NCBI GenBank assembly: GCA_009377755.1 | Contig: WHTM01000011.1 | Location: 62,001 to 126,000, forward strand | From: Hyphomicrobiales bacterium | GTDB lineage: Bacteria > Pseudomonadota > Alphaproteobacteria > Rhizobiales > Xanthobacteraceae | Direction of reading: 5' to 3' | Length of the DNA: 64,000 bases | Part shown: piece after piece, positions 1-64,000 of the stretch | How the letters are laid out: each line of letters starts with the position of its first letter | How positions within the stretch are numbered: position 1 is the first letter of the stretch | Program-made: the position numbers and the translations under genes | The notes under the pieces: generated by a model | What the model saw: only the letters and a program-made list of their open reading frames with translations | The model's database searches: none | Told to the model about the DNA's origin: nothing

Positions 1-210
1 TTTCTGCCGGGCGGCGGCGCCGGTCCCGACGCCTCGCCGCCCGAAAAGGTGTATTTCGTGCTGGCCGGAGAGCTCACCGTCATCGTCGACGGCAAGGAGA
101 CGGTTCTGAAGAGGAACGATTCCTGCGTCATCGGTCCGAACGAGATGCGCGAGATCGTCAACCGCGGCAACGAGGTCTGCACGATCCTGGTCGCGGTCTC
201 GCCGGTGTAG
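1..210 (+). CDS. Cupin-domain protein, C-terminal part
   Basis: Frame 1 is open from the window edge to a TAG at 208-210, giving the last 69 residues of a protein that starts outside the window. The fragment reads as the second half of a small beta-barrel cupin: a 'VYFVLAGELTVIVDG' strand pair, then a glycine/asparagine-rich turn and a final hydrophobic strand (TILVAVSPV). Such cupins bind a metal and often act as small-molecule isomerases, dioxygenases or sensors. The first metal-binding motif lies outside the window, so the substrate cannot be inferred. It lies on the same strand as the dehydrogenase downstream, separated by a palindromic repeat. Confidence 0.75.
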   Translation, partial: FLPGGGAGPDASPPEKVYFVLAGELTVIVDGKETVLKRNDSCVIGPNEMREIVNRGNEVCTILVAVSPV

Positions 211-220
211 ACCATGCTCC

Positions 221-327
221 GTCACCCTGAGGCGCTCGCCGCATAGCGGCGAGCCTCGAAGGGCGACGGCCGGGTACCCGCGGCCATCCTTCGAGGGCCA
301 TGCTGCGCATGGCCACCTCAGGATGAC
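221..327. repeat. Palindromic intergenic repeat (CCTGAGG / CCTTCGAGG type)
   Basis: The outer arms GTCACCCTGAGG and CCTCAGGATGAC pair with one mismatch. Inner arms CCTCGAAGG and CCTTCGAGG pair within them. A related core is at 24243-24286. It fills the gap between the cupin and the dehydrogenase. No poly-T follows, so it is not an obvious intrinsic terminator. Confidence 0.8.
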
Positions 328-351
328 GCCTCAGTATGTGGTGAGTCAGAT

Positions 352-1167
352 ATGTCCGAGGATGCCCTGAAGAATCCCCTCTCCCTGTTCGACATTCGTG
401 GAAAAACCGCGATCGTCACCGGCGCGTCGGGCGCCTTCGGCAAGGTGGCGGCGAAAACGCTCGCTGCGGCCGGCGCCAACGTCCTGCTGGCGGCCGGCAA
501 CGCATCCGAGATGAAAAAGGTCGCCGCCGAATGCGAGGCGCTTGGCGCCAAGGTCGGGAGCATCGCCAAACGGCCTGCATCGGAAGCCGATTGCGCGGCG
601 ATCGTCGATGGGGCCGTGAAGGCATTCGGCCGCGTCGATATCCTGGTGGTCGCGGGCGGCCTCAATAAAGTGTCGAAGATCGTCGACCAGAAGCCGGAAG
701 ACTTCCTCGACGTGATGGACGCCAACGTCACCCAGTCGTGGCTGATGGCGCGTGCCGCCGGTGCGCAGATGCTCAAGCAAGGCAAGGAAGGCAAACCTGG
801 CGGCAAGGTGATCCTGACCTCGTCGGCGCGTGGACTGCTCGGCCACCCCGCCGGCTACACCGCCTATTGCGCGTCGAAGTCGGCGGTCGACGGCATTACC
901 AAGGCGCTCGGCTGCGAATGGGGCGGCAACGGCATCACGGTCAACGCGCTCGGGCCCACGGTGTTCCGGTCGCCGCTGACGGAATGGATGTTCGCCGAGG
1001 ACGAGCGCGGCAAGACCGTCCGCGCCGGGTTCCTCACGCGTGTCCCGAAGGGGCGCCTCGGCGAGCCGTCGGACCTCGCTGGGCCGCTCCTGTTCCTCGC
1101 CTCGGCGGCGTCGGATTTCTATACGGGGCATATTCTCTATGCGGATGGTGGCTATACGGCGGGTTGA
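352..1167 (+). CDS. Short-chain dehydrogenase/reductase (SDR)
   Basis: This 271-residue protein is a classical SDR. The dinucleotide-binding motif TGASGAFG is at residues 23-30 and the active-site Tyr172-x3-Lys176 is in YTAYCASK, with the catalytic Ser in the preceding TSSARG strand. These enzymes oxidise or reduce alcohol and ketone groups with NAD(P)H in the cytosol. The usual NNAG motif is replaced by VAGG near residue 100. The next gene on the same strand encodes a 3-hydroxyacyl-CoA dehydrogenase, and a CoA-linked catabolic cluster follows, so a role in that pathway is plausible. The substrate is unknown. The start is the first ATG after the repeat. Confidence 0.88.
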   Translation: MSEDALKNPLSLFDIRGKTAIVTGASGAFGKVAAKTLAAAGANVLLAAGNASEMKKVAAECEALGAKVGSIAKRPASEADCAAIVDGAVKAFGRVDILVVAGGLNKVSKIVDQKPEDFLDVMDANVTQSWLMARAAGAQMLKQGKEGKPGGKVILTSSARGLLGHPAGYTAYCASKSAVDGITKALGCEWGGNGITVNALGPTVFRSPLTEWMFAEDERGKTVRAGFLTRVPKGRLGEPSDLAGPLLFLASAASDFYTGHILYADGGYTAG

Positions 1168-1202
1168 TTTTTTCGTGTCCCGGGCGCAGCGCAGCGTGAA
1201 CA

Positions 1203-1271
1203 CCGGAAGTCGGGTGTACCCGACTTCCGGCACGATTTGAACAGCCGCAAGTCGGAAACATCCGACTTGCG
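1203..1271. repeat. Pair of perfect hairpins (ACTTCCGG / ACTTGCG)
   Basis: Two adjacent perfect stem-loops are visible: 13-bp arms with a 2-nt loop at 1203-1230, and 10-bp arms with a 6-nt loop at 1246-1271. The same pair, in the same order and with nearly the same spacing, recurs at 24088-24156. They lie behind the SDR gene, but no T-tract follows. Confidence 0.85.
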
Positions 1272-1274
1272 ATG

Positions 1275-1398
1275 CGCTGCAGAATCGGGACCGTTGCGAA
1301 TTCGGAGCTTGGAACGGCCCCGGATCGGCGGTGCAGCACCGTAGCGCGCGAAGACGCGCGTAAACGCGCTTATAGTGCCGCACCGCGTCCGGGACACG
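1275..1398. repeat. Dispersed palindromic repeat (GTCCCGGACGCGGTGC type)
   Basis: This stretch matches 59897-60013 in the opposite orientation: a block ending in GTCCGGGAC, GGGGCCGTT next to a partner ACGGTCCC, and GATTCTGCA or GGTTCTGCA. It separates the SDR gene from the 3-hydroxyacyl-CoA dehydrogenase gene and probably contains the promoter of the latter. I see no clear -35/-10 pair. Confidence 0.65.
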
Positions 1399-1413
1399 AG
1401 GGCAAGTGGTGAC

Positions 1414-2322
1414 ATGAGCAAAGCGCGCATCGCCGTCATCGGCGCCGGCCTCATGGGGCACGGCATCGCCCAGGTGTTCGCGCTTGCCGGCCACGACGTC
1501 ACGGTCTATGACGCCGTCGAGGCGAGCCTGAAGACGGTCCGCGACCGCATCGCTGAAAACCTGCGCGATCTCGACGAGGACGTGACCGCCTACGAGCGGG
1601 TGCGGCCGCTCGGCGATCTCAGCGAAGCCGTGCGCGAGGCCGACTACGTGGTCGAAGCGGCGCCGGAAGATCTGCCGCTGAAGCAGAAGCTGTTCGCCGA
1701 CATCGAGCGCCACGTGCGGCCGGACACGATCCTGGCGAGCAACACCTCGGTGATCCCGATTACGCAGATCATGGGCGGCCTCGAGCGGCGTGAGCGCGCG
1801 CTCGGCACCCACTGGTGGAACCCGCCGTTCCTGGTGCCGCTGGTCGAGGTGATCGGCACCGAATGGACCTCGCAGGCTGCGATCGATTTCACCATGAAGC
1901 TGCACGCCGATGTCGGCAAGACGCCGGCGCACGTGAAGAAGGACGTGCCCGGCTTCATCGGCAACCGGCTACAGCATGCGCTGTGGCGCGAGGCGATCTC
2001 GCTGGTCGAGCGCGGCATCTGCGATGCCGAGACGGTCGACATCGTCATCAAGGCGGCGTTCGGACGCCGGCTCGCCGTGCTCGGCCCCTTGGAAAACGCC
2101 GACATGGTCGGCACCGACCTGACGCTGGCGATCCACCGCATCGTGCTGCCGGACATCGAGTCGCGGCCGGGGCCGTCGCCGTACCTGGAGCAGCTCGTCG
2201 CCGGCGGCAAGCTCGGGTTCAAGAGCGGCGAGGGCTTCCGCACATGGACGCCTGAACAGCAGACTGAGTTGCGCGCGAAGGTCATCCGCCATCTCAAACA
2301 GGCGCGCGCACAGGATGTCTAG
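1414..2322 (+). CDS. 3-hydroxyacyl-CoA dehydrogenase family protein
   Basis: A 302-residue NAD-dependent dehydrogenase. The Rossmann motif GAGLMG is at residues 10-15. The catalytic-histidine segment (GTHWWNPP, His133) is followed by a VPLVEVI strand, as in the 3-hydroxyacyl-CoA / L-carnitine dehydrogenase family. A C-terminal helical dimerisation domain follows. It oxidises a 3-hydroxyacyl (CoA) group to the 3-keto form in the cytosol. The ATG at 1414 was chosen because the 13 upstream in-frame codons lie in repeat-derived sequence. The TAG stop is formed by the CTAG terminus of the palindromic repeat starting at 2319. The exact substrate is not clear. Confidence 0.88.
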   Translation: MSKARIAVIGAGLMGHGIAQVFALAGHDVTVYDAVEASLKTVRDRIAENLRDLDEDVTAYERVRPLGDLSEAVREADYVVEAAPEDLPLKQKLFADIERHVRPDTILASNTSVIPITQIMGGLERRERALGTHWWNPPFLVPLVEVIGTEWTSQAAIDFTMKLHADVGKTPAHVKKDVPGFIGNRLQHALWREAISLVERGICDAETVDIVIKAAFGRRLAVLGPLENADMVGTDLTLAIHRIVLPDIESRPGPSPYLEQLVAGGKLGFKSGEGFRTWTPEQQTELRAKVIRHLKQARAQDV

Positions 2323-2484
2323 TGCCCCGCTTCCGACGTTCGTGATACATGGCAGCACTCTCCGACACGAACTTCGGAAGCAAAGGGGCACTAGCAAGTC
2401 TATGATTCTAGTGCCGCTTTTCGATTTGAAGTTCCTGAATGCATTGCAGCAGGTGGTGCAGAAACTTCAAATCGGCGGCATTAG
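2319..2484. repeat. Composite of two CTAG-bounded palindromes (A plus B)
   Basis: Element A (2319-2394) runs from CTAGTGCCCC to GGGGCACTAG around the inner stem CGAACTTCGGAAG. Element B (2408-2484) runs from CTAGTGCCGC to GGCGGCATTAG around CTTCAAATCG arms. They are joined by a 13-nt linker. The whole composite, linker included, recurs as an inverted copy at 35449-35614. The left terminus of A overlaps the stop codon of the upstream dehydrogenase. Confidence 0.9.
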
Positions 2485-2513
2485 TCGTCGTTGACGAGCG
2501 GCGAAGGCGGACG

Positions 2514-3161
2514 CTACTCGCTCGGCAATTCCGGACACGGGCGCCGCGCGATTTCCCACGCTTCGTCAGGCGGGACGCCGAGCATGCCGAGCAGATTCAC
2601 CACCGCATCGTCCATCTTCTCGATGCCGATCTTGCGGTCGCATACGGCCAGACTGAAACCGACAATGACATGCGTCGCCATGCGCCACGCCAGTTCCGGA
2701 TCCTCGGTGCGATAGCGGCCGGCGGCGACCGCGTTGCGGATGTCGCGGATCGCATACGGTCCCATCACCCGGTACATTGCATCGGCGATGACCTCCGAGC
2801 GGCGCAGCAGCCAGCGCCAGCGGCGATCGGTGGTGGCCGCCTTCATGACGTTACGGATGCCGAAAGCGTAGACCTGCCCGGGATCGTCGAACGTGTTGGT
2901 CACGGCTTCGATGCGTTGCGCCAGGAGGTCCATGACCCGCTCCATCACGCACATCGCGAGGTCGTCCTTGGACGCGAAGTAATTGTAGACCGTGCCCGCA
3001 CCCACATCCGCGAGTTCGGCGATCTCGGCCATGGTCGCCGCGTCGATGCCCTTGCTCGCCATTACCTGATGGCCAGCCGCCAGCAACGCTTCCCGGTTGC
3101 GCCGTTTGCGCCGGTCGCTTCGGGTTTCGCCTCTGGTGCCCTGGGTGGTCTGAAGATTCAT
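2514..3161 (-). CDS. TetR/AcrR family transcriptional regulator
   Basis: A 215-residue regulator with an N-terminal TetR DNA-binding domain, including the typical helix-turn-helix signature (TMAEIAELADVGAGTVYNYF, about residues 43-62). The C-terminal domain is a divergent helical ligand-binding part. It is transcribed away from the acyl-CoA-dehydrogenase-like gene at 3387. The simplest reading is that it represses itself and that gene, and that an aromatic or acyl-CoA ligand releases it. A perfect 12-bp palindrome spans its own start codon. The ligand is unknown. Confidence 0.9.
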   Translation of the reverse strand: MNLQTTQGTRGETRSDRRKRRNREALLAAGHQVMASKGIDAATMAEIAELADVGAGTVYNYFASKDDLAMCVMERVMDLLAQRIEAVTNTFDDPGQVYAFGIRNVMKAATTDRRWRWLLRRSEVIADAMYRVMGPYAIRDIRNAVAAGRYRTEDPELAWRMATHVIVGFSLAVCDRKIGIEKMDDAVVNLLGMLGVPPDEAWEIARRPCPELPSE

Positions 3162-3168
3162 ATATGAA
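3157..3168. promoter_or_regulatory. Candidate TetR operator over the regulator start codon
   Basis: TTCATATATGAA is a perfect 12-bp palindrome that includes the start codon of the minus-strand TetR gene (complement of 3159-3161). Binding there would block its own transcription or translation. The assignment to this TetR rests on position only. Confidence 0.4.
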
Positions 3169-3312
3169 CAACAATCATGAAAGAGCCAATGTTCAGGCGA
3201 GGAACCAATATAAGTCGCTCATCTTCATTGCACAATTGGCGCGGCCGACGATCTCGCTCAAGATTGAATTGCTGTCCTTTGATCCGCGCCCATTTCCGAA
3301 TGAAAATCATAG

Positions 3313-3340
3313 TTGACTGACGTTCACTCCCAGCTAACGT
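3313..3340 (+). promoter_or_regulatory. Candidate promoter of the flavoprotein gene
   Basis: TTGACT at 3313-3318 and TAACGT at 3335-3340 are 16 nt apart, about 45 nt before the GTG start at 3387. The -35 is good and the -10 is weak. The sequence TGACGTTCA within the spacer could also be bound by the divergent TetR regulator. Confidence 0.35.
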
Positions 3341-3386
3341 ATTGGCCGGAGCCCCTGGGGGATCAACCGGCGGACGGGAGGAATTT

Positions 3387-4577
3387 GTGATCAACGACTT
3401 TCCGAAGGACAGCACGGCCAAGCGCAAGATGCTGCTCGACGGCGTTGCGTCGATCGCCGACACGCTTCGGGCTTCAGGTTCGAAGAGCGAAGAATTGGGC
3501 ACGCTTGCACCGGAGGCCGTGAAGGCCTTGCGCGAAACCGGCATGTTCCGGTTGAAGCTGGCGCACGAGATGGGGGGCGCCGAGGCCGATCCGGTGACCG
3601 AGATGCTGGTATTGGAAGGCCTCGCCTATCACGACCTCACCAGCGGCTGGTGCACCATGGTGGGCGCCACCGGCATCGCCTCGCTCGGCACCTTCCTGCC
3701 GCCGGCCGGCATCGGGAAAGTGTTCAAGGACGGGAAGATTCCGACCGCCTCAATCTCTTTCTTCCCGGCAGGTCGCGCCGTACGCGAGGGCAAGGGCTAT
3801 CGGGTCAACGGCCGCTGGCGCTTCAACAGCGGCATCCGTCACGCCGAATGGGTCCTCGGCGGCACCGTCGTCGAAGGTACCGAAGCCGAGAATGGCGGAG
3901 CACCGATCGTGATGTTCTCTGTCTTTCCAGCGGCCGACGTCACGTTGTACGACAATTGGGGGGGCGTGGTCGGCCTCAAGGGCACCGGCTCATGCGATTT
4001 CTCCGTCGAGAATTACGAACTGTCGCCGGATTTTACCTTCGTCTGGGATCTGCTTGCACCAAAGCCGCTGCGCGGCGGTGCCGGTTATCTGCTTCCTCCG
4101 TTCAGCTACGTCGCCAAAGAGCACGGCAGCGTCGCGATTGGCGCTGCGCGACGGGCGCTCGACGAACTGATCGTCATTGCGACCACCACGCGAGGCATGT
4201 TCCGCTCCTCAAGGCTCGACGAACGTCAAGTGGTGCATCGTTTGATCGGCCAGGCGGACCTGAAGTTGCGGGCAGCCCGGGCACTGATGCATGAGCGCTA
4301 CGAAGCACTCTACGAAAAGGCGAAAGCAGGCCAACTGCCCGACGGCACCGACATCGCAGATACGCGCGCGATCTGCGTTCATGCCACCGACGTCGCGATC
4401 GAAATCGCGACAATGGCCTATCACTTCGCCAGCACCACCGGGTTGCACCATCCCCATGTGATCGGCCGGTTGCTGCGCGACCTCAACACGGCCGGTCTCC
4501 ATCAGGTGATGAGCGACACTGCATACGAGAACCACGGCAAGTTCCGCCTCGGGCTGGCTGCCGATCCGCTCGCGTGA
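3387..4577 (+). CDS. Acyl-CoA dehydrogenase-like flavoprotein (HsaA/DszC type)
   Basis: A 396-residue protein with the acyl-CoA dehydrogenase fold: an N-terminal helical domain, a central beta domain with a GRWRFNSGIRHAEW segment, and a C-terminal domain of the Acyl-CoA_dh_2 type found in flavin-dependent monooxygenases such as HsaA. Members with this C-terminal type usually oxygenate aromatic substrates using FMNH2 from a partner reductase, rather than dehydrogenating acyl-CoA. No reductase gene is adjacent. The GTG at 3387 is preferred because GGGAGGA lies 4-10 nt upstream. The divergent TetR is its probable regulator. The ABC binding protein follows after 33 nt and is likely cotranscribed. 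Confidence 0.8.
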   Translation: MINDFPKDSTAKRKMLLDGVASIADTLRASGSKSEELGTLAPEAVKALRETGMFRLKLAHEMGGAEADPVTEMLVLEGLAYHDLTSGWCTMVGATGIASLGTFLPPAGIGKVFKDGKIPTASISFFPAGRAVREGKGYRVNGRWRFNSGIRHAEWVLGGTVVEGTEAENGGAPIVMFSVFPAADVTLYDNWGGVVGLKGTGSCDFSVENYELSPDFTFVWDLLAPKPLRGGAGYLLPPFSYVAKEHGSVAIGAARRALDELIVIATTTRGMFRSSRLDERQVVHRLIGQADLKLRAARALMHERYEALYEKAKAGQLPDGTDIADTRAICVHATDVAIEIATMAYHFASTTGLHHPHVIGRLLRDLNTAGLHQVMSDTAYENHGKFRLGLAADPLA

Positions 4578-4610
4578 TATCGAACGCAATACGAACCAGG
4601 GAGGGTTCAA

Positions 4611-5912
4611 ATGGCCGACAGGACGAATGGTACCCGTAGCGAGCATGGGATTTCCCGCCGCACGCTTGTGAAAGCCGGCCTCGGCGCCATCGCCGCGCCG
4701 GCCGTGCTGCGCGTGCTGCCCGCCGATGCGCAGTCGAACGTCATCAAGATTGGGCATGTCGGCCCGCGCACCGGCCCGCTCGCCGGCTTCGGTGAGGCCA
4801 ACGCCTTCATCCATGAGCAGGTGCGCGGCATCCTGTCGAAGGGCCTGAGCAACGGCGGCAAGACCTGGCAGGTGCAGATTATCTCCAAGGACAGCCAGTC
4901 GAGCGGCAGCCGCGCGGCGGAAGTCGCCTCCGAACTGATCCTCAGCGACAAGGTGAACCTGGTCGTCGCCGACTCGACGCCCGACACCACCAATCCGGTG
5001 GCCGACCAGTGCGAGGTCAACGAGGTGCCCTGCATCACCACCAACTGCCCGTGGCAGCCGTATTTCTTTGGCCGCAAGGGTGATCCGAAGAAGGGCTTCA
5101 CCTGGACCTATCACTTCTTCTGGGGGCTGGAGGACGTGATCGCCTCGTTCCTCGCGCTGTGGGACTCGGCACCGACCAACAAGGTCGTCGGCGGACTGTT
5201 CCCCAACGATGCCGACGGCAATGCCTGGGGCGATCCCAAGCTCGGCCTGCCGCCCGCGTTGGCGAAGGCCGGCTACAAGCTGCACGACCCCGGTCGCTAT
5301 CAACTGATGAACAACGACTTCACGTCGCAGATCACCGCGTTCAAGAACATCAAGGCGGAGATCGTCACCGGCAACATGATCCCGCCGGACTTCGCCACCT
5401 TCTGGTCGCAGGCGGCGCAGCAGGGCTTCCGGCCGAAGATCGTCACCATCGGCAAGGCGCTGCTGTTCCCGTCGGTGATCGAGTCGCTGGGCGCGCGCGG
5501 CGACGGCCTGACCAGCGAGATCTGGTGGACGCCGCACCATCCGTTCAAGTCGAGCCTCACCGGCCAGTCGGCGCGTGAGCTTACCGACGCCTATGTGAAG
5601 GCCACCAACCGGCCGTGGACGCAGCCGATCGGCTTTCAGCACGCGCTGTTCGAGGTGGCGATCGACGTGCTCAAGCGCGCCAAGAACCTGCAGGATCCGA
5701 AGTCGATCCTGGAGGCGATCACCACCACCAAGTACAACTCGATCGTCGGGCCGGTGCAGTGGACCGGCCAGCCGGTGAAGAACGTCACCAAGACGCCGCT
5801 GGTCGCCGGCCAATGGCAGCGCCAGGCGAACGGCAAGTACGACCTGGTCATCACCACCAACAAGCCCGCGCCGGAAATCCCGGTCGGCGGCAAGCTGAAG
5901 CTGTTGTCGTAA
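4611..5912 (+). CDS. Liv-type ABC transporter substrate-binding protein
   Basis: A 433-residue periplasmic binding protein of the branched-chain amino acid / amide type (Peripla_BP_6 fold). The N-terminus has a twin-arginine motif (SRRTLVKAGLG), a hydrophobic stretch and a DAQ cleavage region, so export by Tat is likely. The mature part starts with IKIGHVGPRTGPLAGFG, the usual first strand of this family. GGGAGGG precedes the ATG. It is followed by genes for both ATPases and both permeases, so it supplies the specificity of this importer. In such catabolic clusters these proteins often bind aromatic acids or amides. The ligand is not known here. Confidence 0.9.
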   Translation: MADRTNGTRSEHGISRRTLVKAGLGAIAAPAVLRVLPADAQSNVIKIGHVGPRTGPLAGFGEANAFIHEQVRGILSKGLSNGGKTWQVQIISKDSQSSGSRAAEVASELILSDKVNLVVADSTPDTTNPVADQCEVNEVPCITTNCPWQPYFFGRKGDPKKGFTWTYHFFWGLEDVIASFLALWDSAPTNKVVGGLFPNDADGNAWGDPKLGLPPALAKAGYKLHDPGRYQLMNNDFTSQITAFKNIKAEIVTGNMIPPDFATFWSQAAQQGFRPKIVTIGKALLFPSVIESLGARGDGLTSEIWWTPHHPFKSSLTGQSARELTDAYVKATNRPWTQPIGFQHALFEVAIDVLKRAKNLQDPKSILEAITTTKYNSIVGPVQWTGQPVKNVTKTPLVAGQWQRQANGKYDLVITTNKPAPEIPVGGKLKLLS

Positions 5913-5927
5913 CGCGCGGCGCATACT

Positions 5928-6045
5928 GCTGTCATCGCCCGCGAAAGCGGGCGATCCAGTATTCCGTATCGCCAACGAGAAGCGCCATAGCTACTATTGG
6001 CGTCAATGGTTGCTGGATGCCCCGCATTCGCGGGGCATGACAGCT
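5928..6045. repeat. Palindromic repeat (CTGTCATCGCCCG type)
   Basis: The terminal arms GCTGTCATCGCCCG and CGGGGCATGACAGC form an imperfect inverted repeat, with inner arms around CGATCCAGTATTC and TGCTGGATGC. It fills the gap between the binding protein gene and the first ATPase gene, and may act as a stabilising or attenuating mRNA hairpin. Confidence 0.75.
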
Positions 6046-6058
6046 TCGGAGCTTGGTG

Positions 6059-6789
6059 ATGGCCCCGATCCTCACCCTCGAACGCATCTCGAAACGCTTC
6101 GGCGCCGTCGTCGTCGCCACCGACATCGACCTCGCGCTCGGCGACGGCGAGGCGCTCGGCATCATCGGCCCGAACGGCGCAGGCAAGACCACCCTGTTCG
6201 GCATCATCACCGGCACGGTGGCGCCCGACGCCGGACGCGTCGCGTTCGACGGCACCGACATCACCCGGCTAACACCGGAGCGGCGCTGCCGGCTGGGCAT
6301 TGCCCGCTCGTTCCAGATTCCGCAGCCGTTCACCGGCATGACCGTGTTCGAGAACCTGGTGGTCGCCGCCGCCTTCGGCGACGGGCGCGGCGAGCGCGAC
6401 GTTTACGCAGACTGCGCGGGCCTGCTGCAGCGCTGTGGCTTGGCGGACAAGGCGAACCGCGTCGCCGGCTCGCTCACCTTGCTCGACCGCAAGCGGTTGG
6501 AGCTCGCCCGCGCGCTCGCCACGCGACCGAAGCTGCTGCTGCTCGACGAGGTCGCGGGCGGGCTGGTCGAGCATGAATGCGCCGAGCTGGTGGCGCTGAT
6601 CAAGGACGTGCGCGCGACCGGTGTCTCGATCATCTGGATCGAGCACGTGGTGCATGCGCTGCTCGCCAGCGTCGACCGGCTGGTGGTGCTGCACGGCGGC
6701 GGCTTCATCGCCGCAGGCGATCCGCACATCGTGATCCGTTCGCCGCAGGTGCGGGAAATCTACATGGGCATCGCGGCGGCGGAACCGTG

Positions 6790-6790
<1 letters not shown>
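6059..6790 (+). CDS. Liv-type ABC transporter ATPase (LivG family)
   Basis: A 243-residue ABC ATPase. The Walker A motif is GPNGAGKTT (about residues 37-45) and Walker B is LLLLDE followed by VAGGL. The signature region reads SLTLLDRKRLELARAL, close to the LivG form rather than the classic LSGGQ, with LLDRKR replacing the usual GDQRR. The protein energises import with the LivF-like partner encoded next. The ATG at 6059 was chosen over the upstream in-frame TTG and GTG codons because the family starts here. Its stop overlaps the next start by one base, which indicates translational coupling. Confidence 0.9.
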
Positions 6791-7497
<707 letters not shown>

Positions 7498-7508
7498 TGT
7501 GACGCAAG

Positions 7509-7652
7509 CCTCTCGGTTGTCATCCCGGCCAAGGCGCCGAAGGCGCCGCGAGCCGGGACCCACGTACCCCGGCGCTCACAATTCATCGCTGACGCAGGGA
7601 TACATGGGTCCCGGATCGCCGCTTCACGGCGTCCGGGATGACAGCGGAGAGG
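7509..7652. repeat. Palindromic repeat, CTCTC...TGTCATCCCGG family, copy 1
   Basis: It starts with CCTCTCGGTTGTCATCCCGG and ends with CCGGGATGACAGCGGAGAGG, so the ends are inverted repeats of each other. Inner segments include GGGACCCACGTA and ATACATGGGTCCC, also inverted. It lies inside the transporter cluster. The same termini bracket the GIY-YIG gene at 12046-12336. Confidence 0.9.
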
Positions 7653-7653
7653 G

Positions 7654-8529
7654 ATGGTGCCCCTAATGGAATGGGTCAACATCATCTTGCAAGGCGCGCT
7701 GCTCGGTGGCCTCTATGCCATGTTCGCGGCCGGCCTGTCGCTGATCTTCGGGGTGATGCGACTGGTCAACATCGCCCACGGCGACCTGATCGTGCTCGCC
7801 GCCTATCTCTCGCTGCTGGCGACCGATGCGTTCGGCCTCGGGCCGATGACCTCGCTCCTCGTCGTCGTGCCGCTGATGGCGGTGATCGGCTACACGCTGC
7901 AACGCGGCATTCTCAATCAGACACTCGGGCCCGACTTGCTGCCGCCGCTGCTGGTCACCTTCGGCCTATCGATCATCATCCAGAACGGGCTGTTGGAACT
8001 GTTCACCGCCGACAGCCGTCGGCTGCAAGCCGGTGCGGTCGAAGTGGCGAGCCTGCACGTCGCCGACGGGCTGTCGATCGGCGTGCTGCCGCTGCTGCAG
8101 TTCGTGACCGCCATCGCGGTGATCGCCGTGCTGCAACTGGTCTTCTACCGCACGGCGCTCGGCCGCGCCTTCCGCGCCACCTCCGACGACCAGGACGTCG
8201 CCCAGCTCATGGGCCTCGACAACCGGCATGTGTTCGGGCTCGCCATGGCGCTATCGCTGGCGGTTGTCGCGATTGCCGGCATTTTTCTCGCGGTGCGCAC
8301 CAATTTCGATCCAGCGATTGGCCCGGCACGGCTGATCTTCGGCTTCGAGGCGGTGATCATCGGCGGTCTGGGGAGCATGTGGGGCACGCTCGCCGGCGGC
8401 ATCATCCTCGGCGTCGCCCAGGCGATCGGCGCGCAGCTCGATCCCGGCTGGCAACTGCTGGCCGGGCACATCGCGTTCCTGATCATCCTCGCCATCAAGC
8501 CCGATGGGCTGTTCCCGAAGGTGCAGTGA
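7654..8529 (+). CDS. Liv-type ABC transporter permease (LivH family)
   Basis: A 291-residue, very hydrophobic permease with about eight membrane segments. The N-terminus (LLGGLYAMFAAGLSLIFGVM, then NIAHGD) is characteristic of LivH. It forms half of the transmembrane channel. Two starts are possible: ATG 7654, directly behind GGAGAGGG, and ATG 7666 (MEWVNIILQ), which matches the family N-terminus better but lies further from the ribosome-binding site. The stop overlaps the ATG of the next permease gene (ATGA). Confidence 0.9.
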   Translation: MVPLMEWVNIILQGALLGGLYAMFAAGLSLIFGVMRLVNIAHGDLIVLAAYLSLLATDAFGLGPMTSLLVVVPLMAVIGYTLQRGILNQTLGPDLLPPLLVTFGLSIIIQNGLLELFTADSRRLQAGAVEVASLHVADGLSIGVLPLLQFVTAIAVIAVLQLVFYRTALGRAFRATSDDQDVAQLMGLDNRHVFGLAMALSLAVVAIAGIFLAVRTNFDPAIGPARLIFGFEAVIIGGLGSMWGTLAGGIILGVAQAIGAQLDPGWQLLAGHIAFLIILAIKPDGLFPKVQ

Positions 8530-9566
8530 TGAGCGCGCCCGCCATCCGCATCGAGCATGCGACGCGGTCGAGCCGCGCCGGCCTGGTGCTGTTCGCGGTG
8601 GTGTTCGTCGTGCTGGTCGCGGCGCCATGGTGGGGCGGACGCCAGCACCTGCGGCTGCTGGCGGAAATTTATGCCTTCGTCGCGCTGGCGAGCCTGTGGA
8701 ACCTGCTTGCCGGGTACGCCGGCCTGGTCTCGGTCGGGCAGCAGGCCTATGTCGGGCTCGGCGCCTACCTCCTGTTCGCGCTGGCGATGCTGGTCGGTGT
8801 CCCGGCGCTATGGACCATCCCGATCATCGGCATCGTGGCGGCTCTGGTCTCGATCCCGGTCGCGGCGCTGATCTTCCGCTTGCGCGGCCACTACTTCGCC
8901 ATCGGCACTTGGGTGGTGGCGGAGGTGTTCCGGCTGCTGGCGTCGCAGGTCTCGGTGCTCGGCGGCGGCTCCGGCATCAGCCTGCCTGTCGGCATCGTGC
9001 TGGCGATCGCGCAGGGGCGGCAGATGCGCGAATTCGTCATCTACTGGCTGGCGCTGGCGTTGCTGGTCGCGATCCTGGCGCTGGTCGTCTGGCTGTTGCG
9101 CTCGCGCTACGGGCTGGCGCTGACCGCGATCCGCGACAACGAGCTGGCGGCACGCTCGAACGGCATCGATGTCGGCCGCGTCAAGCTCGTCGTCTACGTG
9201 CTCACCGCCGCCGGCACCGCCATGGTGGGCGCGCTGATCTTCCTGCAGAAGCTGCGGATCTCGCCGGACACCGCCTTCAGCGTCACCGACTGGACCGCGA
9301 TCGTCATTTTCATCACCGTGATCGGCGGTATCGGCCGGCTGGAAGGCCCCATCATCGGCGCCATCGTGTTCTTCGTGCTGCGGGAACTGCTCGCCGACTA
9401 CGGCACCGTTTACCTCCTGACCCTCGGTGTCGTCGCCATAGCTGTCATGCTCAAGGCGCCGCAGGGAATCTGGGGCTTGATCGCAGGCCGGTTCGGCTGG
9501 CAGCTTTTCCCCCTGGAGCGGCGGGTGGTGTACCTGGGCGGGGAACAGCCGGCAAAATGCGCATGA
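8529..9566 (+). CDS. Liv-type ABC transporter permease (LivM family)
   Basis: A 345-residue permease with about ten hydrophobic segments. It contains the LivM-typical stretch LAGYAGLVSVGQQAYVGLGAY near residues 55-75, and later AIRDNELAARSNGID, the cytoplasmic loop that contacts the ATPase. It is the second half of the membrane channel. The ATG overlaps the preceding stop. The final residues, beginning about residue 320, are polar and poorly conserved. After it come a repeat and then the BKACE gene on the same strand. Confidence 0.9.
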   Translation: MSAPAIRIEHATRSSRAGLVLFAVVFVVLVAAPWWGGRQHLRLLAEIYAFVALASLWNLLAGYAGLVSVGQQAYVGLGAYLLFALAMLVGVPALWTIPIIGIVAALVSIPVAALIFRLRGHYFAIGTWVVAEVFRLLASQVSVLGGGSGISLPVGIVLAIAQGRQMREFVIYWLALALLVAILALVVWLLRSRYGLALTAIRDNELAARSNGIDVGRVKLVVYVLTAAGTAMVGALIFLQKLRISPDTAFSVTDWTAIVIFITVIGGIGRLEGPIIGAIVFFVLRELLADYGTVYLLTLGVVAIAVMLKAPQGIWGLIAGRFGWQLFPLERRVVYLGGEQPAKCA

Positions 9567-9576
9567 AATTCATTAT

Positions 9577-9774
9577 CTCTCCGTTGTTATCCCGGCCGAG
9601 CATCGCAGGCAAGTTTACGCAGCCTGCGTAAACTTGGCTGCGTGCGAGAGCCGGGACCCATGTACCCCTTCAGTAGCAATTGGAGTACGGCATTCCCACA
9701 GCACAACAATTTTTTGGCTGTGATACATGGGTCCCGGATCGCGCCTGCGGCGCGTCCGGGATGACAGTCGAGAG
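9577..9774. repeat. Palindromic repeat, TGTCATCCCGG family, copy 2
   Basis: The ends are CTCTCCGTTGTTATCCCGG and CCGGGATGACAGTCGAGAG. It also contains an inner inverted repeat (GTTTACGCAG / CTGCGTAAAC, 9611-9632). The inner block occurs in some copies and not in others, so copies differ in their central filler. Confidence 0.9.
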
Positions 9775-9795
9775 TATCTTCAGGGAGCAACCAAC

Positions 9796-10734
9796 GTGGC
9801 AGGACAAGGCAACAAGGTCATCATCAGCTGCGCGGTCACCGGCTCGATCCATACGCCGACCATGTCGGACGCGCTGCCGGTGACGCCGGATCAGATCGCC
9901 GCCGGGGCGATTGGGGCGGCCGAGGCTGGCGCCGCCATCCTGCATTTGCATGCGCGCGATCCGCAGAACGGGCGCCCGACTGGCGATCCGGCAGTGTTCA
10001 AGCAGTTCCTCCCGCGCATCAAACAGGCCACGGACGCGGTGGTGAACATCACCACCGGCGGGGCGGTGACCATGACGGTGGAGGAGCGGATCGCAGCGGC
10101 TACGGAATTTTCGCCGGAAATGTGCTCGCTCAACATGGGCTCGATGAACTTCGCGCTCTATCCAATGGCGGCGCGCGACCGGAAATGGAAATACGACTGG
10201 GAGGAAGGCTACCTGAAGCAGTCGGACGGCTACATCTTTCCGAACACGTTTCGCGATATCGAAAAGATCTCCAAGATCCTGGGGGAGGGGCACGGCACCA
10301 AGTTCGAGCACGAGTGCTACGACACCGGCCATCTCTACAATCTCGCGCACTGCGTCGACCGCGGGCTGTTCAAGCCGCCGATCTTTTTACAGTTGATCTT
10401 CGGTATCCTCGGCGGCATCGGCCCGGACGTCGACAATCTCCTGTTCATGAAGCGTACCGCCGACAAGCTGTTCGGCGACGCCTATAGCTGGTCGGTGCTC
10501 GGCGCAGGCCGCTTCCAGATGCCGTTTGCCACGCAAGCGGTGATGATGGGCGGCAATGTTCGCGTCGGCCTGGAGGACTCGCTCTATATCAGCCGCGGCA
10601 AGCTTGCCGCCAGCAATGCCGAGCAGGTTGCCAAGATCAAGCGGATCATCGAGGAACTCGGCTACGACGTCGCCACGCCGAAGGAAGCGCGCGAGATACT
10701 CGGGCTGAAAGGCGCGGACCGCGTCAAGTTCTAG
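9796..10734 (+). CDS. BKACE (beta-keto acid cleavage enzyme) family protein
   Basis: A 312-residue TIM-barrel enzyme of the BKACE family (former DUF849; founding member 3-keto-5-aminohexanoate cleavage enzyme, Kce). The metal-binding motif HLHARDP begins at His50. MCSLNMGSMNF further on is the typical strand with the substrate-binding residues. BKACEs condense a beta-keto acid with acetyl-CoA, releasing acetoacetate and a new acyl-CoA. The substrate varies widely and is not predictable by eye. The GTG at 9796 is preferred because AGGGAG lies 8 nt upstream and the earlier in-frame codons lie in repeat sequence. Confidence 0.88.
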   Translation: MAGQGNKVIISCAVTGSIHTPTMSDALPVTPDQIAAGAIGAAEAGAAILHLHARDPQNGRPTGDPAVFKQFLPRIKQATDAVVNITTGGAVTMTVEERIAAATEFSPEMCSLNMGSMNFALYPMAARDRKWKYDWEEGYLKQSDGYIFPNTFRDIEKISKILGEGHGTKFEHECYDTGHLYNLAHCVDRGLFKPPIFLQLIFGILGGIGPDVDNLLFMKRTADKLFGDAYSWSVLGAGRFQMPFATQAVMMGGNVRVGLEDSLYISRGKLAASNAEQVAKIKRIIEELGYDVATPKEAREILGLKGADRVKF

Positions 10735-10781
10735 CCTTTTTGCCGGTTCAGACAGAAGGCTCTCGCAGATAAGGACATCCA

Positions 10782-11816
10782 ATGGCGGCTCCGACCGGTT
10801 CGACCATCATCGACATGTACTGTCACATTTTTCCCGATGCGTTCTTTCGGGAGATGACGCGGATCGCGCCGAAGCTGGAGAATATCGGCCAGCGCCTGCG
10901 CGGCGTGAAGAAGCTATTCGATCTCGACGAGCGGTTTCGCGAGATGGACCAGTTCGGCGACTATCGGCAGGTGATCTCTTTGCCGAACCCGTCGATCGAG
11001 GACATTGCCTCGCCGAGCGATGGTCTTCAGCTCGCCAAGGTCGGCAACGACGCCATGGCCGAGCTGTGCGCCAAGCACAAGCAGCGGTTTCCGACGTTCG
11101 TCGCCGCGGTGTGCTTGACCGATATCGACGGCTCGATCGCCGAGCTCAAGCGCGCGGTGAACGACCTCGGCGCTCGCGGCGTGCAGATCTTTACGCATAT
11201 CGCGGGAACGCCGCTCGACGATCCCCGGTTCGAGCCGTTCTATGCCGCGGTGGCGGAGCTCGACGTGCCGATCTGGCTGCATCCGGTGCGCAACGCCATG
11301 ATGCCGGACTTTCCCGGCGAGAAGAGATCGCGCTTCGAGATGTGGTGGTGCTTCGGCTGGCCCTATGAGACCTCCGTGACGATGGTGCGGATGGTGTTTT
11401 CCGGGCTGTTCGACCGTTATCCGGAGCTGAAGGTCGTCACCCACCACCTCGGTGGCATGATCCCGTACTACGACGGCCGCGTCGGGCCTGGCCTGGAGGT
11501 GCTCGGGCAGCGGACCTCGGACGAGGATTACTCCCAGGTGCTGCCGTCGCTGAAGCGGCCGCACATGGACTACCTCAAGGAGTTTTACGGCGACACCGCG
11601 ATGTTCGGCGGCGGCATCCACGCGATCCGCTGCGGCCTCGACTTCTTCGGCACCGATCACGTGGTGTTTGCGACCGATACGCCGCTCGGGCCGATCGCCC
11701 CGACCATCCAAGTGCTGAGCCGCCTCGCGCTCGAGCCGCACGAACGCCGCAAGCTGATGGTCGGCAACGCCGAGAAGCTGCTGAAGCTGAATTTCACAGG
11801 GCAGGGGCGGCGGTAG
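10782..11816 (+). CDS. Amidohydrolase-2 family protein (ACMSD-like)
   Basis: A 344-residue metal-dependent TIM-barrel protein of the ACMSD group of amidohydrolases. These enzymes are often non-oxidative decarboxylases of aromatic or muconate acids. The N-terminal metal motif reads YCHIFP (about residues 14-19), with the first ligand of the usual H-x-H replaced by Cys or Tyr. Later metal and base regions are visible as WLHPVRN, VVTHHLGG and the C-terminal FFGTDHVVFATDTP. It lies 47 nt downstream of the BKACE gene and is probably in the same operon. The altered first motif leaves metal content uncertain. Confidence 0.85.
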   Translation: MAAPTGSTIIDMYCHIFPDAFFREMTRIAPKLENIGQRLRGVKKLFDLDERFREMDQFGDYRQVISLPNPSIEDIASPSDGLQLAKVGNDAMAELCAKHKQRFPTFVAAVCLTDIDGSIAELKRAVNDLGARGVQIFTHIAGTPLDDPRFEPFYAAVAELDVPIWLHPVRNAMMPDFPGEKRSRFEMWWCFGWPYETSVTMVRMVFSGLFDRYPELKVVTHHLGGMIPYYDGRVGPGLEVLGQRTSDEDYSQVLPSLKRPHMDYLKEFYGDTAMFGGGIHAIRCGLDFFGTDHVVFATDTPLGPIAPTIQVLSRLALEPHERRKLMVGNAEKLLKLNFTGQGRR

Positions 11817-11840
11817 GGGTAGGCAAGGACGGGGGCCGCA

Positions 11841-12038
11841 CTCCGCAGCTGTCATCCCGGACGGCGCGTAGCGCCGATCCGGGACCCACGTATCCCGATG
11901 CTTGTCGTTGTATCAGGCGACTGCATCACTCAAACTACTGATGCCGGGATACATGGGTCCCGGCTCTCGCACGCAGCCAAGTTTACGCAGGCTGCGTAAA
12001 CTTGCCTGCGATGCTCGGCCGGGATGACAGCCGAGAGG
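11841..12038. repeat. Palindromic repeat, TGTCATCCCGG family, copy 3
   Basis: It runs from CTCCGCAGCTGTCATCCCGG to CCGGGATGACAGCCGAGAGG, with inner segments GTTTACGCAG and CTGCGTAAAC. Its right end (12016-12038) is the left bracket of the GIY-YIG unit and also provides the likely ribosome-binding site GAGAGGG (12033-12039). Confidence 0.9.
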
Positions 12039-12360
12039 GTGCCACTTGCCCTACTACGTCTACGTGCTCGCGAGCGGTCGCCGTGGAACACTCTATACCG
12101 GCGTGACAAATGATCTCGTCAAACGCGTCTATGAACATCGGAACGATTTGGTTCCTGGATTTACTTCGAAGTACGACGCGCATCGCCTCGTGTGGTTCGA
12201 AATTCACGATGACGTTAGCGAGGCCATCGCCAAGGAAAAGCGAATGAAGCGATGGCGGCGGCTATGGAAGGTGGAGTTGATCGAACAGCAGAATGAAGAC
12301 TGGCACGATCTGTGGCCGGGCATCGCGCAGAGATGAACCTCTCCGCTGTTATCCCGGCCG
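12016..12360 (+). mobile_element. GIY-YIG gene bracketed by repeat ends
   Basis: The 23 bases at 12016-12038 and the 23 bases at 12338-12360 are inverted repeats with 21 of 23 matching. The GIY-YIG gene fills the interval almost completely: its start is 8 nt after the left arm and its stop ends 1 nt before the right arm. The same ends bound several gene-less palindromic repeats in this window. I infer that this is the gene-carrying member of a mobile or recombining repeat family. No target-site duplication was identified. Confidence 0.5.
12046..12336 (+). CDS. Small GIY-YIG (URI-domain) nuclease
   Basis: A 96-residue stand-alone GIY-YIG nuclease domain. The two signature strands read YVYVLAS (residues 4-10) and LYTGVT (16-21). 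They are followed by the conserved Arg27 and His31 and the likely catalytic Glu64 in AKEKRMKRW. The family cuts DNA, and small members of this type have been reported to act on repeat sequences. It starts with TTG at 12046, preceded by GAGAGGG six nt upstream. Its two flanks are inverted arms of the window's commonest palindromic repeat, so the gene and the repeats are probably functionally linked. It is unrelated to the catabolic genes around it. Confidence 0.85.
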   Translation: MPYYVYVLASGRRGTLYTGVTNDLVKRVYEHRNDLVPGFTSKYDAHRLVWFEIHDDVSEAIAKEKRMKRWRRLWKVELIEQQNEDWHDLWPGIAQR

Positions 12361-12380
12361 AGCGAAGCGAGAGCCGGGAC
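12338..12380. repeat. Palindromic repeat, TGTCATCCCGG family, half copy
   Basis: CTCTCCGCTGTTATCCCGG is followed by the short hairpin CCCGGC...GCCGGG, after which the element stops. The distal half is missing. It begins one base behind the GIY-YIG stop codon and ends five bases before the stop of the minus-strand dehydratase gene. Confidence 0.85.
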
Positions 12381-12384
12381 ACGG

Positions 12385-13236
12385 TCACCGCAGCGTCGCT
12401 AGCCCATTCGTCAGCACGATTTCGTCGCGCGCCACCACGCGGCAGCGGAAGGCGACATCGTTGCCGTCCTGCCACATCTCGGTGCGGATCGTCTCGCCGG
12501 GGAACACCGGCCGCGAGAAGCGCGCCTCGATCGCGGCGAGGCGCGCGGCTTCGTAACCAGCGCACGTGCGCAGCACGGCATGCGCGGCAATGCCGAAGGT
12601 CGCCGCGCCGTGCAGGATCGGCCGCGGGAAACCGGACTTCTTCGCGCTCTCCGGATCGACGTGCAGCGGGTTCTCGTCGCCCATCAGGCGGAAGATCAGC
12701 GCGAGGTTCGGCGGTGTCGGCAGATCGCACATCGCGTCCGGCACGCGCTCCGGCGCCGGCGGTGGCTCGGGCGTATCCGTCACGCGTCCGCCGAAGCCGC
12801 CGTGACCGCGGGCGATCGAGGTGTTCTCGACCGTTGCGACCATGGTGCCATCCTTGGCGACAAGCGTGCGCGCCGATTGCAGGATCGCGTGCTTGCCCGG
12901 TCCCTTGTCGATGATCTCGACCACGCGCGGGTCGCTGGTGAGCGTCTCCTGGGTCCGCAGCGGCCGGTGCAGCACGACCTTAAGACTTGCCGCCACCACC
13001 ATCCGCGCATCGATCCCGAAAGCCGGGTCGGTGAGCCGACCGGGCCAGCCGAGCACGCTCGCCAGCGTTGGGAACGCCACCAGCTCGCGTTCGTGCACGA
13101 ACGTGATCTGCGCAGCGTCGGTCGGGTCCATGCCGATGCCGATGCCGAGCGCGTAGAGAATGCAGGTGCGCTCGTCGGTGCTGGCGTCCCGCGGCCCCGG
13201 GCGATGGGCCAGGACGCGCTCGTAGTTCAGGGGCAT
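12385..13236 (-). CDS. MaoC-like (double hot-dog) enoyl-CoA hydratase/dehydratase
   Basis: A 283-residue protein with two hot-dog halves. The first half (about 1-130) is the N-terminal FAS1/MaoC-N type domain. The second contains the hydratase motif region LMGDENPLHVDPESAKKSGF, with the catalytic Asp and His, followed by PRPILHGAATFGIA. Such enzymes hydrate trans-2-enoyl-CoA to 3-hydroxyacyl-CoA. This would feed a 3-hydroxyacyl-CoA dehydrogenase such as that at 1414. The ATG at 13236, with GGCGGAGA upstream on the minus strand, was chosen over a longer upstream reading. It is divergent from the amidohydrolase at 13323. Confidence 0.87.
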   Translation of the reverse strand: MPLNYERVLAHRPGPRDASTDERTCILYALGIGIGMDPTDAAQITFVHERELVAFPTLASVLGWPGRLTDPAFGIDARMVVAASLKVVLHRPLRTQETLTSDPRVVEIIDKGPGKHAILQSARTLVAKDGTMVATVENTSIARGHGGFGGRVTDTPEPPPAPERVPDAMCDLPTPPNLALIFRLMGDENPLHVDPESAKKSGFPRPILHGAATFGIAAHAVLRTCAGYEAARLAAIEARFSRPVFPGETIRTEMWQDGNDVAFRCRVVARDEIVLTNGLATLR

Positions 13237-13322
13237 GGTAGGTTCTCCGCCTCGCGCGATGAATTGACTAAGCCACGACGGCAGGGCACGTAAAGCGATC
13301 TGAGGGAGAGAAGGGAACGTCC

Positions 13323-14282
13323 ATGCAAGACGCAAGCAAGCCGATGGTGATCGCAATCGAGGAGCACTATACGGACCCGGAAGTTACCCAGTACTACAAG
13401 GAGCCGCGCCCGCCGCACATCGTCAAGAAGCTGGAGGACATGGGCGAACTGCGCCTCAAGGAAATGGACGAGGCCGGCGTCGATATGCAGGTGCTTTCGC
13501 ACGGCGCCCCGGCCCTACAGCGCCTCGACAAGGATATCGCCGTCGCGCTCGCGCCCAAGGTCAATGATCGCCTGCACGCGGCGGTCCAGGCCAATCCGAA
13601 GCGGTTGCAGGCGTTCGCCGCCTTGGCAATCCAGGACGCGAAAGCCGCCGCCGACGAGCTGGAGCGGACCGTCACCAGGCTCGGCTTCAAAGGCGCCATG
13701 CTGCACGGGTTGAGCCACGATGGCCGATTTATGGACGACAAGGAGTTCTGGCCGATCTACGAACGCGCCCAGGCGCTCGATGTCCCGGTCTACATGCATC
13801 CGGCGGCGCCCAGCAGGGTGGTGGTCGATGCCTACTACAAGGAATACGCCAAGGATTATCCGCAAATCCTTAGCGCCGGCTGGGGCTATACCGTCGAGAC
13901 CGCGACGCAGGGCCTGCGCATGGTGCTCAGCGGGGTGTTCGACGCCTATCCGAACCTGAAGATCATCCTCGGCCACTTCGGCGAGGGCTTGCCGTTTCTG
14001 CTATGGCGGGTCGATTCCGCGCTCAGCCGTCCCGGCAACAAGGGCGGCTCGTTCCGCAAGCTGTTCAGCGATCATTTCTACGTCACGACGAGCGGCAATT
14101 TTTCCGATCCGGCGCTGATCTGCACGGTGATGGAGCTCGGCATCGACCGTATTCTGTTCTCCATCGACTGGCCGTTCGTCGCGAACCCGCCCGGCGTCGA
14201 CTGGGCTAAGCGCGTGCCGCTGTGCGAGGAGGATCGGACCAAGCTTCTCGGCGGCAACGCCAAGCGGCTGTTGAAGCTTTAG
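13323..14282 (+). CDS. Amidohydrolase-2 family protein (gamma-resorcylate decarboxylase-like), paralogue 1
   Basis: A 319-residue TIM-barrel protein. The N-terminal motif IAIEEHYTDPE is the E-x-H form of the metal site seen in gamma-resorcylate and related aromatic-acid decarboxylases. The middle of the barrel carries YMHPAAPS and LGHFGEGLPF, and the C-terminal part has RILFSIDWPF with the metal-binding Asp. It probably decarboxylates or hydrolyses an aromatic acid in the cytosol. A closely similar protein of the same length is encoded at 14477, so this is a tandem duplication. GAGGGAGAGAAGGGAA lies upstream of the ATG. Confidence 0.87.
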   Translation: MQDASKPMVIAIEEHYTDPEVTQYYKEPRPPHIVKKLEDMGELRLKEMDEAGVDMQVLSHGAPALQRLDKDIAVALAPKVNDRLHAAVQANPKRLQAFAALAIQDAKAAADELERTVTRLGFKGAMLHGLSHDGRFMDDKEFWPIYERAQALDVPVYMHPAAPSRVVVDAYYKEYAKDYPQILSAGWGYTVETATQGLRMVLSGVFDAYPNLKIILGHFGEGLPFLLWRVDSALSRPGNKGGSFRKLFSDHFYVTTSGNFSDPALICTVMELGIDRILFSIDWPFVANPPGVDWAKRVPLCEEDRTKLLGGNAKRLLKL

Positions 14283-14292
14283 CCGTCTGGCG

Positions 14293-14448
14293 CAGCTGTC
14301 ATCCCGGCCAAGCAGCCAAAGGCTGCGCGAACCGGGACCCATCTATCCCTCGCACGTCGGGACGCAGGGATCCCGGCTCTCGCACGCAGGCAAGTTTACG
14401 CAGGCTGCGTAAACTTGCCTGCGATGCTCGGCCGGGATGACAGCCGAG
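14293..14448. repeat. Palindromic repeat, TGTCATCCCGG family, copy 4
   Basis: The ends are CGCAGCTGTCATCCCGG and CCGGGATGACAGCCGAGA, with the inner GTTTACGCAG / CTGCGTAAAC arms. It sits exactly between the two paralogous amidohydrolase genes. Confidence 0.9.
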
Positions 14449-14476
14449 ATATGCGACCGACATGGAGGATTTTTGC

Positions 14477-15436
14477 ATGGCAAAGCCGACCATCATCGCG
14501 ATCGAAGAGCACTACGCCGATCCGGAACTGACCAAGCACTTCCCCCCGGGCGCGCAGCCCGGCGTGCTGGGGCCGATCGGCAAGAAGATTCAGGACCTGA
14601 CCGATGTCCGCATCAAGGAAATGGACGAGGCGGGCATCGACATCCAGGTGCTCTCGCACGGCGCGCCAGCGACGCAGCGGCTTGATGCCAGCGTCGCCGT
14701 CGATCTCGCCCGCCTGGTGAACGACCGGCTGCATCAGACCTGCCAGGCGCATCCGACGCGCTTCGCGGGCTTCGCCGCCTTGCCGACCGCGGACCCGAAG
14801 GCGTCCGCCGACGAACTGGAGCGTACCGTGACCAAGCTCGGCTTCAAGGGCGCGATGATCCACGGCTTGAGCCAGGGCCGCTTCCTCGATGAGAAGGATT
14901 TCTGGCCGATCTTCGAGCGCGCCCAGGCGCTCGACGTGCCGATCTACATGCATCCGGCGGCGCCCGACGCGACCGTGGTCGAGCGCTACTACAAGGAATA
15001 CACCAAGTCCTTCCCGGCGATCCTCAATGCTGGCTGGGGCTTCACGGTGGAGACCGCGACCCAGACCGTGCGACTGGTGCTCAGCGGCGTGTTCGAGGCC
15101 TATCCGAAGCTCAAAATCATCGTCGGCCACCTCGGCGAAGGCATTCCGTTTCTGCTCTGGCGCATCGATCAGGCGATGTCGCGGCCGGAGAATGCCGGGC
15201 TCTCGTTCCGCGACCTGTTCTGCAAGCACTTCTGGATCACCACCAGCGGCAACTTCTCCGATCCGGCGCTGTTGTGCTCGGTGCAGGAACTGGGCGCCGA
15301 CCGCATCCTGTTCGCGGTCGACTGGCCGTTCGTTGCCAACAAGCCTGCGGTCGAGTGGATGAACCGGGTGCCGCTTTGCACCGAGGACCGGGTGAAGATC
15401 CTCGGCGGCAATGCCAAGCGGTTGCTGCGGATGTGA
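14477..15436 (+). CDS. Amidohydrolase-2 family protein (gamma-resorcylate decarboxylase-like), paralogue 2
   Basis: A 319-residue protein, clearly paralogous to the gene at 13323: the same IAIEEHY start, the same QVLSHGAPA segment, YMHPAAPDA, GHLGEGIPFLLWR and a matching RILFAVDWPF end. It also shares the ITTSGNFSDPAL stretch before that end, where paralogue 1 has VTTSGNFSDPAL. The start at 14477 is supported by GGAGG about 8 nt upstream; the in-frame ATG at 14462 lies before it. The pair may have diverged to different substrates or may form mixed oligomers. It is probably transcribed with paralogue 1, through the repeat between them. Confidence 0.87.
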   Translation: MAKPTIIAIEEHYADPELTKHFPPGAQPGVLGPIGKKIQDLTDVRIKEMDEAGIDIQVLSHGAPATQRLDASVAVDLARLVNDRLHQTCQAHPTRFAGFAALPTADPKASADELERTVTKLGFKGAMIHGLSQGRFLDEKDFWPIFERAQALDVPIYMHPAAPDATVVERYYKEYTKSFPAILNAGWGFTVETATQTVRLVLSGVFEAYPKLKIIVGHLGEGIPFLLWRIDQAMSRPENAGLSFRDLFCKHFWITTSGNFSDPALLCSVQELGADRILFAVDWPFVANKPAVEWMNRVPLCTEDRVKILGGNAKRLLRM

Positions 15437-15449
15437 TGTTGGCGCAAAA

Positions 15450-15644
15450 CTCTCCGCTATCATCCCGGCCGAACGCAGTGAGAGCCGGGACCCATATATC
15501 CCTGCTTTCACCAATTTGGCCGTGGCACCGCCACGCGCGACAACCACGACCGGGATACATGGGTCCCGGCTCTCGCGCACGCAGCCAAGTGTACGCTGCG
15601 TAAACTTGCCTGCTTTGGCGCTCGGCCGGGATGACAACCGAGAG
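15450..15644. repeat. Palindromic repeat, TGTCATCCCGG family, copy 5
   Basis: The ends are CTCTCCGCTATCATCCCGG and CCGGGATGACAACCGAGAG. Inner blocks TGTACGCTGC and GCGTAAACTTG resemble the inner arms of copies 2 to 4. It ends one base before the stop codon of the minus-strand cupin gene, so it separates two convergent genes. Confidence 0.88.
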
Positions 15645-15645
15645 T

Positions 15646-16122
15646 CTACCCCGCCGCATCCAGCGGTTTGCCGTTGTGCAGATACGGTGGCGCGGCCAAC
15701 AGCACGAACGCCATCACGGCCGGCTCGGTGCCGTTGTTCGCCCAGTTGTGGATGGTGCCGCGCTGCACCACCACGTCGCCCGCCTTGAGGTGGACGACAA
15801 CGCCGTCGTCGAGTTCCATGTCCAGTTGTCCGGAGAGGAGGATGCCGTAATCCAGGCTGTCCGTGCGGTGATTGCGGCGGGCGACGCCCGGTTCATAGCG
15901 GACAATCCGGAACACCGTGCCGTCGTCGTGGCTGGTTCCGACCTTGCGCTGCGCCCCGTCGCTCTCGTTGTTGTTGTCGACCTGCCCCTCGGTCGACCAC
16001 AGCACCGTCCAGGTCGCCCCCGGGCGATTGGCAACAACGTTGTCCATGATGTTGTCGGTCTTCACGATCGCGCGGCCCTTGCCGTCGTGGCCGGTCACAA
16101 CCCTGCGCACCTGCAATCCCAT
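15646..16122 (-). CDS. Cupin-domain protein
   Basis: A 158-residue single-domain cupin. Motif 1 (ILLSGQLDMELDDG) and motif 2 (DVVVQRGTIHNWANNG, with the metal-ligand His) are visible in the C-terminal half. The N-terminal half carries a short beta region. Such proteins bind a divalent metal; many are dioxygenases, isomerases or ligand sensors. The ATG at 16122 with AGGGAGAGA upstream on the minus strand was preferred over a 27-codon extension that runs into a palindromic repeat. It is convergent with the tandem amidohydrolases and may belong to the same pathway. Confidence 0.8.
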   Translation of the reverse strand: MGLQVRRVVTGHDGKGRAIVKTDNIMDNVVANRPGATWTVLWSTEGQVDNNNESDGAQRKVGTSHDDGTVFRIVRYEPGVARRNHRTDSLDYGILLSGQLDMELDDGVVVHLKAGDVVVQRGTIHNWANNGTEPAVMAFVLLAAPPYLHNGKPLDAAG

Positions 16123-16136
16123 TATTCTCTCCCTGG

Positions 16137-16209
16137 CTAGTGTCCCGAATCCGAAGTTCGCAATACCTTGCAGCACCTTCTTAGCGAACTTCTGAACCAC
16201 CACACTATC
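16137..16209. repeat. CTAG-bounded palindrome, element C type
   Basis: It runs from CTAGTGTCCCGAATCCGAAG, through GTTCGC and GCGAAC arms, to ACCACACTAT. It is related to the copies at 23496 and 35611. Its right end is decayed (CTAT instead of CTAG). Confidence 0.75.
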
Positions 16210-16251
16210 TCCAGGCCCCTGTATACTCTTGCAAATTGAGGTCGCCCGACG

Positions 16252-16280
16252 TTGACAGGGCGGGAACCGGACCTTAGAAC
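16252..16280 (+). promoter_or_regulatory. Promoter of rpmJ
   Basis: TTGACA (16252-16257) matches the -35 consensus exactly. TAGAAC (16275-16280) is a fair -10, with the ideal 17-nt spacer. It lies 54 nt before the rpmJ start and is the clearest sigma-70 promoter seen in the window. Confidence 0.7.
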
Positions 16281-16333
16281 CGCGCTCAATTCCCCTTTAA
16301 TTGCTTGCGCCCTGCCGGCGCTCGGAAACGATC

Positions 16334-16459
16334 ATGAAAGTCCGTAACTCTTTGAAATCATTGCGTGGTCGGCACCGGAACAACCGTATCGTCCGGCGCA
16401 AGGGCCGCGTTTACGTGATCAACAAGGTGCAGAAGCGCTACAAGGCCCGCCAGGGCTGA
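16334..16459 (+). CDS. rpmJ: 50S ribosomal protein L36
   Basis: A 41-residue, highly basic protein starting [17 protein letters not shown] and ending [11 protein letters not shown]. This is the alphaproteobacterial form of ribosomal protein L36. It lacks the Cys-Cys-Cys-His zinc ligands of the C+ form, as is usual for this lineage. L36 binds 23S rRNA in the large subunit. The gene is monocistronic here, with a strong promoter at 16252 and the ATG at 16334. The following region contains a GC-rich inverted repeat (GCCGGC / GCCGGC) but no T-tract. Confidence 0.96.
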
Positions 16460-16553
16460 GCCGGCGCCGCGCCGACCGTTCGGCCGGCTTGCATGGCTGA
16501 GTTCCCGGCTTTGTGTCTTTGCACGCCGCCGCCGAGCGCATAATTTACCCGCC

Positions 16554-17168
16554 ATGCTCACGCGATTCCTTGTCCCGAGGCTCGCCGCCGCCGTGATTGC
16601 GGTGGCGATGGCAAGTCCTGTCCTCGCCCAATCCAAGGGCTGGGTCGGGCCGCCGTCGGAACTGCCGAAGAAGCCGTTCGGCGACAGGATGCAGGATCTG
16701 GACTTTCTATTTGGCGCGCTCAAGGCGGCGCCCGACGAGAGCAGCGCCAAGGCGATCGAGCAGCGCATCTGGGCGCAATGGCTGGTGAGCAAGAGCGACA
16801 CCACCAACCTGTTGATGAGCCGGGTCAAGACCGCCGTCGATGCCAAGGATATGGACCTGGCGCTGCGGGTTCTCGACGCCATCGTCGAACTCGACCCGAG
16901 CTATGTGGAAGGCTGGAACCGCCGCGCCACCCTGCGCTACACGCGCAAGGAGTTCGGCCGGTCGCTCACCGATATCCGGCGCGTGCTGGCGATAGAGCCG
17001 CGGCATTTCGGGGCGCTCACCGGGCTCGGCATGATCATGCAGGAACTCGGTGACGAGAAACGGGCGCTCGACGCGTTCCGCAAGGCGCTTGAGGTGAACC
17101 CGCACTTGCAGCGCGTTCCCGACATGGTGAAGGCGCTGACTGAGAAGGTCGACGGCCGCGACATCTGA
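16554..17168 (+). CDS. Exported tetratricopeptide-repeat (TPR) protein
   Basis: A 204-residue protein. The first 25 residues are a signal peptide (basic LTRFLVPR, hydrophobic AAAVIAVAMASP, cleavage near VLAQ). The rest is helical, with two TPR-like pairs in the second half: one around ALRVLDAIVELDPSYVEGW, one around ALDAFRKALEVNPHLQ. TPRs mediate protein-protein contacts, so a periplasmic scaffold role is likely. It shares no obvious operon with rpmJ (94 nt gap); the hydrolase gene follows on the same strand after 107 nt. Function unknown. Confidence 0.8.
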   Translation: MLTRFLVPRLAAAVIAVAMASPVLAQSKGWVGPPSELPKKPFGDRMQDLDFLFGALKAAPDESSAKAIEQRIWAQWLVSKSDTTNLLMSRVKTAVDAKDMDLALRVLDAIVELDPSYVEGWNRRATLRYTRKEFGRSLTDIRRVLAIEPRHFGALTGLGMIMQELGDEKRALDAFRKALEVNPHLQRVPDMVKALTEKVDGRDI

Positions 17169-17275
17169 CGCGTAGCTTGTGCGCCAGCCGGGCTTTGCAA
17201 CGCCATCCCCGCTTTCCTATGGTTCGGCGACGCCGATGCGCCCATCGGCTTTCCTGCACGGGTGCGGTAAGGGTC

Positions 17276-18280
17276 ATGCTCCGGGCCTTCAAGAACGTCG
17301 TCGGCACAATCGCAGGCGTGCTGCTGCTGTTCGCCGGCGTGACCGCCGTCGGCGATTTCCTGATCGACTGGGCAAATCCACCGATAGGGCAGTTCATTGA
17401 CACGAGTTCCGGCCGCCAGCATGTTCTCGATGTTGGTCCCGAGGACAAGCCCGCGCAGCCCACCCCCGCGATCGTGCTGGTGCACGGAGCCAATTCCAAT
17501 CTCGGCGATATGCGGCTCGCCCTGGTCGCGCGGTTGCGCTCCCGGAATCGGGTCATCGCCATCGATCGGCCCGGACATGGCTGGAGCGAGCGGGCGGGCG
17601 GGGCCGCCGATGCTGCGCCGCGCCGGCAGGCCGCCGTGGTCCGTGAGGTTCTGTCCAAGCTTGGGGTCACCCGTCCGGTGCTGCTCGGGCACTCATGGGC
17701 CGGAGCGCTGGCGGCCGCCTATGCGCTGGACTACCCCGGCGAATTGCACGGGCTGGTGCTGCTGGCGCCGGCGACCCATCCCTGGGCCACCGGCGTTCCC
17801 TGGCACTTCGGCCTGGCCGGCACACCCTGGCTGGGGCCCCTGTTTGCGCGCACGCTCGCCCAGCCGCTCGGATACCTGATGTTGGATCGGTTCGTCGGCC
17901 CTGCGTTTGCGCCGCAAGGCGCACCACCGGACTATGTTGAACGCGCTTCGATTTCATTGGCGCTTCGCCCGGCGACCGTCATGGCCAACGGCGAGGACCT
18001 CAACCGGTTGGAAGCATTCGTGGCGGCGCAGGCCACGCGCTACGAGCTGATCAAGACCCGCACGGTCGTCATCACCGGCACGGCCGACGGCATCGTTTCA
18101 CCACGCATCCATGCGCGCGCGATCGCGGCGCAGATTCCGGCCGCCCAGCTCGTCGTGCTCCAAGGCATCGGCCACATGCCGCACCATGCGGACACCGCGC
18201 GCGTCGTCGCCGCGATCGAAGCGCTTGCCGCGGCGGACCAAGATGCCGCCGCCGCTCCGCGCGCTACACATCGCCCATGA
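17276..18280 (+). CDS. Alpha/beta hydrolase with N-terminal membrane anchor
   Basis: A 334-residue protein. Residues 5-27 are hydrophobic (FKNVVGTIAGVLLLFAGVTA), suggesting a signal anchor. The alpha/beta hydrolase fold follows: oxyanion-hole strand VLVHGANS, nucleophile elbow GHSWAG with the catalytic Ser, and C-terminal GIGHMPHH with the catalytic His. Substrate unknown; esterases and epoxide or haloalkane hydrolases share this layout. The ATG at 17276 was chosen because the 33 preceding codons give no signal-like sequence. The 3' end overlaps the convergent pyruvate kinase gene by 17 bp. Confidence 0.83.
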   Translation: MLRAFKNVVGTIAGVLLLFAGVTAVGDFLIDWANPPIGQFIDTSSGRQHVLDVGPEDKPAQPTPAIVLVHGANSNLGDMRLALVARLRSRNRVIAIDRPGHGWSERAGGAADAAPRRQAAVVREVLSKLGVTRPVLLGHSWAGALAAAYALDYPGELHGLVLLAPATHPWATGVPWHFGLAGTPWLGPLFARTLAQPLGYLMLDRFVGPAFAPQGAPPDYVERASISLALRPATVMANGEDLNRLEAFVAAQATRYELIKTRTVVITGTADGIVSPRIHARAIAAQIPAAQLVVLQGIGHMPHHADTARVVAAIEALAAADQDAAAAPRATHRP

Positions 18281-19700
18281 CGTCGGAGCCGACGAAAGCG
18301 ATCCGCACCATGTTGGTGGCGCCGGGCGTTCCCAGCGGAACGCCTGCGACGATGATGACGCGCTGTCCAGGGTTGGAAAAACCGTCGCGGAAGGCGATGC
18401 GGCAGGCACGATCCACCATGTCGTCCTGATCGTGGGCGTCCTCGGCGACCACGCAGTGTACGCCCCAGACCAGTGACAGCCGGCGTCCGGTCGACAGTTT
18501 CGGCGAGATCGCGACGATTGGCGGCTGCGGCCGCTCGCGGGCGACGCGCGTGGCGGTCGATCCCGATGACGTCCAGCAGACGATTGCCGACAGGTCCAGC
18601 GTCTCGGCAATCTGCCGTGACGCCGCCGCAATTGCGTCGGCACCGGTCGCCTCCGGCTCGCCACGCTGCGCCTGCAGGATCGTGCGGTAGTTGGGATCGC
18701 TCTCCACTTCCTCGGCGATGCGGTTCATGGTGGCGACGGCCTCGATCGGATACTGGCCGGCAGCGGACTCGGCCGACAGCATCACCGCGTCGGCGCCGTC
18801 GAAGATGGCGGTGGCGACATCGGAGACCTCGGCGCGTGTCGGCACCGGACTGGAGATCATGGACTCCAGCATTTGCGTTGCAACCACGACCGGCTTGCCG
18901 GTGTACCGCCCGGCGCGGGTCATCTGCTTCTGCAGCCCGGGCACCTTTTCCAGCGGCATCTCGACCCCGAGATCGCCGCGCGCGACCATTAGCGCATCGG
19001 TCAGATCCATGATCTCGTCGAGCCGGGCGATCGCCTGAGGCTTCTCGATCTTCGCCATCACGCCGGCGCGGCCGCGGGTGATCTTCTTCGCCTCGGCGAT
19101 GTCTTCCGGGCGCTGGATGAAGGACAGCGCCACCCAGTCGATCCCGGCCTGGAGTGCCGCATCGAGATCGGAGCGATCCTTTTCCGCCAGCGCCGAGAAC
19201 GGAATGGTGCTGTCCGGGAAGCTCACGCCCTTGCGGTCCGACAGCTTTCCGTTGACCTCGACCCGCGTGACGATGCGCGCCGGCGCCGTCTCGACGGCGG
19301 TCAGCCGCACCTTGCCGTCGTCGAGCAACAGCGTGTCGCCCGGCTTGACTGCGGCAAAGATTTCCGGATGCGGCAGGTGGACCCGCGTCGCATCTCCCGG
19401 TGCCGGATCGGCATCGAGTGTGAACGTCTCTGCCGGCGACAGCGTCACCGCACCGCCGGCAAAGGTGCCGAGCCGAAGCTTCGGTCCTTGCAGATCGACG
19501 AGGATGCCGATCGGCCGCGCATGCTTGGTCTCGATCGCGCGGATCATTTCCACGAGCTCTCGCATGCGCGCCTGCGAGGTGTGGCTCATGTTGATGCGGA
19601 AGACATCGGCGCCAGCCTCGAACAAATGCGCGATCGTCGTGACGGCGGATGACGCCGGTCCGAGCGTCGCGACGATCTTGGTCCGGCGCAGTCGTCTCAT
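18264..19700 (-). CDS. pyk: Pyruvate kinase
   Basis: A 478-residue protein with all the landmarks of pyruvate kinase. The N-terminal strand reads RRTKIVATLGPAS. The active-site helix segment MVARGDLGVEMPLE and the K+/substrate site FRINMSHT are present, as are a B-domain insert and a C-terminal allosteric domain. It converts phosphoenolpyruvate and ADP to pyruvate and ATP, ending lower glycolysis. The ATG at 19700 overlaps the stop of the upstream DUF1036 gene by four bases (19697-19700), so the two are cotranscribed and translationally coupled. This neighbour pair is conserved in Hyphomicrobiales. Confidence 0.96.
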   Translation of the reverse strand: MRRLRRTKIVATLGPASSAVTTIAHLFEAGADVFRINMSHTSQARMRELVEMIRAIETKHARPIGILVDLQGPKLRLGTFAGGAVTLSPAETFTLDADPAPGDATRVHLPHPEIFAAVKPGDTLLLDDGKVRLTAVETAPARIVTRVEVNGKLSDRKGVSFPDSTIPFSALAEKDRSDLDAALQAGIDWVALSFIQRPEDIAEAKKITRGRAGVMAKIEKPQAIARLDEIMDLTDALMVARGDLGVEMPLEKVPGLQKQMTRAGRYTGKPVVVATQMLESMISSPVPTRAEVSDVATAIFDGADAVMLSAESAAGQYPIEAVATMNRIAEEVESDPNYRTILQAQRGEPEATGADAIAAASRQIAETLDLSAIVCWTSSGSTATRVARERPQPPIVAISPKLSTGRRLSLVWGVHCVVAEDAHDQDDMVDRACRIAFRDGFSNPGQRVIIVAGVPLGTPGATNMVRIAFVGSDVMGDV

Positions 19701-20275
19701 GGCCTGGCGGGCCCGATGGTGGTGGGGGACGGTGAGGTCGGCGCCGAGGCACCGGGTGGCGGGATCGTCAGCATCGGGATCGGCGCGGTCGCTTTGCTCT
19801 GCACCGGCTGCTGGGCGGACTCGGTCAGTTGCACGGTCCAAGCGCGCTGCTCGCCAGTGTCCACCTCGAAGAACCCGGTCCGGTCAAAGCCGCGTGCGAG
19901 GCAGTTTTCCGTCCCTTGGATCGTGAACTCCTTCTGGCGGGTGCACATGAAAGCCTGCCCCGACCATTCGCCGCCGCGGTCGTAGTCGATCGCATAGATA
20001 TAATAGAACCGCGCCACCAAAGTGCCTTGCATGATGGTCTCGCAGCTGCGGGGGGGCAAATTCCACCAACCTTCCGTGGTCCAGCCGCCGGCGTCCTTGT
20101 AGCCGACGGCGATTCCGACACGGCTCGACGTGTTGTTGCACAGGCGAAAGTCGGCAGCCGCCGGGGTCGCGCTCAGCATCGCGCCGAGCCCCAACACGAT
20201 CGGCGCCAAGGCGGCCGCCATCCCACGCGACGCACGCCCGATACGGTGGAAACAAGACATGGGAATGAAGAGCAT
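19697..20275 (-). CDS. DUF1036 domain exported protein
   Basis: A 192-residue protein. The N-terminus has a signal peptide (MAAALAPIVLGLGAMLSATPAAA), with the mature part beginning ADFRLCNNTSSRVG. This beginning and the GGWTTEGWWNLPPRSC segment are typical of DUF1036, a beta-rich domain of unknown role encoded beside pyruvate kinase genes in alphaproteobacteria. The C-terminal 45 residues are Pro/Ser/Thr rich. Several Cys residues could form disulfides in the periplasm. Its stop overlaps the pyk start (ATGA). Starts at 20275 and 20260 (MSCFHR) are both possible. Confidence 0.85.
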   Translation of the reverse strand: MLFIPMSCFHRIGRASRGMAAALAPIVLGLGAMLSATPAAADFRLCNNTSSRVGIAVGYKDAGGWTTEGWWNLPPRSCETIMQGTLVARFYYIYAIDYDRGGEWSGQAFMCTRQKEFTIQGTENCLARGFDRTGFFEVDTGEQRAWTVQLTESAQQPVQSKATAPIPMLTIPPPGASAPTSPSPTTIGPARP

Positions 20276-20299
20276 CGGCAGCAGGATGTCTCGCGGCCC

Positions 20300-21598
20300 T
20301 CACGGGCTGTCAACCAGGATTGCCCGGAAGTCATTGACGTTGGTGAAGGTCGGCCCCGTTAGGAGGAGGCCGCCGGCCCGGGTGAAGAACCCGGTGGAGT
20401 CGTTGTCGGCGAGAAAGACGGCTGGATCGAGGCCAGCGGCGCGCGCCTCAGCCGCCGTGGTGCTGCCGGCAAAGGCCCCGGCGGGGTCGGCAGGGCTGCC
20501 GCCGCCGCCATCGGTGCCGTCGGTATCGGCGGCGAGCGCCGCAATGCCGGCGGTCCCGTCCAAGGCCAGCGCCAGGGCCAGGGCGTATTCCTGGCAGCGG
20601 CCGCCGTGCCCCTTGCCGCGCATGCTCACGGTGAGCTCCCCGCCCGAGAGGATCACGGCGCGGCGCCCTTGACTCTGCACCTCACGCGCGAGCCGTGCGT
20701 GGGCGGCGGCCACGTCCCGCGCCTCTCCCTCGACACGGTCGCCGAGGAAGATGCATTCACAACCGGCGGCGCGGATGAGTGCTTCGGCCGCCCGGAAGGC
20801 GTCGGCAGGGCGCATGACGAGGTAAAACGCGCTGCGCTCGAAAATGCTGTCACCGGGCTTCGGCGATTCGTTGCCGGGATCGGCCAAGGCGCGGACAACC
20901 GGCTCGGACGGCTCGATGCCGTAGCGCGCCAGCACCGCGCGCGCGTCGGCGAGCGTGGTTGGATCGGGAACCGTGGGGCCCGATCCGATCACCGCCGGAT
21001 CGTCTCCCGGCACATCCGAAATGGCGAGGGTGACGAGGCGCGCCGGATGCGCATGCCGGGCGAGGCGGCCGCCCTTGATCCGCGACAGGTGCTTGCGCAC
21101 GGCGTTCATCTCGTCGATGGCCGCACCGCTGCGCAGCAGCGCCTGGGTGACGCCCTGCTTGTCGCTCAGCGTCAGCCCCGGCGCCGGTGCGATCCAGTTG
21201 GCGGATGCGCCGCCCGAGATCAGCACCAGGACGCAGTCCTCCGCCTCGGCCCCGCCGGCGAGCGCGAGCGTCCGTTCCGCAGCCGAAAGCCCGGCCGCAT
21301 CCGGAACCGGATGCCCGGCCTCGATCATCGGGATACGGCGCGTCGGGCGGCCGTAGCCGACACGGGTCACCACCAAGCCGTCGAGGTGCTCCGGTGCAAG
21401 CCCAACGGACTCCAGATAGTGGCGCTCGGCGACCTCGGTCATGGAGCCCGCGGCCTTGCCGGCGGCGAGCACGATCAGGCGCCCCGACCGTGGTGGCGGC
21501 GGCAGGTGAGCCGGCAGACAGGCTGACGGATGGGCAGCCTCTACCACGGTGCGAAAGAGCTGCTCGAGGAATCTGTGGGCTGCCTCAGCGATTGGCAT
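20300..21598 (-). CDS. gckA: Glycerate 2-kinase (MOFRL family)
   Basis: A 432-residue protein of the glycerate-2-kinase / hydroxypyruvate reductase family. The N-terminal GCKA domain shows the GRLIVLAAGKAAG nucleotide-binding segment and ISGGASANW. The C-terminal MOFRL domain has ILSGGELTV and DGTDGGGGSPADPAGAF. It phosphorylates D-glycerate to 2-phosphoglycerate, linking glyoxylate, serine or tartrate metabolism to lower glycolysis; pyk, two genes downstream, uses its product after enolase. The ATG at 21598 was preferred over an upstream extension of 92 codons lacking family similarity. It is divergent from an ABC binding-protein gene. Confidence 0.9.
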   Translation of the reverse strand: MPIAEAAHRFLEQLFRTVVEAAHPSACLPAHLPPPPRSGRLIVLAAGKAAGSMTEVAERHYLESVGLAPEHLDGLVVTRVGYGRPTRRIPMIEAGHPVPDAAGLSAAERTLALAGGAEAEDCVLVLISGGASANWIAPAPGLTLSDKQGVTQALLRSGAAIDEMNAVRKHLSRIKGGRLARHAHPARLVTLAISDVPGDDPAVIGSGPTVPDPTTLADARAVLARYGIEPSEPVVRALADPGNESPKPGDSIFERSAFYLVMRPADAFRAAEALIRAAGCECIFLGDRVEGEARDVAAAHARLAREVQSQGRRAVILSGGELTVSMRGKGHGGRCQEYALALALALDGTAGIAALAADTDGTDGGGGSPADPAGAFAGSTTAAEARAAGLDPAVFLADNDSTGFFTRAGGLLLTGPTFTNVNDFRAILVDSP

Positions 21599-21716
21599 GA
21601 TGATGCACTGCCAGTTTGGGCACAGCGTGGACAACTGGTTTCCATGGGTCCGCGGTTTGTTATACCGTTTACAAGCAAGCGCCGGGACCAGCGAGTCCTG
21701 GCGCGAACCAATATTC

Positions 21717-21759
21717 GTTGGCACGCCAACGCCATTGGCGTTCGTCAAATGCCAATGGC
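21717..21759. promoter_or_regulatory. Cluster of dyads between gckA and the binding-protein gene
   Basis: Three perfect inverted repeats overlap here: GTTGGC-AC-GCCAAC (21717-21730), AACGCCA-T-TGGCGTT (21728-21742), and GCCATTGGC / GCCAATGGC separated by 11 nt (21731-21739 and 21751-21759). All are built from TTGGC/GCCAA half-sites. They lie in the divergent spacer, 119 nt from the gckA start and 106 nt from the other, so a regulator of both genes could bind. No regulator gene is adjacent. Confidence 0.45.
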
Positions 21760-21864
21760 GGCCGCCGGTATGCGCGATCGCTTTGCTGCCTGCGCGGAAA
21801 CGATTAGGCTGTCCGCAAGCTGGCGTACCGAACGCCAATTGAAAAAATGATCGAGGGGAGAGGC

Positions 21865-23067
21865 ATGCAGACACATCTCAGAATGTCGGGAATAGCCGCG
21901 GCAGCAGTGCTGGCCGGGGCGCTCGCGCTCGGCGGCGCACACGCCGCCGACACCATCAAGGTCGGCGCGGTGGGGCCGAAGACCGGCCCGCTCGCCGGCG
22001 GCGCGGCCATCACCCATTGGCCGAACTTCCAGCTCTGGGTGAAGCAGGTCAACGACCGCGGCGGTCTGAAGCTGAAGAGCGGTCGGGCAAAGATCGAGCT
22101 GATCGAGTACGACGACCGCACAACGCCGAGCGAGACGATCAACGCCGTGCAGCGCCTCGCAACGCAAGACAAGGCGGACTTCATCATCGCGCCGTACGGC
22201 ACCGGCTTCAACCTGGCGACGGCGCCGATCTTCGCGAAGTACGATTATCCGATGATCACGGCGACTGCGATCACCGACAAGATCGCCGAGCTGAGCAAGC
22301 GTTATCCGGGCATGTTCTTCACCATCGGCGATACCACCGCGTTCACGCAGTCGGTGGTGGATATCGTCAAGAAGGCGAACAGCGAAGGCAAGATCGGCAG
22401 GCGCGTGGCGATGGTCAACGTCGCGGACGCGTTCGGCATCGAGCTTGCCAATGCCGCCCGTCCGAACTTCAAGAAGGCGGGCCTGGAGATCGTCTACGAC
22501 AAATCCTACCCGCTCGGTACGCAAGACCTGTCGCCGGTCATCAATGCGGCGAAGGCGGCGCAGCCCGACGCGTTCGTGGCGTGGTCGTATCCGCCCGATA
22601 CCTTCGGGCTCGTCGAGCAGGCCAAGATCCAAGGGCTGAATGCCAAAGTGTTCTATACCGCGGTGGCCACCGCTTTCCCCGGCTTTGGCGGAAAGTTCGG
22701 CAAGAGTACGGAAGGAATACTTGGCGCCGGCGGCATCAATCAGGATGCACCCGAGACGCAGGCCTATCTCAAGGCGCACCAGGAGGTGACCGGAAAGTCG
22801 GCGGACTTCTGGGCGAGCGCGGTCGTCTATTCGACCCTGCAAATCCTGGAGAGAGCCATCGAGGGCGTCGGCTCCAAGGATCGCAAGGCGGTCATCGATT
22901 ACATCAAGAAGAACACCTTCGACACCGTGCTGGGGCCGCTGAAATACGTGAACCAGAACAACGAGAAGTTCTGGACGGTCGGACAGTGGCAGGGCGGCAA
23001 GTACTACGGTGTCGCCTCGACCGGCCGCCCCGGCGCCAAGCCGATCATCGACAAGGCGGCGTGGTAG
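21865..23067 (+). CDS. Orphan Liv-type ABC substrate-binding protein
   Basis: A 400-residue periplasmic binding protein (Peripla_BP_6 type). The signal peptide runs to about GGAHA, followed by ADTIKVGAVGPKTGPLAGG, the family's first strand. The C-terminal lobe ends with GPLKYVNQNNEKFWTVGQWQ. No ATPase or permease gene is nearby, so it must work with a transporter encoded elsewhere, or sense a ligand. It is about 33 residues shorter than the binding protein at 4611 and differs clearly in its binding lobes. The ATG at 21865 follows GAGGGGAGAGG and was preferred over ATG 21847. Confidence 0.87.
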   Translation: MQTHLRMSGIAAAAVLAGALALGGAHAADTIKVGAVGPKTGPLAGGAAITHWPNFQLWVKQVNDRGGLKLKSGRAKIELIEYDDRTTPSETINAVQRLATQDKADFIIAPYGTGFNLATAPIFAKYDYPMITATAITDKIAELSKRYPGMFFTIGDTTAFTQSVVDIVKKANSEGKIGRRVAMVNVADAFGIELANAARPNFKKAGLEIVYDKSYPLGTQDLSPVINAAKAAQPDAFVAWSYPPDTFGLVEQAKIQGLNAKVFYTAVATAFPGFGGKFGKSTEGILGAGGINQDAPETQAYLKAHQEVTGKSADFWASAVVYSTLQILERAIEGVGSKDRKAVIDYIKKNTFDTVLGPLKYVNQNNEKFWTVGQWQGGKYYGVASTGRPGAKPIIDKAAW

Positions 23068-23185
23068 CGATCTGATGCGCTCCGGCGCGGTTCATGCCGC
23101 GCCGGAGGCTTTCCACCCGCGGCGATGCCCTGGCGTGCCGCCGCGGCGGCACTTATCTTTGCAGGATCAGCGATCGGAGGCGGAC

Positions 23186-23488
23186 ATGACCCTCGACGAC
23201 AAGACCCGTACCGAGCTTGAAGCGGCGGTCTACCGCCGGCTGGTCGAACACCTGCGCGCGCGCACCGACGTGCAAAACATCGACATGATGAATCTCGCCG
23301 GTTTCTGCCGCAATTGCCTGTCCAACTGGATGAAGGATGCGGCCGACGCCAAGGGCATCCCGATGAACAAGGATGAGAGCCGCGAGATCGTCTACGGCAT
23401 GCCCTACGATGAGTGGCGGGCGAAACACCAGAAAGAGGCCTCGCCTGAGCAGCAAGCGGCGTTTGAAAAAGCAAGGCCCGATCACTGA
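23186..23488 (+). CDS. DUF1244 domain protein
   Basis: A 100-residue cytosolic protein that matches the DUF1244 family along its whole length: RRLVEHLRARTDVQNIDMM, AGFCRNCLSNW and EIVYGMPYDEW. A Cys-x2-Cys pair (FCRNC) could bind a metal. The family is common in alphaproteobacteria and has no established biochemical function. CGGAGG lies 5 nt before the ATG. The gene is on the same strand as the binding-protein gene, 118 nt away, and is followed by two CTAG-bounded repeats. Confidence 0.88.
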   Translation: MTLDDKTRTELEAAVYRRLVEHLRARTDVQNIDMMNLAGFCRNCLSNWMKDAADAKGIPMNKDESREIVYGMPYDEWRAKHQKEASPEQQAAFEKARPDH

Positions 23489-23495
23489 GCGGCGG

Positions 23496-23651
23496 CTAGT
23501 GTCGCGATTTGGAAGTTCGCTTGAGTTTGCAGCTCGCTCTGGAGCGAACTTCCAAATCCAAGACGACACTAATTTTAGCGTGGTCTTGGATTTGAAGTTC
23601 CTGCAACGAGCCTGCCACAACAATGGCAGGACTTCAAATCCACCACACTAG
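23496..23651. repeat. Two adjacent CTAG-bounded palindromes
   Basis: The first copy (23496-23572) runs from CTAGTGTCGCG to GACGACACTAA around GGAAGTTCGCT / AGCGAACTTCC. The second (23575-23651) contains GGATTTGAAGTTCCTGC and CAGGACTTCAAATCC and ends in CACACTAG. These are the C-type and B-type elements also found at 35449-35682. They fill the gap between the DUF1244 gene and gapR. Confidence 0.88.
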
Positions 23652-23758
23652 CCGGTGTGAGTTCCGTGGATGACGCGCCGCGCGCCTTGACGTGAAGCCG
23701 CGCCGCCCTGAAACCTCCTGTTCGAAGGACGCCACCCGCGTCCGCAGGAGGATGTTCA

Positions 23759-24046
23759 ATGGCTGCCACCGCCGCCGCGACCGCCGCAACCGCCGCGACC
23801 GAAGAAGTCGCCCACCGTTTTGCCAAGGATCAGCTCAAGGCCTTCGTCGAGCGCATCGAGCGGCTCGAGGAAGAGAAGAAGACCATCTCCGACGATATTC
23901 GCGATGTCTACGCCGAGGCCAAGGGCAACGGCTTCGACGTGAAGGCGCTGCGCACCATCGTCCGGCTGCGCAAGCAGGACACCGACGAGCGCAAGGAACA
24001 GGAGACCATCCTGGAAACCTATATGCACGCCCTCGGGATGATTTGA
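23759..24046 (+). CDS. gapR: GapR-like nucleoid-associated protein (DUF2312)
   Basis: A 95-residue protein. After an alanine/threonine-rich tail of about 15 residues, the sequence [24 protein letters not shown] starts a long amphipathic helix, followed by [17 protein letters not shown]. This is the DUF2312 / GapR family, conserved in alphaproteobacteria. In Caulobacter GapR forms a clamp on overtwisted AT-rich DNA and helps topoisomerases during replication and transcription. The N-terminal [14 protein letters not shown] tail is low-complexity. Neighbours on both sides are separated by repeats, so it is probably monocistronic. Confidence 0.9.
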
Positions 24047-24087
24047 TGTTCTGACTGAGACGCGTTCCCCGCACGCGGTGCAGCACA

Positions 24088-24156
24088 CCGGAAGTCGGGT
24101 AAACCCGACTTCCGGCGCTCTATTGAGTGCCGCAAGTCGGAAACATCCGACTTGCG
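24088..24156. repeat. Pair of perfect hairpins, second copy
   Basis: Same pair as at 1203-1271: a 13-bp stem with the loop AA instead of GT at 24088-24115, and a 10-bp stem with a 6-nt loop at 24131-24156. The order and the inner sequences are the same, showing recent shared origin. Confidence 0.85.
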
Positions 24157-24242
24157 GAGTGATATCATATCAGACCAATGGCGTTAAAACGCTGACTCAT
24201 GTTCCGTCAGCCTGGCACGGCCCCGGCCTTGAGCCGAGGGAG

Positions 24243-24286
24243 CCTCGAAGGATGTCGGCCGGGCGAGGGCCGCTAATCCTTCGAGG
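24243..24286. repeat. Palindromic repeat (CCTCGAAGGAT type) at a gene end
   Basis: CCTCGAAGGAT (24243-24253) and ATCCTTCGAGG (24276-24286) are perfect 11-bp inverted arms. The right arm lies inside the end of the minus-strand fusion gene: the last codons (Pro-Ser-Lys-Asp) and the TAG stop are read from the repeat. Confidence 0.85.
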
Positions 24287-26246
24287 GGCCGGCCCTGGAC
24301 CGTCGCCTGCGGATCGGCTCGCGGCGGAAGTACAGATAGACGAGATAAATCATCACGCAGATCACGATCAGACTGGCCAGCGATTGCGCGGGCGACGGAT
24401 TGACCTCCGCAGGCGCCGGCTTTGGCTGCGGCCGCAGGATGGCGGCAAGCGGCAAGGCCGGGTCGAGCCGCTCTTCGCTCGCAAGATTCTCGTTCAGGCT
24501 CAAGACGTTCTTATCGGCGAGTGGCAGGATCTCGCCGATCGCCGCCGAACCTGGCCCGGCGGTGCCGACCGGGTCGCCCTTCGGCGCCGGACCGGCCAGC
24601 ACCACCTGAGCGCCGATGGTATCGACCGGCTCGCGCATGCCTTCATAGGCGCCGGCTGGAATGCGCGACACACGCAGGAACGGGAATCGGACCAGATTGT
24701 TGCCTTCCTGCCATTCGCCGATCGGCAGCAGGTGCACTCTCCCGCCTCCGAGCAACTGGGTGACCTTCGGATGGCCCCTGGCCGCCATGAGGAACAGCGC
24801 GTCGAGTTCCCCGCCCCCGAGCCGGACGGCCTGCGCGTCGATCGCTGCTTCATCCACGCCACCATCCACGACGAGTTTGATCTGACCGATCAATCCAAGC
24901 GAGGTCAGAACCATGCGGGCCGTGCGTTCCGAATTGCTGCCGGAAGCGCCGACGCCGAGCGTCTTCACATCAGCCAGCGAACGGATATTGCCTTTCGCCC
25001 GCACGATGAGATGCGCCATGTCGTAGCCGACCACGCCAAGAGCCTCGGCACCTTGGCGCGGCGTCGGGAAGACATCGTCGGCGAGGTCGTAGAAATTAAC
25101 GCCGCTCACCAGAGCGATGCGCGCCTCGCCGGTGAGTACAGCCCGCAGCGGATCGGGCATCGTCAGCACCCTGACGATTCGACCGGGGAAAGTCTTGTGC
25201 ACCGCCGCCCGCGCCCGCGCGGTATGACCGCTTGGGGCATCGAGAACATCGGCCGCGATGCGCAGCTCCTCGGTGACGAGACGCTTGGAGTCGGCTGCAA
25301 CCAGATCGCGTTCGGCCAGAAACTGGCGAGCGACCGCGCGCGGATCCTGCCCATCCAGCTCCACCGTTGCGTTCATGCGGCCCATGTCCTCAGTGCTTAT
25401 CTTGCCGGCTAGGCGCTCAAGCGCTGGCTGCAATCGGGGAAAACGCCTTCGCGCGTCGTCGCGCACGAGCGGCGCGGGCTCATAGGTCGGGAAGAACTTG
25501 AGATCATCGTCGAGCACCAAGAGGCGGAACTCTGCGATGTGTCCGTCCGTCGAAAGACCTGCGACGACGTCCACTTCGCGCTCAAGCAACGCCTTGTAAA
25601 GCGTCGCCTTGTCGGTGACCGTTGACTCCACGACCAGAGCCGGCGTGCCGTTCAAGCCATAGCGCCGGAGCATGGGTGCGAATCCGTCCACCGGGCGGGC
25701 GGCGAACTCTTTGCGGACACCGAATCGCACGGGGCCTTCCATCTTGGCGAGGTCGCTGATCTTTGTGATCCCGAGTGCCGCCGCGCGGTCCGCGCGCATG
25801 ACGAGCTCATAGTCGTTGTGGAAGCCGAAGCGTCGGCCCCAGACGAGACCGAGTGGCGCGTAAAGCTTTTCCACGCGGGCGTAGGCAAGGTCGCCATTGC
25901 TGATCGGCGGCTGGCCGAGCAGGACGAGACCGGTGCCGTTATACTCGGGATAGATGTCGATATCGCCGCGTTTGAGGGCCTCGATGTTGTCAAAGGTGCC
26001 GCCGTAAGGGATCGACCGCGCGACCGGGATGTTCTCGGCCTCCGCCACTCTGGCGATGATCTCGCCGAGGATCAGCTGCTCGGTGAACTCCTTCGTCCCG
26101 ATGCGGAGCGGCTGTTCGGCCCTATCGCAGCCGGACAGGAGCAGGGCGCAGGCCACCAAAGAGAGGCGAAGCCCGTGCCAACGCCAGAGCCCAGCCGCAT
26201 CCCTTCGGAAGGATTTGGCTCCCGGAATGGCTGCTTGCCTGCTCAT
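24273..26246 (-). CDS. OpuAC-TAXI two-domain binding protein with membrane tail
   Basis: A 657-residue protein. Residues 25-40 form a lipoprotein signal ending LLSGC (lipobox). The next ~270 residues are an OpuAC/ProX-type substrate-binding domain for osmoprotectants such as glycine betaine (RIGTKEFTEQLILGE, then DIYPEYNGTGLVLLG). A second region of ~300 residues (from IVRVLTMPDPLRAVLTG) resembles a TAXI-type solute receptor of TRAP transporters. Residues about 625-645 (SLASLIVICVMIYLVYLY) form a membrane helix, then an arginine-rich tail. The ATG overlaps the stop of the BCCT gene by four bases, so the two are coupled. A binding protein has no known role with a BCCT carrier; it may capture ligand for it or sense it. 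Confidence 0.75.
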   Translation of the reverse strand: MSRQAAIPGAKSFRRDAAGLWRWHGLRLSLVACALLLSGCDRAEQPLRIGTKEFTEQLILGEIIARVAEAENIPVARSIPYGGTFDNIEALKRGDIDIYPEYNGTGLVLLGQPPISNGDLAYARVEKLYAPLGLVWGRRFGFHNDYELVMRADRAAALGITKISDLAKMEGPVRFGVRKEFAARPVDGFAPMLRRYGLNGTPALVVESTVTDKATLYKALLEREVDVVAGLSTDGHIAEFRLLVLDDDLKFFPTYEPAPLVRDDARRRFPRLQPALERLAGKISTEDMGRMNATVELDGQDPRAVARQFLAERDLVAADSKRLVTEELRIAADVLDAPSGHTARARAAVHKTFPGRIVRVLTMPDPLRAVLTGEARIALVSGVNFYDLADDVFPTPRQGAEALGVVGYDMAHLIVRAKGNIRSLADVKTLGVGASGSNSERTARMVLTSLGLIGQIKLVVDGGVDEAAIDAQAVRLGGGELDALFLMAARGHPKVTQLLGGGRVHLLPIGEWQEGNNLVRFPFLRVSRIPAGAYEGMREPVDTIGAQVVLAGPAPKGDPVGTAGPGSAAIGEILPLADKNVLSLNENLASEERLDPALPLAAILRPQPKPAPAEVNPSPAQSLASLIVICVMIYLVYLYFRREPIRRRRSRAGPSKD

Positions 26247-27781
26247 TCGCCGACCGGCGCTGAGGCGTGTCCCGCCTCCGCCTCGCGTGCCCGGATCTGC
26301 GCAACGTCCTCGCGCAGCGTGCGAAGAAACGCGATGATCTGGGCGATCAGAATCAGGGAAAACGGAATGGCGCCGGTGACCGCCATCGCCTTCGCCGCAG
26401 CGATGCTCTCCGTGAGCAGCGTAGCCACGGTGAGTGCCGTGATGATCACCGCCCATACCAGCCTGTGCGGTACGGGAGGGTTGAGGCTGCCATTCGTGGT
26501 CATCATGGACACGACGAAGGTGCCCGAATCCGCGCTCGTGACCAGAAAGATGAAGATAAGCAGTACCGCCGCCACGCTGAGCACCTGGCTCAGCGGGAAG
26601 TAATTAAAGAACGAAAACAGCGCCTTCGTGACGTCCTCGAAGACCAGCTCGGAAAGCCCGCCGGGGCCGAACATCTCGATATAGAAGCCGGTGCCGCCGA
26701 GGGCGGCGAACCACAGCATCGAGAACAAGGTCGGCACCAGGACGACGCCGATCATGAACTCGCGGATGGTACGGCCACGACTGATGCGAGCGATGAAGAT
26801 GCCGACAAACGGCCCAAAGGCGAGCCACCAGATCAGATAGGTCAAGGTCCAGCGAGCCGTCCATTCAGTCAGCCCCTGGTAAGGGAACAGTCGGAATGAG
26901 ATCGCGATCAGGTTGCTGAAATAGTCGCCGATCGTTGTCGTAAAGGTCTCAAGAATGAACCGGGTCGGCCCCAGGAAGATGATGTATAGGAGCATGGTGA
27001 CCGCAAGAAACATATTGATATTGCTGAGAATCTTGATGCCCTTGTCGAGGCCGGTGCTGGCCGACAGCATGAAGGTGACGGCGAGTACGAGGACGATGTA
27101 GAGGCTGACCGCGGTCGTTTGTTCGACGCCGAACACTTCGCCGAGGCCGGCACGAACCTGGAGCGTGCCCATGGACAGCGAGCCGGCCAGCCCGAAGATC
27201 ACGGCGAGCACCGCGAGCACGTCGGCAGTATTCGCCCAGATATTGATGCCGCGCCCGCTGAACGTCATGCGGATGGGCGTTGAGATCAGAGAAGGTGCAT
27301 CCTTGCGAAACACGAAATAGGCAATGACCAGCGCGCAGACGGCATAGATCGCCCAGGCGTGCAGTCCCCAGTGTAGGTTGGTGATGACCATGGCGGTGCG
27401 GGCCGCCTCGGGCGTCCCGCCTGTCATGCCTGGCGGCGAATAATAGTGGTGCATCGGCTCGGCCACGCCCCAGAACAGAAGCCCGGCGCCCATGCCGCCG
27501 GCGAACAGCATCGCGATCCAGGAGGCGGTCGAGAATTCCGGTTCCTCGTCGTCATGGCCAAGCTTAATGCCGCCGTACGGGCCCACGGCGAGAACGATGC
27601 TGAGTGCAAGGAACCCGGTGCAGAGAAGAAGAAAGAACCAGTCGAGGCTAGTGAACGCAAATCCGGTCAAAGCCTGGGCCGCGCCGGTCATGCTGGCGGG
27701 ATCGACCACGCCCCAAAGTCCAATCCCCCCACACAGCAGGATGGAAAGGACGAAAACGGTGCTGATGGTGAAGCTTTTCAT
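26243..27781 (-). CDS. BCCT-family transporter (betaine/choline/carnitine)
   Basis: A 512-residue membrane protein with twelve hydrophobic segments and the BCCT hallmark GMGAGLLFWGVAEP at about residues 97-110. A further family segment is the tryptophan-rich WTLTYLIWWLAFGPFVGIFIA around residue 310. Carriers of this family import betaine, choline, carnitine or related quaternary amines with Na+ or H+, in osmoprotection or catabolism. The C-terminal tail is short. The stop overlaps the start of the binding-protein fusion gene (ATGA), so they form an operon. The region upstream (27782-27955) must hold its promoter; no clear -35/-10 pair is visible. Confidence 0.92.
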   Translation of the reverse strand: MKSFTISTVFVLSILLCGGIGLWGVVDPASMTGAAQALTGFAFTSLDWFFLLLCTGFLALSIVLAVGPYGGIKLGHDDEEPEFSTASWIAMLFAGGMGAGLLFWGVAEPMHHYYSPPGMTGGTPEAARTAMVITNLHWGLHAWAIYAVCALVIAYFVFRKDAPSLISTPIRMTFSGRGINIWANTADVLAVLAVIFGLAGSLSMGTLQVRAGLGEVFGVEQTTAVSLYIVLVLAVTFMLSASTGLDKGIKILSNINMFLAVTMLLYIIFLGPTRFILETFTTTIGDYFSNLIAISFRLFPYQGLTEWTARWTLTYLIWWLAFGPFVGIFIARISRGRTIREFMIGVVLVPTLFSMLWFAALGGTGFYIEMFGPGGLSELVFEDVTKALFSFFNYFPLSQVLSVAAVLLIFIFLVTSADSGTFVVSMMTTNGSLNPPVPHRLVWAVIITALTVATLLTESIAAAKAMAVTGAIPFSLILIAQIIAFLRTLREDVAQIRAREAEAGHASAPVGE

Positions 27782-27955
27782 TTACGCTTACTTGCCGCGT
27801 TGCATGGCGAGCGTCGCCCGCGTCTCAATCCGCTGCGCGTGCCTGCAGCCGCCGCTGATCGGCGCGAAGCCATGGACAACCTGTAGTAAAAGTACAAAGG
27901 TTATGTGCGAGTTCCCGAGCAGGTTTGCGGGAGTTCAACGACTGAATGAGGCCTG

Positions 27956-28573
27956 TTACAGCCGCGCGCTCGGGTGCCATTGCGGTGCATAGCCAACTGC
28001 AAGGACACGAACGATGGCGGGCGGCGTGAGCACATTCACAACTGCTCCACGCGGCCGGGGCAATGCAGCCGCGTAGCCCGACGGCGTCCAGCGCAAGACC
28101 GCCCCCCCGGACACAGCAAATGCGAGATCGTCTCGCGCAATGAAGGTGCCGTCCGGAAGGTCGTCGATCGGCATCCGACGGCTGCGCTTGCTTCGGCCAT
28201 CGAGCCGCTCAGCATGCAGTATCCGATCCATGTCGGAGGCGCGCGGAGGCGCGCTCAAGCCGAACGCGTGCTTCCAGGCGGCGGCAAACACCAGCGCGTC
28301 CCTGCGCCGGCACTCGAAACACGGCCGGTGGCCGGCCGACAGTGCCGTCGGCTCATCGAGAAAGAACAATTCGGTATAGCCCGCGCCCCAGACCTTGCGA
28401 TGGCGGTCCTTGAAGGCGAGCTGGCAGCAGATCCATTGCAGCGTTACCCAGCGCCGCGAGCCGAGCGTGCGGTCGTGGCGATGCAAGCGCCCGCCGCGGT
28501 TGCCTATGAACAGGCCGCGCGAAGCGTCCGCGAACAGTTCGCCGAACGGATCGACACGATTGGGTAGTGGCAT
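27956..28573 (-). CDS. Conserved hypothetical protein with CFECRR motif
   Basis: A protein of about 205 residues (ATG 28573, starting MPLPNRVDPFGELF; a TTG start at 28618 would add 15 residues). Recognisable features are GLFIGNRGGRLHR, a YTELFFLDEPTALSAGHRPCFECRR segment with a Cys-x2-Cys pair, and a C-terminal beta-rich part (VNVLTPPAIVRVLAVGY). It resembles an uncharacterised protein family in Bradyrhizobiaceae. I recognise no catalytic domain. It may bind a metal through the Cys pair. It is on the same strand as the BCCT gene, 174 nt upstream of it. Confidence 0.7.
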   Translation of the reverse strand: MPLPNRVDPFGELFADASRGLFIGNRGGRLHRHDRTLGSRRWVTLQWICCQLAFKDRHRKVWGAGYTELFFLDEPTALSAGHRPCFECRRRDALVFAAAWKHAFGLSAPPRASDMDRILHAERLDGRSKRSRRMPIDDLPDGTFIARDDLAFAVSGGAVLRWTPSGYAAALPRPRGAVVNVLTPPAIVRVLAVGYAPQWHPSARL

Positions 28574-28654
28574 GACGCGGCCAAGGAACACGGGCGGCGG
28601 AGCGTTGGCTTCTACCAATCACGAATCGTGAGCTACGCGCCAGCAATACAGTGG

Positions 28655-28747
28655 TCGTCCCCGCGAAGGCGGGGACCCATACTCCGCGGGCTCTCGATAG
28701 GTCTGTGGTTATGGGTCCCGGGTCTCGCTACGCTCGCCGGGACGACA
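28655..28747. repeat. Palindromic repeat (GTCGTCCCCGCG type)
   Basis: GTCGTCCCCGCG and CGCCGGGACGAC form the imperfect outer arms, with inner GGGACCCATA and TATGGGTCCC inverted. It lies 7 nt beyond the 3' end of ftsH. The inner arms match those of the TGTCATCCCGG family. Confidence 0.8.
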
Positions 28748-28754
28748 GCAAACA

Positions 28755-30674
<1,920 letters not shown>

Positions 30675-30797
30675 CTAGCGTCCTTATTGCGCGCCGGCGC
30701 CACGGCGAGCCGTGGGAGGACGTGGACCTCATCGTGGCTTTGCGTCCGCTCCCAATGTAGGGACCGGCCAGGGTCCTGCCAAGGCGCCGAAGCTCAA

Positions 30798-31928
30798 TCA
30801 TTCTAGCGCCGTTCCGCCCGCTTGCGGCGGCAACGTCGTCCCGTGGTTAAGGGCCCTGCGGCGCGGGCGCGGGCGCGGCTCGCCCGGCCGGCGCCGCGGC
30901 GGTGCCCGTTCGACCAGGAGAGCATCGCCGGTGCGCGTGACCACGGCGCCTGCCAGCGTCCGGCGGATGCGAGCCCCTGCGTCGGGCGGCACGGCCCATG
31001 CACCTTGCAGCGCTTCTTGCAGCGCTTCCAGCTTGCCCAATTCGACCGGCCCCTCGTCGCCGACCCGGGCAATCGCGCGGCCGAGCAGGCGAAGCTGCAC
31101 TTCCGCCGGCAGCGCGGGGAAGGCGAAATCGAACACGACGCTCGGGACATCGCCTGCCCGCTCGCGCGCCACCGCGGTCCACGCCGCGTCGGCGGCGGCC
31201 TCGATCGCCGCCCCGGCGCGCCGCAGCCGGCGCGCAAGCTGCGCCAGGCGCGCGGCCGTCAAGCCTTCGCGTGCCAGCACCGGCATCAACGCTCGCACGC
31301 GCGGCCGGGTGAATTTCGGATCCCGGTTCGACGGATCGTCCGCATACGACAGCCCGGCGTCGGCGAGCGTCGCCACGAGACGCGCCTTGGGCAGATCGAG
31401 AAAGGGACGAATGAGGTGAATATCCAGCACGCCGCCTGCAGGCAGCGGCGAGATGCGCGTCATGCCGCACAGGCCCGTGATGCCGCTGCCGCGGCTCATG
31501 CGGATCAGCAGGGTCTCGGCCTGGTCGTCGTGCGTGTGGGCGGTGAGGATGTGGTTGGCGCCGATCCTTGCGGCGGCCTCAGAGAGCAGCCGATACCGTG
31601 CCTCCCGTGCCGCCTGTTGCAAGCCCGGCGTCGGCTTCGGCCCCGCCCATCGCATCGTCCGGTGTGCGACGCCACACTGTTTGGCAAGGCGCTTGACCGC
31701 CTCCGCCTCAGCGCGCGATTCCGGCCGCAGCCCATGATCGACGGTCACCGCGAGCAAGGCAGGACCGCGGCTCAGCGACCGGCGCCAGCGCGCCGCCAAC
31801 ACAAGCAGCGCCGTCGAGTCGGGACCGCCGGACACGGCCAGCACCACGCCGCACGCGTCCTGCAGCGGGGCGAACAGGGCCACAGCCTCGCCCGCCGATA
31901 CCGGCGTGATGGCGTCAGCAGCGGACAC
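30798..31928 (-). CDS. tilS: tRNA(Ile)-lysidine synthetase
   Basis: A 376-residue protein. The PP-loop motif SGGPDST near residue 34 marks the N-type ATP pyrophosphatase. Further conserved segments are DHGLRPES and ILTAHTHDDQAETLLIR. TilS converts cytidine 34 of the minor tRNA(Ile) to lysidine, so that it reads AUA and is charged with isoleucine. It is somewhat shorter than the E. coli protein, which has an extra C-terminal domain. The gene overlaps the end of cpoB by 14 bp and belongs to the same minus-strand operon. Confidence 0.95.
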   Translation of the reverse strand: MSAADAITPVSAGEAVALFAPLQDACGVVLAVSGGPDSTALLVLAARWRRSLSRGPALLAVTVDHGLRPESRAEAEAVKRLAKQCGVAHRTMRWAGPKPTPGLQQAAREARYRLLSEAAARIGANHILTAHTHDDQAETLLIRMSRGSGITGLCGMTRISPLPAGGVLDIHLIRPFLDLPKARLVATLADAGLSYADDPSNRDPKFTRPRVRALMPVLAREGLTAARLAQLARRLRRAGAAIEAAADAAWTAVARERAGDVPSVVFDFAFPALPAEVQLRLLGRAIARVGDEGPVELGKLEALQEALQGAWAVPPDAGARIRRTLAGAVVTRTGDALLVERAPPRRRPGEPRPRPRRRALNHGTTLPPQAGGTALE

Positions 31929-33036
31929 GCTTCTGTTCCCGCTCCACGCCCTGCCTCACGCCGGCCGATGCACGGGGATACTTGCGGCCGACCTCGCCGA
32001 GTGCCGCGCAGGCCGCTTCCATCTCGCCGAGCGCCGCGAGCGACTGGCCAAGGCGGAACAGCGCGTCCGGCCCCTTGGTGGATTTTTCGTGCTTGGTGGT
32101 CACCGCGAGGAAGGACTCGGCGGCGTCGCGGAAGCGCTGCCGCTGGAACATGCTCTCGCCGAGCCAATAGGTCGCCTCGGCGGTGCGGCGGTCGCCCGGG
32201 TGCTGGCGCAGGAAGTTTTGGAATGCGGCTTCGGCCAGCGCATAGTCTTTCCGCAACATGTAACCGAAGGCGAGATCGTATTCGTCCTTCGGCGACTGGG
32301 TTGGCGGCTGCACGGCGGCGACCGCCCCGGTGGCGCTGGTATTGCGCGGCGGCGGTGGCGGGAGACCGGCCGCGCCGGGCGACGCGCCGGGCGGATTGGC
32401 CGCCGCCTCCGGAGGGGCGGGCTGGGCCACTGTCGTGAGGTCGAGCGGAGCACCTGGCTCGCGGCCACCGGAGACGCCGACCGGCGGCACATCCATGGTC
32501 CGGTCCTGCGGCTCCATGCCGGCAATCACGGTACCACCCCCGAGCTGCCGCGGGGCGCCGGGAGCGTCCGGATTCTGCGCGGGATCGAACACGTCGGATC
32601 GGCGCCCGGGCTGCGGTGGCGGTGCTGGAGGCAGGGCGGAGGGAGCCGGCTGGGGGCGTCCCGGCGGCTGCGTTGCCGGGCGCGGCGGGCCGGCGGCGGC
32701 CCGGCCGCCGAGCTCCTGGAAGCGGTACTCGTTGTCCTCCTGCGTTTTACGTAATGCCTGCTCGAGCTGCTGGTTGCGGAACTGCAGTTGCTCGATCGCG
32801 CCGGTGAGCTGGCGGAGGTAGTTTTCCAGACGATCAAGGCGAACCACCAGGTCGGCCTCCGACACCTGCGCCATTCGCCCGGCGTTGCCGGAGCGCGACG
32901 ACTGGCCGCCACCGAAGAGATCCTCCAGGAATCCGCGCGAGCGCGAGCCGTTGGTCTGCGCCTGGGCGCTCCCGGCGAGCATCAGCGTGAAGACAAGGAC
33001 CGTGGCTGCGGCGGCACGAGCGAATGGCTGCGTCAT
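31915..33036 (-). CDS. cpoB: Tol-Pal system protein CpoB (YbgF)
   Basis: A 373-residue periplasmic protein. Signal peptide: about residues 1-26 (ending AGSAQAQ). A coiled-coil region follows (VSEADLVVRLDRLENYLRQL and on to about residue 110). Then comes a long Pro/Ala/Gly-rich linker of about 130 residues. The C-terminal TPR domain begins near DEYDLAFGYMLRKDY. CpoB trimerises through the coiled coil, binds TolA, and coordinates outer-membrane constriction with cell-wall synthesis. The linker is unusually long. Its 3' end overlaps tilS. Confidence 0.93.
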   Translation of the reverse strand: MTQPFARAAAATVLVFTLMLAGSAQAQTNGSRSRGFLEDLFGGGQSSRSGNAGRMAQVSEADLVVRLDRLENYLRQLTGAIEQLQFRNQQLEQALRKTQEDNEYRFQELGGRAAAGPPRPATQPPGRPQPAPSALPPAPPPQPGRRSDVFDPAQNPDAPGAPRQLGGGTVIAGMEPQDRTMDVPPVGVSGGREPGAPLDLTTVAQPAPPEAAANPPGASPGAAGLPPPPPRNTSATGAVAAVQPPTQSPKDEYDLAFGYMLRKDYALAEAAFQNFLRQHPGDRRTAEATYWLGESMFQRQRFRDAAESFLAVTTKHEKSTKGPDALFRLGQSLAALGEMEAACAALGEVGRKYPRASAGVRQGVEREQKRVRC

Positions 33037-33175
33037 AAGCGTCTGCTGGATTGGCGTTGTCGTTCAATTGCCTGCCGCGCGACCGCGCTATCGTCCGGCA
33101 ACGCTGGCCATCGGCGGGCATCCCTAGCATAGGCCCTGCTACGACCAAATTGTGACTGACCGGCTCATTTTGTGG

Positions 33176-33270
33176 CGTCATGCCCACGCTTGTTGTCGCG
33201 GGCATCCACGTCTTAGAAAGCCCCACCGCATCAAAGACGTACATGGCCGGGACAAGCCCGGCCATGACGA
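33176..33270. repeat. Palindromic repeat (GTCATGCCC type), pal-cpoB gap
   Basis: GTCATGCCC and GGCCATGAC lie at its ends with an inner CGGGCATCC / GGCCGGGAC arrangement. It occupies the 325-nt gap between pal and cpoB. The rest of the gap holds little else apart from the short tandem repeat at 33322-33350. Confidence 0.7.
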
Positions 33271-33321
33271 CGTGGTTCAGTCATCGCTTCGTGCCGGGTG
33301 ATGCCGCTGATATCACACCCC

Positions 33322-33350
33322 GCAGATGCTGCAGATGCTGCAGATGCTGT
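33322..33350. repeat. Three tandem copies of GCAGATGCT
   Basis: The 9-nt unit GCAGATGCT is repeated three times, directly behind the pal stop codon. It is short and could vary in copy number by slippage. It is not translated. Confidence 0.85.
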
Positions 33351-33361
33351 TTGCAGGCCGC

Positions 33362-33859
33362 CTACGAACTGGCGTTGAGCACCGTCACCGCGCGGCGATT
33401 TTGCGACCAGCAGGAAATATCATTGCACACCGCTACCGGCCGTTCCTTGCCAAAGGAAATAGTGCGCATGCGCGTCGGCGCTATTCCGCGGGAGGCGAGA
33501 TAGTCGCGCACCGCCTGGGCGCGCCGGGCGCCGAGCGCAAGGTTGTACTCGCGCGTTCCGCGCTCGTCGGCATGGCCCTCGACGGTGAAGGCGTGTTGGC
33601 CGTAATTGGTCAGCCATTGCGCCTGCTTGTCGAGCGTCTCGCGGCCCTGCGCGGTGATCTCCGACGAATCCGTCTCGAAGAACACGCGGTCGCCGACATT
33701 GACCACGAAATCCTGGGCGCTGCCGCGCGCGGCTGCACCGGCCACGCTGGCGCTGGCTGCCGGACCTTCCGGCTTGCTGGCGCAGGCGGCGAGCCCAAGC
33801 GCCGCCATGAGGATGGCGGCGATCGTGCTGCCGCGGGCAAAACGAATGACAGTCGTCAT
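33362..33859 (-). CDS. pal: Peptidoglycan-associated lipoprotein Pal
   Basis: A 165-residue outer-membrane lipoprotein. The lipobox LAAC ends the signal at about residue 26. The C-terminal OmpA-like domain carries VEGHADERGT (residues about 98-107), with the Asp and Arg that hold diaminopimelate of peptidoglycan, and the closing ISFGKERPV strand. Pal ties the outer membrane to the cell wall and binds TolB. It is encoded downstream of tolB (214 nt) and upstream of cpoB, the usual order. Its length is typical. Confidence 0.97.
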   Translation of the reverse strand: MTTVIRFARGSTIAAILMAALGLAACASKPEGPAASASVAGAAARGSAQDFVVNVGDRVFFETDSSEITAQGRETLDKQAQWLTNYGQHAFTVEGHADERGTREYNLALGARRAQAVRDYLASRGIAPTRMRTISFGKERPVAVCNDISCWSQNRRAVTVLNASS

Positions 33860-34073
33860 TCCGGTGACTCCTGAACGCGCATCGTGACCAAACCTGCCGC
33901 CCGGTCTACGCCGCCTTGGTTAAGCGAAGGTTCCGTCAACCTTGATGAGCCCTTGCGTGGGCATATGAAAGTTGTCGGGACCGCGGAAACGCTTTGGAAT
34001 GGTTACCCGCCGGTTAACCCTGCGGGCCAGCCCGCCAACGGCACCACCGGATTGGGTCGTTTCGGAGGCGGCG

Positions 34074-35426
34074 TCAGGACAACAGCGGCGACCAGGCCGG
34101 GTCGGAGGCATAGCCCGGCGTCGGCACTTTCAGTTCGTTGCGGCCGGTGATGTCGACTGTGAACAGCGAGGGGCCGGATTCCCCTCCGGGATCGCGGAAG
34201 AACATGACGACGCGGCCGTTGGGCGAGAAGGTCGGGCCTTCGTTGTGGAAACCTTCGGAAAGAATACGCTCGCCGGAGCCGTCGGTCCGCATGATGCCGA
34301 TCGCGAACTTGCCCTGGTATTGCTTGGTGAAGGCAATCGTGTCGCCGCGCGGCGACCAGACCGGCGTCGAATAGCTGCCCTCGCTGAAGCTGATGCGCTG
34401 CGCGGGACCGCCTTGCGCCCCCATCACGTAGATCTGTTGCGAGCCGCCGCGGTCGGACTCGAAGCAGATGCGCGCCCCGTCCGGCGAGTAGGAAGGTGCC
34501 GTGTCGATCGCCGCGGTATCGGTGAGCCTGGTGGTCGCCTTCGACCGCAGATCCATCGCGAACAGATTGGCGTTGCCGCCTTGCTGTAGGCTCATGATCA
34601 CGCGCTGCCCGTCGGGGGAGAAGCGCGGCGAGAATGTCATGCCGGGGAAATTGCCGACAGTTTCGCGCTGGCCGGTCTCGATATTGAGGAGATAGACCCG
34701 CGGGTCGCCGCGGCCGTACGACATGTATGTGATCTCCTGTGTCGACGGCGAAAAACGCGGCGTCAGCACCAGCTCGTCGCCGCGCGTGAGATAACGCACT
34801 CCGGCGCCGTCCTGATCCATGATGGCGAGCCGCTTGATGCGCCGTTCCTTAGGGCCGCTCTCGTCGATGAACACGATGCGGCTGTCGAAATAGCCCTTCT
34901 CGCCGGTGAGCCGCTCGTAGATGGCGTCGGAGATGATGTGCGCGATGCGCCGCCAGTTGTCCGGCGTGGTGAAGTATTGCTGGCCGGTGAGCTGCTGGCC
35001 GGCGAACACGTCCCACAGGCGGAACTCGGCCTTCAGCCGCCCGTCCTGCTGACGCGTGACGCGCCCGGTCACAAGACCCTGCGCGTTGATCGCGCGCCAA
35101 TCGGGAAAGCGCGGAACCGCGTCGGCGTTGGAGATTTTCTCGATGAAGGCCGCCGGATCGATCGGCGCAAACAATCCGCTGCGCCTGAGGTTCGCCGTGA
35201 TGATCTGACTGACGTTGCGGGCCGTGTCGACATCCGTCGCCGATACGCCGACGAAATCCGGCACAGCCACCGGCAACGGCTGCACATTACCTTGGGTCAC
35301 GTCGAGGCGGAGCACCGCCGCTGCCTGACGCGGCATTGCCATGGCCAGTGCTCCGACACCGATCCCGCCGAGGACACGGCGACGATTCAACTGCAATCGA
35401 GGCGTGAAAACATCCGGCTCGTTCAT
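34074..35426 (-). CDS. tolB: Tol-Pal system beta-propeller protein TolB
   Basis: A 450-residue periplasmic protein. The start is set at ATG 35426 because the 23 preceding in-frame codons include palindromic repeat sequence. The N-terminus, [17 protein letters not shown], is a signal with an arginine triplet resembling a Tat signal. The N-terminal alpha/beta domain is followed by a six-bladed beta-propeller with repeats such as [17 protein letters not shown] and [13 protein letters not shown]. TolB links Pal to TolA and helps constrict the outer membrane at division. Three palindromes lie just upstream in the tolA-tolB gap. Confidence 0.94.
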
Positions 35427-35448
35427 CTCGTCCATCTCGGCAATCCGG

Positions 35449-35682
35449 CTGGTGCCGCCGATTTGAAGTTCCTGCACCAGTTGCGGCAATCTCATTCAGG
35501 AACTTCAAATCGAAAGCGGCACTAGAATCATAAACTTGCTAGTGCCCCTTTGCTTCCGAAGTTCGTGTCGGAGGGTGCTGCAATGTATCACGAACTTCGG
35601 AAGCGGGGCACTAGTGTGGCGTTCGGAAGTTCGCTCGGAAGCCGGCTGCAAACTCAAGCGAACTTCCGAATCACGACACTAG
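35449..35682. repeat. Three adjacent CTAG-bounded palindromes (B, A, C) between tolA and tolB
   Basis: B' (35449-35525) and A' (35539-35614), including the linker, are the reverse complement of the composite at 2319-2484. C (35611-35682) runs from CTAGTGTGGCG to GACACTAG around GAAGTTCGC / GCGAACTTC. C shares its left CTAG with A'. Its right end supplies the TAG stop of tolA. The block replaces the usual short tolA-tolB spacer. Confidence 0.9.
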
Positions 35683-36572
35683 CCGCGCATCATATCGCGG
35701 GGGTCGAAGGTAATCTCGATGTCCTTCCACTGATCGTAATGCTCCGGCAGCAGCATATTGAACGGCTGGCCGCGAAACAGTGCCCGGATGGCACTCTCGC
35801 GCGCCGTCTGGAACAGTGTGCTGGTGCCGCTGGTGAGGACCTGCGGGGGACCGGAAAGGCGGCCATCCCGGCTGAGCCGGACACGGACCCGGACGATCAG
35901 CTCCTCGGGACTCTTGGCGCCGATCGGCGGATTCCATAGTTGCGCCAGCCGGGCGCGCAGCGCATCGATCTCGCTCTGCGACAGGCGCGCCGAATTGGCG
36001 CTCGGCAGGCCCAGCGAAGCAGTACGGTTGAGCGCATCATCGGCCGTTGCTTGCCGCTGCGGCGCGCGCTTATCGAGAAGGGCGGCGACCTTGGCGGCGT
36101 CGAACGCCGGCTGTTCCGGCTTCCTTGGTACCGGTTTTTCCGCTTTTCGCTGCTCTTTTCGCGCTTCCTCGCGCTTCTTCGCGTTCTCTCTCTTCAACGC
36201 TTCGGCGATTTCGTCGACTTTCGGCTCTTGCTTCGCCGCCGCCGGCTGCGGCGGCTTCGGCCGCGGCTCCGGCACCGGCGCCGGCGGAGGCGGCTCGGCC
36301 TTGGCCTCTTTGATCTCCGTCTTCTCGGAAATCTTCGGCGTTGGATCCTCGACGATTTTCTTTTCGGCGATCTTCTCGACCAGCGGCTTCGGCTTTTCCG
36401 CCTTCGGCGCCTTCTTCGAGCCGGCCATCACCTGCGAGTATTCAGTCGTCGAAACGATATCGACCGGCACGCCCTCCGGCGGCGCCTCGAACGGCTTCGC
36501 CGAGAACGACACCAGCCCCCAGGCCAGCAGCCCGGCATGGGCTATCGCGGATATGGCCCAGTCGACCTTCAT
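35679..36572 (-). CDS. tolA: TolA inner-membrane protein of the Tol-Pal system
   Basis: A 297-residue protein. One N-terminal membrane segment (residues about 7-25, AISAIAHAGLLAWGLVSF) is followed by a long Lys/Glu/Pro/Ala-rich periplasmic stalk that includes an AEALKRENAKKREEARKEQRKAEK helix. A TonB-like C-terminal domain of about 90 residues (LIVRVRVRLSRDGRLSG) binds TolB. TolA transmits energy from TolQR to the outer membrane. The TAG stop is provided by the right CTAG of repeat C. The tolR gene lies 74 nt upstream. Confidence 0.93.
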   Translation of the reverse strand: MKVDWAISAIAHAGLLAWGLVSFSAKPFEAPPEGVPVDIVSTTEYSQVMAGSKKAPKAEKPKPLVEKIAEKKIVEDPTPKISEKTEIKEAKAEPPPPAPVPEPRPKPPQPAAAKQEPKVDEIAEALKRENAKKREEARKEQRKAEKPVPRKPEQPAFDAAKVAALLDKRAPQRQATADDALNRTASLGLPSANSARLSQSEIDALRARLAQLWNPPIGAKSPEELIVRVRVRLSRDGRLSGPPQVLTSGTSTLFQTARESAIRALFRGQPFNMLLPEHYDQWKDIEITFDPRDMMRG

Positions 36573-36646
36573 GCGCCGCTAGAAGCTTATCCCCTCCGAC
36601 CGCGTCAGAACTGCGTCTCGCGCACGATCTTTTCGAAAAGCCGTGC

Positions 36647-37096
36647 TCATGAGCCCTGCTCGACCTCCGTGACCAGCGCCACCCGGGAAAACCCGGCAGA
36701 CGACAGCTGTCCCATGATCTTCATCACCGTCCCGTAGTCGACCTTGCGGTCGCCGCGAACGAAAATGCGCTCGTTCTGGCCGCCGCGCGCCTCGGTGACC
36801 GCCTTGAGCTTCGGCACCAATTCGTCGACGGCAATTTCGGCATTCTGCAGGAACACCTGTCCCTTGCCGTTGACCGACACGGTCAGCGGCTCCTTGTCCT
36901 GGTCGAGGCTCTTAGCCTGCGTTTGCGGCAGATCGATGGGCACCCCGACGGTCAGCAGCGGGGCCGAAACCATGAAGATGATCAACAGTACCAGCATGAC
37001 GTCGACCATCGGCGTCACGTTGATTTCGCTCATGACGCCGTGCCGGCGGCGGCGCCGATGTCCGCCTGAGGCCGACGCACCCGGGTTCATTGCCAT
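36647..37096 (-). CDS. tolR: Tol-Pal energising protein TolR
   Basis: A 149-residue ExbD-family protein. It has a short basic cytoplasmic start (HRRRRRHG), one membrane helix (VDVMLVLLIIFMVSAPLLTVG) with the essential Asp in PMVDVML, and a periplasmic domain ending ALVTEVEQGS. With TolQ it forms a proton-driven motor that energises TolA. The start is 37096; ATG 37090 is also possible. It is preceded by tolQ with a 58-nt gap. Confidence 0.96.
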   Translation of the reverse strand: MAMNPGASASGGHRRRRRHGVMSEINVTPMVDVMLVLLIIFMVSAPLLTVGVPIDLPQTQAKSLDQDKEPLTVSVNGKGQVFLQNAEIAVDELVPKLKAVTEARGGQNERIFVRGDRKVDYGTVMKIMGQLSSAGFSRVALVTEVEQGS

Positions 37097-37154
37097 CGGC
37101 CGTCCCCTTTAGACCATCCGAGCATGGTCTCTTCCGAAAGTCGGTTCCCACTGA

Positions 37155-37874
37155 TCATGCTGATCCGCGCTCGTCGATCTGCCGCGACAAGATCGCGGCG
37201 AACTCGTCGGCGAAGCCTTCCAGGCGCTGCGCCTGCTTGTTCACCTCGGAAATGAACTTGTTGTAGAAAATCGTCGCCGGAATGGCGGCCACGAGGCCGA
37301 TCGCGGTCGCGAACAAGGCCTCGGCGATGCCCGGCGCCACCACCGCCAGGGAGGTATTCTTCGACGCTGCAATCGACTGGAAGCTGGTCATGATGCCCCA
37401 GACCGTGCCGAACAAGCCGATGAAGGGGCCGGCCGAGCCAACGGTTGCCAACACCAGCAGCCGCCGTTCGAGGTGTTCGACCTCGCGGGCGATGGTCACG
37501 TCCATCACCTTCTCGATGCGGGTCTGCAGCCCCGCGAACGAGCGAACCTGTCCTTCGAAGCTGCGCTTCCACTCGCGCATCGCGGCGACGAACAGGGCGG
37601 CCATGGAACTCGCCGGGCGCGCCGAGAGCGTCTTGTAGAGTTCTTCCAACGACTGGCCCGACCAGAAAGCGTGCTCGAAGGCGTTCATCGCCTTGCGCGT
37701 GCGCGCATAGAGGATCGTCTTCTCGATCGCGATCGCCCACACCCAGATCGAGCAGACGAGCAGCCCGATCATCACTGATTTGACGATCCAGTGAGCTTGC
37801 CAGAACAGGGCGAAAACAGAGAGATCGGAAGAGGAGAGCGGCAGCGCCGACTGCGCCACGTCGGCAGGATTCAT
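37155..37874 (-). CDS. tolQ: Tol-Pal energising protein TolQ
   Basis: A 239-residue ExbB-family membrane protein with three helices: residues about 31-52 (WIVKSVMIGLLVCSIWVWAIA), around 145-165 (LATVGSAGPFIGLFGTVWGI) and 180-205 (IAEALFATAIGLVAAIPATIF). The last two line the proton channel with TolR. It is the first gene of the tol operon here. The usual upstream neighbour, ybgC, lies 12 kb away at 49897, separated by the insertion at 38.2-49.9 kb. Confidence 0.96.
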   Translation of the reverse strand: MNPADVAQSALPLSSSDLSVFALFWQAHWIVKSVMIGLLVCSIWVWAIAIEKTILYARTRKAMNAFEHAFWSGQSLEELYKTLSARPASSMAALFVAAMREWKRSFEGQVRSFAGLQTRIEKVMDVTIAREVEHLERRLLVLATVGSAGPFIGLFGTVWGIMTSFQSIAASKNTSLAVVAPGIAEALFATAIGLVAAIPATIFYNKFISEVNKQAQRLEGFADEFAAILSRQIDERGSA

Positions 37875-38258
37875 CAGTCACGTCCTTCTCGCTGGCCGGC
37901 CGGTACGATCCGGACCGGGCGGCGCACCGCTCGGATTTGCGACGGGAACGTCGGAGGCACGATGACCACCGTCGAAAATTCCCGAAATGTGCAAAGAACC
38001 CCGGCCCGTCCGCTTAGCGGGCGACACCGGAATCCTTGGCAAAGGTGTCCAAACTAGGGCGCCGAACTCGACACTGGCGCTTACTAAGCAATGCCCGTGA
38101 CGGTTAACAATGGGTTACCGATTGGAATCGATTCAACAAAGAACGGTCCCGTCCCCGCGCCAGCCTTATGGTACCGGCAGCACGTCCCGAGCCGGCCTAT
38201 GTGCATTCGGGCTGGCTCAGCCGTCTCGGCGGTGCATCCCTTCCCCGCCTTCCGACAC
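37875..38258. other. Gene-free stretch upstream of tolQ
   Basis: These 384 nt contain no gene-like reading frame. They must hold the promoter of the tol operon on the minus strand, because the normal ybgC context is missing. The best candidate pair is weak, so none is annotated. The far left end of the accessory insertion is probably in this stretch, beside the small gene at 38259. Confidence 0.6.
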
Positions 38259-38519
38259 CTAGCGTCGTGGCGGATCCTCCCGCAGACGAACGGTCCACCG
38301 CCGTTCGAGCGCAACAATGCGCGAGCCGTATTGCGGCCGTGCGCTGAGGTCGTCCAGAGCGATCTGGATGGTGCGCAGGGAGCCAGCCCAGTCGTTGCGC
38401 TGGTCGATGCTTTCCATGATATCGACGATGGCGCGCGTGAAGTAGACATCGACGGATGAAGCGAGCAGACGGATGTAGAGTCCCCGCGTCGCCGTCCAGC
38501 GATTCCTCAGCCCGCGCAT
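38259..38519 (-). CDS. Small hypothetical protein
   Basis: An 86-residue protein with an amphipathic middle (SSVDVYFTRAIVDIMESIDQR) and a helix near ALDDLSARPQY. Base composition by codon position favours this frame over an overlapping 114-residue frame. No known domain is recognised. It starts 9 nt downstream of the esterase stop on the same strand, so the two are probably cotranscribed and may cooperate. Confidence 0.55.
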   Translation of the reverse strand: MRGLRNRWTATRGLYIRLLASSVDVYFTRAIVDIMESIDQRNDWAGSLRTIQIALDDLSARPQYGSRIVALERRWTVRLREDPPRR

Positions 38520-38528
38520 CGACCGAAC

Positions 38529-39659
38529 TCACGCCCCGCATCGCTGCTGCACCCAGGGCACCACGACGTCGCGGAAAATGTCGTCATCCTTGATCGTGGG
38601 CGAGCGGCCCATGGTTTGGCCTTGCGGATTGACCCAAGCATGCTTGGGGCTGCCGTGCTGGAGCATCAGCGTGAAATCGGCGAACGGCACTTGCGTGTCC
38701 TTGGCGCCGCCGATCAGCAGCATCGGCGGTGTCGGCCGCTCGATCATACCGGAGTCGACAAGCGACAGTGACGGCATGAAGGCGAAAGCCTCCTCGACCG
38801 AAGCGACGCCGAGCATGTGCAAACGCGAGGGCACATAGTCGAACAGGAACTCCTTGGTCCGAAACGCCTGCTGCTGCCATTCGCGCTGGAAATAGTGGTG
38901 CACCGGCCCGCTCTGAAACACGGCACCCTTGAGCCGGCGCGCCTCGGCGTAGGCGGTGCGCGCCGACCAGTAGCTGCCCCAGCTCTGCCCGCGCACGATG
39001 ATGCGGCGGCTGTCGATGTCCGATCTGGTCTGCAGGTGGTTGATGATCGCGGAGATCATCCGCTCCGAGCCGGGCTGCGTCGGCATCGGCGCGTCGGCGG
39101 TGCCGGGCATGTCGACCGCGATGGCGGCGATACCTGCCGCGAGGAATCCGCGCGCCTGGATGGCGACATAGTCCTTCCACAGATCGCTGCCGGCGATGTT
39201 GATCACAATCGGCGGCCGTTCAACCCCGGCTGGTCTCTGCAGATAGGTGCGGATTTCGCGATCCTCGAACGGAATGGCGAACGGCTCGATCGGCGGTGTC
39301 ACCAGGCGGCCATAGGCGGAGAATGCAGTTTGCGCCCTGGCGTAGCATTCCACCTTGCTGGGAGACGACATCACCGGCCAACGGCCGAGCGTGTAGAGGC
39401 GCCAGGCCGCGAGATAGCGCGTCTGCGCTGCTTCGGCTGCGGAGGATTTCTCCGCCGCCCGCGCTCGCTCCATGGTGCGGTCGCCAATCGTCATCCAGGC
39501 GGAGCCCCATTCGTCATGGTCGAGGCTGTGGATGTTCGACAGCGCCTCGCGCGCGTCCTCCGGCCTGATGCCGAATACCGGATAGGCGCCGCGGTCCGCC
39601 CGCGCCTGCGTCTCGGCCTTCAGCTCCGGCCAGGTGCGGGTCTGCCAAGTGTCAGTCAT
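38529..39659 (-). CDS. Alpha/beta hydrolase (esterase)
   Basis: A 376-residue enzyme. The nucleophile elbow is GQSWGS (VRGQSWGSYWSARTAY) and IVINIAGSDLWKD is the oxyanion-hole region. A helical N-terminal part of about 130 residues precedes the hydrolase core, as in FrsA / DUF1100-type esterases. The acid and histidine of the triad probably lie near LIGGAKDTQVPF and GSPKHAW. Likely cytosolic, since there is no signal peptide. The substrate is unknown. It lies between a short hypothetical gene and a repeat, and is transcribed toward tolQ. Confidence 0.82.
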   Translation of the reverse strand: MTDTWQTRTWPELKAETQARADRGAYPVFGIRPEDAREALSNIHSLDHDEWGSAWMTIGDRTMERARAAEKSSAAEAAQTRYLAAWRLYTLGRWPVMSSPSKVECYARAQTAFSAYGRLVTPPIEPFAIPFEDREIRTYLQRPAGVERPPIVINIAGSDLWKDYVAIQARGFLAAGIAAIAVDMPGTADAPMPTQPGSERMISAIINHLQTRSDIDSRRIIVRGQSWGSYWSARTAYAEARRLKGAVFQSGPVHHYFQREWQQQAFRTKEFLFDYVPSRLHMLGVASVEEAFAFMPSLSLVDSGMIERPTPPMLLIGGAKDTQVPFADFTLMLQHGSPKHAWVNPQGQTMGRSPTIKDDDIFRDVVVPWVQQRCGA

Positions 39660-39666
39660 TCATACC

Positions 39667-39800
39667 GCCGTTGTTGTCATCCCGGCCGAGCGCAGCGAGA
39701 GCCGGGACCATGTATCCCTGTGATTCGATCTATCATCAACACTGGGGTACGTGGGTCCCGGATCGGCTTCGCGTCGCTCGCCATCCGGGATGACACCGCG
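39667..39800. repeat. Palindromic repeat, TGTCATCCCGG family, copy 6
   Basis: CCGTTGTTGTCATCCCGG at the left and CCGGGATGACACCG at the right are the arms. GGGACCATGTATCCC and GGGTACGTGGGTCCC lie within. It separates the esterase from the quinone reductase gene. Confidence 0.88.
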
Positions 39801-39814
39801 AATGCAGTGCAAGC

Positions 39815-40792
39815 TCAAGGAATCAAAACAATCGATCCGGTCGTCTTGCGCGCTTCGATATCCGCATGCGCCCGCGGTGCATCGCGCAGCGGGTAGCTAT
39901 GACTGATCGCGACGCGGACGCGGCCGCTCGTCACCATGGCGAACAGGTCGTCGGCGGTCTCGAGCAGCTCGGCGCGCGTCGCCGTGTAGTCCGGCAGGCT
40001 GGGATGGGTGAGAAAGATCGAGCCGAGATGGCCGAGCCGCCGCGGCGGGATCGGATCGGGATCGCCGGACGATTCGCCGAACGAGGCCATGATGCCGCGC
40101 CGGCGCAAGGACCGCAGCGAGCCTTCGAACGTGGTGCGGCCGACCGAATCATAGACCACCGGCACGCCTTCGCCGCCGGTGATCTCGCGCACGCGTTCGG
40201 CGAAGTCATCGCGCGTGTAGACGATGGCGTGATCGCAGCCGTGCGTGCGGGCGATTTCGGCCTTTTCGTCCGAGCCGACGGTGCCGATCACGGTGGCGCC
40301 GAGATGCTTCGCCCATTGGCACATGATCAGCCCAACACCGCCCGCGGCAGCATGGATCAGGATCGGATCGCCCTGCTGCACCGCATAGGTTTGCTTGAGC
40401 AGGTAGCGCGCAGTCATCCCGCGCACCATCATCGAGGCGGCGGTGCGGTCATCGATGGCCGTCGGCAGCGGCACGACGCGTGTGGCGGGCACGTTGCGCG
40501 CTTCCGCATAGGCGCTGTCGGGTCCGGCCACGCAGGCGACGCGGTCGCCGATCGCAAAGCCGGTGACGCCCTCGCCGATGGCTTCGACCATGCCGGCGCT
40601 TTCCAGGCCGAGACCGGACGGCAGCGCCACCGTGTGCACGCCGCGGCGCACCAGCACGTCACGATAGTTCACCGCGACGGCCGTGTTGCGCATGCGAAGC
40701 TGCCCGGGGCCGGGCGGCGGCAGGTCGATGTCGACCCACTGCATCACCTCCGGCCCGCCGGTGCGTTCGATGCGAAAGGATTTGATCATCAT
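39815..40792 (-). CDS. Quinone oxidoreductase-like NADPH dehydrogenase
   Basis: A 325-residue medium-chain dehydrogenase/reductase of the zeta-crystallin / quinone oxidoreductase type, without the zinc ligands of true alcohol dehydrogenases. It begins SFRIERTGGPEVMQW. The NADPH-binding motif is AAAGGVGLIMCQWAKHLGATVIGT. It probably reduces quinones or alpha,beta-unsaturated carbonyls in the cytosol. Two consecutive start codons are available (40792 and 40789). It is the only recognisable metabolic enzyme next to the surface-protein genes and may simply be part of the same acquired segment. Confidence 0.88.
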   Translation of the reverse strand: MMIKSFRIERTGGPEVMQWVDIDLPPPGPGQLRMRNTAVAVNYRDVLVRRGVHTVALPSGLGLESAGMVEAIGEGVTGFAIGDRVACVAGPDSAYAEARNVPATRVVPLPTAIDDRTAASMMVRGMTARYLLKQTYAVQQGDPILIHAAAGGVGLIMCQWAKHLGATVIGTVGSDEKAEIARTHGCDHAIVYTRDDFAERVREITGGEGVPVVYDSVGRTTFEGSLRSLRRRGIMASFGESSGDPDPIPPRRLGHLGSIFLTHPSLPDYTATRAELLETADDLFAMVTSGRVRVAISHSYPLRDAPRAHADIEARKTTGSIVLIP

Positions 40793-40831
40793 AGAAGGCT
40801 TCCCCCGCCGTTTCTTCAGTGCTCATTGAGA

Positions 40832-40921
40832 GCCGCAGCCCGCATGGAGCGCAAGTGGAATGCGGGAGCATCGCATGACGGGAAACACCGCCCCGGATGG
40901 CACTTCGCTTGTCCGGGCTAC
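40832..40921. repeat. Repeat (GTAGCCCGGA type), minus orientation
   Basis: Compared with 44213-44325 in the opposite orientation, GCAGCCCGCATGGAGCGC, a central GGAATGCGGG block and GTCCGGGCTAC correspond to the other copy. The two copies flank the genes at 40947-44158 in inverted orientation. Confidence 0.7.
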
Positions 40922-40946
40922 AGGTGCTGACGGAGGCCAGCGCCGA

Positions 40947-42239
40947 CTATGGTGCGTTGGCGCAGTTGTAGGACGGGCCCTGGGCCACCGCGCGGGCGAG
41001 CCCGCCAGGGACGGTGTGGCCGAGCACTGCGCAGACGTCGTATTTGATTTTGCGATCGGCTGGAAAGCCGTTGAACGGCCGTGACGTCGTCGAGGTGTCG
41101 TACATCACCGGCATGCTCGGGCCGGTGCCGTAGTAGGCGGCCGATCCCCAGGCAATCTTCTTCCCGGTGGTCGGTCCGTTCGGGTCGTCGTAAGGCAGGC
41201 TGTACTGGGCCGACTGGTAGGGCCATTCCCAATCGCAAGGAATCTTCTGCGGCGGCGTCTGCAGCGTGCAACCATTGCCGCCGTTGTAGAGCGTTGAGGT
41301 GCGGCCACGCGCCCCGGACCAGCCGTCGACCAGCGCGCTCCTGTTGAAGCGTCGCGGCTCCACCAGCCCCATCTCGAATTTGCCGGCGATCAGCGCGCTG
41401 TAACGTGCACCTCGGTTGCGCGCCTTCCAAGTCCATTCGCTGCTGCGGGTGAGCGGGCTTCCGAGCGTCTTGAAGTGGAAGCGGTCGCCCCAGATCGCTT
41501 GCTTGATGGGGCGGTTCTCGCCGCCGTCGAAATGCATGACGCCATAGGGGCCGCGGACATCGAAGTTCACGCGGTCCCGCCCGTCCACGTTGCTCATATC
41601 GACGACGGTGCGGATCAGCGGATGGTCCTTGCCACTCTGGAAATACCAGATGATCGTGATTCCCAGCGAGTAGAGCTTCAGCTTGTCGGGATTGACGGGT
41701 GTCGGCCCGACGTCGTTGCCGTTGGCGTCCTTGGGGATCGGCTTGACCGTGCCGTAGCGCGGATAGGTCAGGCGGAAGCGGTGGGCCGCGAGCTCCGGAT
41801 CGCCCGTATTGAGCCGCTTCCCGACCACGGCAAAGTGCCGGCCGAGCGGCGAGTCGTCCTGGCCGAACACCTTCCGCGCGATCGTGCCGGAACCGCCACC
41901 GGCAAAGTCGCGGAAGCGCTCGTGCGAGACGAAATAGCCGAAGCCGCCGTCGTTGCCGCCCGCATCATTGACGCGGACCGTGCGCCACGCGCCGCTCTCG
42001 AACACCTGATAGGTCATCTGGACGGCGTAGCCGCCATTGCCGGGATTACTCTCGCCCTGCTTCTTCAGTGAGACGGTGCGCGGGCGATTGTTGGAATCGC
42101 GCCACTGGTAGCGGTCGACCTTGACGCCGTTGACCACCGTCTCGGTGTGCTCGACCGCCGCCGCGTGCGCCGGACAGGCGGCGAGCGTCGCGACAAAAGC
42201 CGCGGTGGCAAAGAAAGCGCTTCTCATTGTCCGACTCAT
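40947..42239 (-). CDS. Secreted protein of unknown function
   Basis: A 430-residue protein. A signal peptide of about 26 residues (SAFFATAAFVATLAACPAHA) precedes a mature part rich in aromatic and polar beta-type segments (NGGYAVQMTYQVFESGAW, TIIWYFQSGKDHPLIR). Few Cys residues are present. I recognise no domain and cannot assign a function. The ATG at 42239 was chosen over a GTG six codons earlier. It is 21 nt downstream of the frameshifted adhesin gene and shares its orientation, so they are probably cotranscribed. Confidence 0.7.
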   Translation of the reverse strand: MSRTMRSAFFATAAFVATLAACPAHAAAVEHTETVVNGVKVDRYQWRDSNNRPRTVSLKKQGESNPGNGGYAVQMTYQVFESGAWRTVRVNDAGGNDGGFGYFVSHERFRDFAGGGSGTIARKVFGQDDSPLGRHFAVVGKRLNTGDPELAAHRFRLTYPRYGTVKPIPKDANGNDVGPTPVNPDKLKLYSLGITIIWYFQSGKDHPLIRTVVDMSNVDGRDRVNFDVRGPYGVMHFDGGENRPIKQAIWGDRFHFKTLGSPLTRSSEWTWKARNRGARYSALIAGKFEMGLVEPRRFNRSALVDGWSGARGRTSTLYNGGNGCTLQTPPQKIPCDWEWPYQSAQYSLPYDDPNGPTTGKKIAWGSAAYYGTGPSMPVMYDTSTTSRPFNGFPADRKIKYDVCAVLGHTVPGGLARAVAQGPSYNCANAP

Positions 42240-42260
42240 TCTTGCTGTGTATTGCACGCG

Positions 42261-44158
42261 TCAGCAGACTGCCATGAGATGGAACGCGGCGTCGCTCAGC
42301 ACGCCATAGTGATTGCGCGTTTCGACCTGGAGGCCGTTCGCCACCGATCCGGCCTTCACGGAGATAAAGCCGACACCGGAAAGCGTCGCATTGTAGGTAC
42401 AGCGCCGCAGCGAGGTCTTGGCGAATACGATCTCGTACTCACCGGCGCCGTGCCGCACACTGTCAGCGATGTTGCGCGAGCGAGTCAGTGCACCGTCGCC
42501 CATGACGTTGGCCCAGCCGACGATGGTGCTCGGCTCAAGCTCGTCGGAACGCTCTGCCGCCGCCCTGCCGGCCGAGCGCGCATTGCCAAGGGCGTTACTG
42601 CCGGGCGCATCGCGCGAAGGGACGCCGGTCGCATCGCTGCTGTGGTTATCCGAGCTCTTCGTGGCGGTCGCCGGCGCGGCGTTGGGACCGTGCGTTTCCG
42701 TCGTGAGGGCGGCGGTCCTGACCGTGCGCGGGTTGGAGTTCGTCGACGACGGCCTGGTGCGTGCAGGGATCGCTATGAACGATGAGACCGCGGCTGCCGA
42801 GAGCGTCTGCCGCACCTGACGAAGGTTGACCGCGTCGGTCGGCTTGACCCCGGCGGCGACGTTCACGATGCGCCGCTCGCTGCCGGCATTGCCGACGGAT
42901 ACGGTATTGGCGGCGGTTGCGATCGATCCGCTGCCGATCGCCACCGAGCGCGCCATGTCGGCGGTTGCGCCGGTGCCGATCGCGACAGCATGGTCTGTGT
43001 TACGCGCGCACCGGTGCCCACCGCGACCGTGTTGGAGGCGCCAATGATCCTGCCGGCATTCCGCCCGATTGCGATATTGGCGTCGCCGATAACCCTGCCG
43101 CCGGCATTGTCGCCATAGGCGACGTTATATGACCCGGTGACCCTCACGCCGGCGAGAACGCCGCCGGCCGTGTTCCTGTCGCCTGTCACGGAATAACCAG
43201 CGCTGTTGCCCAGGGTCGTGTTGAGGTCGCCGGTGACCTGGTAGCCACTCGCGAGCCCGAGCATCGTGTTGCCGGCGCCGTTCACATTCTGCCCCGCCTC
43301 CTCGCCGAAAATGGAGTTGCGGTGGCTCGTGGCGCTCGCGCCGAAGCCGGCGAAGGCGCCGACGGACGTGGAGCGTACGCCTACCGCTTCGGCGCCGGTA
43401 CCGATCGCCACGCCGAAAGCACCTGTGGCGCTGGCACTCCGGTTCGCAGCGTCGCCGCCGCCGATCGCAATGCTGTAGACGCCATTTGCCCGGGGGCCCA
43501 AATTCACGCCATTCGGATTGGGATAGCTGCCGCCGCCGATGGCGATGCTGTGGTCGCCGGCGCCTCCGGCATTGAGCCCCACCGAAACGGAGTTCTTCCC
43601 AGGCCCCGTCGCGCCTCCAGGCACATGCAGGAATCCAGCCTGCCAGCCGACAGCGACAGCGCCCGTCGCGCTTGCGGTTGCGAGGGCTTGGCCGCCAATG
43701 GCCGTCGACCAGTTGCCATAGGCCCCAGCGAGGTAGCCAATCGCGATGCTGACTTGAGCGTCAGCTTTGGAAGTATCGCCGATCGCGATTGCGTCCGATC
43801 CGGTGGCCTCTGCGAGGGCGCCGACCGCCGTAGCACCTTGCTTGCTGGCGACCGCAAACCGGCCGAGGGCCGTAGCGTAAGAATCGGAAGCAATCGCCCG
43901 ATCACCCAGCGCGGTTGCGTAGGTACTGGTCGCATTTGCATTCCGGCCGACTGCCGTGGCGTCGAGGCCCGGCGCGAACGCCTGGCAGTCCGCGCTGGTG
44001 AGGAGAGTTCCGGTGTTGCCTGAGTTGCACGCGGCCATCGCGGGGGTCCCCGGAAGGGCGAGTGCGGCGATGGCGCAGCTCGCCAGCAAGGCAAGGCCGC
44101 ACCAGCGTGCCGCCCCCGCGCGTGGCCGACTTGCGGCGGTGACCAAAGAATATTTCAT
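42261..44158 (-). pseudogene. YadA-head-like repeat protein, frameshifted
   Basis: The first frame (ATG 44158) gives a signal peptide ending TPAMAA and then about 380 residues of YadA/trimeric-autotransporter head repeats of about 14 residues, such as SYATALGDRAIASD, GSDAIAIGDTSKAD and ATGAFGVAIGTGAE. It breaks down after [10 protein letters not shown]. The downstream part, read in a second frame, continues the repeats ([21 protein letters not shown]), then a neck-like [13 protein letters not shown], a Ser/Thr-rich stretch, and a C-terminal beta domain ending [21 protein letters not shown] single missing base near 42985-43005 explains the break. No YadA beta-barrel anchor is present, so it is a secreted, non-canonical head protein, or decayed. 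AGGAAGAG precedes the start. Confidence 0.7.
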
Positions 44159-44212
44159 CGCGTCTCTTCCTCTTGTTTCGCGAGGCATCCCCTCGCAGTC
44201 TTGCGAGCACCC

Positions 44213-44325
44213 GTAGCCCGGATGAAGTTTGTCCCCGCGAAACGCGGGGACGGACGCAATCCGGGATCGGCTTCCAAAAGACGAGGCCTGCCCCGCATTC
44301 CGTTGGCGCTCCATGCAGGCTGCGG
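44213..44325. repeat. Repeat (GTAGCCCGGA type), plus orientation
   Basis: It starts GTAGCCCGGATG, contains CCCCGCGAAACGCGGGG as an inner hairpin, and ends CGCTCCATGCAGGCTGCGG. It is the inverted partner of 40832-40921. It lies 54 nt upstream of the YadA-head-like gene and may carry part of its promoter. Confidence 0.7.
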
Positions 44326-44569
44326 GTCTGAGCCCCGTCTGTGCGGTCAGCCGCGCCCGCGGTTCAGGCAGCTTGCGTCGATTATCGCCTCACCAGTTCC
44401 CCGGATAGTTTGCAGTCCAAAAAAATCTCAGTGGCGTTACTTGCACTGGCGGAGAAAATCGGACGCGTCTGGGGGGCAAAAAAAGAGCGTATCTCTTGAT
44501 TGAAGAAGAAAGCGTTTGTGTCAGGATTGGTCGCATCTACAAGAAAGCTATTCTTGTTTTTCGGAGCAC

Positions 44570-44881
44570 TTAAGGGCCTTCTGTCAGATCAACCTGGAGT
44601 GTTGTAACTGGCACCGACGCGACGGCGACAACGCCACAGGATACATGGGTGGCCTGCAGCAAGGCACCGCTTGGAACGAGGGCGAGTCCCACGGTGCAGA
44701 AACTGGTCGAACAGATCCTGCTCTTGTGACTCTCATAGAATTGGGGGAAGCCCTTGATGGCTCCATCCGCCCACGCCGAAGCGCCCGTCGTGGCGAGTCC
44801 GATCGCCGCTATTCCCATCGCGATGGCCCGACGATATCGCGCGGGCACCCGCGAGCGCGGAACCAAGAATAATGAAAACAT
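44570..44881 (-). CDS. Small secreted protein
   Basis: A 103-residue protein. A basic N-terminus (VPARYRRAI) is followed by a hydrophobic signal (MGIAAIGLATTGASAWA). The mature part carries three Cys residues: the spaced pair ICSTSFC, and ATHVSCG. No domain is recognised. The start at 44881 gives a clean signal; an upstream in-frame extension gives none. It is the third of five minus-strand genes for exported proteins between 40947 and 46033. The coding sequence looks less GC-biased at third positions than in the housekeeping genes. Confidence 0.55.
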   Translation of the reverse strand: MFSLFLVPRSRVPARYRRAIAMGIAAIGLATTGASAWADGAIKGFPQFYESHKSRICSTSFCTVGLALVPSGALLQATHVSCGVVAVASVPVTTLQVDLTEGP

Positions 44882-44897
44882 GATTCCCCCCCTGCAC

Positions 44898-45434
44898 TCA
44901 GATGAACACGATCGTGAACGTGGCGTTGTAGACGTAGCAGGTGACGTTCGCATCCTGCAGCAGGCGTTCGATCTTGAAGTAGTAGCGCTGCGTGCCTGCG
45001 GCGCTGATCGTGAATACGCGGGTCGAGGCGAGACTGAATGAAGTCGACCAGCCGTGGAAGGTATTGTTGGAAGTGTACCCGGCCGCGTGTCTCAGGCTTC
45101 CCGCCTTGCTGAGATCCGGAACCGCGTTCTTCCTGTCGACGATCTGGCTGACAAGATCGATCCGGGCAAAGGTGGTGGTGTTCGTGGAGATGCCACAGTA
45201 CAGGCTGCCATGGAACGTGACCTGGGCGGTGCCGGCCTTCGGCGCGGTGAAATTGAAGCTGCGGATGACGGGAATGGTGTCGGCCGACCCGAACGACAGG
45301 CAGTAGCCGCTGGGCCCGGTGCAGCGCGGCTGGGTCGTGATGCTCGCCGCATCGGCCGAAAACGACGACAGGGCCCAGACGAGACTGCCGCAGAGCAGAG
45401 CCAGTCCCGAAGACAAGCGAGTGAGTGTTGACAT
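44898..45434 (-). CDS. Secreted beta-rich protein
   Basis: A 178-residue protein. The signal peptide runs to about AADA or SADA (LALLCGSLVWALSSFSADA). The mature part is rich in Ser, Thr and aromatic residues in alternating pattern (VIRSFNFTAPKAGTAQVTFHG, STSFSLASTRVFTISAAGTQ), like a beta-sandwich, with four Cys residues that could form two disulfides. No domain is recognised. It is 16 nt upstream of the small secreted-protein gene on the same strand, so the two are likely in one operon. Confidence 0.65.
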   Translation of the reverse strand: MSTLTRLSSGLALLCGSLVWALSSFSADAASITTQPRCTGPSGYCLSFGSADTIPVIRSFNFTAPKAGTAQVTFHGSLYCGISTNTTTFARIDLVSQIVDRKNAVPDLSKAGSLRHAAGYTSNNTFHGWSTSFSLASTRVFTISAAGTQRYYFKIERLLQDANVTCYVYNATFTIVFI

Positions 45435-45499
45435 GTGAGAGCCTCCGTTCAGTCTTGCAAGTTCGAAGCGGTCCGAAGTTCAATGCTGCCGCGATCAGC

Positions 45500-46033
45500 T
45501 CATCGGATGCGTTTGGCCGACACAGAGGGCTGCAGCGCGACCGCCTGTTCGTGTTGCGGCAACTCCTGCGCAACAACTGCGCCGTGCGGGTCCACCGTCA
45601 CCGTCCGTACGCATGCAGGCATGTCCGGCACGTACTGCGTTCTTAGTTCGTGTTCGCGCCGGAGCGCTGTCCGCTCCGTGCCGGCCAATGTCCTTTCGGC
45701 GGCAATGATGTTCTCTTTGCCGCAGCGAAAGGCTAGGCTCCAGCCGCCGCGAATGGTGGTGAATCGATGACCGCAGCCGATCTTTCGCTGATATTTGCTC
45801 TTGCAATGATCGATCGCGTTCTTGATCGCGCGGCCCATGGAAGGTTCGGTTGCCGCGCCCCATGTGCCGTCCGGTGCGATCGCCAAGACCGTTACATCGT
45901 TCCGCCAATCGTCATCCCAGTTGACGGAAGTTGGTGGTCTCGGCGGCAACTCGGATTGCGCAAGGGACGTGTGGAAAGCACCGAGCGCGATCGTCAGAGC
46001 GCTACCTGCGGTGAGAAAGATTCGCTTGCTCAT
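45500..46033 (-). CDS. Secreted protein with DUF4189-like core
   Basis: A 177-residue protein. The ATG at 46033 gives a signal peptide (IFLTAGSALTIALGAFHTSLA). The core carries APDGTWGAATEPSMGRAI and CGHRFTTIRGGWSLAFRCGKENII. This spacing of Cys, aromatic and small residues resembles the DUF4189 domain of exported proteins in alphaproteobacteria. The C-terminal 70 residues are low-complexity. Family match is tentative. It opens the run of five exported-protein genes, with a 65-nt gap to the next. Confidence 0.6.
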   Translation of the reverse strand: MSKRIFLTAGSALTIALGAFHTSLAQSELPPRPPTSVNWDDDWRNDVTVLAIAPDGTWGAATEPSMGRAIKNAIDHCKSKYQRKIGCGHRFTTIRGGWSLAFRCGKENIIAAERTLAGTERTALRREHELRTQYVPDMPACVRTVTVDPHGAVVAQELPQHEQAVALQPSVSAKRIR

Positions 46034-46305
46034 GCGCGCGCCCCCTTCTATTTTCACCGCGATCGACCCCCCGGTCGCGCCCAACGCGCCACCGGCAGCG
46101 TGTGGCCGCGGGGTGCGGCGGAAACGACGGTGATTCTCAATCGGCAGTCGATCTCCGCTCTCCGTGCTTTGATCACCGGCCCGTGCTCCGCCCCGATCAG
46201 CCTACGGCCGAGCAATCAAAAGACTTGAAGACGCCCATTGGCCGCCTCCAGCGGACCCTCCACCCGTTCCCCGGCGGATTCGTCCCACAAACCGGGCGCT
46301 GGCGC

Positions 46306-46323
46306 ATCGGACGTTCGTCCGAT
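46306..46323. promoter_or_regulatory. Dyad upstream of the LuxR-type regulator
   Basis: ATCGGAC-GTTC-GTCCGAT is a perfect 7-bp inverted repeat with a 4-nt centre, 57 nt before the regulator start at 46381. It could be its own binding site. It also faces the divergent secreted-protein genes (from 46033), so both directions might be controlled. Confidence 0.35.
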
Positions 46324-46380
46324 ATCCTTCCATCTTGGAGTCGCAAATTTGCGCGCCCATCGAGTTGAGGCGTTCAGGAC

Positions 46381-47592
46381 ATGGAGCGGCGGGTCATGCG
46401 GGCTTCCCGCGGCCTGACTGATAAGAAATCTGGAGCGCCGGTTCAGGGGCACGCGGTGCCGCCGGACGCGCTTTCGGAGCTGATCGGTTCGATCTACGAC
46501 TGCACGCTCGATCCTTCCCGCTGGGAGCGGACGCTGGCGGAGATCACGCAGGCAATGCTCGCCGAATCGGCCATCCTGTCCCTGAACGATCTCCGCCATG
46601 ACCGTCTCCTGATCGACAAGAGCACGGGCTGGGCGCCAGTCGCGTTGGAGGAGAGGCGGAAGCATATGCCCGAGATCCATGCGGCGCTGAGCGAATGGTT
46701 CGCCAAGGGGCCCTCGCTGGATGAGCCGTATGTGGCCTCGCTTGAGCTCACCCCCGAATATCTGGAGTGCTCGCCCTACGTTCAGAACTGCCTGAAGCCG
46801 CTCGGCATCGTCGACCTCATGCATTGTTTCCTGATGTATACGCCGTCGCATTACTCCGAACTGTGGATCGGGCGTCACCAGCGGCACGGCGTCATCACCG
46901 AGCGCGAGGTCGAGCTTGGCGCGCTTCTGCTTCCGCATCTCCGCCGCGCGGTGACCATCAGCAACGTGCTCGATGTCCGCACCATCGAGCGCGCGCGCAT
47001 GGCCGAGGCGCTCGATGCCCTCCGCTGCGGCGTCATCCTGACCAACGGCGAAGGCGCCATTCTGCATGCAAACCGCTCGGCGGACGAGATGCTGCGGAAC
47101 GGCGCCGCCGTGCAGGGAACGGGCCGCACGCTGAGCACCAAGACGCCGGCGGCGGCGCGTGAGCTACGCCAGGCAATCCGGTTGGCGTCCCGGGACGAGG
47201 CGACGCTCGGCAAGACCGGTCTTGCCATCTGCCTGACCGGTCCGGAGGCGCCGCCGCTGTTTGCACATGTTCTGCCGATGAACGGCAGCGAACTGCGTAC
47301 GCGGCTAGAGCCTGAGGCGGTCGCCGCCGTATTCATCGGTGCGCCGATGGCCGCAGCCGTCGATCTGACCCCTGCCGAAACGAAAGAGTATTTGCAGCGT
47401 CGCTTCGGGCTGACTCAGGCGGAGGCCGCGGTGGCGTTGGAAACTCTCAAAGGCGACGGACGCGACGCGGTCGCTGCCCGGCTCGGCATCTCGATGACGA
47501 CCGTGCGTGCGCATCTCAGCCATATCTTCGAGAAGACCGGCGCGCGCCGTCAGGCCGAGCTCGTCCGCCTGCTGATGGACGGTGGCGGCTAG
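46381..47592 (+). CDS. LuxR-family helix-turn-helix regulator
   Basis: A 403-residue transcription factor. The N-terminal ~230 residues have an alpha/beta PAS- or GAF-like make-up (SIYDCTLDPSRWERTLAEI, GVILTNGEGAILHANRSADEML), consistent with ligand or redox sensing. The C-terminal LuxR-type HTH is clear: LTQAEAAVALETLKGDGRDAVAARLGIS..TVRAHLSHIFEKTGARRQAELV. It is a cytosolic activator or repressor. Its stop overlaps by four bases the stop of the convergent amidohydrolase gene. It is divergent from the secreted-protein operon, which it may regulate. Confidence 0.85.
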   Translation: MERRVMRASRGLTDKKSGAPVQGHAVPPDALSELIGSIYDCTLDPSRWERTLAEITQAMLAESAILSLNDLRHDRLLIDKSTGWAPVALEERRKHMPEIHAALSEWFAKGPSLDEPYVASLELTPEYLECSPYVQNCLKPLGIVDLMHCFLMYTPSHYSELWIGRHQRHGVITEREVELGALLLPHLRRAVTISNVLDVRTIERARMAEALDALRCGVILTNGEGAILHANRSADEMLRNGAAVQGTGRTLSTKTPAAARELRQAIRLASRDEATLGKTGLAICLTGPEAPPLFAHVLPMNGSELRTRLEPEAVAAVFIGAPMAAAVDLTPAETKEYLQRRFGLTQAEAAVALETLKGDGRDAVAARLGISMTTVRAHLSHIFEKTGARRQAELVRLLMDGGG

Positions 47593-48557
47593 AGCCCGAA
47601 CACCCGCGCCGCATTGCCGCCGAGGATCGCCGCCTTGTCGACGTCCGATATTGGCAAGCGCGTGACGTGTGCGGTATCCGAGCCGATGTAGGGGTCGTCG
47701 GTGCCGAACAGGATCTGGTTCACGCCGACGGAAGCGATCGCGAACATCAATGAAGTTTCCCCAAAGGCGCAAGTGTCATAGAACAGACGTTTGGCGTAGT
47801 CGCTTGGAAGCCTGTTGATGTATTTGCGGCAGTCCGGGAACAACCGGTAGCCGTTGTCGAGCCGCTCCAGCAGCATGATCAGCGCTGCGCCCGTATGCGC
47901 CAGCACGAACGGGAAATCCGGATAGCGCTGGAAGATGCCGGCATAGATCATGCGCGCCGCCATCAGCGTGGTGTCGAACATCAGCCCGACGCGCAGCGGC
48001 AACTCGAACTCTCCCATGTCGGACGTGTCGCGCGGGAACACCGGGTGCTCGACCACCGGCAAACGCAGCGCATTGATCTTCGCCCACAGCGGCTCGAAGC
48101 GCGCATCGTTGAGCGGCAGGCCGCCGACGTTGGAGCCGATGGCGACGCCTTTGAGGCCGAGCTCGTGCACCGCGCGGTCGATCTCGGCGACCGAGGCGTC
48201 GACATCGGCGAGCGGGAGGCTGGCCAGCCCGATGAATTTGTCCGGGTGCGCGCGGCAATAGCGCGCCAGCGCGTCGTTGACATGGCGCGCGATTGCCACC
48301 TGCTCGACCGCCGGCCAGGGATAGACATTGGGCGCGCTGACCGAGAGCACGCGGATGTCGATTCCCTTCTCCGCCATGTCGTTGAGCCGATGCTCGACCT
48401 GGAACATGTCCGGCCGGGTCCAGGCGATGGTGGCGCCGCGCTCGCGCAGCAGCGTCTTGCCGTCCGGCGCCGGTTCGGCATCGAGCCGCATGACACGCGT
48501 GAGGTCGTCGAGGTAATAGCGGTCGACGAAATGGGCGTGGATGTCGATGGTGGGCAT
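47589..48557 (-). CDS. Amidohydrolase-2 family protein (ACMSD/decarboxylase-like)
   Basis: A 322-residue TIM-barrel amidohydrolase. The metal motif IDIHAHF is near residue 4-10. Later segments VVEHPVFP, LAHTGAAL, and ILFGTDDPYIG supply the other metal and acid positions. It resembles aminocarboxymuconate-semialdehyde or related decarboxylases, so the product probably comes from ring-cleavage chemistry. It is the fourth member of this superfamily in the window. It is convergent with the LuxR-type regulator (4-bp overlap) and lies 138 nt from the DUF2852 gene on its own strand. Confidence 0.85.
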   Translation of the reverse strand: MPTIDIHAHFVDRYYLDDLTRVMRLDAEPAPDGKTLLRERGATIAWTRPDMFQVEHRLNDMAEKGIDIRVLSVSAPNVYPWPAVEQVAIARHVNDALARYCRAHPDKFIGLASLPLADVDASVAEIDRAVHELGLKGVAIGSNVGGLPLNDARFEPLWAKINALRLPVVEHPVFPRDTSDMGEFELPLRVGLMFDTTLMAARMIYAGIFQRYPDFPFVLAHTGAALIMLLERLDNGYRLFPDCRKYINRLPSDYAKRLFYDTCAFGETSLMFAIASVGVNQILFGTDDPYIGSDTAHVTRLPISDVDKAAILGGNAARVFGL

Positions 48558-48695
48558 GCGATTGCTCGGCGACGCGGATGTGACGCGCGGGGCGGCAACC
48601 TAAGCAAACCGATCGGGTCTTGTCCAAAAACGATCGGGCCGCCCGCCTCGGGGATAGCGGACAGCCCGTCGTGTTCCGCGCGGGGGGGCGCGGCT

Positions 48696-49112
48696 TCAGG
48701 TTTGCGGCTGTGCGTCCGGCGCAGGCGGGCGGCTACGGCGGTCGGCCATGAACTGATCGAACTCGGCCTTATCCTTGGCCATGCGCAACCGTTCGAGAAA
48801 GTCGCGGAATTCCTTCTGCTCTTCTTCCAGGCGCCGCAGCGTCTCGGCGCGGTACTCGTCGAAGGCACGGTTGCCGCTCGACCGGTGCGGCGGCTGCCAC
48901 CATGTCCCGGCCTGACGCATGCGCTCAGCGCCCTCTTGCCACCGGTTGTGGCCACCTCTCCAACATCCCATTCGTCCGCTCCATAGTGTGAAGGCCAGGA
49001 TCGCGAGACCCACCGGCCACCAGATGATGAAGCCGAGGACCATCAGCACGATCCAGGCCGGCTTTCCGAACTCGTCGAGTTTCGCTGTGATGGGCATCGG
49101 AGCCTCGCTCAC
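48696..49112 (-). CDS. DUF2852 membrane protein
   Basis: A 138-residue protein. Two adjacent hydrophobic segments (IVLMVLGFIIWWPVGLAILAF) near residues 22-42 anchor it. The rest is hydrophilic and charged, with the helix EQKEFRDFLERLRMAKDKAEFDQFM typical of DUF2852. Family function is unknown. Upstream is a 19-bp palindrome almost identical to one over the TetR start codon at 49847, so this gene is the probable target of that regulator. Confidence 0.85.
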   Translation of the reverse strand: MSEAPMPITAKLDEFGKPAWIVLMVLGFIIWWPVGLAILAFTLWSGRMGCWRGGHNRWQEGAERMRQAGTWWQPPHRSSGNRAFDEYRAETLRRLEEEQKEFRDFLERLRMAKDKAEFDQFMADRRSRPPAPDAQPQT

Positions 49113-49126
49113 CTCCGTTGGTGTGA

Positions 49127-49145
49127 ATGTTAATTACATTTACAT
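49127..49145. promoter_or_regulatory. Candidate TetR operator upstream of the DUF2852 gene
   Basis: ATGTTAATTACATTTACAT has the same 7-5-7 arm layout as the site at 49846 (one mismatch between its arms). It lies 15 nt upstream of the DUF2852 start, between that gene and the TetR gene. Confidence 0.55.
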
Positions 49146-49178
49146 AGCTACTGCCGGCGGATCGGCTTGTCAAGAAGG

Positions 49179-49847
49179 TCATCCGCGCCGCGGCGGTTCT
49201 GCGTTCACGTCTTCGGGAAGGCCAAGCCCGCGCAGGTAGACCAGAACTCCAGCCTCCAGCAGCTCTTCCGCCGACATCGGCAGCGCCCGCCGGGCAGAAT
49301 CGCCGCGGCCAAACAGCGAGGCGACGCCGTGCGACAGTGCCCAGATATGCAGCGCCATCATCAATGCCGGGGGCCGGTTCTGCGGGGGCATCCGCGCAAT
49401 GAGCTGCTCCGACGCGGCGCGCAGCACGGCGAAGGCGCGGTCGCCGGCCTCTCTCAGTTCCGCGCTGGTGTCGAGCGGAATGCCGGCCTCAAACATCGCC
49501 GAGTAGTAGGCCGGCTCGTTGCGGGCGAAGGCGAGATAGGCCTTGCCGAGCCGCTCGAAGGCAGCAAACGGATCTGGGCGGCCGGCGTCCCAGGCCTTCC
49601 CGAGCGCCCCCGCGAACTGCTCGAAGCCGCGGCGCGCGACGTCCGACAGCAATTCGTCGCGGTCGCGGAAGTGCCGATAGGGCGCGGCCGGGCTCACGCC
49701 CGCCCAGCGCGCCGCGTCCGCGAAGGTGAAGCCCCACGGGCCTTTCTCGGCGATCAGTTCGAGCGCGGCACGCACCAGGGCCTCCTTCAGGTTGCCATGG
49801 TGATAGCCGCGGGGATGACCGTCGCGATCGTGCTTGGTCCAGCGCAT
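49179..49847 (-). CDS. TetR/AcrR family transcriptional regulator
   Basis: A 222-residue regulator. The N-terminal HTH is typical: GYHHGNLKEALVRAALELIAEKG, then FTFADAARWAGVSPAAPYRHF. The C-terminal half is a helical ligand-binding and dimer domain (TetR_C_33-like). It probably represses itself and the DUF2852 gene downstream. The operator-like palindrome at 49846-49864 overlaps its start codon, and a related one precedes DUF2852. The ligand is unknown. It is in the segment inserted between ybgC and tolQ. Confidence 0.9.
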   Translation of the reverse strand: MRWTKHDRDGHPRGYHHGNLKEALVRAALELIAEKGPWGFTFADAARWAGVSPAAPYRHFRDRDELLSDVARRGFEQFAGALGKAWDAGRPDPFAAFERLGKAYLAFARNEPAYYSAMFEAGIPLDTSAELREAGDRAFAVLRAASEQLIARMPPQNRPPALMMALHIWALSHGVASLFGRGDSARRALPMSAEELLEAGVLVYLRGLGLPEDVNAEPPRRG

Positions 49848-49864
49848 GTAAATGACCTTTACAT
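49846..49864. promoter_or_regulatory. Candidate TetR autoregulatory operator
   Basis: ATGTAAATGACCTTTACAT has perfect 7-bp arms around a 5-nt centre. It overlaps the first two bases of the TetR start codon on the minus strand. A related site is at 49127-49145. Matching sites at the regulator and at its neighbour suggest one small regulon. Confidence 0.6.
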
Positions 49865-49896
49865 GACGCCAAGCGAGTCGTCGACTGTGGCTCCCG

Positions 49897-50364
49897 TCAT
49901 CCGCGGTCGGGGATTGCGTCCCGGTCCGCCTGCATCGCCTGCCGCAGCGGCTTCGGGATCGGCCGCGCGCGACCCTCGGAGACGAAGGCGACGCGGGCCT
50001 GCGCTTCGACCAGCGTGTCGCCGCTGCAAGTTACGCGCTGGCGCAGCGTGATCGAGGCGCCCTTCACCTCTTCCGGCTCGGTCTCGATCTCCAACAGATC
50101 GTTCATCCGCGCCGGCGCCAGGAACTCGATCGACATCGACCGCACCACGAAGGCAAAGCCCGGCGCCTCCTTCTCTGCCTCCGCGAACAAGGCGCGCTGA
50201 TCGGTGCCAAGCAGCCGCAGATAGTTGGTGCGCCCGCGCTCCATGAAGCGCAGGTAGCTCGCGTGATAAACGACGCCGGAGAAATCCGTGTCTTCGTAAT
50301 AGACGCGCACCGGCATAACATGCACGCCGTTGACGATGTCACCGTCCAAAGCTGTCGTGTTCAT
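49897..50364 (-). CDS. ybgC: Tol-Pal-associated acyl-CoA thioesterase YbgC
   Basis: A 155-residue hot-dog thioesterase. VRVYYEDTDFSGVVYHASYLRFMERGR includes the catalytic Asp (EDTD) and the conserved Tyr/His of the 4-hydroxybenzoyl-CoA-thioesterase-like family. It hydrolyses acyl-CoA in the cytosol and is normally the first gene of the ybgC-tolQRAB-pal operon. Here tolQ is 12 kb downstream, separated by an insertion, and a divergent FAD monooxygenase lies between it and ruvB. So its operon context is broken on both sides. Confidence 0.94.
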   Translation of the reverse strand: MNTTALDGDIVNGVHVMPVRVYYEDTDFSGVVYHASYLRFMERGRTNYLRLLGTDQRALFAEAEKEAPGFAFVVRSMSIEFLAPARMNDLLEIETEPEEVKGASITLRQRVTCSGDTLVEAQARVAFVSEGRARPIPKPLRQAMQADRDAIPDRG

Positions 50365-50405
50365 AAACCTGCCCAGTTGTCAGCGGATATTCATCTCAAA
50401 TCGTC

Positions 50406-51605
50406 ATGCAAGCCTCAAGCGGCAGAACCGTTCTCATTTCCGGCGCCGGCATCGCCGGCCCGACGCTGGCGCATTGGCTGGTGCGATACGGCTTCCGTCC
50501 GACGTTGCTCGAAGCAGCCCCATCGTTGCGCGATGGCGGCTATATGATCGACTTTTGGGGCGTTGGATACGACGTTGCCGAGAAGATGGGCCTGATCCCT
50601 AAGCTCAAACGCGAAGGCTATGACATCACCGAAATCCGCATCATGGACGCAGTTGGACGGCACGTCGGTGGATTCGATGCCAGCGTGTTCCGGTCTGCGA
50701 CAGGCGATCGCTTCTTCAGCATTCTGCGGGGCGATCTCGCGCGCGAGATATTCCGGACCATTGCGAGTGACGTTGAAGTCATTTTCGGTGACGGCATTAC
50801 GGCGATCGAGCAGGACGCCGGCACGGCGCACGTGACCTTCCGAAGCGGCGTCGCCCGCTCTTTCGACTTGGTGATCGGCGCGGACGGTCTGCATTCAAGT
50901 GTGCGCAAGCTTTTCGGCCATGAGCGGGAATTCGACAAATATCTCGGCTACTACACGGCTTCGTTCGAGGTCGCCGACTATCCGAACAGAACTGAAAACG
51001 CCTACGTCAGCTATGGCGTGCCCGGCAGGCAAGTCGCTCGATATGCCCTGCGAAGCAACCGCACGGCCTTTTTCTTCATCTTTGCCACACCGAGCCGCCT
51101 CATGATCCCGCATCACGATGTGCCGGCACAGAAGGCGGTGTTGCGAGCAACCTTCCACGAGGATGGCTGGGAATGTGGAGAAATCCTCGATGCACTGGAT
51201 TCCTCGCACGATATCTACTTCGATGCGGTCAGCCAAATTCGCATGGGGCGATGGTCGCACGGGCGCGTCGCGCTGATCGGCGATGCGGCGTTCTGCCCCT
51301 CTCTGCTAGCCGGGCAAGGGGCCGCATTCGCCATGGCGGCGGCCTATCTCCTGAGTGGGGAATTGCGGCGCGCGAACGGCGATCACACGGCGGCGTTTGC
51401 GAACTACGAACGTACGTTCCGGCCGTTCATCGAGAGCAAGCAAACCGCAGCCGAGCGGTTTGGCGGTTGGTTCGCGCCTAAGACACAGATCGGGCTTTGG
51501 GTGCGCAATGCGACGAGCCGGATGATATCGCTGCCGCTGATCGGCCCATGGCTGGCCGGGCGGGCGTTCGGCGATCGGTTTGCGTTGCCGGACTACAATG
51601 CCTGA
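50406..51605 (+). CDS. FAD-dependent aromatic monooxygenase (TetX/UbiH-like)
   Basis: A 399-residue class A flavoprotein hydroxylase. The FAD motif is GAGIAGPTLA (residues about 12-21), the DG motif is VIGADGLHSSVR, and the GD motif is VALIGDAAFCPSLLAGQGAAFAMA. Members of this type hydroxylate aromatic compounds or antibiotics with NADPH. The gene is on the plus strand, inserted between ybgC and ruvB, which are normally adjacent. The start follows ybgC's start by 42 nt on the opposite strand, so promoters overlap. Confidence 0.88.
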   Translation: MQASSGRTVLISGAGIAGPTLAHWLVRYGFRPTLLEAAPSLRDGGYMIDFWGVGYDVAEKMGLIPKLKREGYDITEIRIMDAVGRHVGGFDASVFRSATGDRFFSILRGDLAREIFRTIASDVEVIFGDGITAIEQDAGTAHVTFRSGVARSFDLVIGADGLHSSVRKLFGHEREFDKYLGYYTASFEVADYPNRTENAYVSYGVPGRQVARYALRSNRTAFFFIFATPSRLMIPHHDVPAQKAVLRATFHEDGWECGEILDALDSSHDIYFDAVSQIRMGRWSHGRVALIGDAAFCPSLLAGQGAAFAMAAAYLLSGELRRANGDHTAAFANYERTFRPFIESKQTAAERFGGWFAPKTQIGLWVRNATSRMISLPLIGPWLAGRAFGDRFALPDYNA

Positions 51606-51637
51606 CCAATTGCCGGACGTAGCGGACACAGGCTTGC

Positions 51638-52690
51638 TCAGCCCTCCTCATCTCCCTGGCCGAACAACCCGAACTGCGCCGGATCGCGTGCGGGCTCGGC
51701 GAGGCCGAGGTGGCGGAAGGCATGGCCGGTGAGTAAGCGGCCGCGCGGGGTGCGTTGCAGGAAGCCCTGCTGGATCAGGAACGGCTCGATGATGTCCTCG
51801 ATGGCATCGCGTGGCTCCGACAGCGCCGCCGCCATCGTCTCGACGCCGACCGGCCCGCCGCCATAGTTGAGCGCGATGGTCGTGAGATAGCGCCGGTCCA
51901 TCGCGTCGAGGCCGGCGGCGTCCACCTCCAGCGCACCGAGCGAACGGTCGGCGACCTTGCGGTCGATCGCGGCATCGCCGCCGACCAGCGCGAAGTCGCG
52001 CACGCGGCGCAACAACCGCCCGGCAATGCGCGGCGTGCCACGGGCGCGGCGCGCGATCTCGTTGGCGCCGTCCGGCGTCATGCCGATGCCGAGCACGCGC
52101 GCACCGCGATTGACGATCAGCTCCAGCTCCGCCTCGGTATAGAAATTGAGGCGGATCGGAATGCCGAAGCGGTCGCGCAGCGGATTGGTGAGCAGCCCGG
52201 CGCGTGTCGTCGCGCCAACCAGCGTGAAGCGCGACAGGTCGATCTTCACCGAGCGCGCCGCCGGTCCCTCGCCGATGATCAGGTCGAGCTGAAAATCCTC
52301 CATCGCCGGATAGAGGATTTCCTCCACCGCCGGATTGAGCCGGTGGATCTCGTCGATGAACAGCACGTCGCGTTCTTCGAGATTGGTGAGCAGCGCGGCG
52401 AGGTCTCCCGCCTTGGCGATCACCGGACCGGAGGTGGCGCGGAAGTTGACGCCGAGTTCGCGCGCGACGATCTGCGCCAGCGTCGTCTTGCCAAGACCAG
52501 GCGGGCCGACGAACAGCACATGGTCGAGCGCCTCGCGGCGGGTCCGCGCGGCCTCGATGAAGACGTGCAGGTTCGCGCGCGCCTGCTCCTGGCCGATGAA
52601 GTCGGCAAGCGCGAGCGGGCGCAGCGAGGCGGATTCTGCATCGTCGTCACGGCGTTCGGGGGTGACCAGGCGGCGAGGGGAGGTGGTCAT
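51638..52690 (-). CDS. ruvB: Holliday junction branch migration helicase RuvB
   Basis: A 350-residue AAA motor. Walker A is GPPGLGKTT, Walker B is LFIDEIH, sensor 1 GATTRAG and the arginine-finger region [16 protein letters not shown]. RuvB hexamers drive branch migration of Holliday junctions with RuvA. The ATG at 52690 overlaps the stop of ruvA (ATGA), and ruvA overlaps ruvC in the same way, so the three are translationally coupled. A short poly-acidic C-terminus (GQGDEEG) is present. Confidence 0.97.
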
Positions 52691-53304
52691 CGACTCAACT
52701 CCTTCAGCCCCAGGCGGATCAATCGCGCCGTGTCCGCGCCATCGCCCGCACTGCGGGTCGCGGCGGCAACGGCGGCCGCCGCCTGCGGCTGGCCATAACC
52801 GAGATTGACCAGCGCCGACACCGCATCGGCGACCGGCTGCGGCGCGCGCTTCTCGTCGACCGCGCCGGAGAGCCGGATCACCGCCGGGTCGAGATCGGTA
52901 AAGGCCGGCGCCTTGTCCTTGAGCTCGGTGACGATGCGCTCGGCGACCTTCGGGCCGACGCCGGGCGTGCGCGCGACCATGGCCTTGTCGCGCAGCGCGA
53001 TCGCATTGGCGAGATCGGCCGGCTTGAGCGTGCCGAGCACCGCCAGCGCCACGCGCGCGCCGACGCCCTGCACGGTCTGCAACAGGCGGAACCATTCGCG
53101 CTCGACATCGCTCTGGAAGCCGAACAGGCGGATCTGGTCCTCGCGCACATAGGTCTCAATCGACAAGGTCGTCGCCTCGCCCTGCGCCGGCAACGCCTGC
53201 AACGTCCGCGCCGAGCAATGCACCAGATAGCCGACGCCGTTGACGTCGACGATGACGAAATCCTCGCCGTAGGAATCGATGATGCCCTTGAGCTTGGCAA
53301 TCAT
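52687..53304 (-). CDS. ruvA: Holliday junction DNA-binding protein RuvA
   Basis: A 205-residue protein. Domain I is an OB fold beginning [29 protein letters not shown]. Domain II has helix-hairpin-helix segments ([34 protein letters not shown]). Domain III (residues about 160-205) binds RuvB. RuvA tetramers hold the four-way junction flat. Its start overlaps the ruvC stop by four bases. Confidence 0.97.
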
Positions 53305-53807
53305 CGCGCCGCCACCCTCAGCACCACGCTCTGGCGGTGATGCGCATGACAGACCGCGATCGCCAGCGCGTCGGCGGCGTCATCGGAGCGCGGGTCGGCT
53401 TTCGGCAGCAGCACGCCGATCATCATGCGGATTTGCGCCTTCTCGCCGTGGCCGGCGCCGACGATAGTCTTCTTCACCAGGTTCGGGGCATATTCGGCGA
53501 CCGGCACGCCGCTGCGCGCCGGCACCAGCATGGCGATGCCGCGCGCCTGGCCGAGCTTGAGCGTGGCCGCCGCATTGGTGTTGACGAAGGTCGTCTCGAC
53601 CGCCGCTTCATCCGGGCGGAATTCGTCGATTACCCGCATCAGCTCGTCATGGAGGGCAACCAGCCGCAGCGCCAGCGCGGCCTTCTCGCTCGTCTGCACT
53701 GAGCCGCAGGCGATGAAACCGAGCCGGTTGCCCACATACTCCACAACGCCCCAGCCGGTGCGGCGGAGGCCGGGATCGATGCCGAGAATGCGAATCGGAT
53801 GGGTCAT
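53301..53807 (-). CDS. ruvC: Holliday junction resolvase RuvC
   Basis: A 168-residue RNase-H-fold endonuclease. The first catalytic Asp is in [15 protein letters not shown] (near residue 11), the Glu in [12 protein letters not shown], and the last two Asp residues in [19 protein letters not shown]. It cuts Holliday junctions symmetrically with RuvAB. It is the first gene of ruvCAB here; yebC, its frequent neighbour, is 2.8 kb upstream, with two plus-strand genes between. Confidence 0.97.
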
Positions 53808-53950
53808 GGCGATGCCGTGATAGCCTCAGACCGTGCCCACCGCCAACGGGAACGGCATGCCATCCCTGCTATCCCCCGGGTTGCCATCCCGCGCACGACC
53901 TGGAACAACGCTTTGCCCGCATTTATCGCCCGCGAAGCTCAGGTTCGACC

Positions 53951-55195
53951 ATGCCGGTGGCCGCACCTTCCCCAACCCGCCGCAAACGGCGCGCCGTCAT
54001 CATCGGCGGCTCGATGTCGGGCCTGTTCAGCGCCGCGTTCCTGCGCCGGATCGGCTGGGATGTCGACGTCTACGAACGCTCGCCGGTGGAGCTGGTCGGC
54101 CGCGGCGCCGGCATTACCACCCATCCGGAACTGCTGCAGGCGCTGGAGGCGAGCGGCGCCGGGACGGAGGACCTCGGCATCGAGGTGCCGAAACGCGTGG
54201 CCATCGACCGCCACGGTCGCGTGACCGGCGAACGGCCGCTTCGGCAAATCCTCACCTCCTGGGACCGGTTGCAGCGGCTGCTGCGCGAGACCATCGATCC
54301 CGCGCATTACCATCTCGGCTGGGCGTTCGAGCGCGTTGAGCAGAATGGCAGCGGCGTGCGCGCACATTTCAGCGGCGGCCGTATCGAAAACGCCGACATT
54401 TTAGTCGGCGGCGACGGCGTTCGTTCAACCGTGCGCGGCCAGGTCGCACCGGAACTGCAACCGATTTATGCCGGCTATTACATTTGGCGCGGCGCGCCGA
54501 ACGAAGCCGACCTTTCGGCACAGACGCTGAAAGAAATTTTTCCGTATTTCGTATTTTATCTGCCACCGCGGCAAGAAGTGATCACCTACCCGATCGCCGG
54601 TTTCAACAACGACCTGCGGCCAGGCCACCGCCGCTATAATTTCATCTGGTACCGCGTCGCTGACGCCGCACAATTGCGCGAGATGAATCTCGACGAGAAC
54701 GGTGTTCAGCACGATTATTCGGTGCCGCCGCCCCTCATTCGCAGGGATCTGATTGCGCAGATGTACGCCGACGCACGAGAGATCATGCCGCCGGTCATGC
54801 TTGATTGCGTGATGAGGATGAAGCAGCCCTTCATCACGCCGATCTACGATTTCACTGCACCGACCATCGTGTTCGGCCGCGTCGCCATGGTCGGAGACGC
54901 CGCAGCCAATGCGCGCCCGCATATGGGCTTCGGCGTCGCCAAGGCGGGCGGCGATGCGCAAGCACTCGCCGCGGCCCTGCGCGATCACGACGACATCGAC
55001 ACGGCGCTAAAGTCCTATAACGCCGAGCGTCAGCCGATCGGCAACACCATCGTGATGCATAGCCGCAAGCTCGGCACCCATATGGGCGTCAATCTCAAGA
55101 CCGAGGAAGATCGCCGCATGCACGAATTGTTGCAGGACGACGGCGCGATGATGGACTGGATCGCGGTGCCGAATTTCCTGGATGCATATCGATGA
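53951..55195 (+). CDS. FAD-dependent monooxygenase (dihydroxypyridine-hydroxylase-like)
   Basis: A 414-residue flavoprotein. The FAD-binding motif is VIIGGSMSGLFSAAF (residues about 16-30), the DG motif VGGDGVRSTVR, and the GD motif VAMVGDAAANARPHMGFGVAKAGGDA. The RPHMGFGVAKA form is typical of 2,6-dihydroxypyridine 3-hydroxylase and relatives, so a hydroxylated aromatic or N-heterocycle is a likely substrate. Start 53951 follows CTCAGGTTCGACC. Its stop overlaps the next gene by four bases (ATGA), so both are coupled. The pair lies between ruvC and yebC. Confidence 0.88.
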   Translation: MPVAAPSPTRRKRRAVIIGGSMSGLFSAAFLRRIGWDVDVYERSPVELVGRGAGITTHPELLQALEASGAGTEDLGIEVPKRVAIDRHGRVTGERPLRQILTSWDRLQRLLRETIDPAHYHLGWAFERVEQNGSGVRAHFSGGRIENADILVGGDGVRSTVRGQVAPELQPIYAGYYIWRGAPNEADLSAQTLKEIFPYFVFYLPPRQEVITYPIAGFNNDLRPGHRRYNFIWYRVADAAQLREMNLDENGVQHDYSVPPPLIRRDLIAQMYADAREIMPPVMLDCVMRMKQPFITPIYDFTAPTIVFGRVAMVGDAAANARPHMGFGVAKAGGDAQALAAALRDHDDIDTALKSYNAERQPIGNTIVMHSRKLGTHMGVNLKTEEDRRMHELLQDDGAMMDWIAVPNFLDAYR

Positions 55196-56448
55196 GCGAT
55201 CTGCCCACGCCCGACTACGCGCGCAACATGCGCATCATCGGCTACACCGGCCAGGGCGGCCGGCCCGACGGCGTGCAGATCATGGTGCACCGTGGCCATG
55301 CCTATATCGGACACATGTTCTCCAAGGGCTTCAGCATCGTCGACGTGCGCGACGCGAAAAGCCCGCGCGCGGTGAACTTCATCGCGGCGCCGCCCGGCAC
55401 CTGGAATATCCATCTCCAGACGCATGACGATCTGCTGCTGGTGATCAACGCCAAGGACATGTTCGCGGCGGCGGAATTCGCCGACGAGCGCGCCTATTAC
55501 AAAGGCCAGCTCGGCAAGGTGGTCGGCACCGCGACGGCAGCGCGGACCTCGCGGCGCGACTGGACCGCGGGGCTTGCCGTCTACGACATCTCACGGCCGG
55601 CCGAGCCACGGCGCATCGGCTTCATGCCGGTCGAGGGCGGCGGCGTGCACCGCATCTGGTACACCGGCGGGCGCTGGGCCTATGTGTCCGCGCTGATCGA
55701 CGGCTTCACCGACTACATCTTCGTCACCGTCGACATGGCCGATCCGACCAAGCCGCGCGAGGCGGGACGTTGGTGGATTCCCGGCATGAACCAGGCTGCG
55801 GGCGAGACGCCGGACTGGCCCGCGGCCAGCCGCTACGGCTTGCACCATGCGATCGTGCACGGCGACACCGCCTATGCGGCCTGGCGCGATGCCGGCATGG
55901 TGGTGATCGACGTCGCCGACCGCGCCCGGCCGAAGCTGGTCACGCATCGCAACTGGGCACCGCCCTACGGCGGCGGCACGCACAACTGTTTGCCGCTACC
56001 CGGCCGCGACCTCCTGATCGTGCTCGACGAGGCGGTGCTCGACCACCAGGAGGACGGGCTCAAGCTGATCTGGGTGTTCGACAACCGTGTGCGCGACAAT
56101 CCGATCAGTATCGCGACCTTCCCGACGCCGGCGGAAGCCGACTACGTCCGCAAGGGCGGCCATTTCGGCCCGCACAACATCCATGAGAACCGCCCCGGCA
56201 GCTTCGTCAGCGATACGCTGATCTTCGCCACCTATCAGAACGCCGGGGTGCGCGTGTTCGACATCAGCGACCAATACCGACCCAACGAAGTCGGCGCGCT
56301 GGTGCCGTCGGCGCCGGCCAGGCTTGTCGACCACCGGCCGAACCGCGCGCGCGTGATCCAGTCGGCCGACGTGTTCGTCGATGCGGGCGGGCTGATCTAC
56401 TCGACCGACTACAATGCGGGTTTGTATATCTTGGAATTCAATGGGTGA
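55192..56448 (+). CDS. LVIVD-repeat protein
   Basis: A 418-residue protein built from beta-propeller-like LVIVD repeats: FSIVDVRDAKSPRAVNFI, LAVYDISRPAEPRRIGFM, MVVIDVADRARPKLV, VRVFDISDQYRPNEVG. No signal peptide is present, so it is probably cytosolic. The family is poorly characterised and often accompanies aromatic or steroid-type oxygenases. Here the gene overlaps the monooxygenase gene upstream by four bases, so the two proteins likely act in one pathway. Confidence 0.82.
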   Translation: MSDLPTPDYARNMRIIGYTGQGGRPDGVQIMVHRGHAYIGHMFSKGFSIVDVRDAKSPRAVNFIAAPPGTWNIHLQTHDDLLLVINAKDMFAAAEFADERAYYKGQLGKVVGTATAARTSRRDWTAGLAVYDISRPAEPRRIGFMPVEGGGVHRIWYTGGRWAYVSALIDGFTDYIFVTVDMADPTKPREAGRWWIPGMNQAAGETPDWPAASRYGLHHAIVHGDTAYAAWRDAGMVVIDVADRARPKLVTHRNWAPPYGGGTHNCLPLPGRDLLIVLDEAVLDHQEDGLKLIWVFDNRVRDNPISIATFPTPAEADYVRKGGHFGPHNIHENRPGSFVSDTLIFATYQNAGVRVFDISDQYRPNEVGALVPSAPARLVDHRPNRARVIQSADVFVDAGGLIYSTDYNAGLYILEFNG

Positions 56449-56487
56449 CGCGTATCCCGGGCGCATCGCGGCGTTGCTGACAAACGG

Positions 56488-56587
56488 CGTCATTGCGAGC
56501 CCGGAGCGAAGCGGAGGGCGAAGCGATCCAGCTCTTAGATCGATGGCCCTGGATTGCTTCGTCGGCTACGCCTCCTCGCAATGACGG
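56488..56587. repeat. Palindromic repeat (CGTCATTGCGAGC type), copy 1
   Basis: It starts CGTCATTGCGAGCCCGG and ends CTCCTCGCAATGACGGCG. GGATTGCTTCG and CGAAGCGATCC are inverted inside. It lies between the LVIVD gene and yebC, which converge. The same unit occurs at 58895. Confidence 0.85.
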
Positions 56588-56607
56588 CGCACAATTCCTT
56601 TGATGCG

Positions 56608-57354
56608 CTACGCGCTCATCTTCTGCACCAGCGCGTCGGACACCTCGAAATTGGCGTAGACGTTCTGCACGTCGTCGTGGTCTTCCAGCGTCTCGATCAG
56701 GCGCAGGAGCTTCTCGCCGTTCTCGTCATCAACAGCGATGGTGTTCTGCGCCTTCCAAACCAAAGCCGCCTTGCGCGGCTCGCCGAAATTTGTCTCCAGC
56801 GCCTTGGCGACGTCGCGCAGCGAATCCGGCGTCGTGTAGACTTGGTGCCCGTCGTCGGTGGACACGACATCCTCAGCGCCGGCCTCGATCGCCGCTTCCA
56901 GCATGTCGTCGGCGCTCGCGGCCCTGGCGCCGTATTCGACCACGCCGACATGGTCGAACAGGAACGACACCGCGCCGGTCTCGGCGAGATTGCCGCCGTT
57001 CTTCGAGAAGGTCGAGCGCACGTCCGAGGCGGTGCGGTTGCGGTTGTCGGTCAGCACTTCGACGATCACGGCGACGCCGCCCGGCCCGTAGCCCTCGTAG
57101 CGGATCTCGTCATAGGTCTCGGCGTCGCCGCCCAGCGCCTTCTTGATCGCTCGCTCGATCGTGTCCTTGGTCATGTTCTCGGCGCGTGCCGCCAGCACCG
57201 CCGCCCGCAGCCGCGGGTTCATCGCCGGGTCGGGCATGCCGAACTTGGCCGACACGGTGATCTCGCGCGCGAGCTTGCCGAACAGCTTGGAGCGCACCGC
57301 ATCTTGGCGCCCCTTGCGGTGCATAATGTTCTTGAACTGGGAATGTCCGGCCAT
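56608..57354 (-). CDS. yebC: YebC/PmpR family transcriptional regulator
   Basis: A 248-residue protein. The start [23 protein letters not shown] and the segments [19 protein letters not shown] and [14 protein letters not shown] are characteristic of YebC. Members bind DNA as regulators or act with ribosomes to relieve stalling at proline stretches. The ATG at 57354 was chosen by the family N-terminus; an upstream frame of 52 codons lacks it. It faces the ymdB-like gene after a 70-nt gap on the same strand. Confidence 0.94.
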
Positions 57355-57424
57355 GGTCTCGATCGTCACTGCTGAGGCGCGCCGCGTTATAGGATGGCAG
57401 TGCGGCAAAATCCAGAAAGCAGCA

Positions 57425-58246
57425 TCACGCCCAGAACACCGGCCGCGCCTCCTCGAGCAGCCCGCCCAGGCGCACCGCCCCGACACGGCGTGCCAGCCCC
57501 GTAGCGTCATCGGTCTCCACCGCCACTGCGCATAACGTCGCCGGGCCGGACGCCGGCTCGAATTTCGCGGACGGAATTTTGCGCAGGAAGCGCGTCATCG
57601 GCTCGTCCTTCATCATGCCGATGACGGAATCGTAGTCGCCGGTCATGCCGACATCGGTGATGAATGCGGTCCCGCCCGGCAGGATCTGGTGGTCCGCGGT
57701 CGGCGCATGGGTATGCGTGCCGACGACTAGGCTGGCGCGCCCGTCAGCGAAATGCCCCATCGCCTGCTTCTCACTCGATGCCTCCGCATGGATGTCGATC
57801 ACGATGGCGTCCGCGGCGCGCTTGAGCGCACAGGCGGCGAGTTCGCGATCGACGGCGGCGAACGGATCGTCGAGCGGGTCCATGAAGATACGCCCCATGG
57901 CATTGACCACCAGCACGCGAGCACCGGAACGCGTCTCGATCAGCGCGGCGCCGCGGCCGGGCGTCCCGCGCGGGAAATTGATCGGGCGTATCAGCCGCGG
58001 CGCGCGTTCGATGAACACCAGCGCCTCGCGCTGGTCCCAGGCATGATTGCCGAGCGTGATGGCGTCGACGCCGGCATCGACCACGGCGCAGTAGATGACC
58101 TCGGTGATGCCGAACCCCCCGGCAGCGTTCTCGCCATTGGCGATGACGCAGTCGAGCTTCCAGTCTGCGATGAGACCCGGCAGCCTCTCGAGGACGACCT
58201 TGCGCCCGCTGCGGCCGACGATGTCCCCAACAAAGAGAATTCGCAT
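57425..58246 (-). CDS. YmdB-type metallophosphoesterase (TIGR00282)
   Basis: A 273-residue protein. The metal-binding phosphoesterase landmarks are clear: [15 protein letters not shown] (Asp near residue 8), [16 protein letters not shown] (Asn/His) and [11 protein letters not shown]. In Bacillus the YmdB protein hydrolyses 2',3'-cyclic nucleotides and affects RNA turnover and biofilm. It lies 3 nt from the end of the 5-formyl-THF cyclo-ligase gene, so the two form an operon. Confidence 0.9.
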
Positions 58247-58249
58247 TCC

Positions 58250-58840
58250 TTACGATTTCCGGAACTCGATAACCTCGCGCTCCGTTAGCACGAGATCAAG
58301 CCGCGCGTCGCGGGGCGTGGCCGGCACACGGTCGATTTCCTGAGCGCCGAAAGCGATGCCGATGGCGGTCACAGGCTTCCGGGCGCGGATCCCGGTGATC
58401 GTCATGTCGTAATAGCCGGCGCCATAACCGATGCGGTGGCCCGTCCGGTCGAAGGCCGAGAGCGGCACCAGCATCACGTCGGGGATCGCCTCCGGCGCCT
58501 CCGGCGCCGGCTCGCGGATCCCCCACTGCCCGGACAGTAGCGGATCGCCGAATGCATAGGCGCGCAGGATCAGCGGCTTGCCGCGCCCGGTCACGACCGG
58601 CAGCGCCAGTTGCGCCCCCGCCGCCGCCAAGCGGCGCATCAGCGGCAGCGGATTGATCTCACTGCGGATCGGGAGGAAGCCGGAGACGATGGTTCCGGGT
58701 GCGATCGGCACGGGGAACGGCCGTGTTGCGATCGCGTCGGCCGCGGCGGCGCGCAGGTCGCCCGGTAGAGCGTCACGGCGGGCCAGTGCCTGCTGGCGCA
58801 GGATGGCCTTGTCTTCAATTGAGCTGTCAAGTTCCGGCAT
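58250..58840 (-). CDS. fau: 5-formyltetrahydrofolate cyclo-ligase
   Basis: A 196-residue enzyme. Characteristic segments are FLPIRSEINPLPLM (folate binding) and MLVPLSAFDRTGHRIGYGAGYYD (the ATP-binding and active-site signature G-x-G-x-G-Y-Y-D). It converts 5-formyl-THF to 5,10-methenyl-THF using ATP, recycling an inhibitory folate. The start at 58840 (MPELDSSIED) was preferred over an upstream ATG (58876) with a repeat-like extension. It is downstream of the 6S RNA gene, the classical order. Confidence 0.92.
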   Translation of the reverse strand: MPELDSSIEDKAILRQQALARRDALPGDLRAAAADAIATRPFPVPIAPGTIVSGFLPIRSEINPLPLMRRLAAAGAQLALPVVTGRGKPLILRAYAFGDPLLSGQWGIREPAPEAPEAIPDVMLVPLSAFDRTGHRIGYGAGYYDMTITGIRARKPVTAIGIAFGAQEIDRVPATPRDARLDLVLTEREVIEFRKS

Positions 58841-58894
58841 TACCGCATCATGCCTGCGTGCGCGTTGAGGTTCCATGTTCTTTGCTTCACTGCT

Positions 58895-58993
58895 GCGTCA
58901 TTGCGAGCCCGGAGCGAAGCGAAGGGCGAAGCAATCCATGTCTTGCCCTATTGCCCTGGATTGCTTCGGCGGCTGCGCCGCCTCGCAATGACG
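58895..58993. repeat. Palindromic repeat (CGTCATTGCGAGC type), copy 2
   Basis: It starts CGTCATTGCGAGCCCGG and ends CCTCGCAATGACGGT, with CGAAGCAATCC and GGATTGCTTCG inverted inside. It is a second copy of the element at 56488. It lies 55 nt upstream of the 5-formyl-THF cyclo-ligase start. Confidence 0.87.
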
Positions 58994-59077
58994 GTAGCCA
59001 ACGCTCCGCCGCCCGTATTGTTTGGTCGGCGCCGGGTACGCCTTCGTCCTTTCCCTCCCCCTCGACATGAGGGGGGC

Positions 59078-59160
59078 GGAGCGCCGAGAGGCGCATCCAA
59101 GTCGCGCCTTGCGAGACGCGACGCGCGCAATGACGCTGCGCGCTCGCCTCTCGGCGCTCC
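59078..59160. repeat. Inverted repeat with perfect 16-bp arms
   Basis: GGAGCGCCGAGAGGCG (59078-59093) and CGCCTCTCGGCGCTCC (59145-59160) are exact inverted copies with a 51-nt centre that itself contains GTCGCGCCTTGCGAGACGCGAC. The surrounding ~340 nt, 59000-59380, hold other GC-rich palindromes, but no gene that I can support. Confidence 0.8.
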
Positions 59161-59486
59161 ACCGCGGCGTTCTCCTTCCGGCGCCGGGCCGCGCTTTCGC
59201 CTGGGTATTCCAGCCCAGGTCGTCAGCGAGCTCCTCGCAGGGACTCGTAATGGTCCCGGGCGGAGCCCCGACGCCGCCCGAGTGCGAGTTTGCGAGACTC
59301 GCCCGCGGGCGCCGCATCCCGCTCCGCCAGCCGAACGCCTCCGGAAGGCGCCCCTCGGTGAGCAGGACCCTCAGACTATAAACCTAGGTATTTGATCCTA
59401 TCAAGCGAATGGTCGTGTCTGTCTTAGTTTGAAATTCCGTTCCGACCCGAGTGAGATATTCAGCCTCGGCCAATTGACGGAGCCTG

Positions 59487-59558
59487 ATGCCTATGACCAC
59501 GAATGCAGACGATGACGATCTTATCCTCGAGGCGTTGAAGAAAGCGCATCCGCACTAA
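59487..59558 (+). other. Possible 23-codon reading frame
   Basis: ATG 59487 to TAA 59558 encodes a short acidic peptide (MPMTTNADDDD... ending KKAHPH), preceded by GACGGAG. It has no recognisable family. It may be a small peptide gene, a remnant of a longer gene, or chance. Confidence 0.15.
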
Positions 59559-59668
59559 AGGACTCAGATCGCCACCCGTGCCCGGTGGTCTGTATGCCAG
59601 TCAAACTCATCAAATGACGCCGGCCTTTGACGCATTGTTGCGGTCGTAAGTATGCTGCCAGCGGGTGA

Positions 59669-59830
59669 CAAAAGTGCGGGGCCGCTTGGCCGTTGGAGCG
59701 TTCGATCCCGGGTTCCCTACACAAGTAGGTGGGCGCCATATGTCCGGGCCCATGAGCCCGGTCAGGGACAGCTCCCTTCAGGATCGATAAGGCCCCGGGG
59801 ATATAGGCTCTCGCACCGCGCAGCCCCGCG
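59669..59830 (-). ncRNA. ssrS: 6S RNA
   Basis: The minus strand shows a closing stem: GCGGGGC (complement of 59823-59829) pairs exactly with GCCCCGC (complement of 59676-59682), framing about 154 nt. Inside, CCGGGC-TCAT-GGGCCCGG and CCTACTTGTGTAGG form hairpins, and AGGGAGC faces CGCTCC, consistent with a long bubbled helix. The position between zapA and fau is the conserved site of 6S RNA in proteobacteria. The RNA would bind the sigma-70 polymerase holoenzyme in stationary phase. Exact ends are estimated. Confidence 0.7.
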
Positions 59831-59896
59831 CCGGCCAATGTAGTGCGGATGGTGGAGCGCCGCCACAGGCGGGTAAGGCGAATTTGGTAGCCGTGC

Positions 59897-60013
59897 CCCG
59901 GACGCGATGCAGCACGCAATGCTGCATCGCTGAGCCGGGGCCGTTACAAACGCCGAGCCTGGAACGGTCCCGGTTCTGCACAGCGGCACTCGTGCCGCAT
60001 TGCGCCCGGGACA
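59897..60013. repeat. Dispersed palindromic repeat (GTCCCGGACGCGGTGC type), second copy
   Basis: Opposite orientation to 1275-1398. It contains GGACGCGATGCAGCAC, GCTGCATCGC, GGGGCCGTT with its partner AACGGTCCC, and GGTTCTGCA, then ends CCCGGGACAC. It fills the space between 6S RNA and zapA and stops 11 nt before the zapA stop. Confidence 0.65.
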
Positions 60014-60024
60014 CCAATGCGGAC

Positions 60025-60408
60025 CTAGCCGATCGCGACGCCGTTACCGAGACTCTGGTTGAGCCGCTTCGACAGCCGTTCGATGCGGTCGGCGGCGGTG
60101 TTGAAGGCGTCGACGATCGCGGCTTGGCCCGCCTGCGTCCGGTCGGCGGTTGCCGAGCGCGCATTGCGCAACGTCGCCAATTCCTGCTCGAGCCGGCGGA
60201 TGCGCTCGCCGGTATCGGCAAGCTCGTCGGCCACGCTCAGGGCCGCCATCAGGATCAGCCGCGCATCGCCAATCTCGCCGAACTTACCGCTCAATTCGGC
60301 GATCCGCCGATTGAGATCGGCGCAAAGCGCCAGCAAGTGGTCCTCCTGGCCGTCCTCGCAGGCCATCCGATACTGACGACTGTTGATGGTGACGGTCACC
60401 TGCGGCAT
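60025..60408 (-). CDS. zapA: Cell division protein ZapA
   Basis: A 127-residue protein. The globular head is MPQVTVTINSRQYRMACEDGQEDHLLALCADLNRRI, then LILMAALSVADEL and a long C-terminal coiled coil (RIRRLEQELATLRNARSA). ZapA tetramers bundle FtsZ filaments at the division site. The ATG at 60408 matches the family start; a longer upstream reading has no counterpart. The DUF4164 gene lies directly upstream and is often linked with zapA. 6S RNA follows on the same strand. Confidence 0.93.
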   Translation of the reverse strand: MPQVTVTINSRQYRMACEDGQEDHLLALCADLNRRIAELSGKFGEIGDARLILMAALSVADELADTGERIRRLEQELATLRNARSATADRTQAGQAAIVDAFNTAADRIERLSKRLNQSLGNGVAIG

Positions 60409-60472
60409 GGCGCGCTCATGCATTAAGCCGGCGAAACAACCAGCCGGCGGTTGCGGTCCCAAGCTGGGCAGC

Positions 60473-60754
60473 TCAGCGGTCGCCACCCTCGATTACGTTG
60501 CGGATCGATTGCATCGCAAGGTCGAGACGGCGAATCACGTCGCGGTTGGCCGTCTCCAAGCTCTTGGCGCGCGCACTGACGGTGTCGAGGTCGTCAGCAA
60601 GCCGCGCCCTGTCATCGCCAAGCGCCTGCACCTGCGCGGCCAGACCCGCCTCCGTCCGGTCGGCCTCATGCCGACGCTCGACGGCAGCCTCAAGGGCGTC
60701 AAGCGCCTGCGTCAGCCGCCTGGCGGCCGCATCGATGGTCTGGCCGTCGTTCAT
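60473..60754 (-). CDS. DUF4164 coiled-coil protein
   Basis: A 93-residue protein that is mostly one amphipathic helix: AARRLTQALDALEAAVERRHEAD at the start, then TVSARAKSLETANRDVIRRL. It belongs to DUF4164, a small coiled-coil family encoded next to zapA in Hyphomicrobiales. A role in division is inferred from position only. The ATG at 60754 was chosen over an upstream in-frame extension of 24 codons. zapA follows 64 nt downstream on the same strand. Confidence 0.82.
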   Translation of the reverse strand: MNDGQTIDAAARRLTQALDALEAAVERRHEADRTEAGLAAQVQALGDDRARLADDLDTVSARAKSLETANRDVIRRLDLAMQSIRNVIEGGDR

Positions 60755-61051
60755 CGCCGCCGTTCCGCCGCCATGATTTTCGCCACACCCGTAGCGGCGC
60801 AGTGAAAACGCATGCCTTGCAACCATTTAGATCGAGAAGCTTACGTCTCATGCGACGTGCGCGTCAACGCCGCGGCAGCAGCGTTCAGTGGATGACGTAG
60901 GGGATGGATCGGATCAGCCACTGAAAAATGCGGGAGGAGGCGACACGGCGGTCCTATCGCGAATAGCGCGGGGCCTTCCACGGCCGGCGCTGGAAGATCG
61001 CGAGTTTACGTGGATGACGGAACGGATGCTGCCATCCGTCCCCCGGGCGCA

Positions 61052-61079
61052 TTGACTCGGGACCTTCACATGCTATCTG
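61052..61079 (+). promoter_or_regulatory. Candidate promoter of transketolase
   Basis: TTGACT (61052-61057) and TATCTG (61074-61079) with a 16-nt spacer lie about 97 nt before the tkt start. The stretch from the DUF4164 start (60755) to this point otherwise shows no gene or obvious feature. Confidence 0.4.
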
Positions 61080-61103
61080 TCCGCCCGCTTGAGCCGGTTT
61101 CTC

Positions 61104-61125
61104 AACTTCAAATCGGCGGCACTAG
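61104..61125. repeat. Fragment of a CTAG-bounded repeat (half of element B)
   Basis: AACTTCAAATCGGCGGCACTAG is the right end of the B element (compare 2463-2484). The left half is missing. It lies in the 5' leader of transketolase. Confidence 0.75.
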
Positions 61126-61175
61126 CCGCTGCACTTGGGCGGCGGCACGCAGCGGCTGGACCGCCCGGTGACCAC

Positions 61176-63218
61176 ATGATCAGTCGGAATTCCTCGGCCG
61201 CCGTGGCAGCGAGTCCCGAACCGTCCCCGAACCCGCGCGCGGCGCATGATCGCATGGCCAACGCCATCCGCGCCGTGGCGATGGACGCGGTCGAACAGGC
61301 GAAGTGCGGGCATCCCGGGCTGCCGATGGGCGCCGCCGACGTCGCCACCGTCCTGTTCACACAGTTCCTGAAGTTCGATCCCGCCGACCCGGCATGGCCC
61401 GACCGCGACCGCTTCGTGCTCTCGGCGGGACACGGATCGATGCTGGTGTACGCGCTGCTGCATCTCGTCGGCTACGAGGCGATGACCATCGAGCAGATCA
61501 AGCGCTTCCGGCAGCTCGGCTCGATCACCGCCGGCCATCCTGAGCACGGCCACACCCCGGGTGTCGAGACGACCACCGGACCGCTCGGCCAAGGCATCGC
61601 TAACGCGGTCGGCATGGCGATCGCCGAACGGCATCTGGCGGCCGAGTTCGGCGCGGGCGTTGTGAATCACCACACCTATGTGCTCGCCTCCGACGGCGAC
61701 CTGATGGAGGGCATCAGCCAGGAGGCGATCGCGCTCGCCGGGCACCTCAAGCTCAACCGGCTGATCGTGCTGTTCGACGACAACGGCATTTCCATCGACG
61801 GACCGCTGTCGCTGGCGGATTCGGTCGACCAGGTGAAGCGGTTCGAGGCCGCGGGCTGGGTGGCATCACGCATCGACGGCCACGACCCCGCCGCCATCGC
61901 CACGGCGATCGAAAAGGCGCAAGAATCCGACCGCCCAAGCCTGATCGCCTGCCGCACCACGATCGGCTTCGGCGCGCCGACCAAGGCCGGGACCGAAAAA
62001 TGCCACGGCTCGCCGCTCGGCGCCGACGAGATCAGGGGCGCACGCGCCGCGCTCGGCTGGACCGAGCCGGCATTCGCCATTCCGGACGACATCCTCGCGT
62101 CATGGCGGCAAGCCGGCCAGCGCTCGAAGGGACTGCGTCGCGCCTGGCGCGAGCGGCTGCAGGCGCTGCCCGCTGACCAGCGCGCGGAATTCGAACGCCG
62201 CGTGCGCGGCGACGTGCCGAACGATCGGCTCGCCGACGCGGTCCGCAGTGTGAAGAAAAAGCTTGCCGCCGCGCCGAAGGAGATGGCGACGCGTGCCGCC
62301 TCGGAATTCGCACTCGACGCGCTGGTCCCGGCGCTGCCGGAACTGATCGGCGGCTCCGCCGATCTCACCGGCTCCAACAACACGCGGCCGAAAGGCATGA
62401 CGGTCCTGTCGGCGGCCGACTACGGCGGCCGTTTCATCCATTATGGCGTACGCGAGCACGGCATGGCGGCGGCGATGAACGGCATGGCCGTGCACGGCGG
62501 GATCATTCCATACTCCGGCACCTTCCTGGTGTTCTCCGACTACTGCCGGCCGTCGCTGCGGCTGGCGGCGCTGATGGGCCAGCGCGTCATTCACGTGATG
62601 ACGCACGATTCCATCGGGCTCGGCGAAGATGGCCCGACGCATCAGCCCGTGGAGCATCTCGCCGCGTTACGCGCGATCCCGAACCTGATGGTCTTCCGCC
62701 CCTGCGATGCGGTCGAGACGATCGAGTGCTGGCAGCTCGCGCTCGAGGCGCGGTCAACCCCGAGCGTGCTTGCACTGTCGCGACAGAACCTGCCGCCGCT
62801 GCGCCGGACGTTCGATGTCGACAATCGTTGCGCGCTTGGCGCCTATGAATTGTTGCCGGCGGACGGAAAGGCCGAGGTCTCGATCTTCGCCGCCGGCTCG
62901 GAAGTCGAGATCGCGGCCGATGCGCGGACACTGCTCGCTGCGCGCGGCATTTCCGCACGCGTGGTGTCGGTGCCCTGCTTCGAGTTGCTGTTTGCCGCTC
63001 CCGAAGCAACCCGGCGCGCCATCATCGGCGATGCCCGGGTGAAAATCGGCGTCGAGGCCGCGGTGCGGCAGGGCTGGGACGCGATCATCGGTTCCGACGG
63101 ATTGTTTATCGGCATGTCGACGTTCGGCGCCAGCGCCCCATTTAGGGACCTGTACCGCCACTTCGGAATCACTGCGGAGGCAATCGCAGAGACCGCAGCA
63201 AGCGGTCTGCACGGCTGA
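61176..63218 (+). CDS. tkt: Transketolase
   Basis: A 680-residue enzyme. The thiamine diphosphate-binding motif starts GDGDLMEG-like ([18 protein letters not shown]) and ends in a DDNGISIDG segment. [16 protein letters not shown] and [20 protein letters not shown] (the second and catalytic His/Glu regions) follow. It transfers two-carbon units between sugar phosphates in the pentose phosphate or Calvin-type pathways. The start at ATG 61176 adds about 26 residues to the usual N-terminus; ATG 61254 ([11 protein letters not shown]) is the family-typical alternative. Earlier in-frame codons come from a repeat. Confidence 0.95.
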
Positions 63219-63332
63219 CCGTGCCGGATTGCCGGCTTTCGTGCAGATCGAAAATGGGCGTTTGTGGCGCGCAAGGGCGACAATCTCTGTGCCTCCCGCC
63301 GGCTATATCGAGAGTTAATGGGTCATATCGTC

Positions 63333-63388
63333 CCGTATTGATCCTGTGACGATACGATGACCGTATTGGTCCTATGACGATACGATGA
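63333..63388. repeat. Tandem 28-bp direct repeat upstream of tctB
   Basis: Two contiguous 28-bp units with two differences. Each contains TGACGATACGATGA. With the ATCGTC just before the first unit they form inverted arms (ATCGTC / GACGAT). A regulator-binding array is likely. A strong AAGGAG (63390-63395) lies just behind it. Confidence 0.75.
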
Positions 63389-63456
63389 TAAGGAGTTCAT
63401 CGTGCGGACTCACGGCCGCAGACTTGGCGCGGGCAAGGGAGCGGGGCGCAACGGCC

Positions 63457-63906
63457 ATGTATACGCGCGACTATCGCGACCTTATTGGCGGGGGCCTGCT
63501 GCTCCTGTTTGGATTGTTTGTCGGATTCCACGCCTTAACCAGCTATGATATTGGCACGCTGCGGCACATGGGTCCGGGCATGTTCCCCGCGTGGCTGGGC
63601 TTTGTCCTGGCCGGCATCGGGGCGGTGATTATGGTTCTCGGGCTGTTCCACCCGGGCGATCGCATCGAACCGCACTACCGCCAGTTCATCGCTGTCATTC
63701 TCGGGGTGATGGTTTTTGCTGTGACGGTCGGGGCCTTCGGAATGATCCCGGCGGTCGTCCTGCTGACGTTCGCGGCCGTTCTGGCTGACGACAAGCTGGG
63801 CGTCGTCGGAGCTGTGATTCTCGCCGTCGTCCTCTCGGTGCTCGCCCTGCTGATCTTCCGCGTCGGCTTGAGAGTTCCCCTGCAAATGTTCAAGTGGCCA
63901 TTCTGA
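63457..63906 (+). CDS. tctB: Tripartite tricarboxylate transporter small membrane protein TctB
   Basis: A 149-residue membrane protein with four hydrophobic segments: residues about 10-28 (LIGGGLLLLFGLFVGFHAL), 47-66 (AWLGFVLAGIGAVIMVLGL), 80-100, and 110-135. It is the TctB-type small subunit of a TTT importer of carboxylates. The ATG at 63457 was chosen because AGGGAGCGGGG precedes it. A stronger AAGGAG at 63390 points to a GTG at 63402 that is in another frame and would encode a 41-residue peptide. Its stop overlaps the tctA start by one base. Confidence 0.85.
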   Translation: MYTRDYRDLIGGGLLLLFGLFVGFHALTSYDIGTLRHMGPGMFPAWLGFVLAGIGAVIMVLGLFHPGDRIEPHYRQFIAVILGVMVFAVTVGAFGMIPAVVLLTFAAVLADDKLGVVGAVILAVVLSVLALLIFRVGLRVPLQMFKWPF

Positions 63907-64000
63907 TGGGCTTCTTCGACAACCTTGCGCTCGGGCTGAGCGTCGCGTTCTCGTGGTCGAATCTGTTCTGGTGTTTTGTCGGGGTGACCCTCGGCACGTT
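63906..64000 (+). CDS. tctA: Tripartite tricarboxylate transporter large membrane protein TctA, partial
   Basis: The first 31 residues (MGFFDNLALGLSVAFSWSNL...) run out of the window. The hydrophobic start and the CFVGVTLGT segment are the N-terminus of TctA, the main channel subunit. Its ATG overlaps the tctB stop (TGATG). The binding protein TctC should be encoded further right, or elsewhere. Confidence 0.82.
   Translation, partial: MGFFDNLALGLSVAFSWSNLFWCFVGVTLGT

Follow-up and report, generated by a model that had tools for sequence, protein, structure and literature searches.

Small stand-alone GIY-YIG nucleases as candidate partners of CGTC-tagged REPs

The Ssn/NTS system of Neisseria reportedly combines small, stand-alone, single-strand-specific GIY-YIG nucleases with a high-copy cognate repeat; Ssn is said to cut this repeat and to affect transformation, and homologs that recognize different sequences reportedly occur widely. 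By analogy, Ssn/NTS appears to be the nearest precedent for the locus described here and an apt one, which lowers the novelty of our observations. On the side of the repeats, the parts of Di Nocera et al. (2013, PMC3733652) used here describe CGTC REPs with a CGTC or TGTC tag, a stem starting with AT and a CCA tail, which form predominantly head-to-head dimers and apparently lack a dedicated transposase. The same parts equate Neisseria CGTC-1 with dRS3 and give most families an 8-9 bp stem and a 4-5 nt loop, with exceptions that include Bradyrhizobium CGTC-1 (PMC3733652).

The window, that is, the whole 64,000-nt stretch of DNA analyzed here, encodes a stand-alone GIY-YIG nuclease (Table 1) of 96 aa with a TTG start. 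The protein matches the Pfam GIY-YIG domain (PF01541; E = 4.2e-14), which places it in the superfamily, and its structural model (pLDDT 95.3) has a single PDB match below E = 0.001, namely, 1zg2 (UPF0213; E = 5.5e-4), followed by Slx1, UvrC, and I-TevI with weaker E-values. Residues Y5, Y16, R26, and E63 (in a numbering one lower than that of the class-associated residues given below) are invariant in 40/40 aligned sequences, and we take them to be the catalytic Tyr, Tyr, Arg, and Glu of the superfamily. NCBIfam contained no match for this protein, PADLOC gave none, and Rfam at gathering thresholds gave none in 9.5 kb of the window.

Table 1. The nuclease gene and the repeats in the window
Feature	Position	Strand	Basis or detail
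GIY-YIG nuclease gene, A-class member of clade S	12046..12336	+	ORF, Pfam, protein tree, fold
REP pair, tags outward, directly upstream of gene	11851..12028	.	REP 11852-11887 (+), REP about 11954-12028 (-)
39-nt inner palindrome (family D5) in loop of second upstream REP	11972..12010	.	repeat search
Left outer repeat end facing gene	12016..12038	-	21/23 identical to right end
Right repeat end with one REP (GTTAT tag, stem, CCGGGAC)	12338..12380	+	repeat family D4, pattern match
Gene-less A-class REP pair, tags outward	7519..7642	.	end matches; long hairpin
Gene-less A-class REP pair, tags outward	9586..9765	.	end matches
Gene-less A-class REP pair, tags outward	14298..14441	.	end matches
Gene-less A-class REP pair, tags outward	15459..15635	.	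end matches
Gene-less A-class REP pair (related ends), tags outward	39676..39794	.	end and pattern matches
H-like REP pair, tags outward	5932..6040	.	TCATCGCCCG..CGGGCGATCC and TCATGCCCCG..CGGGGCATCC
B-class REP paired with an A-like REP, tags outward	28655..28745	.	
C-class hairpin TCATGGCCGGGCTTGTCCCGGCCAT	33242..33268	-	
D-class REP TCATCCTGAGG..TCGAAGGATG	285..326	-	

The initial annotation had placed this gene between inverted repeat ends, 21/23 identical and within 1 to 7 nt of the gene. Both 23-mers (the right one spanning 12338-12360) are as described, and the gaps measure 7 and 1 nt. The inverted-flank score of the gene is 21.0, and scores of 15 or more were reached at only 1 of 433 shifted positions. 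The inverted layout stands, but this unit has the minority geometry: its outer ends, which carry the TCAT tag, point toward the gene, and in most other units the tags point away from it.

The A-class repeat forms a hairpin that is flanked by a TGTCAT tag and, at the opposite end, by a CCCA tail. The pattern GTYATCCCGGN{5,35}CCGGGAC matched 72 times in the window's genome and 0 times when read backwards; six of the 72 matches lie within 5 kb of the window gene, with 0.14 expected, and two of these adjoin it. The gene-less copies with the same outer ends that had been noted earlier were all located, including the pair directly upstream of the gene and the related pair (Table 1). In single-strand folding, 7510-7651 gives a long hairpin with z = -8.07, and z is -3.2 and -5.6 for the two parts of the pair directly upstream of the gene; the single REPs at 12338 and 39667 folded no better than shuffles (z = -0.98 and -1.12). 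Two of the three other main A-clade genes (L018 and L091) share the upstream arrangement of the window gene and the third (L066) does not. No empty site for the window's own unit was present among the related loci compared, where the two neighboring genes never occur together; this sample of relatives contains no second genome of the window's genus.

A second palindrome, CAAGTTTACGCAGSCTGCGTAAACTTG, is nested in the loops of A-class REPs at 9604-9642, 11972-12010, 14385-14423 and, in a weaker form, 15576-15614, and the REPs of L157 and L274 also hold inner palindromes. The paralogous neighbors at 13323-14282 and 14462-15436 encode proteins that are 67% identical to each other and about 31% similar to that of the gene at 10782-11816. 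A double hairpin (ACACCGGAAGTCGGGT..), unlike CGTC REPs, is present in two 72-nt copies that are 86% identical (1200-1271 and 24085-24156).

The window's genome contains eight GIY-YIG matches, of which seven are stand-alone genes and the eighth, in a 730-aa frame, is presumably UvrC. Palindromic repeats of several classes adjoin 7/7 stand-alone genes: class A at the window gene (L004), B at L001, C at L005, D at L002 and L003, and F at L007, with the truncated L008 adjoining a C-class repeat. The inverted-flank score itself is low at L003 (10), L007 (9.5), and L008 (8.5).

The flanks of such genes in related genomes were compared, as the initial annotation had proposed, in a sample of 51 genomes of the family, from 47 genera, with at least 116 stand-alone genes analyzed first and 5 added later. 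The test called for an inverted match of 15 or more between both flanks, with shifted positions and other GIY-YIG clades as controls. Among the matches listed, the first-analyzed genes had inverted flanks in 55/70 cases for S and 9/17 for D, with 15/70 and 8/17, respectively, under the threshold; in the controls, the counts were 0/21 for GWT and 0/8 for URI, both stand-alone clades, and 1/433 for shifted positions. Four of the five later-added genes likewise had inverted flanks, the exception being a divergent protein. Flank pairs drawn from different genomes reached the threshold in 7% of cases because the repeats are shared between genomes. An REP occurs within 300 nt of 61/70 S and 14/17 D genes, compared with 1/21 GWT and 0/8 URI genes, among the matches listed. 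Around S genes, REP density is 6.19 per kb up to a distance of 150 nt and drops to 0.20-0.48 per kb beyond 300 nt (0.45 per kb at 1.5-3 kb); up to 150 nt from GWT and URI genes, it is 0.23 per kb. The best 80 named loci from a scan of genome contigs, which include Bradyrhizobium, Omnitrophota, Flavobacteria, Planctomycetes, and Brocadia, had inverted flanks in 56/80 cases, with 24/80 under the threshold, vs 1/287 shifted positions. Chance as the cause of the inverted flanks is ruled out by the shifted-position and other-clade controls.

Two peculiarities of individual genes were also observed. The D-class genes of L002, L021, and L034 end within their downstream repeat (CCTGAGG), which contains the stop codon TGA, and L300 and L098 are C-class nuclease genes with an internal stop codon that are still bounded by C-class repeats, inverted on both sides.

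The repeats beside these nuclease genes are CGTC-tagged REPs. A CGTC, TGTC, or CCTC tag is present in 197/227 and a CCA tail in 185/227 of the REPs adjoining S-type and named genes. Since the pattern used in the search already specified the TC of the tag and most of the tail CC (its first C, then C or T), only the CG, TG, or CC of the tag and the last A of the tail were free to vary. The gene units are mostly of the +- arrangement (69, against 14 -+), and the tags mostly face away from the gene. Gene-less adjacent pairs comprise 37 +-, 9 -+, 4 ++, and 4 -- cases, with the tags outward in 37/54. By class, B, C, and H fit an 8-9 bp stem with a 4-5 nt loop, and in A, D, E, and F the inner stem is longer and varies.

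The repeat class, assigned from DNA alone, follows the nuclease. When the 8 repeat classes of 65 S genes were mapped on the protein tree, 10 changes were required vs 31-40 in 500 shuffles, and 72/79 pairs of S or D genes that share a genome have different repeat classes. Among the best 80 named loci, the class of the nearest relative predicted the repeat class correctly in 35/43 cases and wrongly in 8/43 (shuffled maximum, 24), the remaining 37 loci having none of the defined classes. The association of nuclease and repeat that had been proposed for the window is, then, general and class specific, and tracks the nuclease tree rather than the genome. The residues most closely tied to repeat class, uncorrected for shared ancestry, are 12, 13, 18, 62, 66, 69, and 71 of the window protein; 62, 66, and 69 are on the helix holding the invariant Glu and 12-13 are in the loop joining the first two strands.

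Equal abundance of the repeats in the absence of the gene, which the initial annotation had listed as evidence against its own reading, was not the general pattern: five of six classes are in excess where the gene is present, whereas Ctg shows no significant excess and E repeats can be abundant without their gene. The median copy number, counting the repeats that flank the gene itself, was 86.5 in 4 genomes with the gene vs 0 in 47 without it for the A main clade (p = 7e-5), 59.5 (10 genomes) vs 2 (41) for E (p = 4e-4), 44 (15) vs 6 (36) for D (p = 4e-6), 10 (7) vs 0 (44) for H (p = 1e-5), 12 (14) vs 3 (37) for Cgg (p = 3e-3), and 2 (7) vs 0 (44) for Ctg (p = 0.11), these p-values not being independent because the 51 genomes are related. 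In the wider A set of seven genomes, two have no A repeat copy. For A, E, D, H, and Cgg, the cognate combination gives the strongest signal of its row; off the diagonal, -log10 p is 2.5 for the E gene with D repeats and 2.2 for the H gene with E repeats. Copy numbers of E repeats are 222, 101, and 78 in three genomes that lack an E gene, so the gene is not needed for the persistence of existing copies. At G028:C14:5466-7047, six H-class REPs in one orientation, spaced by about 310 nt, resemble a tandem array.

The state of individual units was compared at 70 sites downstream of a tuf-like gene in the genus coded g25, read as Bradyrhizobium via the query locus L202. The genes bordering this site, which are convergent, we take to be tuf and lepB. 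A nuclease match, partial genes included, is present in 22/70 sites, 11 sense and 11 antisense to the upstream gene. The 41 sites with lepB on the far side comprise 8 sense and 7 antisense cassettes, 12 lone palindromes, 2 remnants, 2 bare sites, and 10 others, some of which resemble decayed palindromes. On the lepB tree, these states require 24 changes, of unpolarized direction, vs a shuffled mean of 24.6, so no phylogenetic signal is detectable in them. L267 and L261 are 98% identical on both sides and yet carry different cassettes (73% at the nucleotide level) in opposite orientations, L261 holding in addition a second, broken cassette; likewise, at a second site, L157 and L158 have flanks 97 and 95% identical and a gene 72.6% identical. 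L202 and L168 (93% flank identity) were rejected as a further swap in near-identical backgrounds: the flank matches 389/391 genomes, mostly twice, and therefore belongs to a conserved gene, read as tuf, that says little. Because this flank is uninformative, the claim of cassette swapping rests on L267/L261 and L157/L158. These comparisons show that cassettes turn over; the record is detailed for the first site and consists of a single comparison for the other.

Orthologous sites with and without the unit, the comparison proposed at the outset, are thus on record for the Bradyrhizobium site and not for the window's own unit. The accompanying claim that gene-less copies are deleted derivatives is true for some of them: of four units tested, three (L274, L261, and L260) retain recognizable pieces of the gene, with best E-values of 2e-11, 4e-8, and 5e-5 against a very small database, and L244 has none at the protein level, its DNA showing only a leader-like stretch. 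The inverted flanks, the distribution of repeat classes on the nuclease tree, the copy-number excess, and the varied sites together make the pairing of nuclease clade and REP class well supported and indicate that the units turn over.

We propose that every clade in a family of small stand-alone GIY-YIG nucleases has a CGTC REP class of its own as partner in a REP-nuclease-REP unit, and that cutting of the cognate repeat followed by repair spreads the REPs, a reading to which we assign a probability of about 0.68. The family of the window gene would be widespread, each clade with its own REP class (tag YGTCAT, variable hairpin, tail CCA), and the usual unit would be a head-to-head REP pair with outward tags and the nuclease gene as spacer, a putative GIY-YIG counterpart of the RAYT REPtron. 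In its exposed hairpin form, whether single-stranded or cruciform, the cognate REP would be bound by the nuclease and cut close to the tag; repair templated by another REP copy would then spread REPs and swap or flip cassettes. Slippage between 8-nt arms could then yield lone palindromes, and internal deletion could yield gene-less, MITE-like pairs. From these sequence patterns, we infer that the nuclease recognizes or cuts its repeat and that it may drive cassette turnover. The odds seem to us even for the more specific proposition that cognate GIY-YIG nucleases mobilize or maintain CGTC REPs, with the cassettes as autonomous elements from which gene-less pairs and lone palindromes derive by deletion, several independent nuclease-repeat pairs per genome, and specificity in the Glu helix and the first-strands loop.

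Alternatively, the nuclease could serve the host in housekeeping or DNA uptake by cutting its cognate repeat, as is said of Ssn in Neisseria, the repeats spreading by other means and the gene being kept adjacent by selection on cutting. Class-specific pairing would suit any repeat-recognizing nuclease, and some genomes have high repeat copy numbers without the gene; however, cassettes differ, flip, and vanish at one site even in 98% identical backgrounds, and such variation would be unusual if the host function were fixed, and a genome can contain several pairs of different classes, so we consider this explanation rather unlikely. A further alternative, with a lower likelihood still, concerns the direction of change. 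GIY-YIG is a homing endonuclease superfamily, and the gene might home into lone REP palindromes, whose symmetry permits either orientation, as in the even split of sense and antisense genes among the 22 sites with a nuclease match; the palindrome would then be the target and not a remnant. Against this, the 14 palindromes typed (one of them, L294, at a site with a nuclease match as well) include 6 LR and 1 RL, the forms that deletion between 8-nt direct repeats, the arms CCCGGAAT or ATTCCGGG, should leave, although 2 LL are not of this kind (5 are untypable), and the remnant cassettes indicate that loss does occur. Homing endonucleases sit in their own target and are inherited by homing; here, presence, absence, and orientation vary at one site, with the direction unpolarized. 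A passive association, with REPs acting as terminators, mRNA stabilizers, or insertion hot spots and genes retained or inserted beside them by chance, is very improbable. In its favor, REPs have been described as lying chiefly between genes that are unidirectional or convergent (PMC3733652) and as targets of insertion (PMC8450116), and the genes on either side of the Bradyrhizobium site, which we take to be tuf and lepB, converge. Against it, inverted flanks were found in 0/29 genes of two other stand-alone GIY-YIG clades from the same genomes, among the matches listed, and mere placement would not tie the repeat class to the protein tree instead of the genome. Recombination between repeats without any nuclease action could also have produced the states of the Bradyrhizobium site.

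The pairing of GIY-YIG nucleases with CGTC REPs resembles Ssn in joining a small stand-alone GIY-YIG protein to a high-copy cognate repeat, represented in the window's genome by the 72 A-pattern matches. It appears to differ from Ssn in the several pair classes per genome, the usual place of the gene as spacer between head-to-head REPs, and the turnover of cassettes. If the proposed reading is correct, these genes would provide natural sets of GIY-YIG enzymes with different, readable hairpin targets.

The CGTC REPs in the parts of PMC3733652 used here share the tag, a stem that starts with AT, the CCA tail, and the predominance of head-to-head dimers with our repeats, and have no transposase gene associated, whereas the repeats described here flank a nuclease gene. 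Compared with most CGTC families in that source, classes A, D, E, and F have a longer and variable inner stem, and class D lacks the CCA tail (PMC3733652). Br-REP1 and Br-REP2 of Bradyrhizobium and Rhodopseudomonas are also palindromic intergenic repeats, but their printed consensus sequences differ from the repeats here, and the terms GIY-YIG and endonuclease are absent from that paper (PMC5082802). Among the matches listed from the openly licensed literature, represented mostly by title and the start of the abstract, no link between GIY-YIG nucleases and REPs was recognized. Our results suggest a GIY-YIG nuclease as a candidate partner for CGTC REPs, a repeat class that had none. What moves these REPs is a question in print (PMC3733652, as far as used here), which a class-specific candidate enzyme makes testable.

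The likeness to REP/RAYT systems lies in genes flanked by tagged REPs (55/70 S genes, among the matches listed, and 56/80 best named loci), in repeat-specific genes, and in head-to-head gene-less pairs (PMC3733652, in the parts used here). RAYTs are HUH tyrosine transposases paired with GTAG-tagged REPs, whereas the enzyme here is a GIY-YIG nuclease and the tag is CGTC or TGTC. If our reading holds, two unrelated nuclease folds, HUH and GIY-YIG, would each have been drawn into repeat-bounded cassettes.
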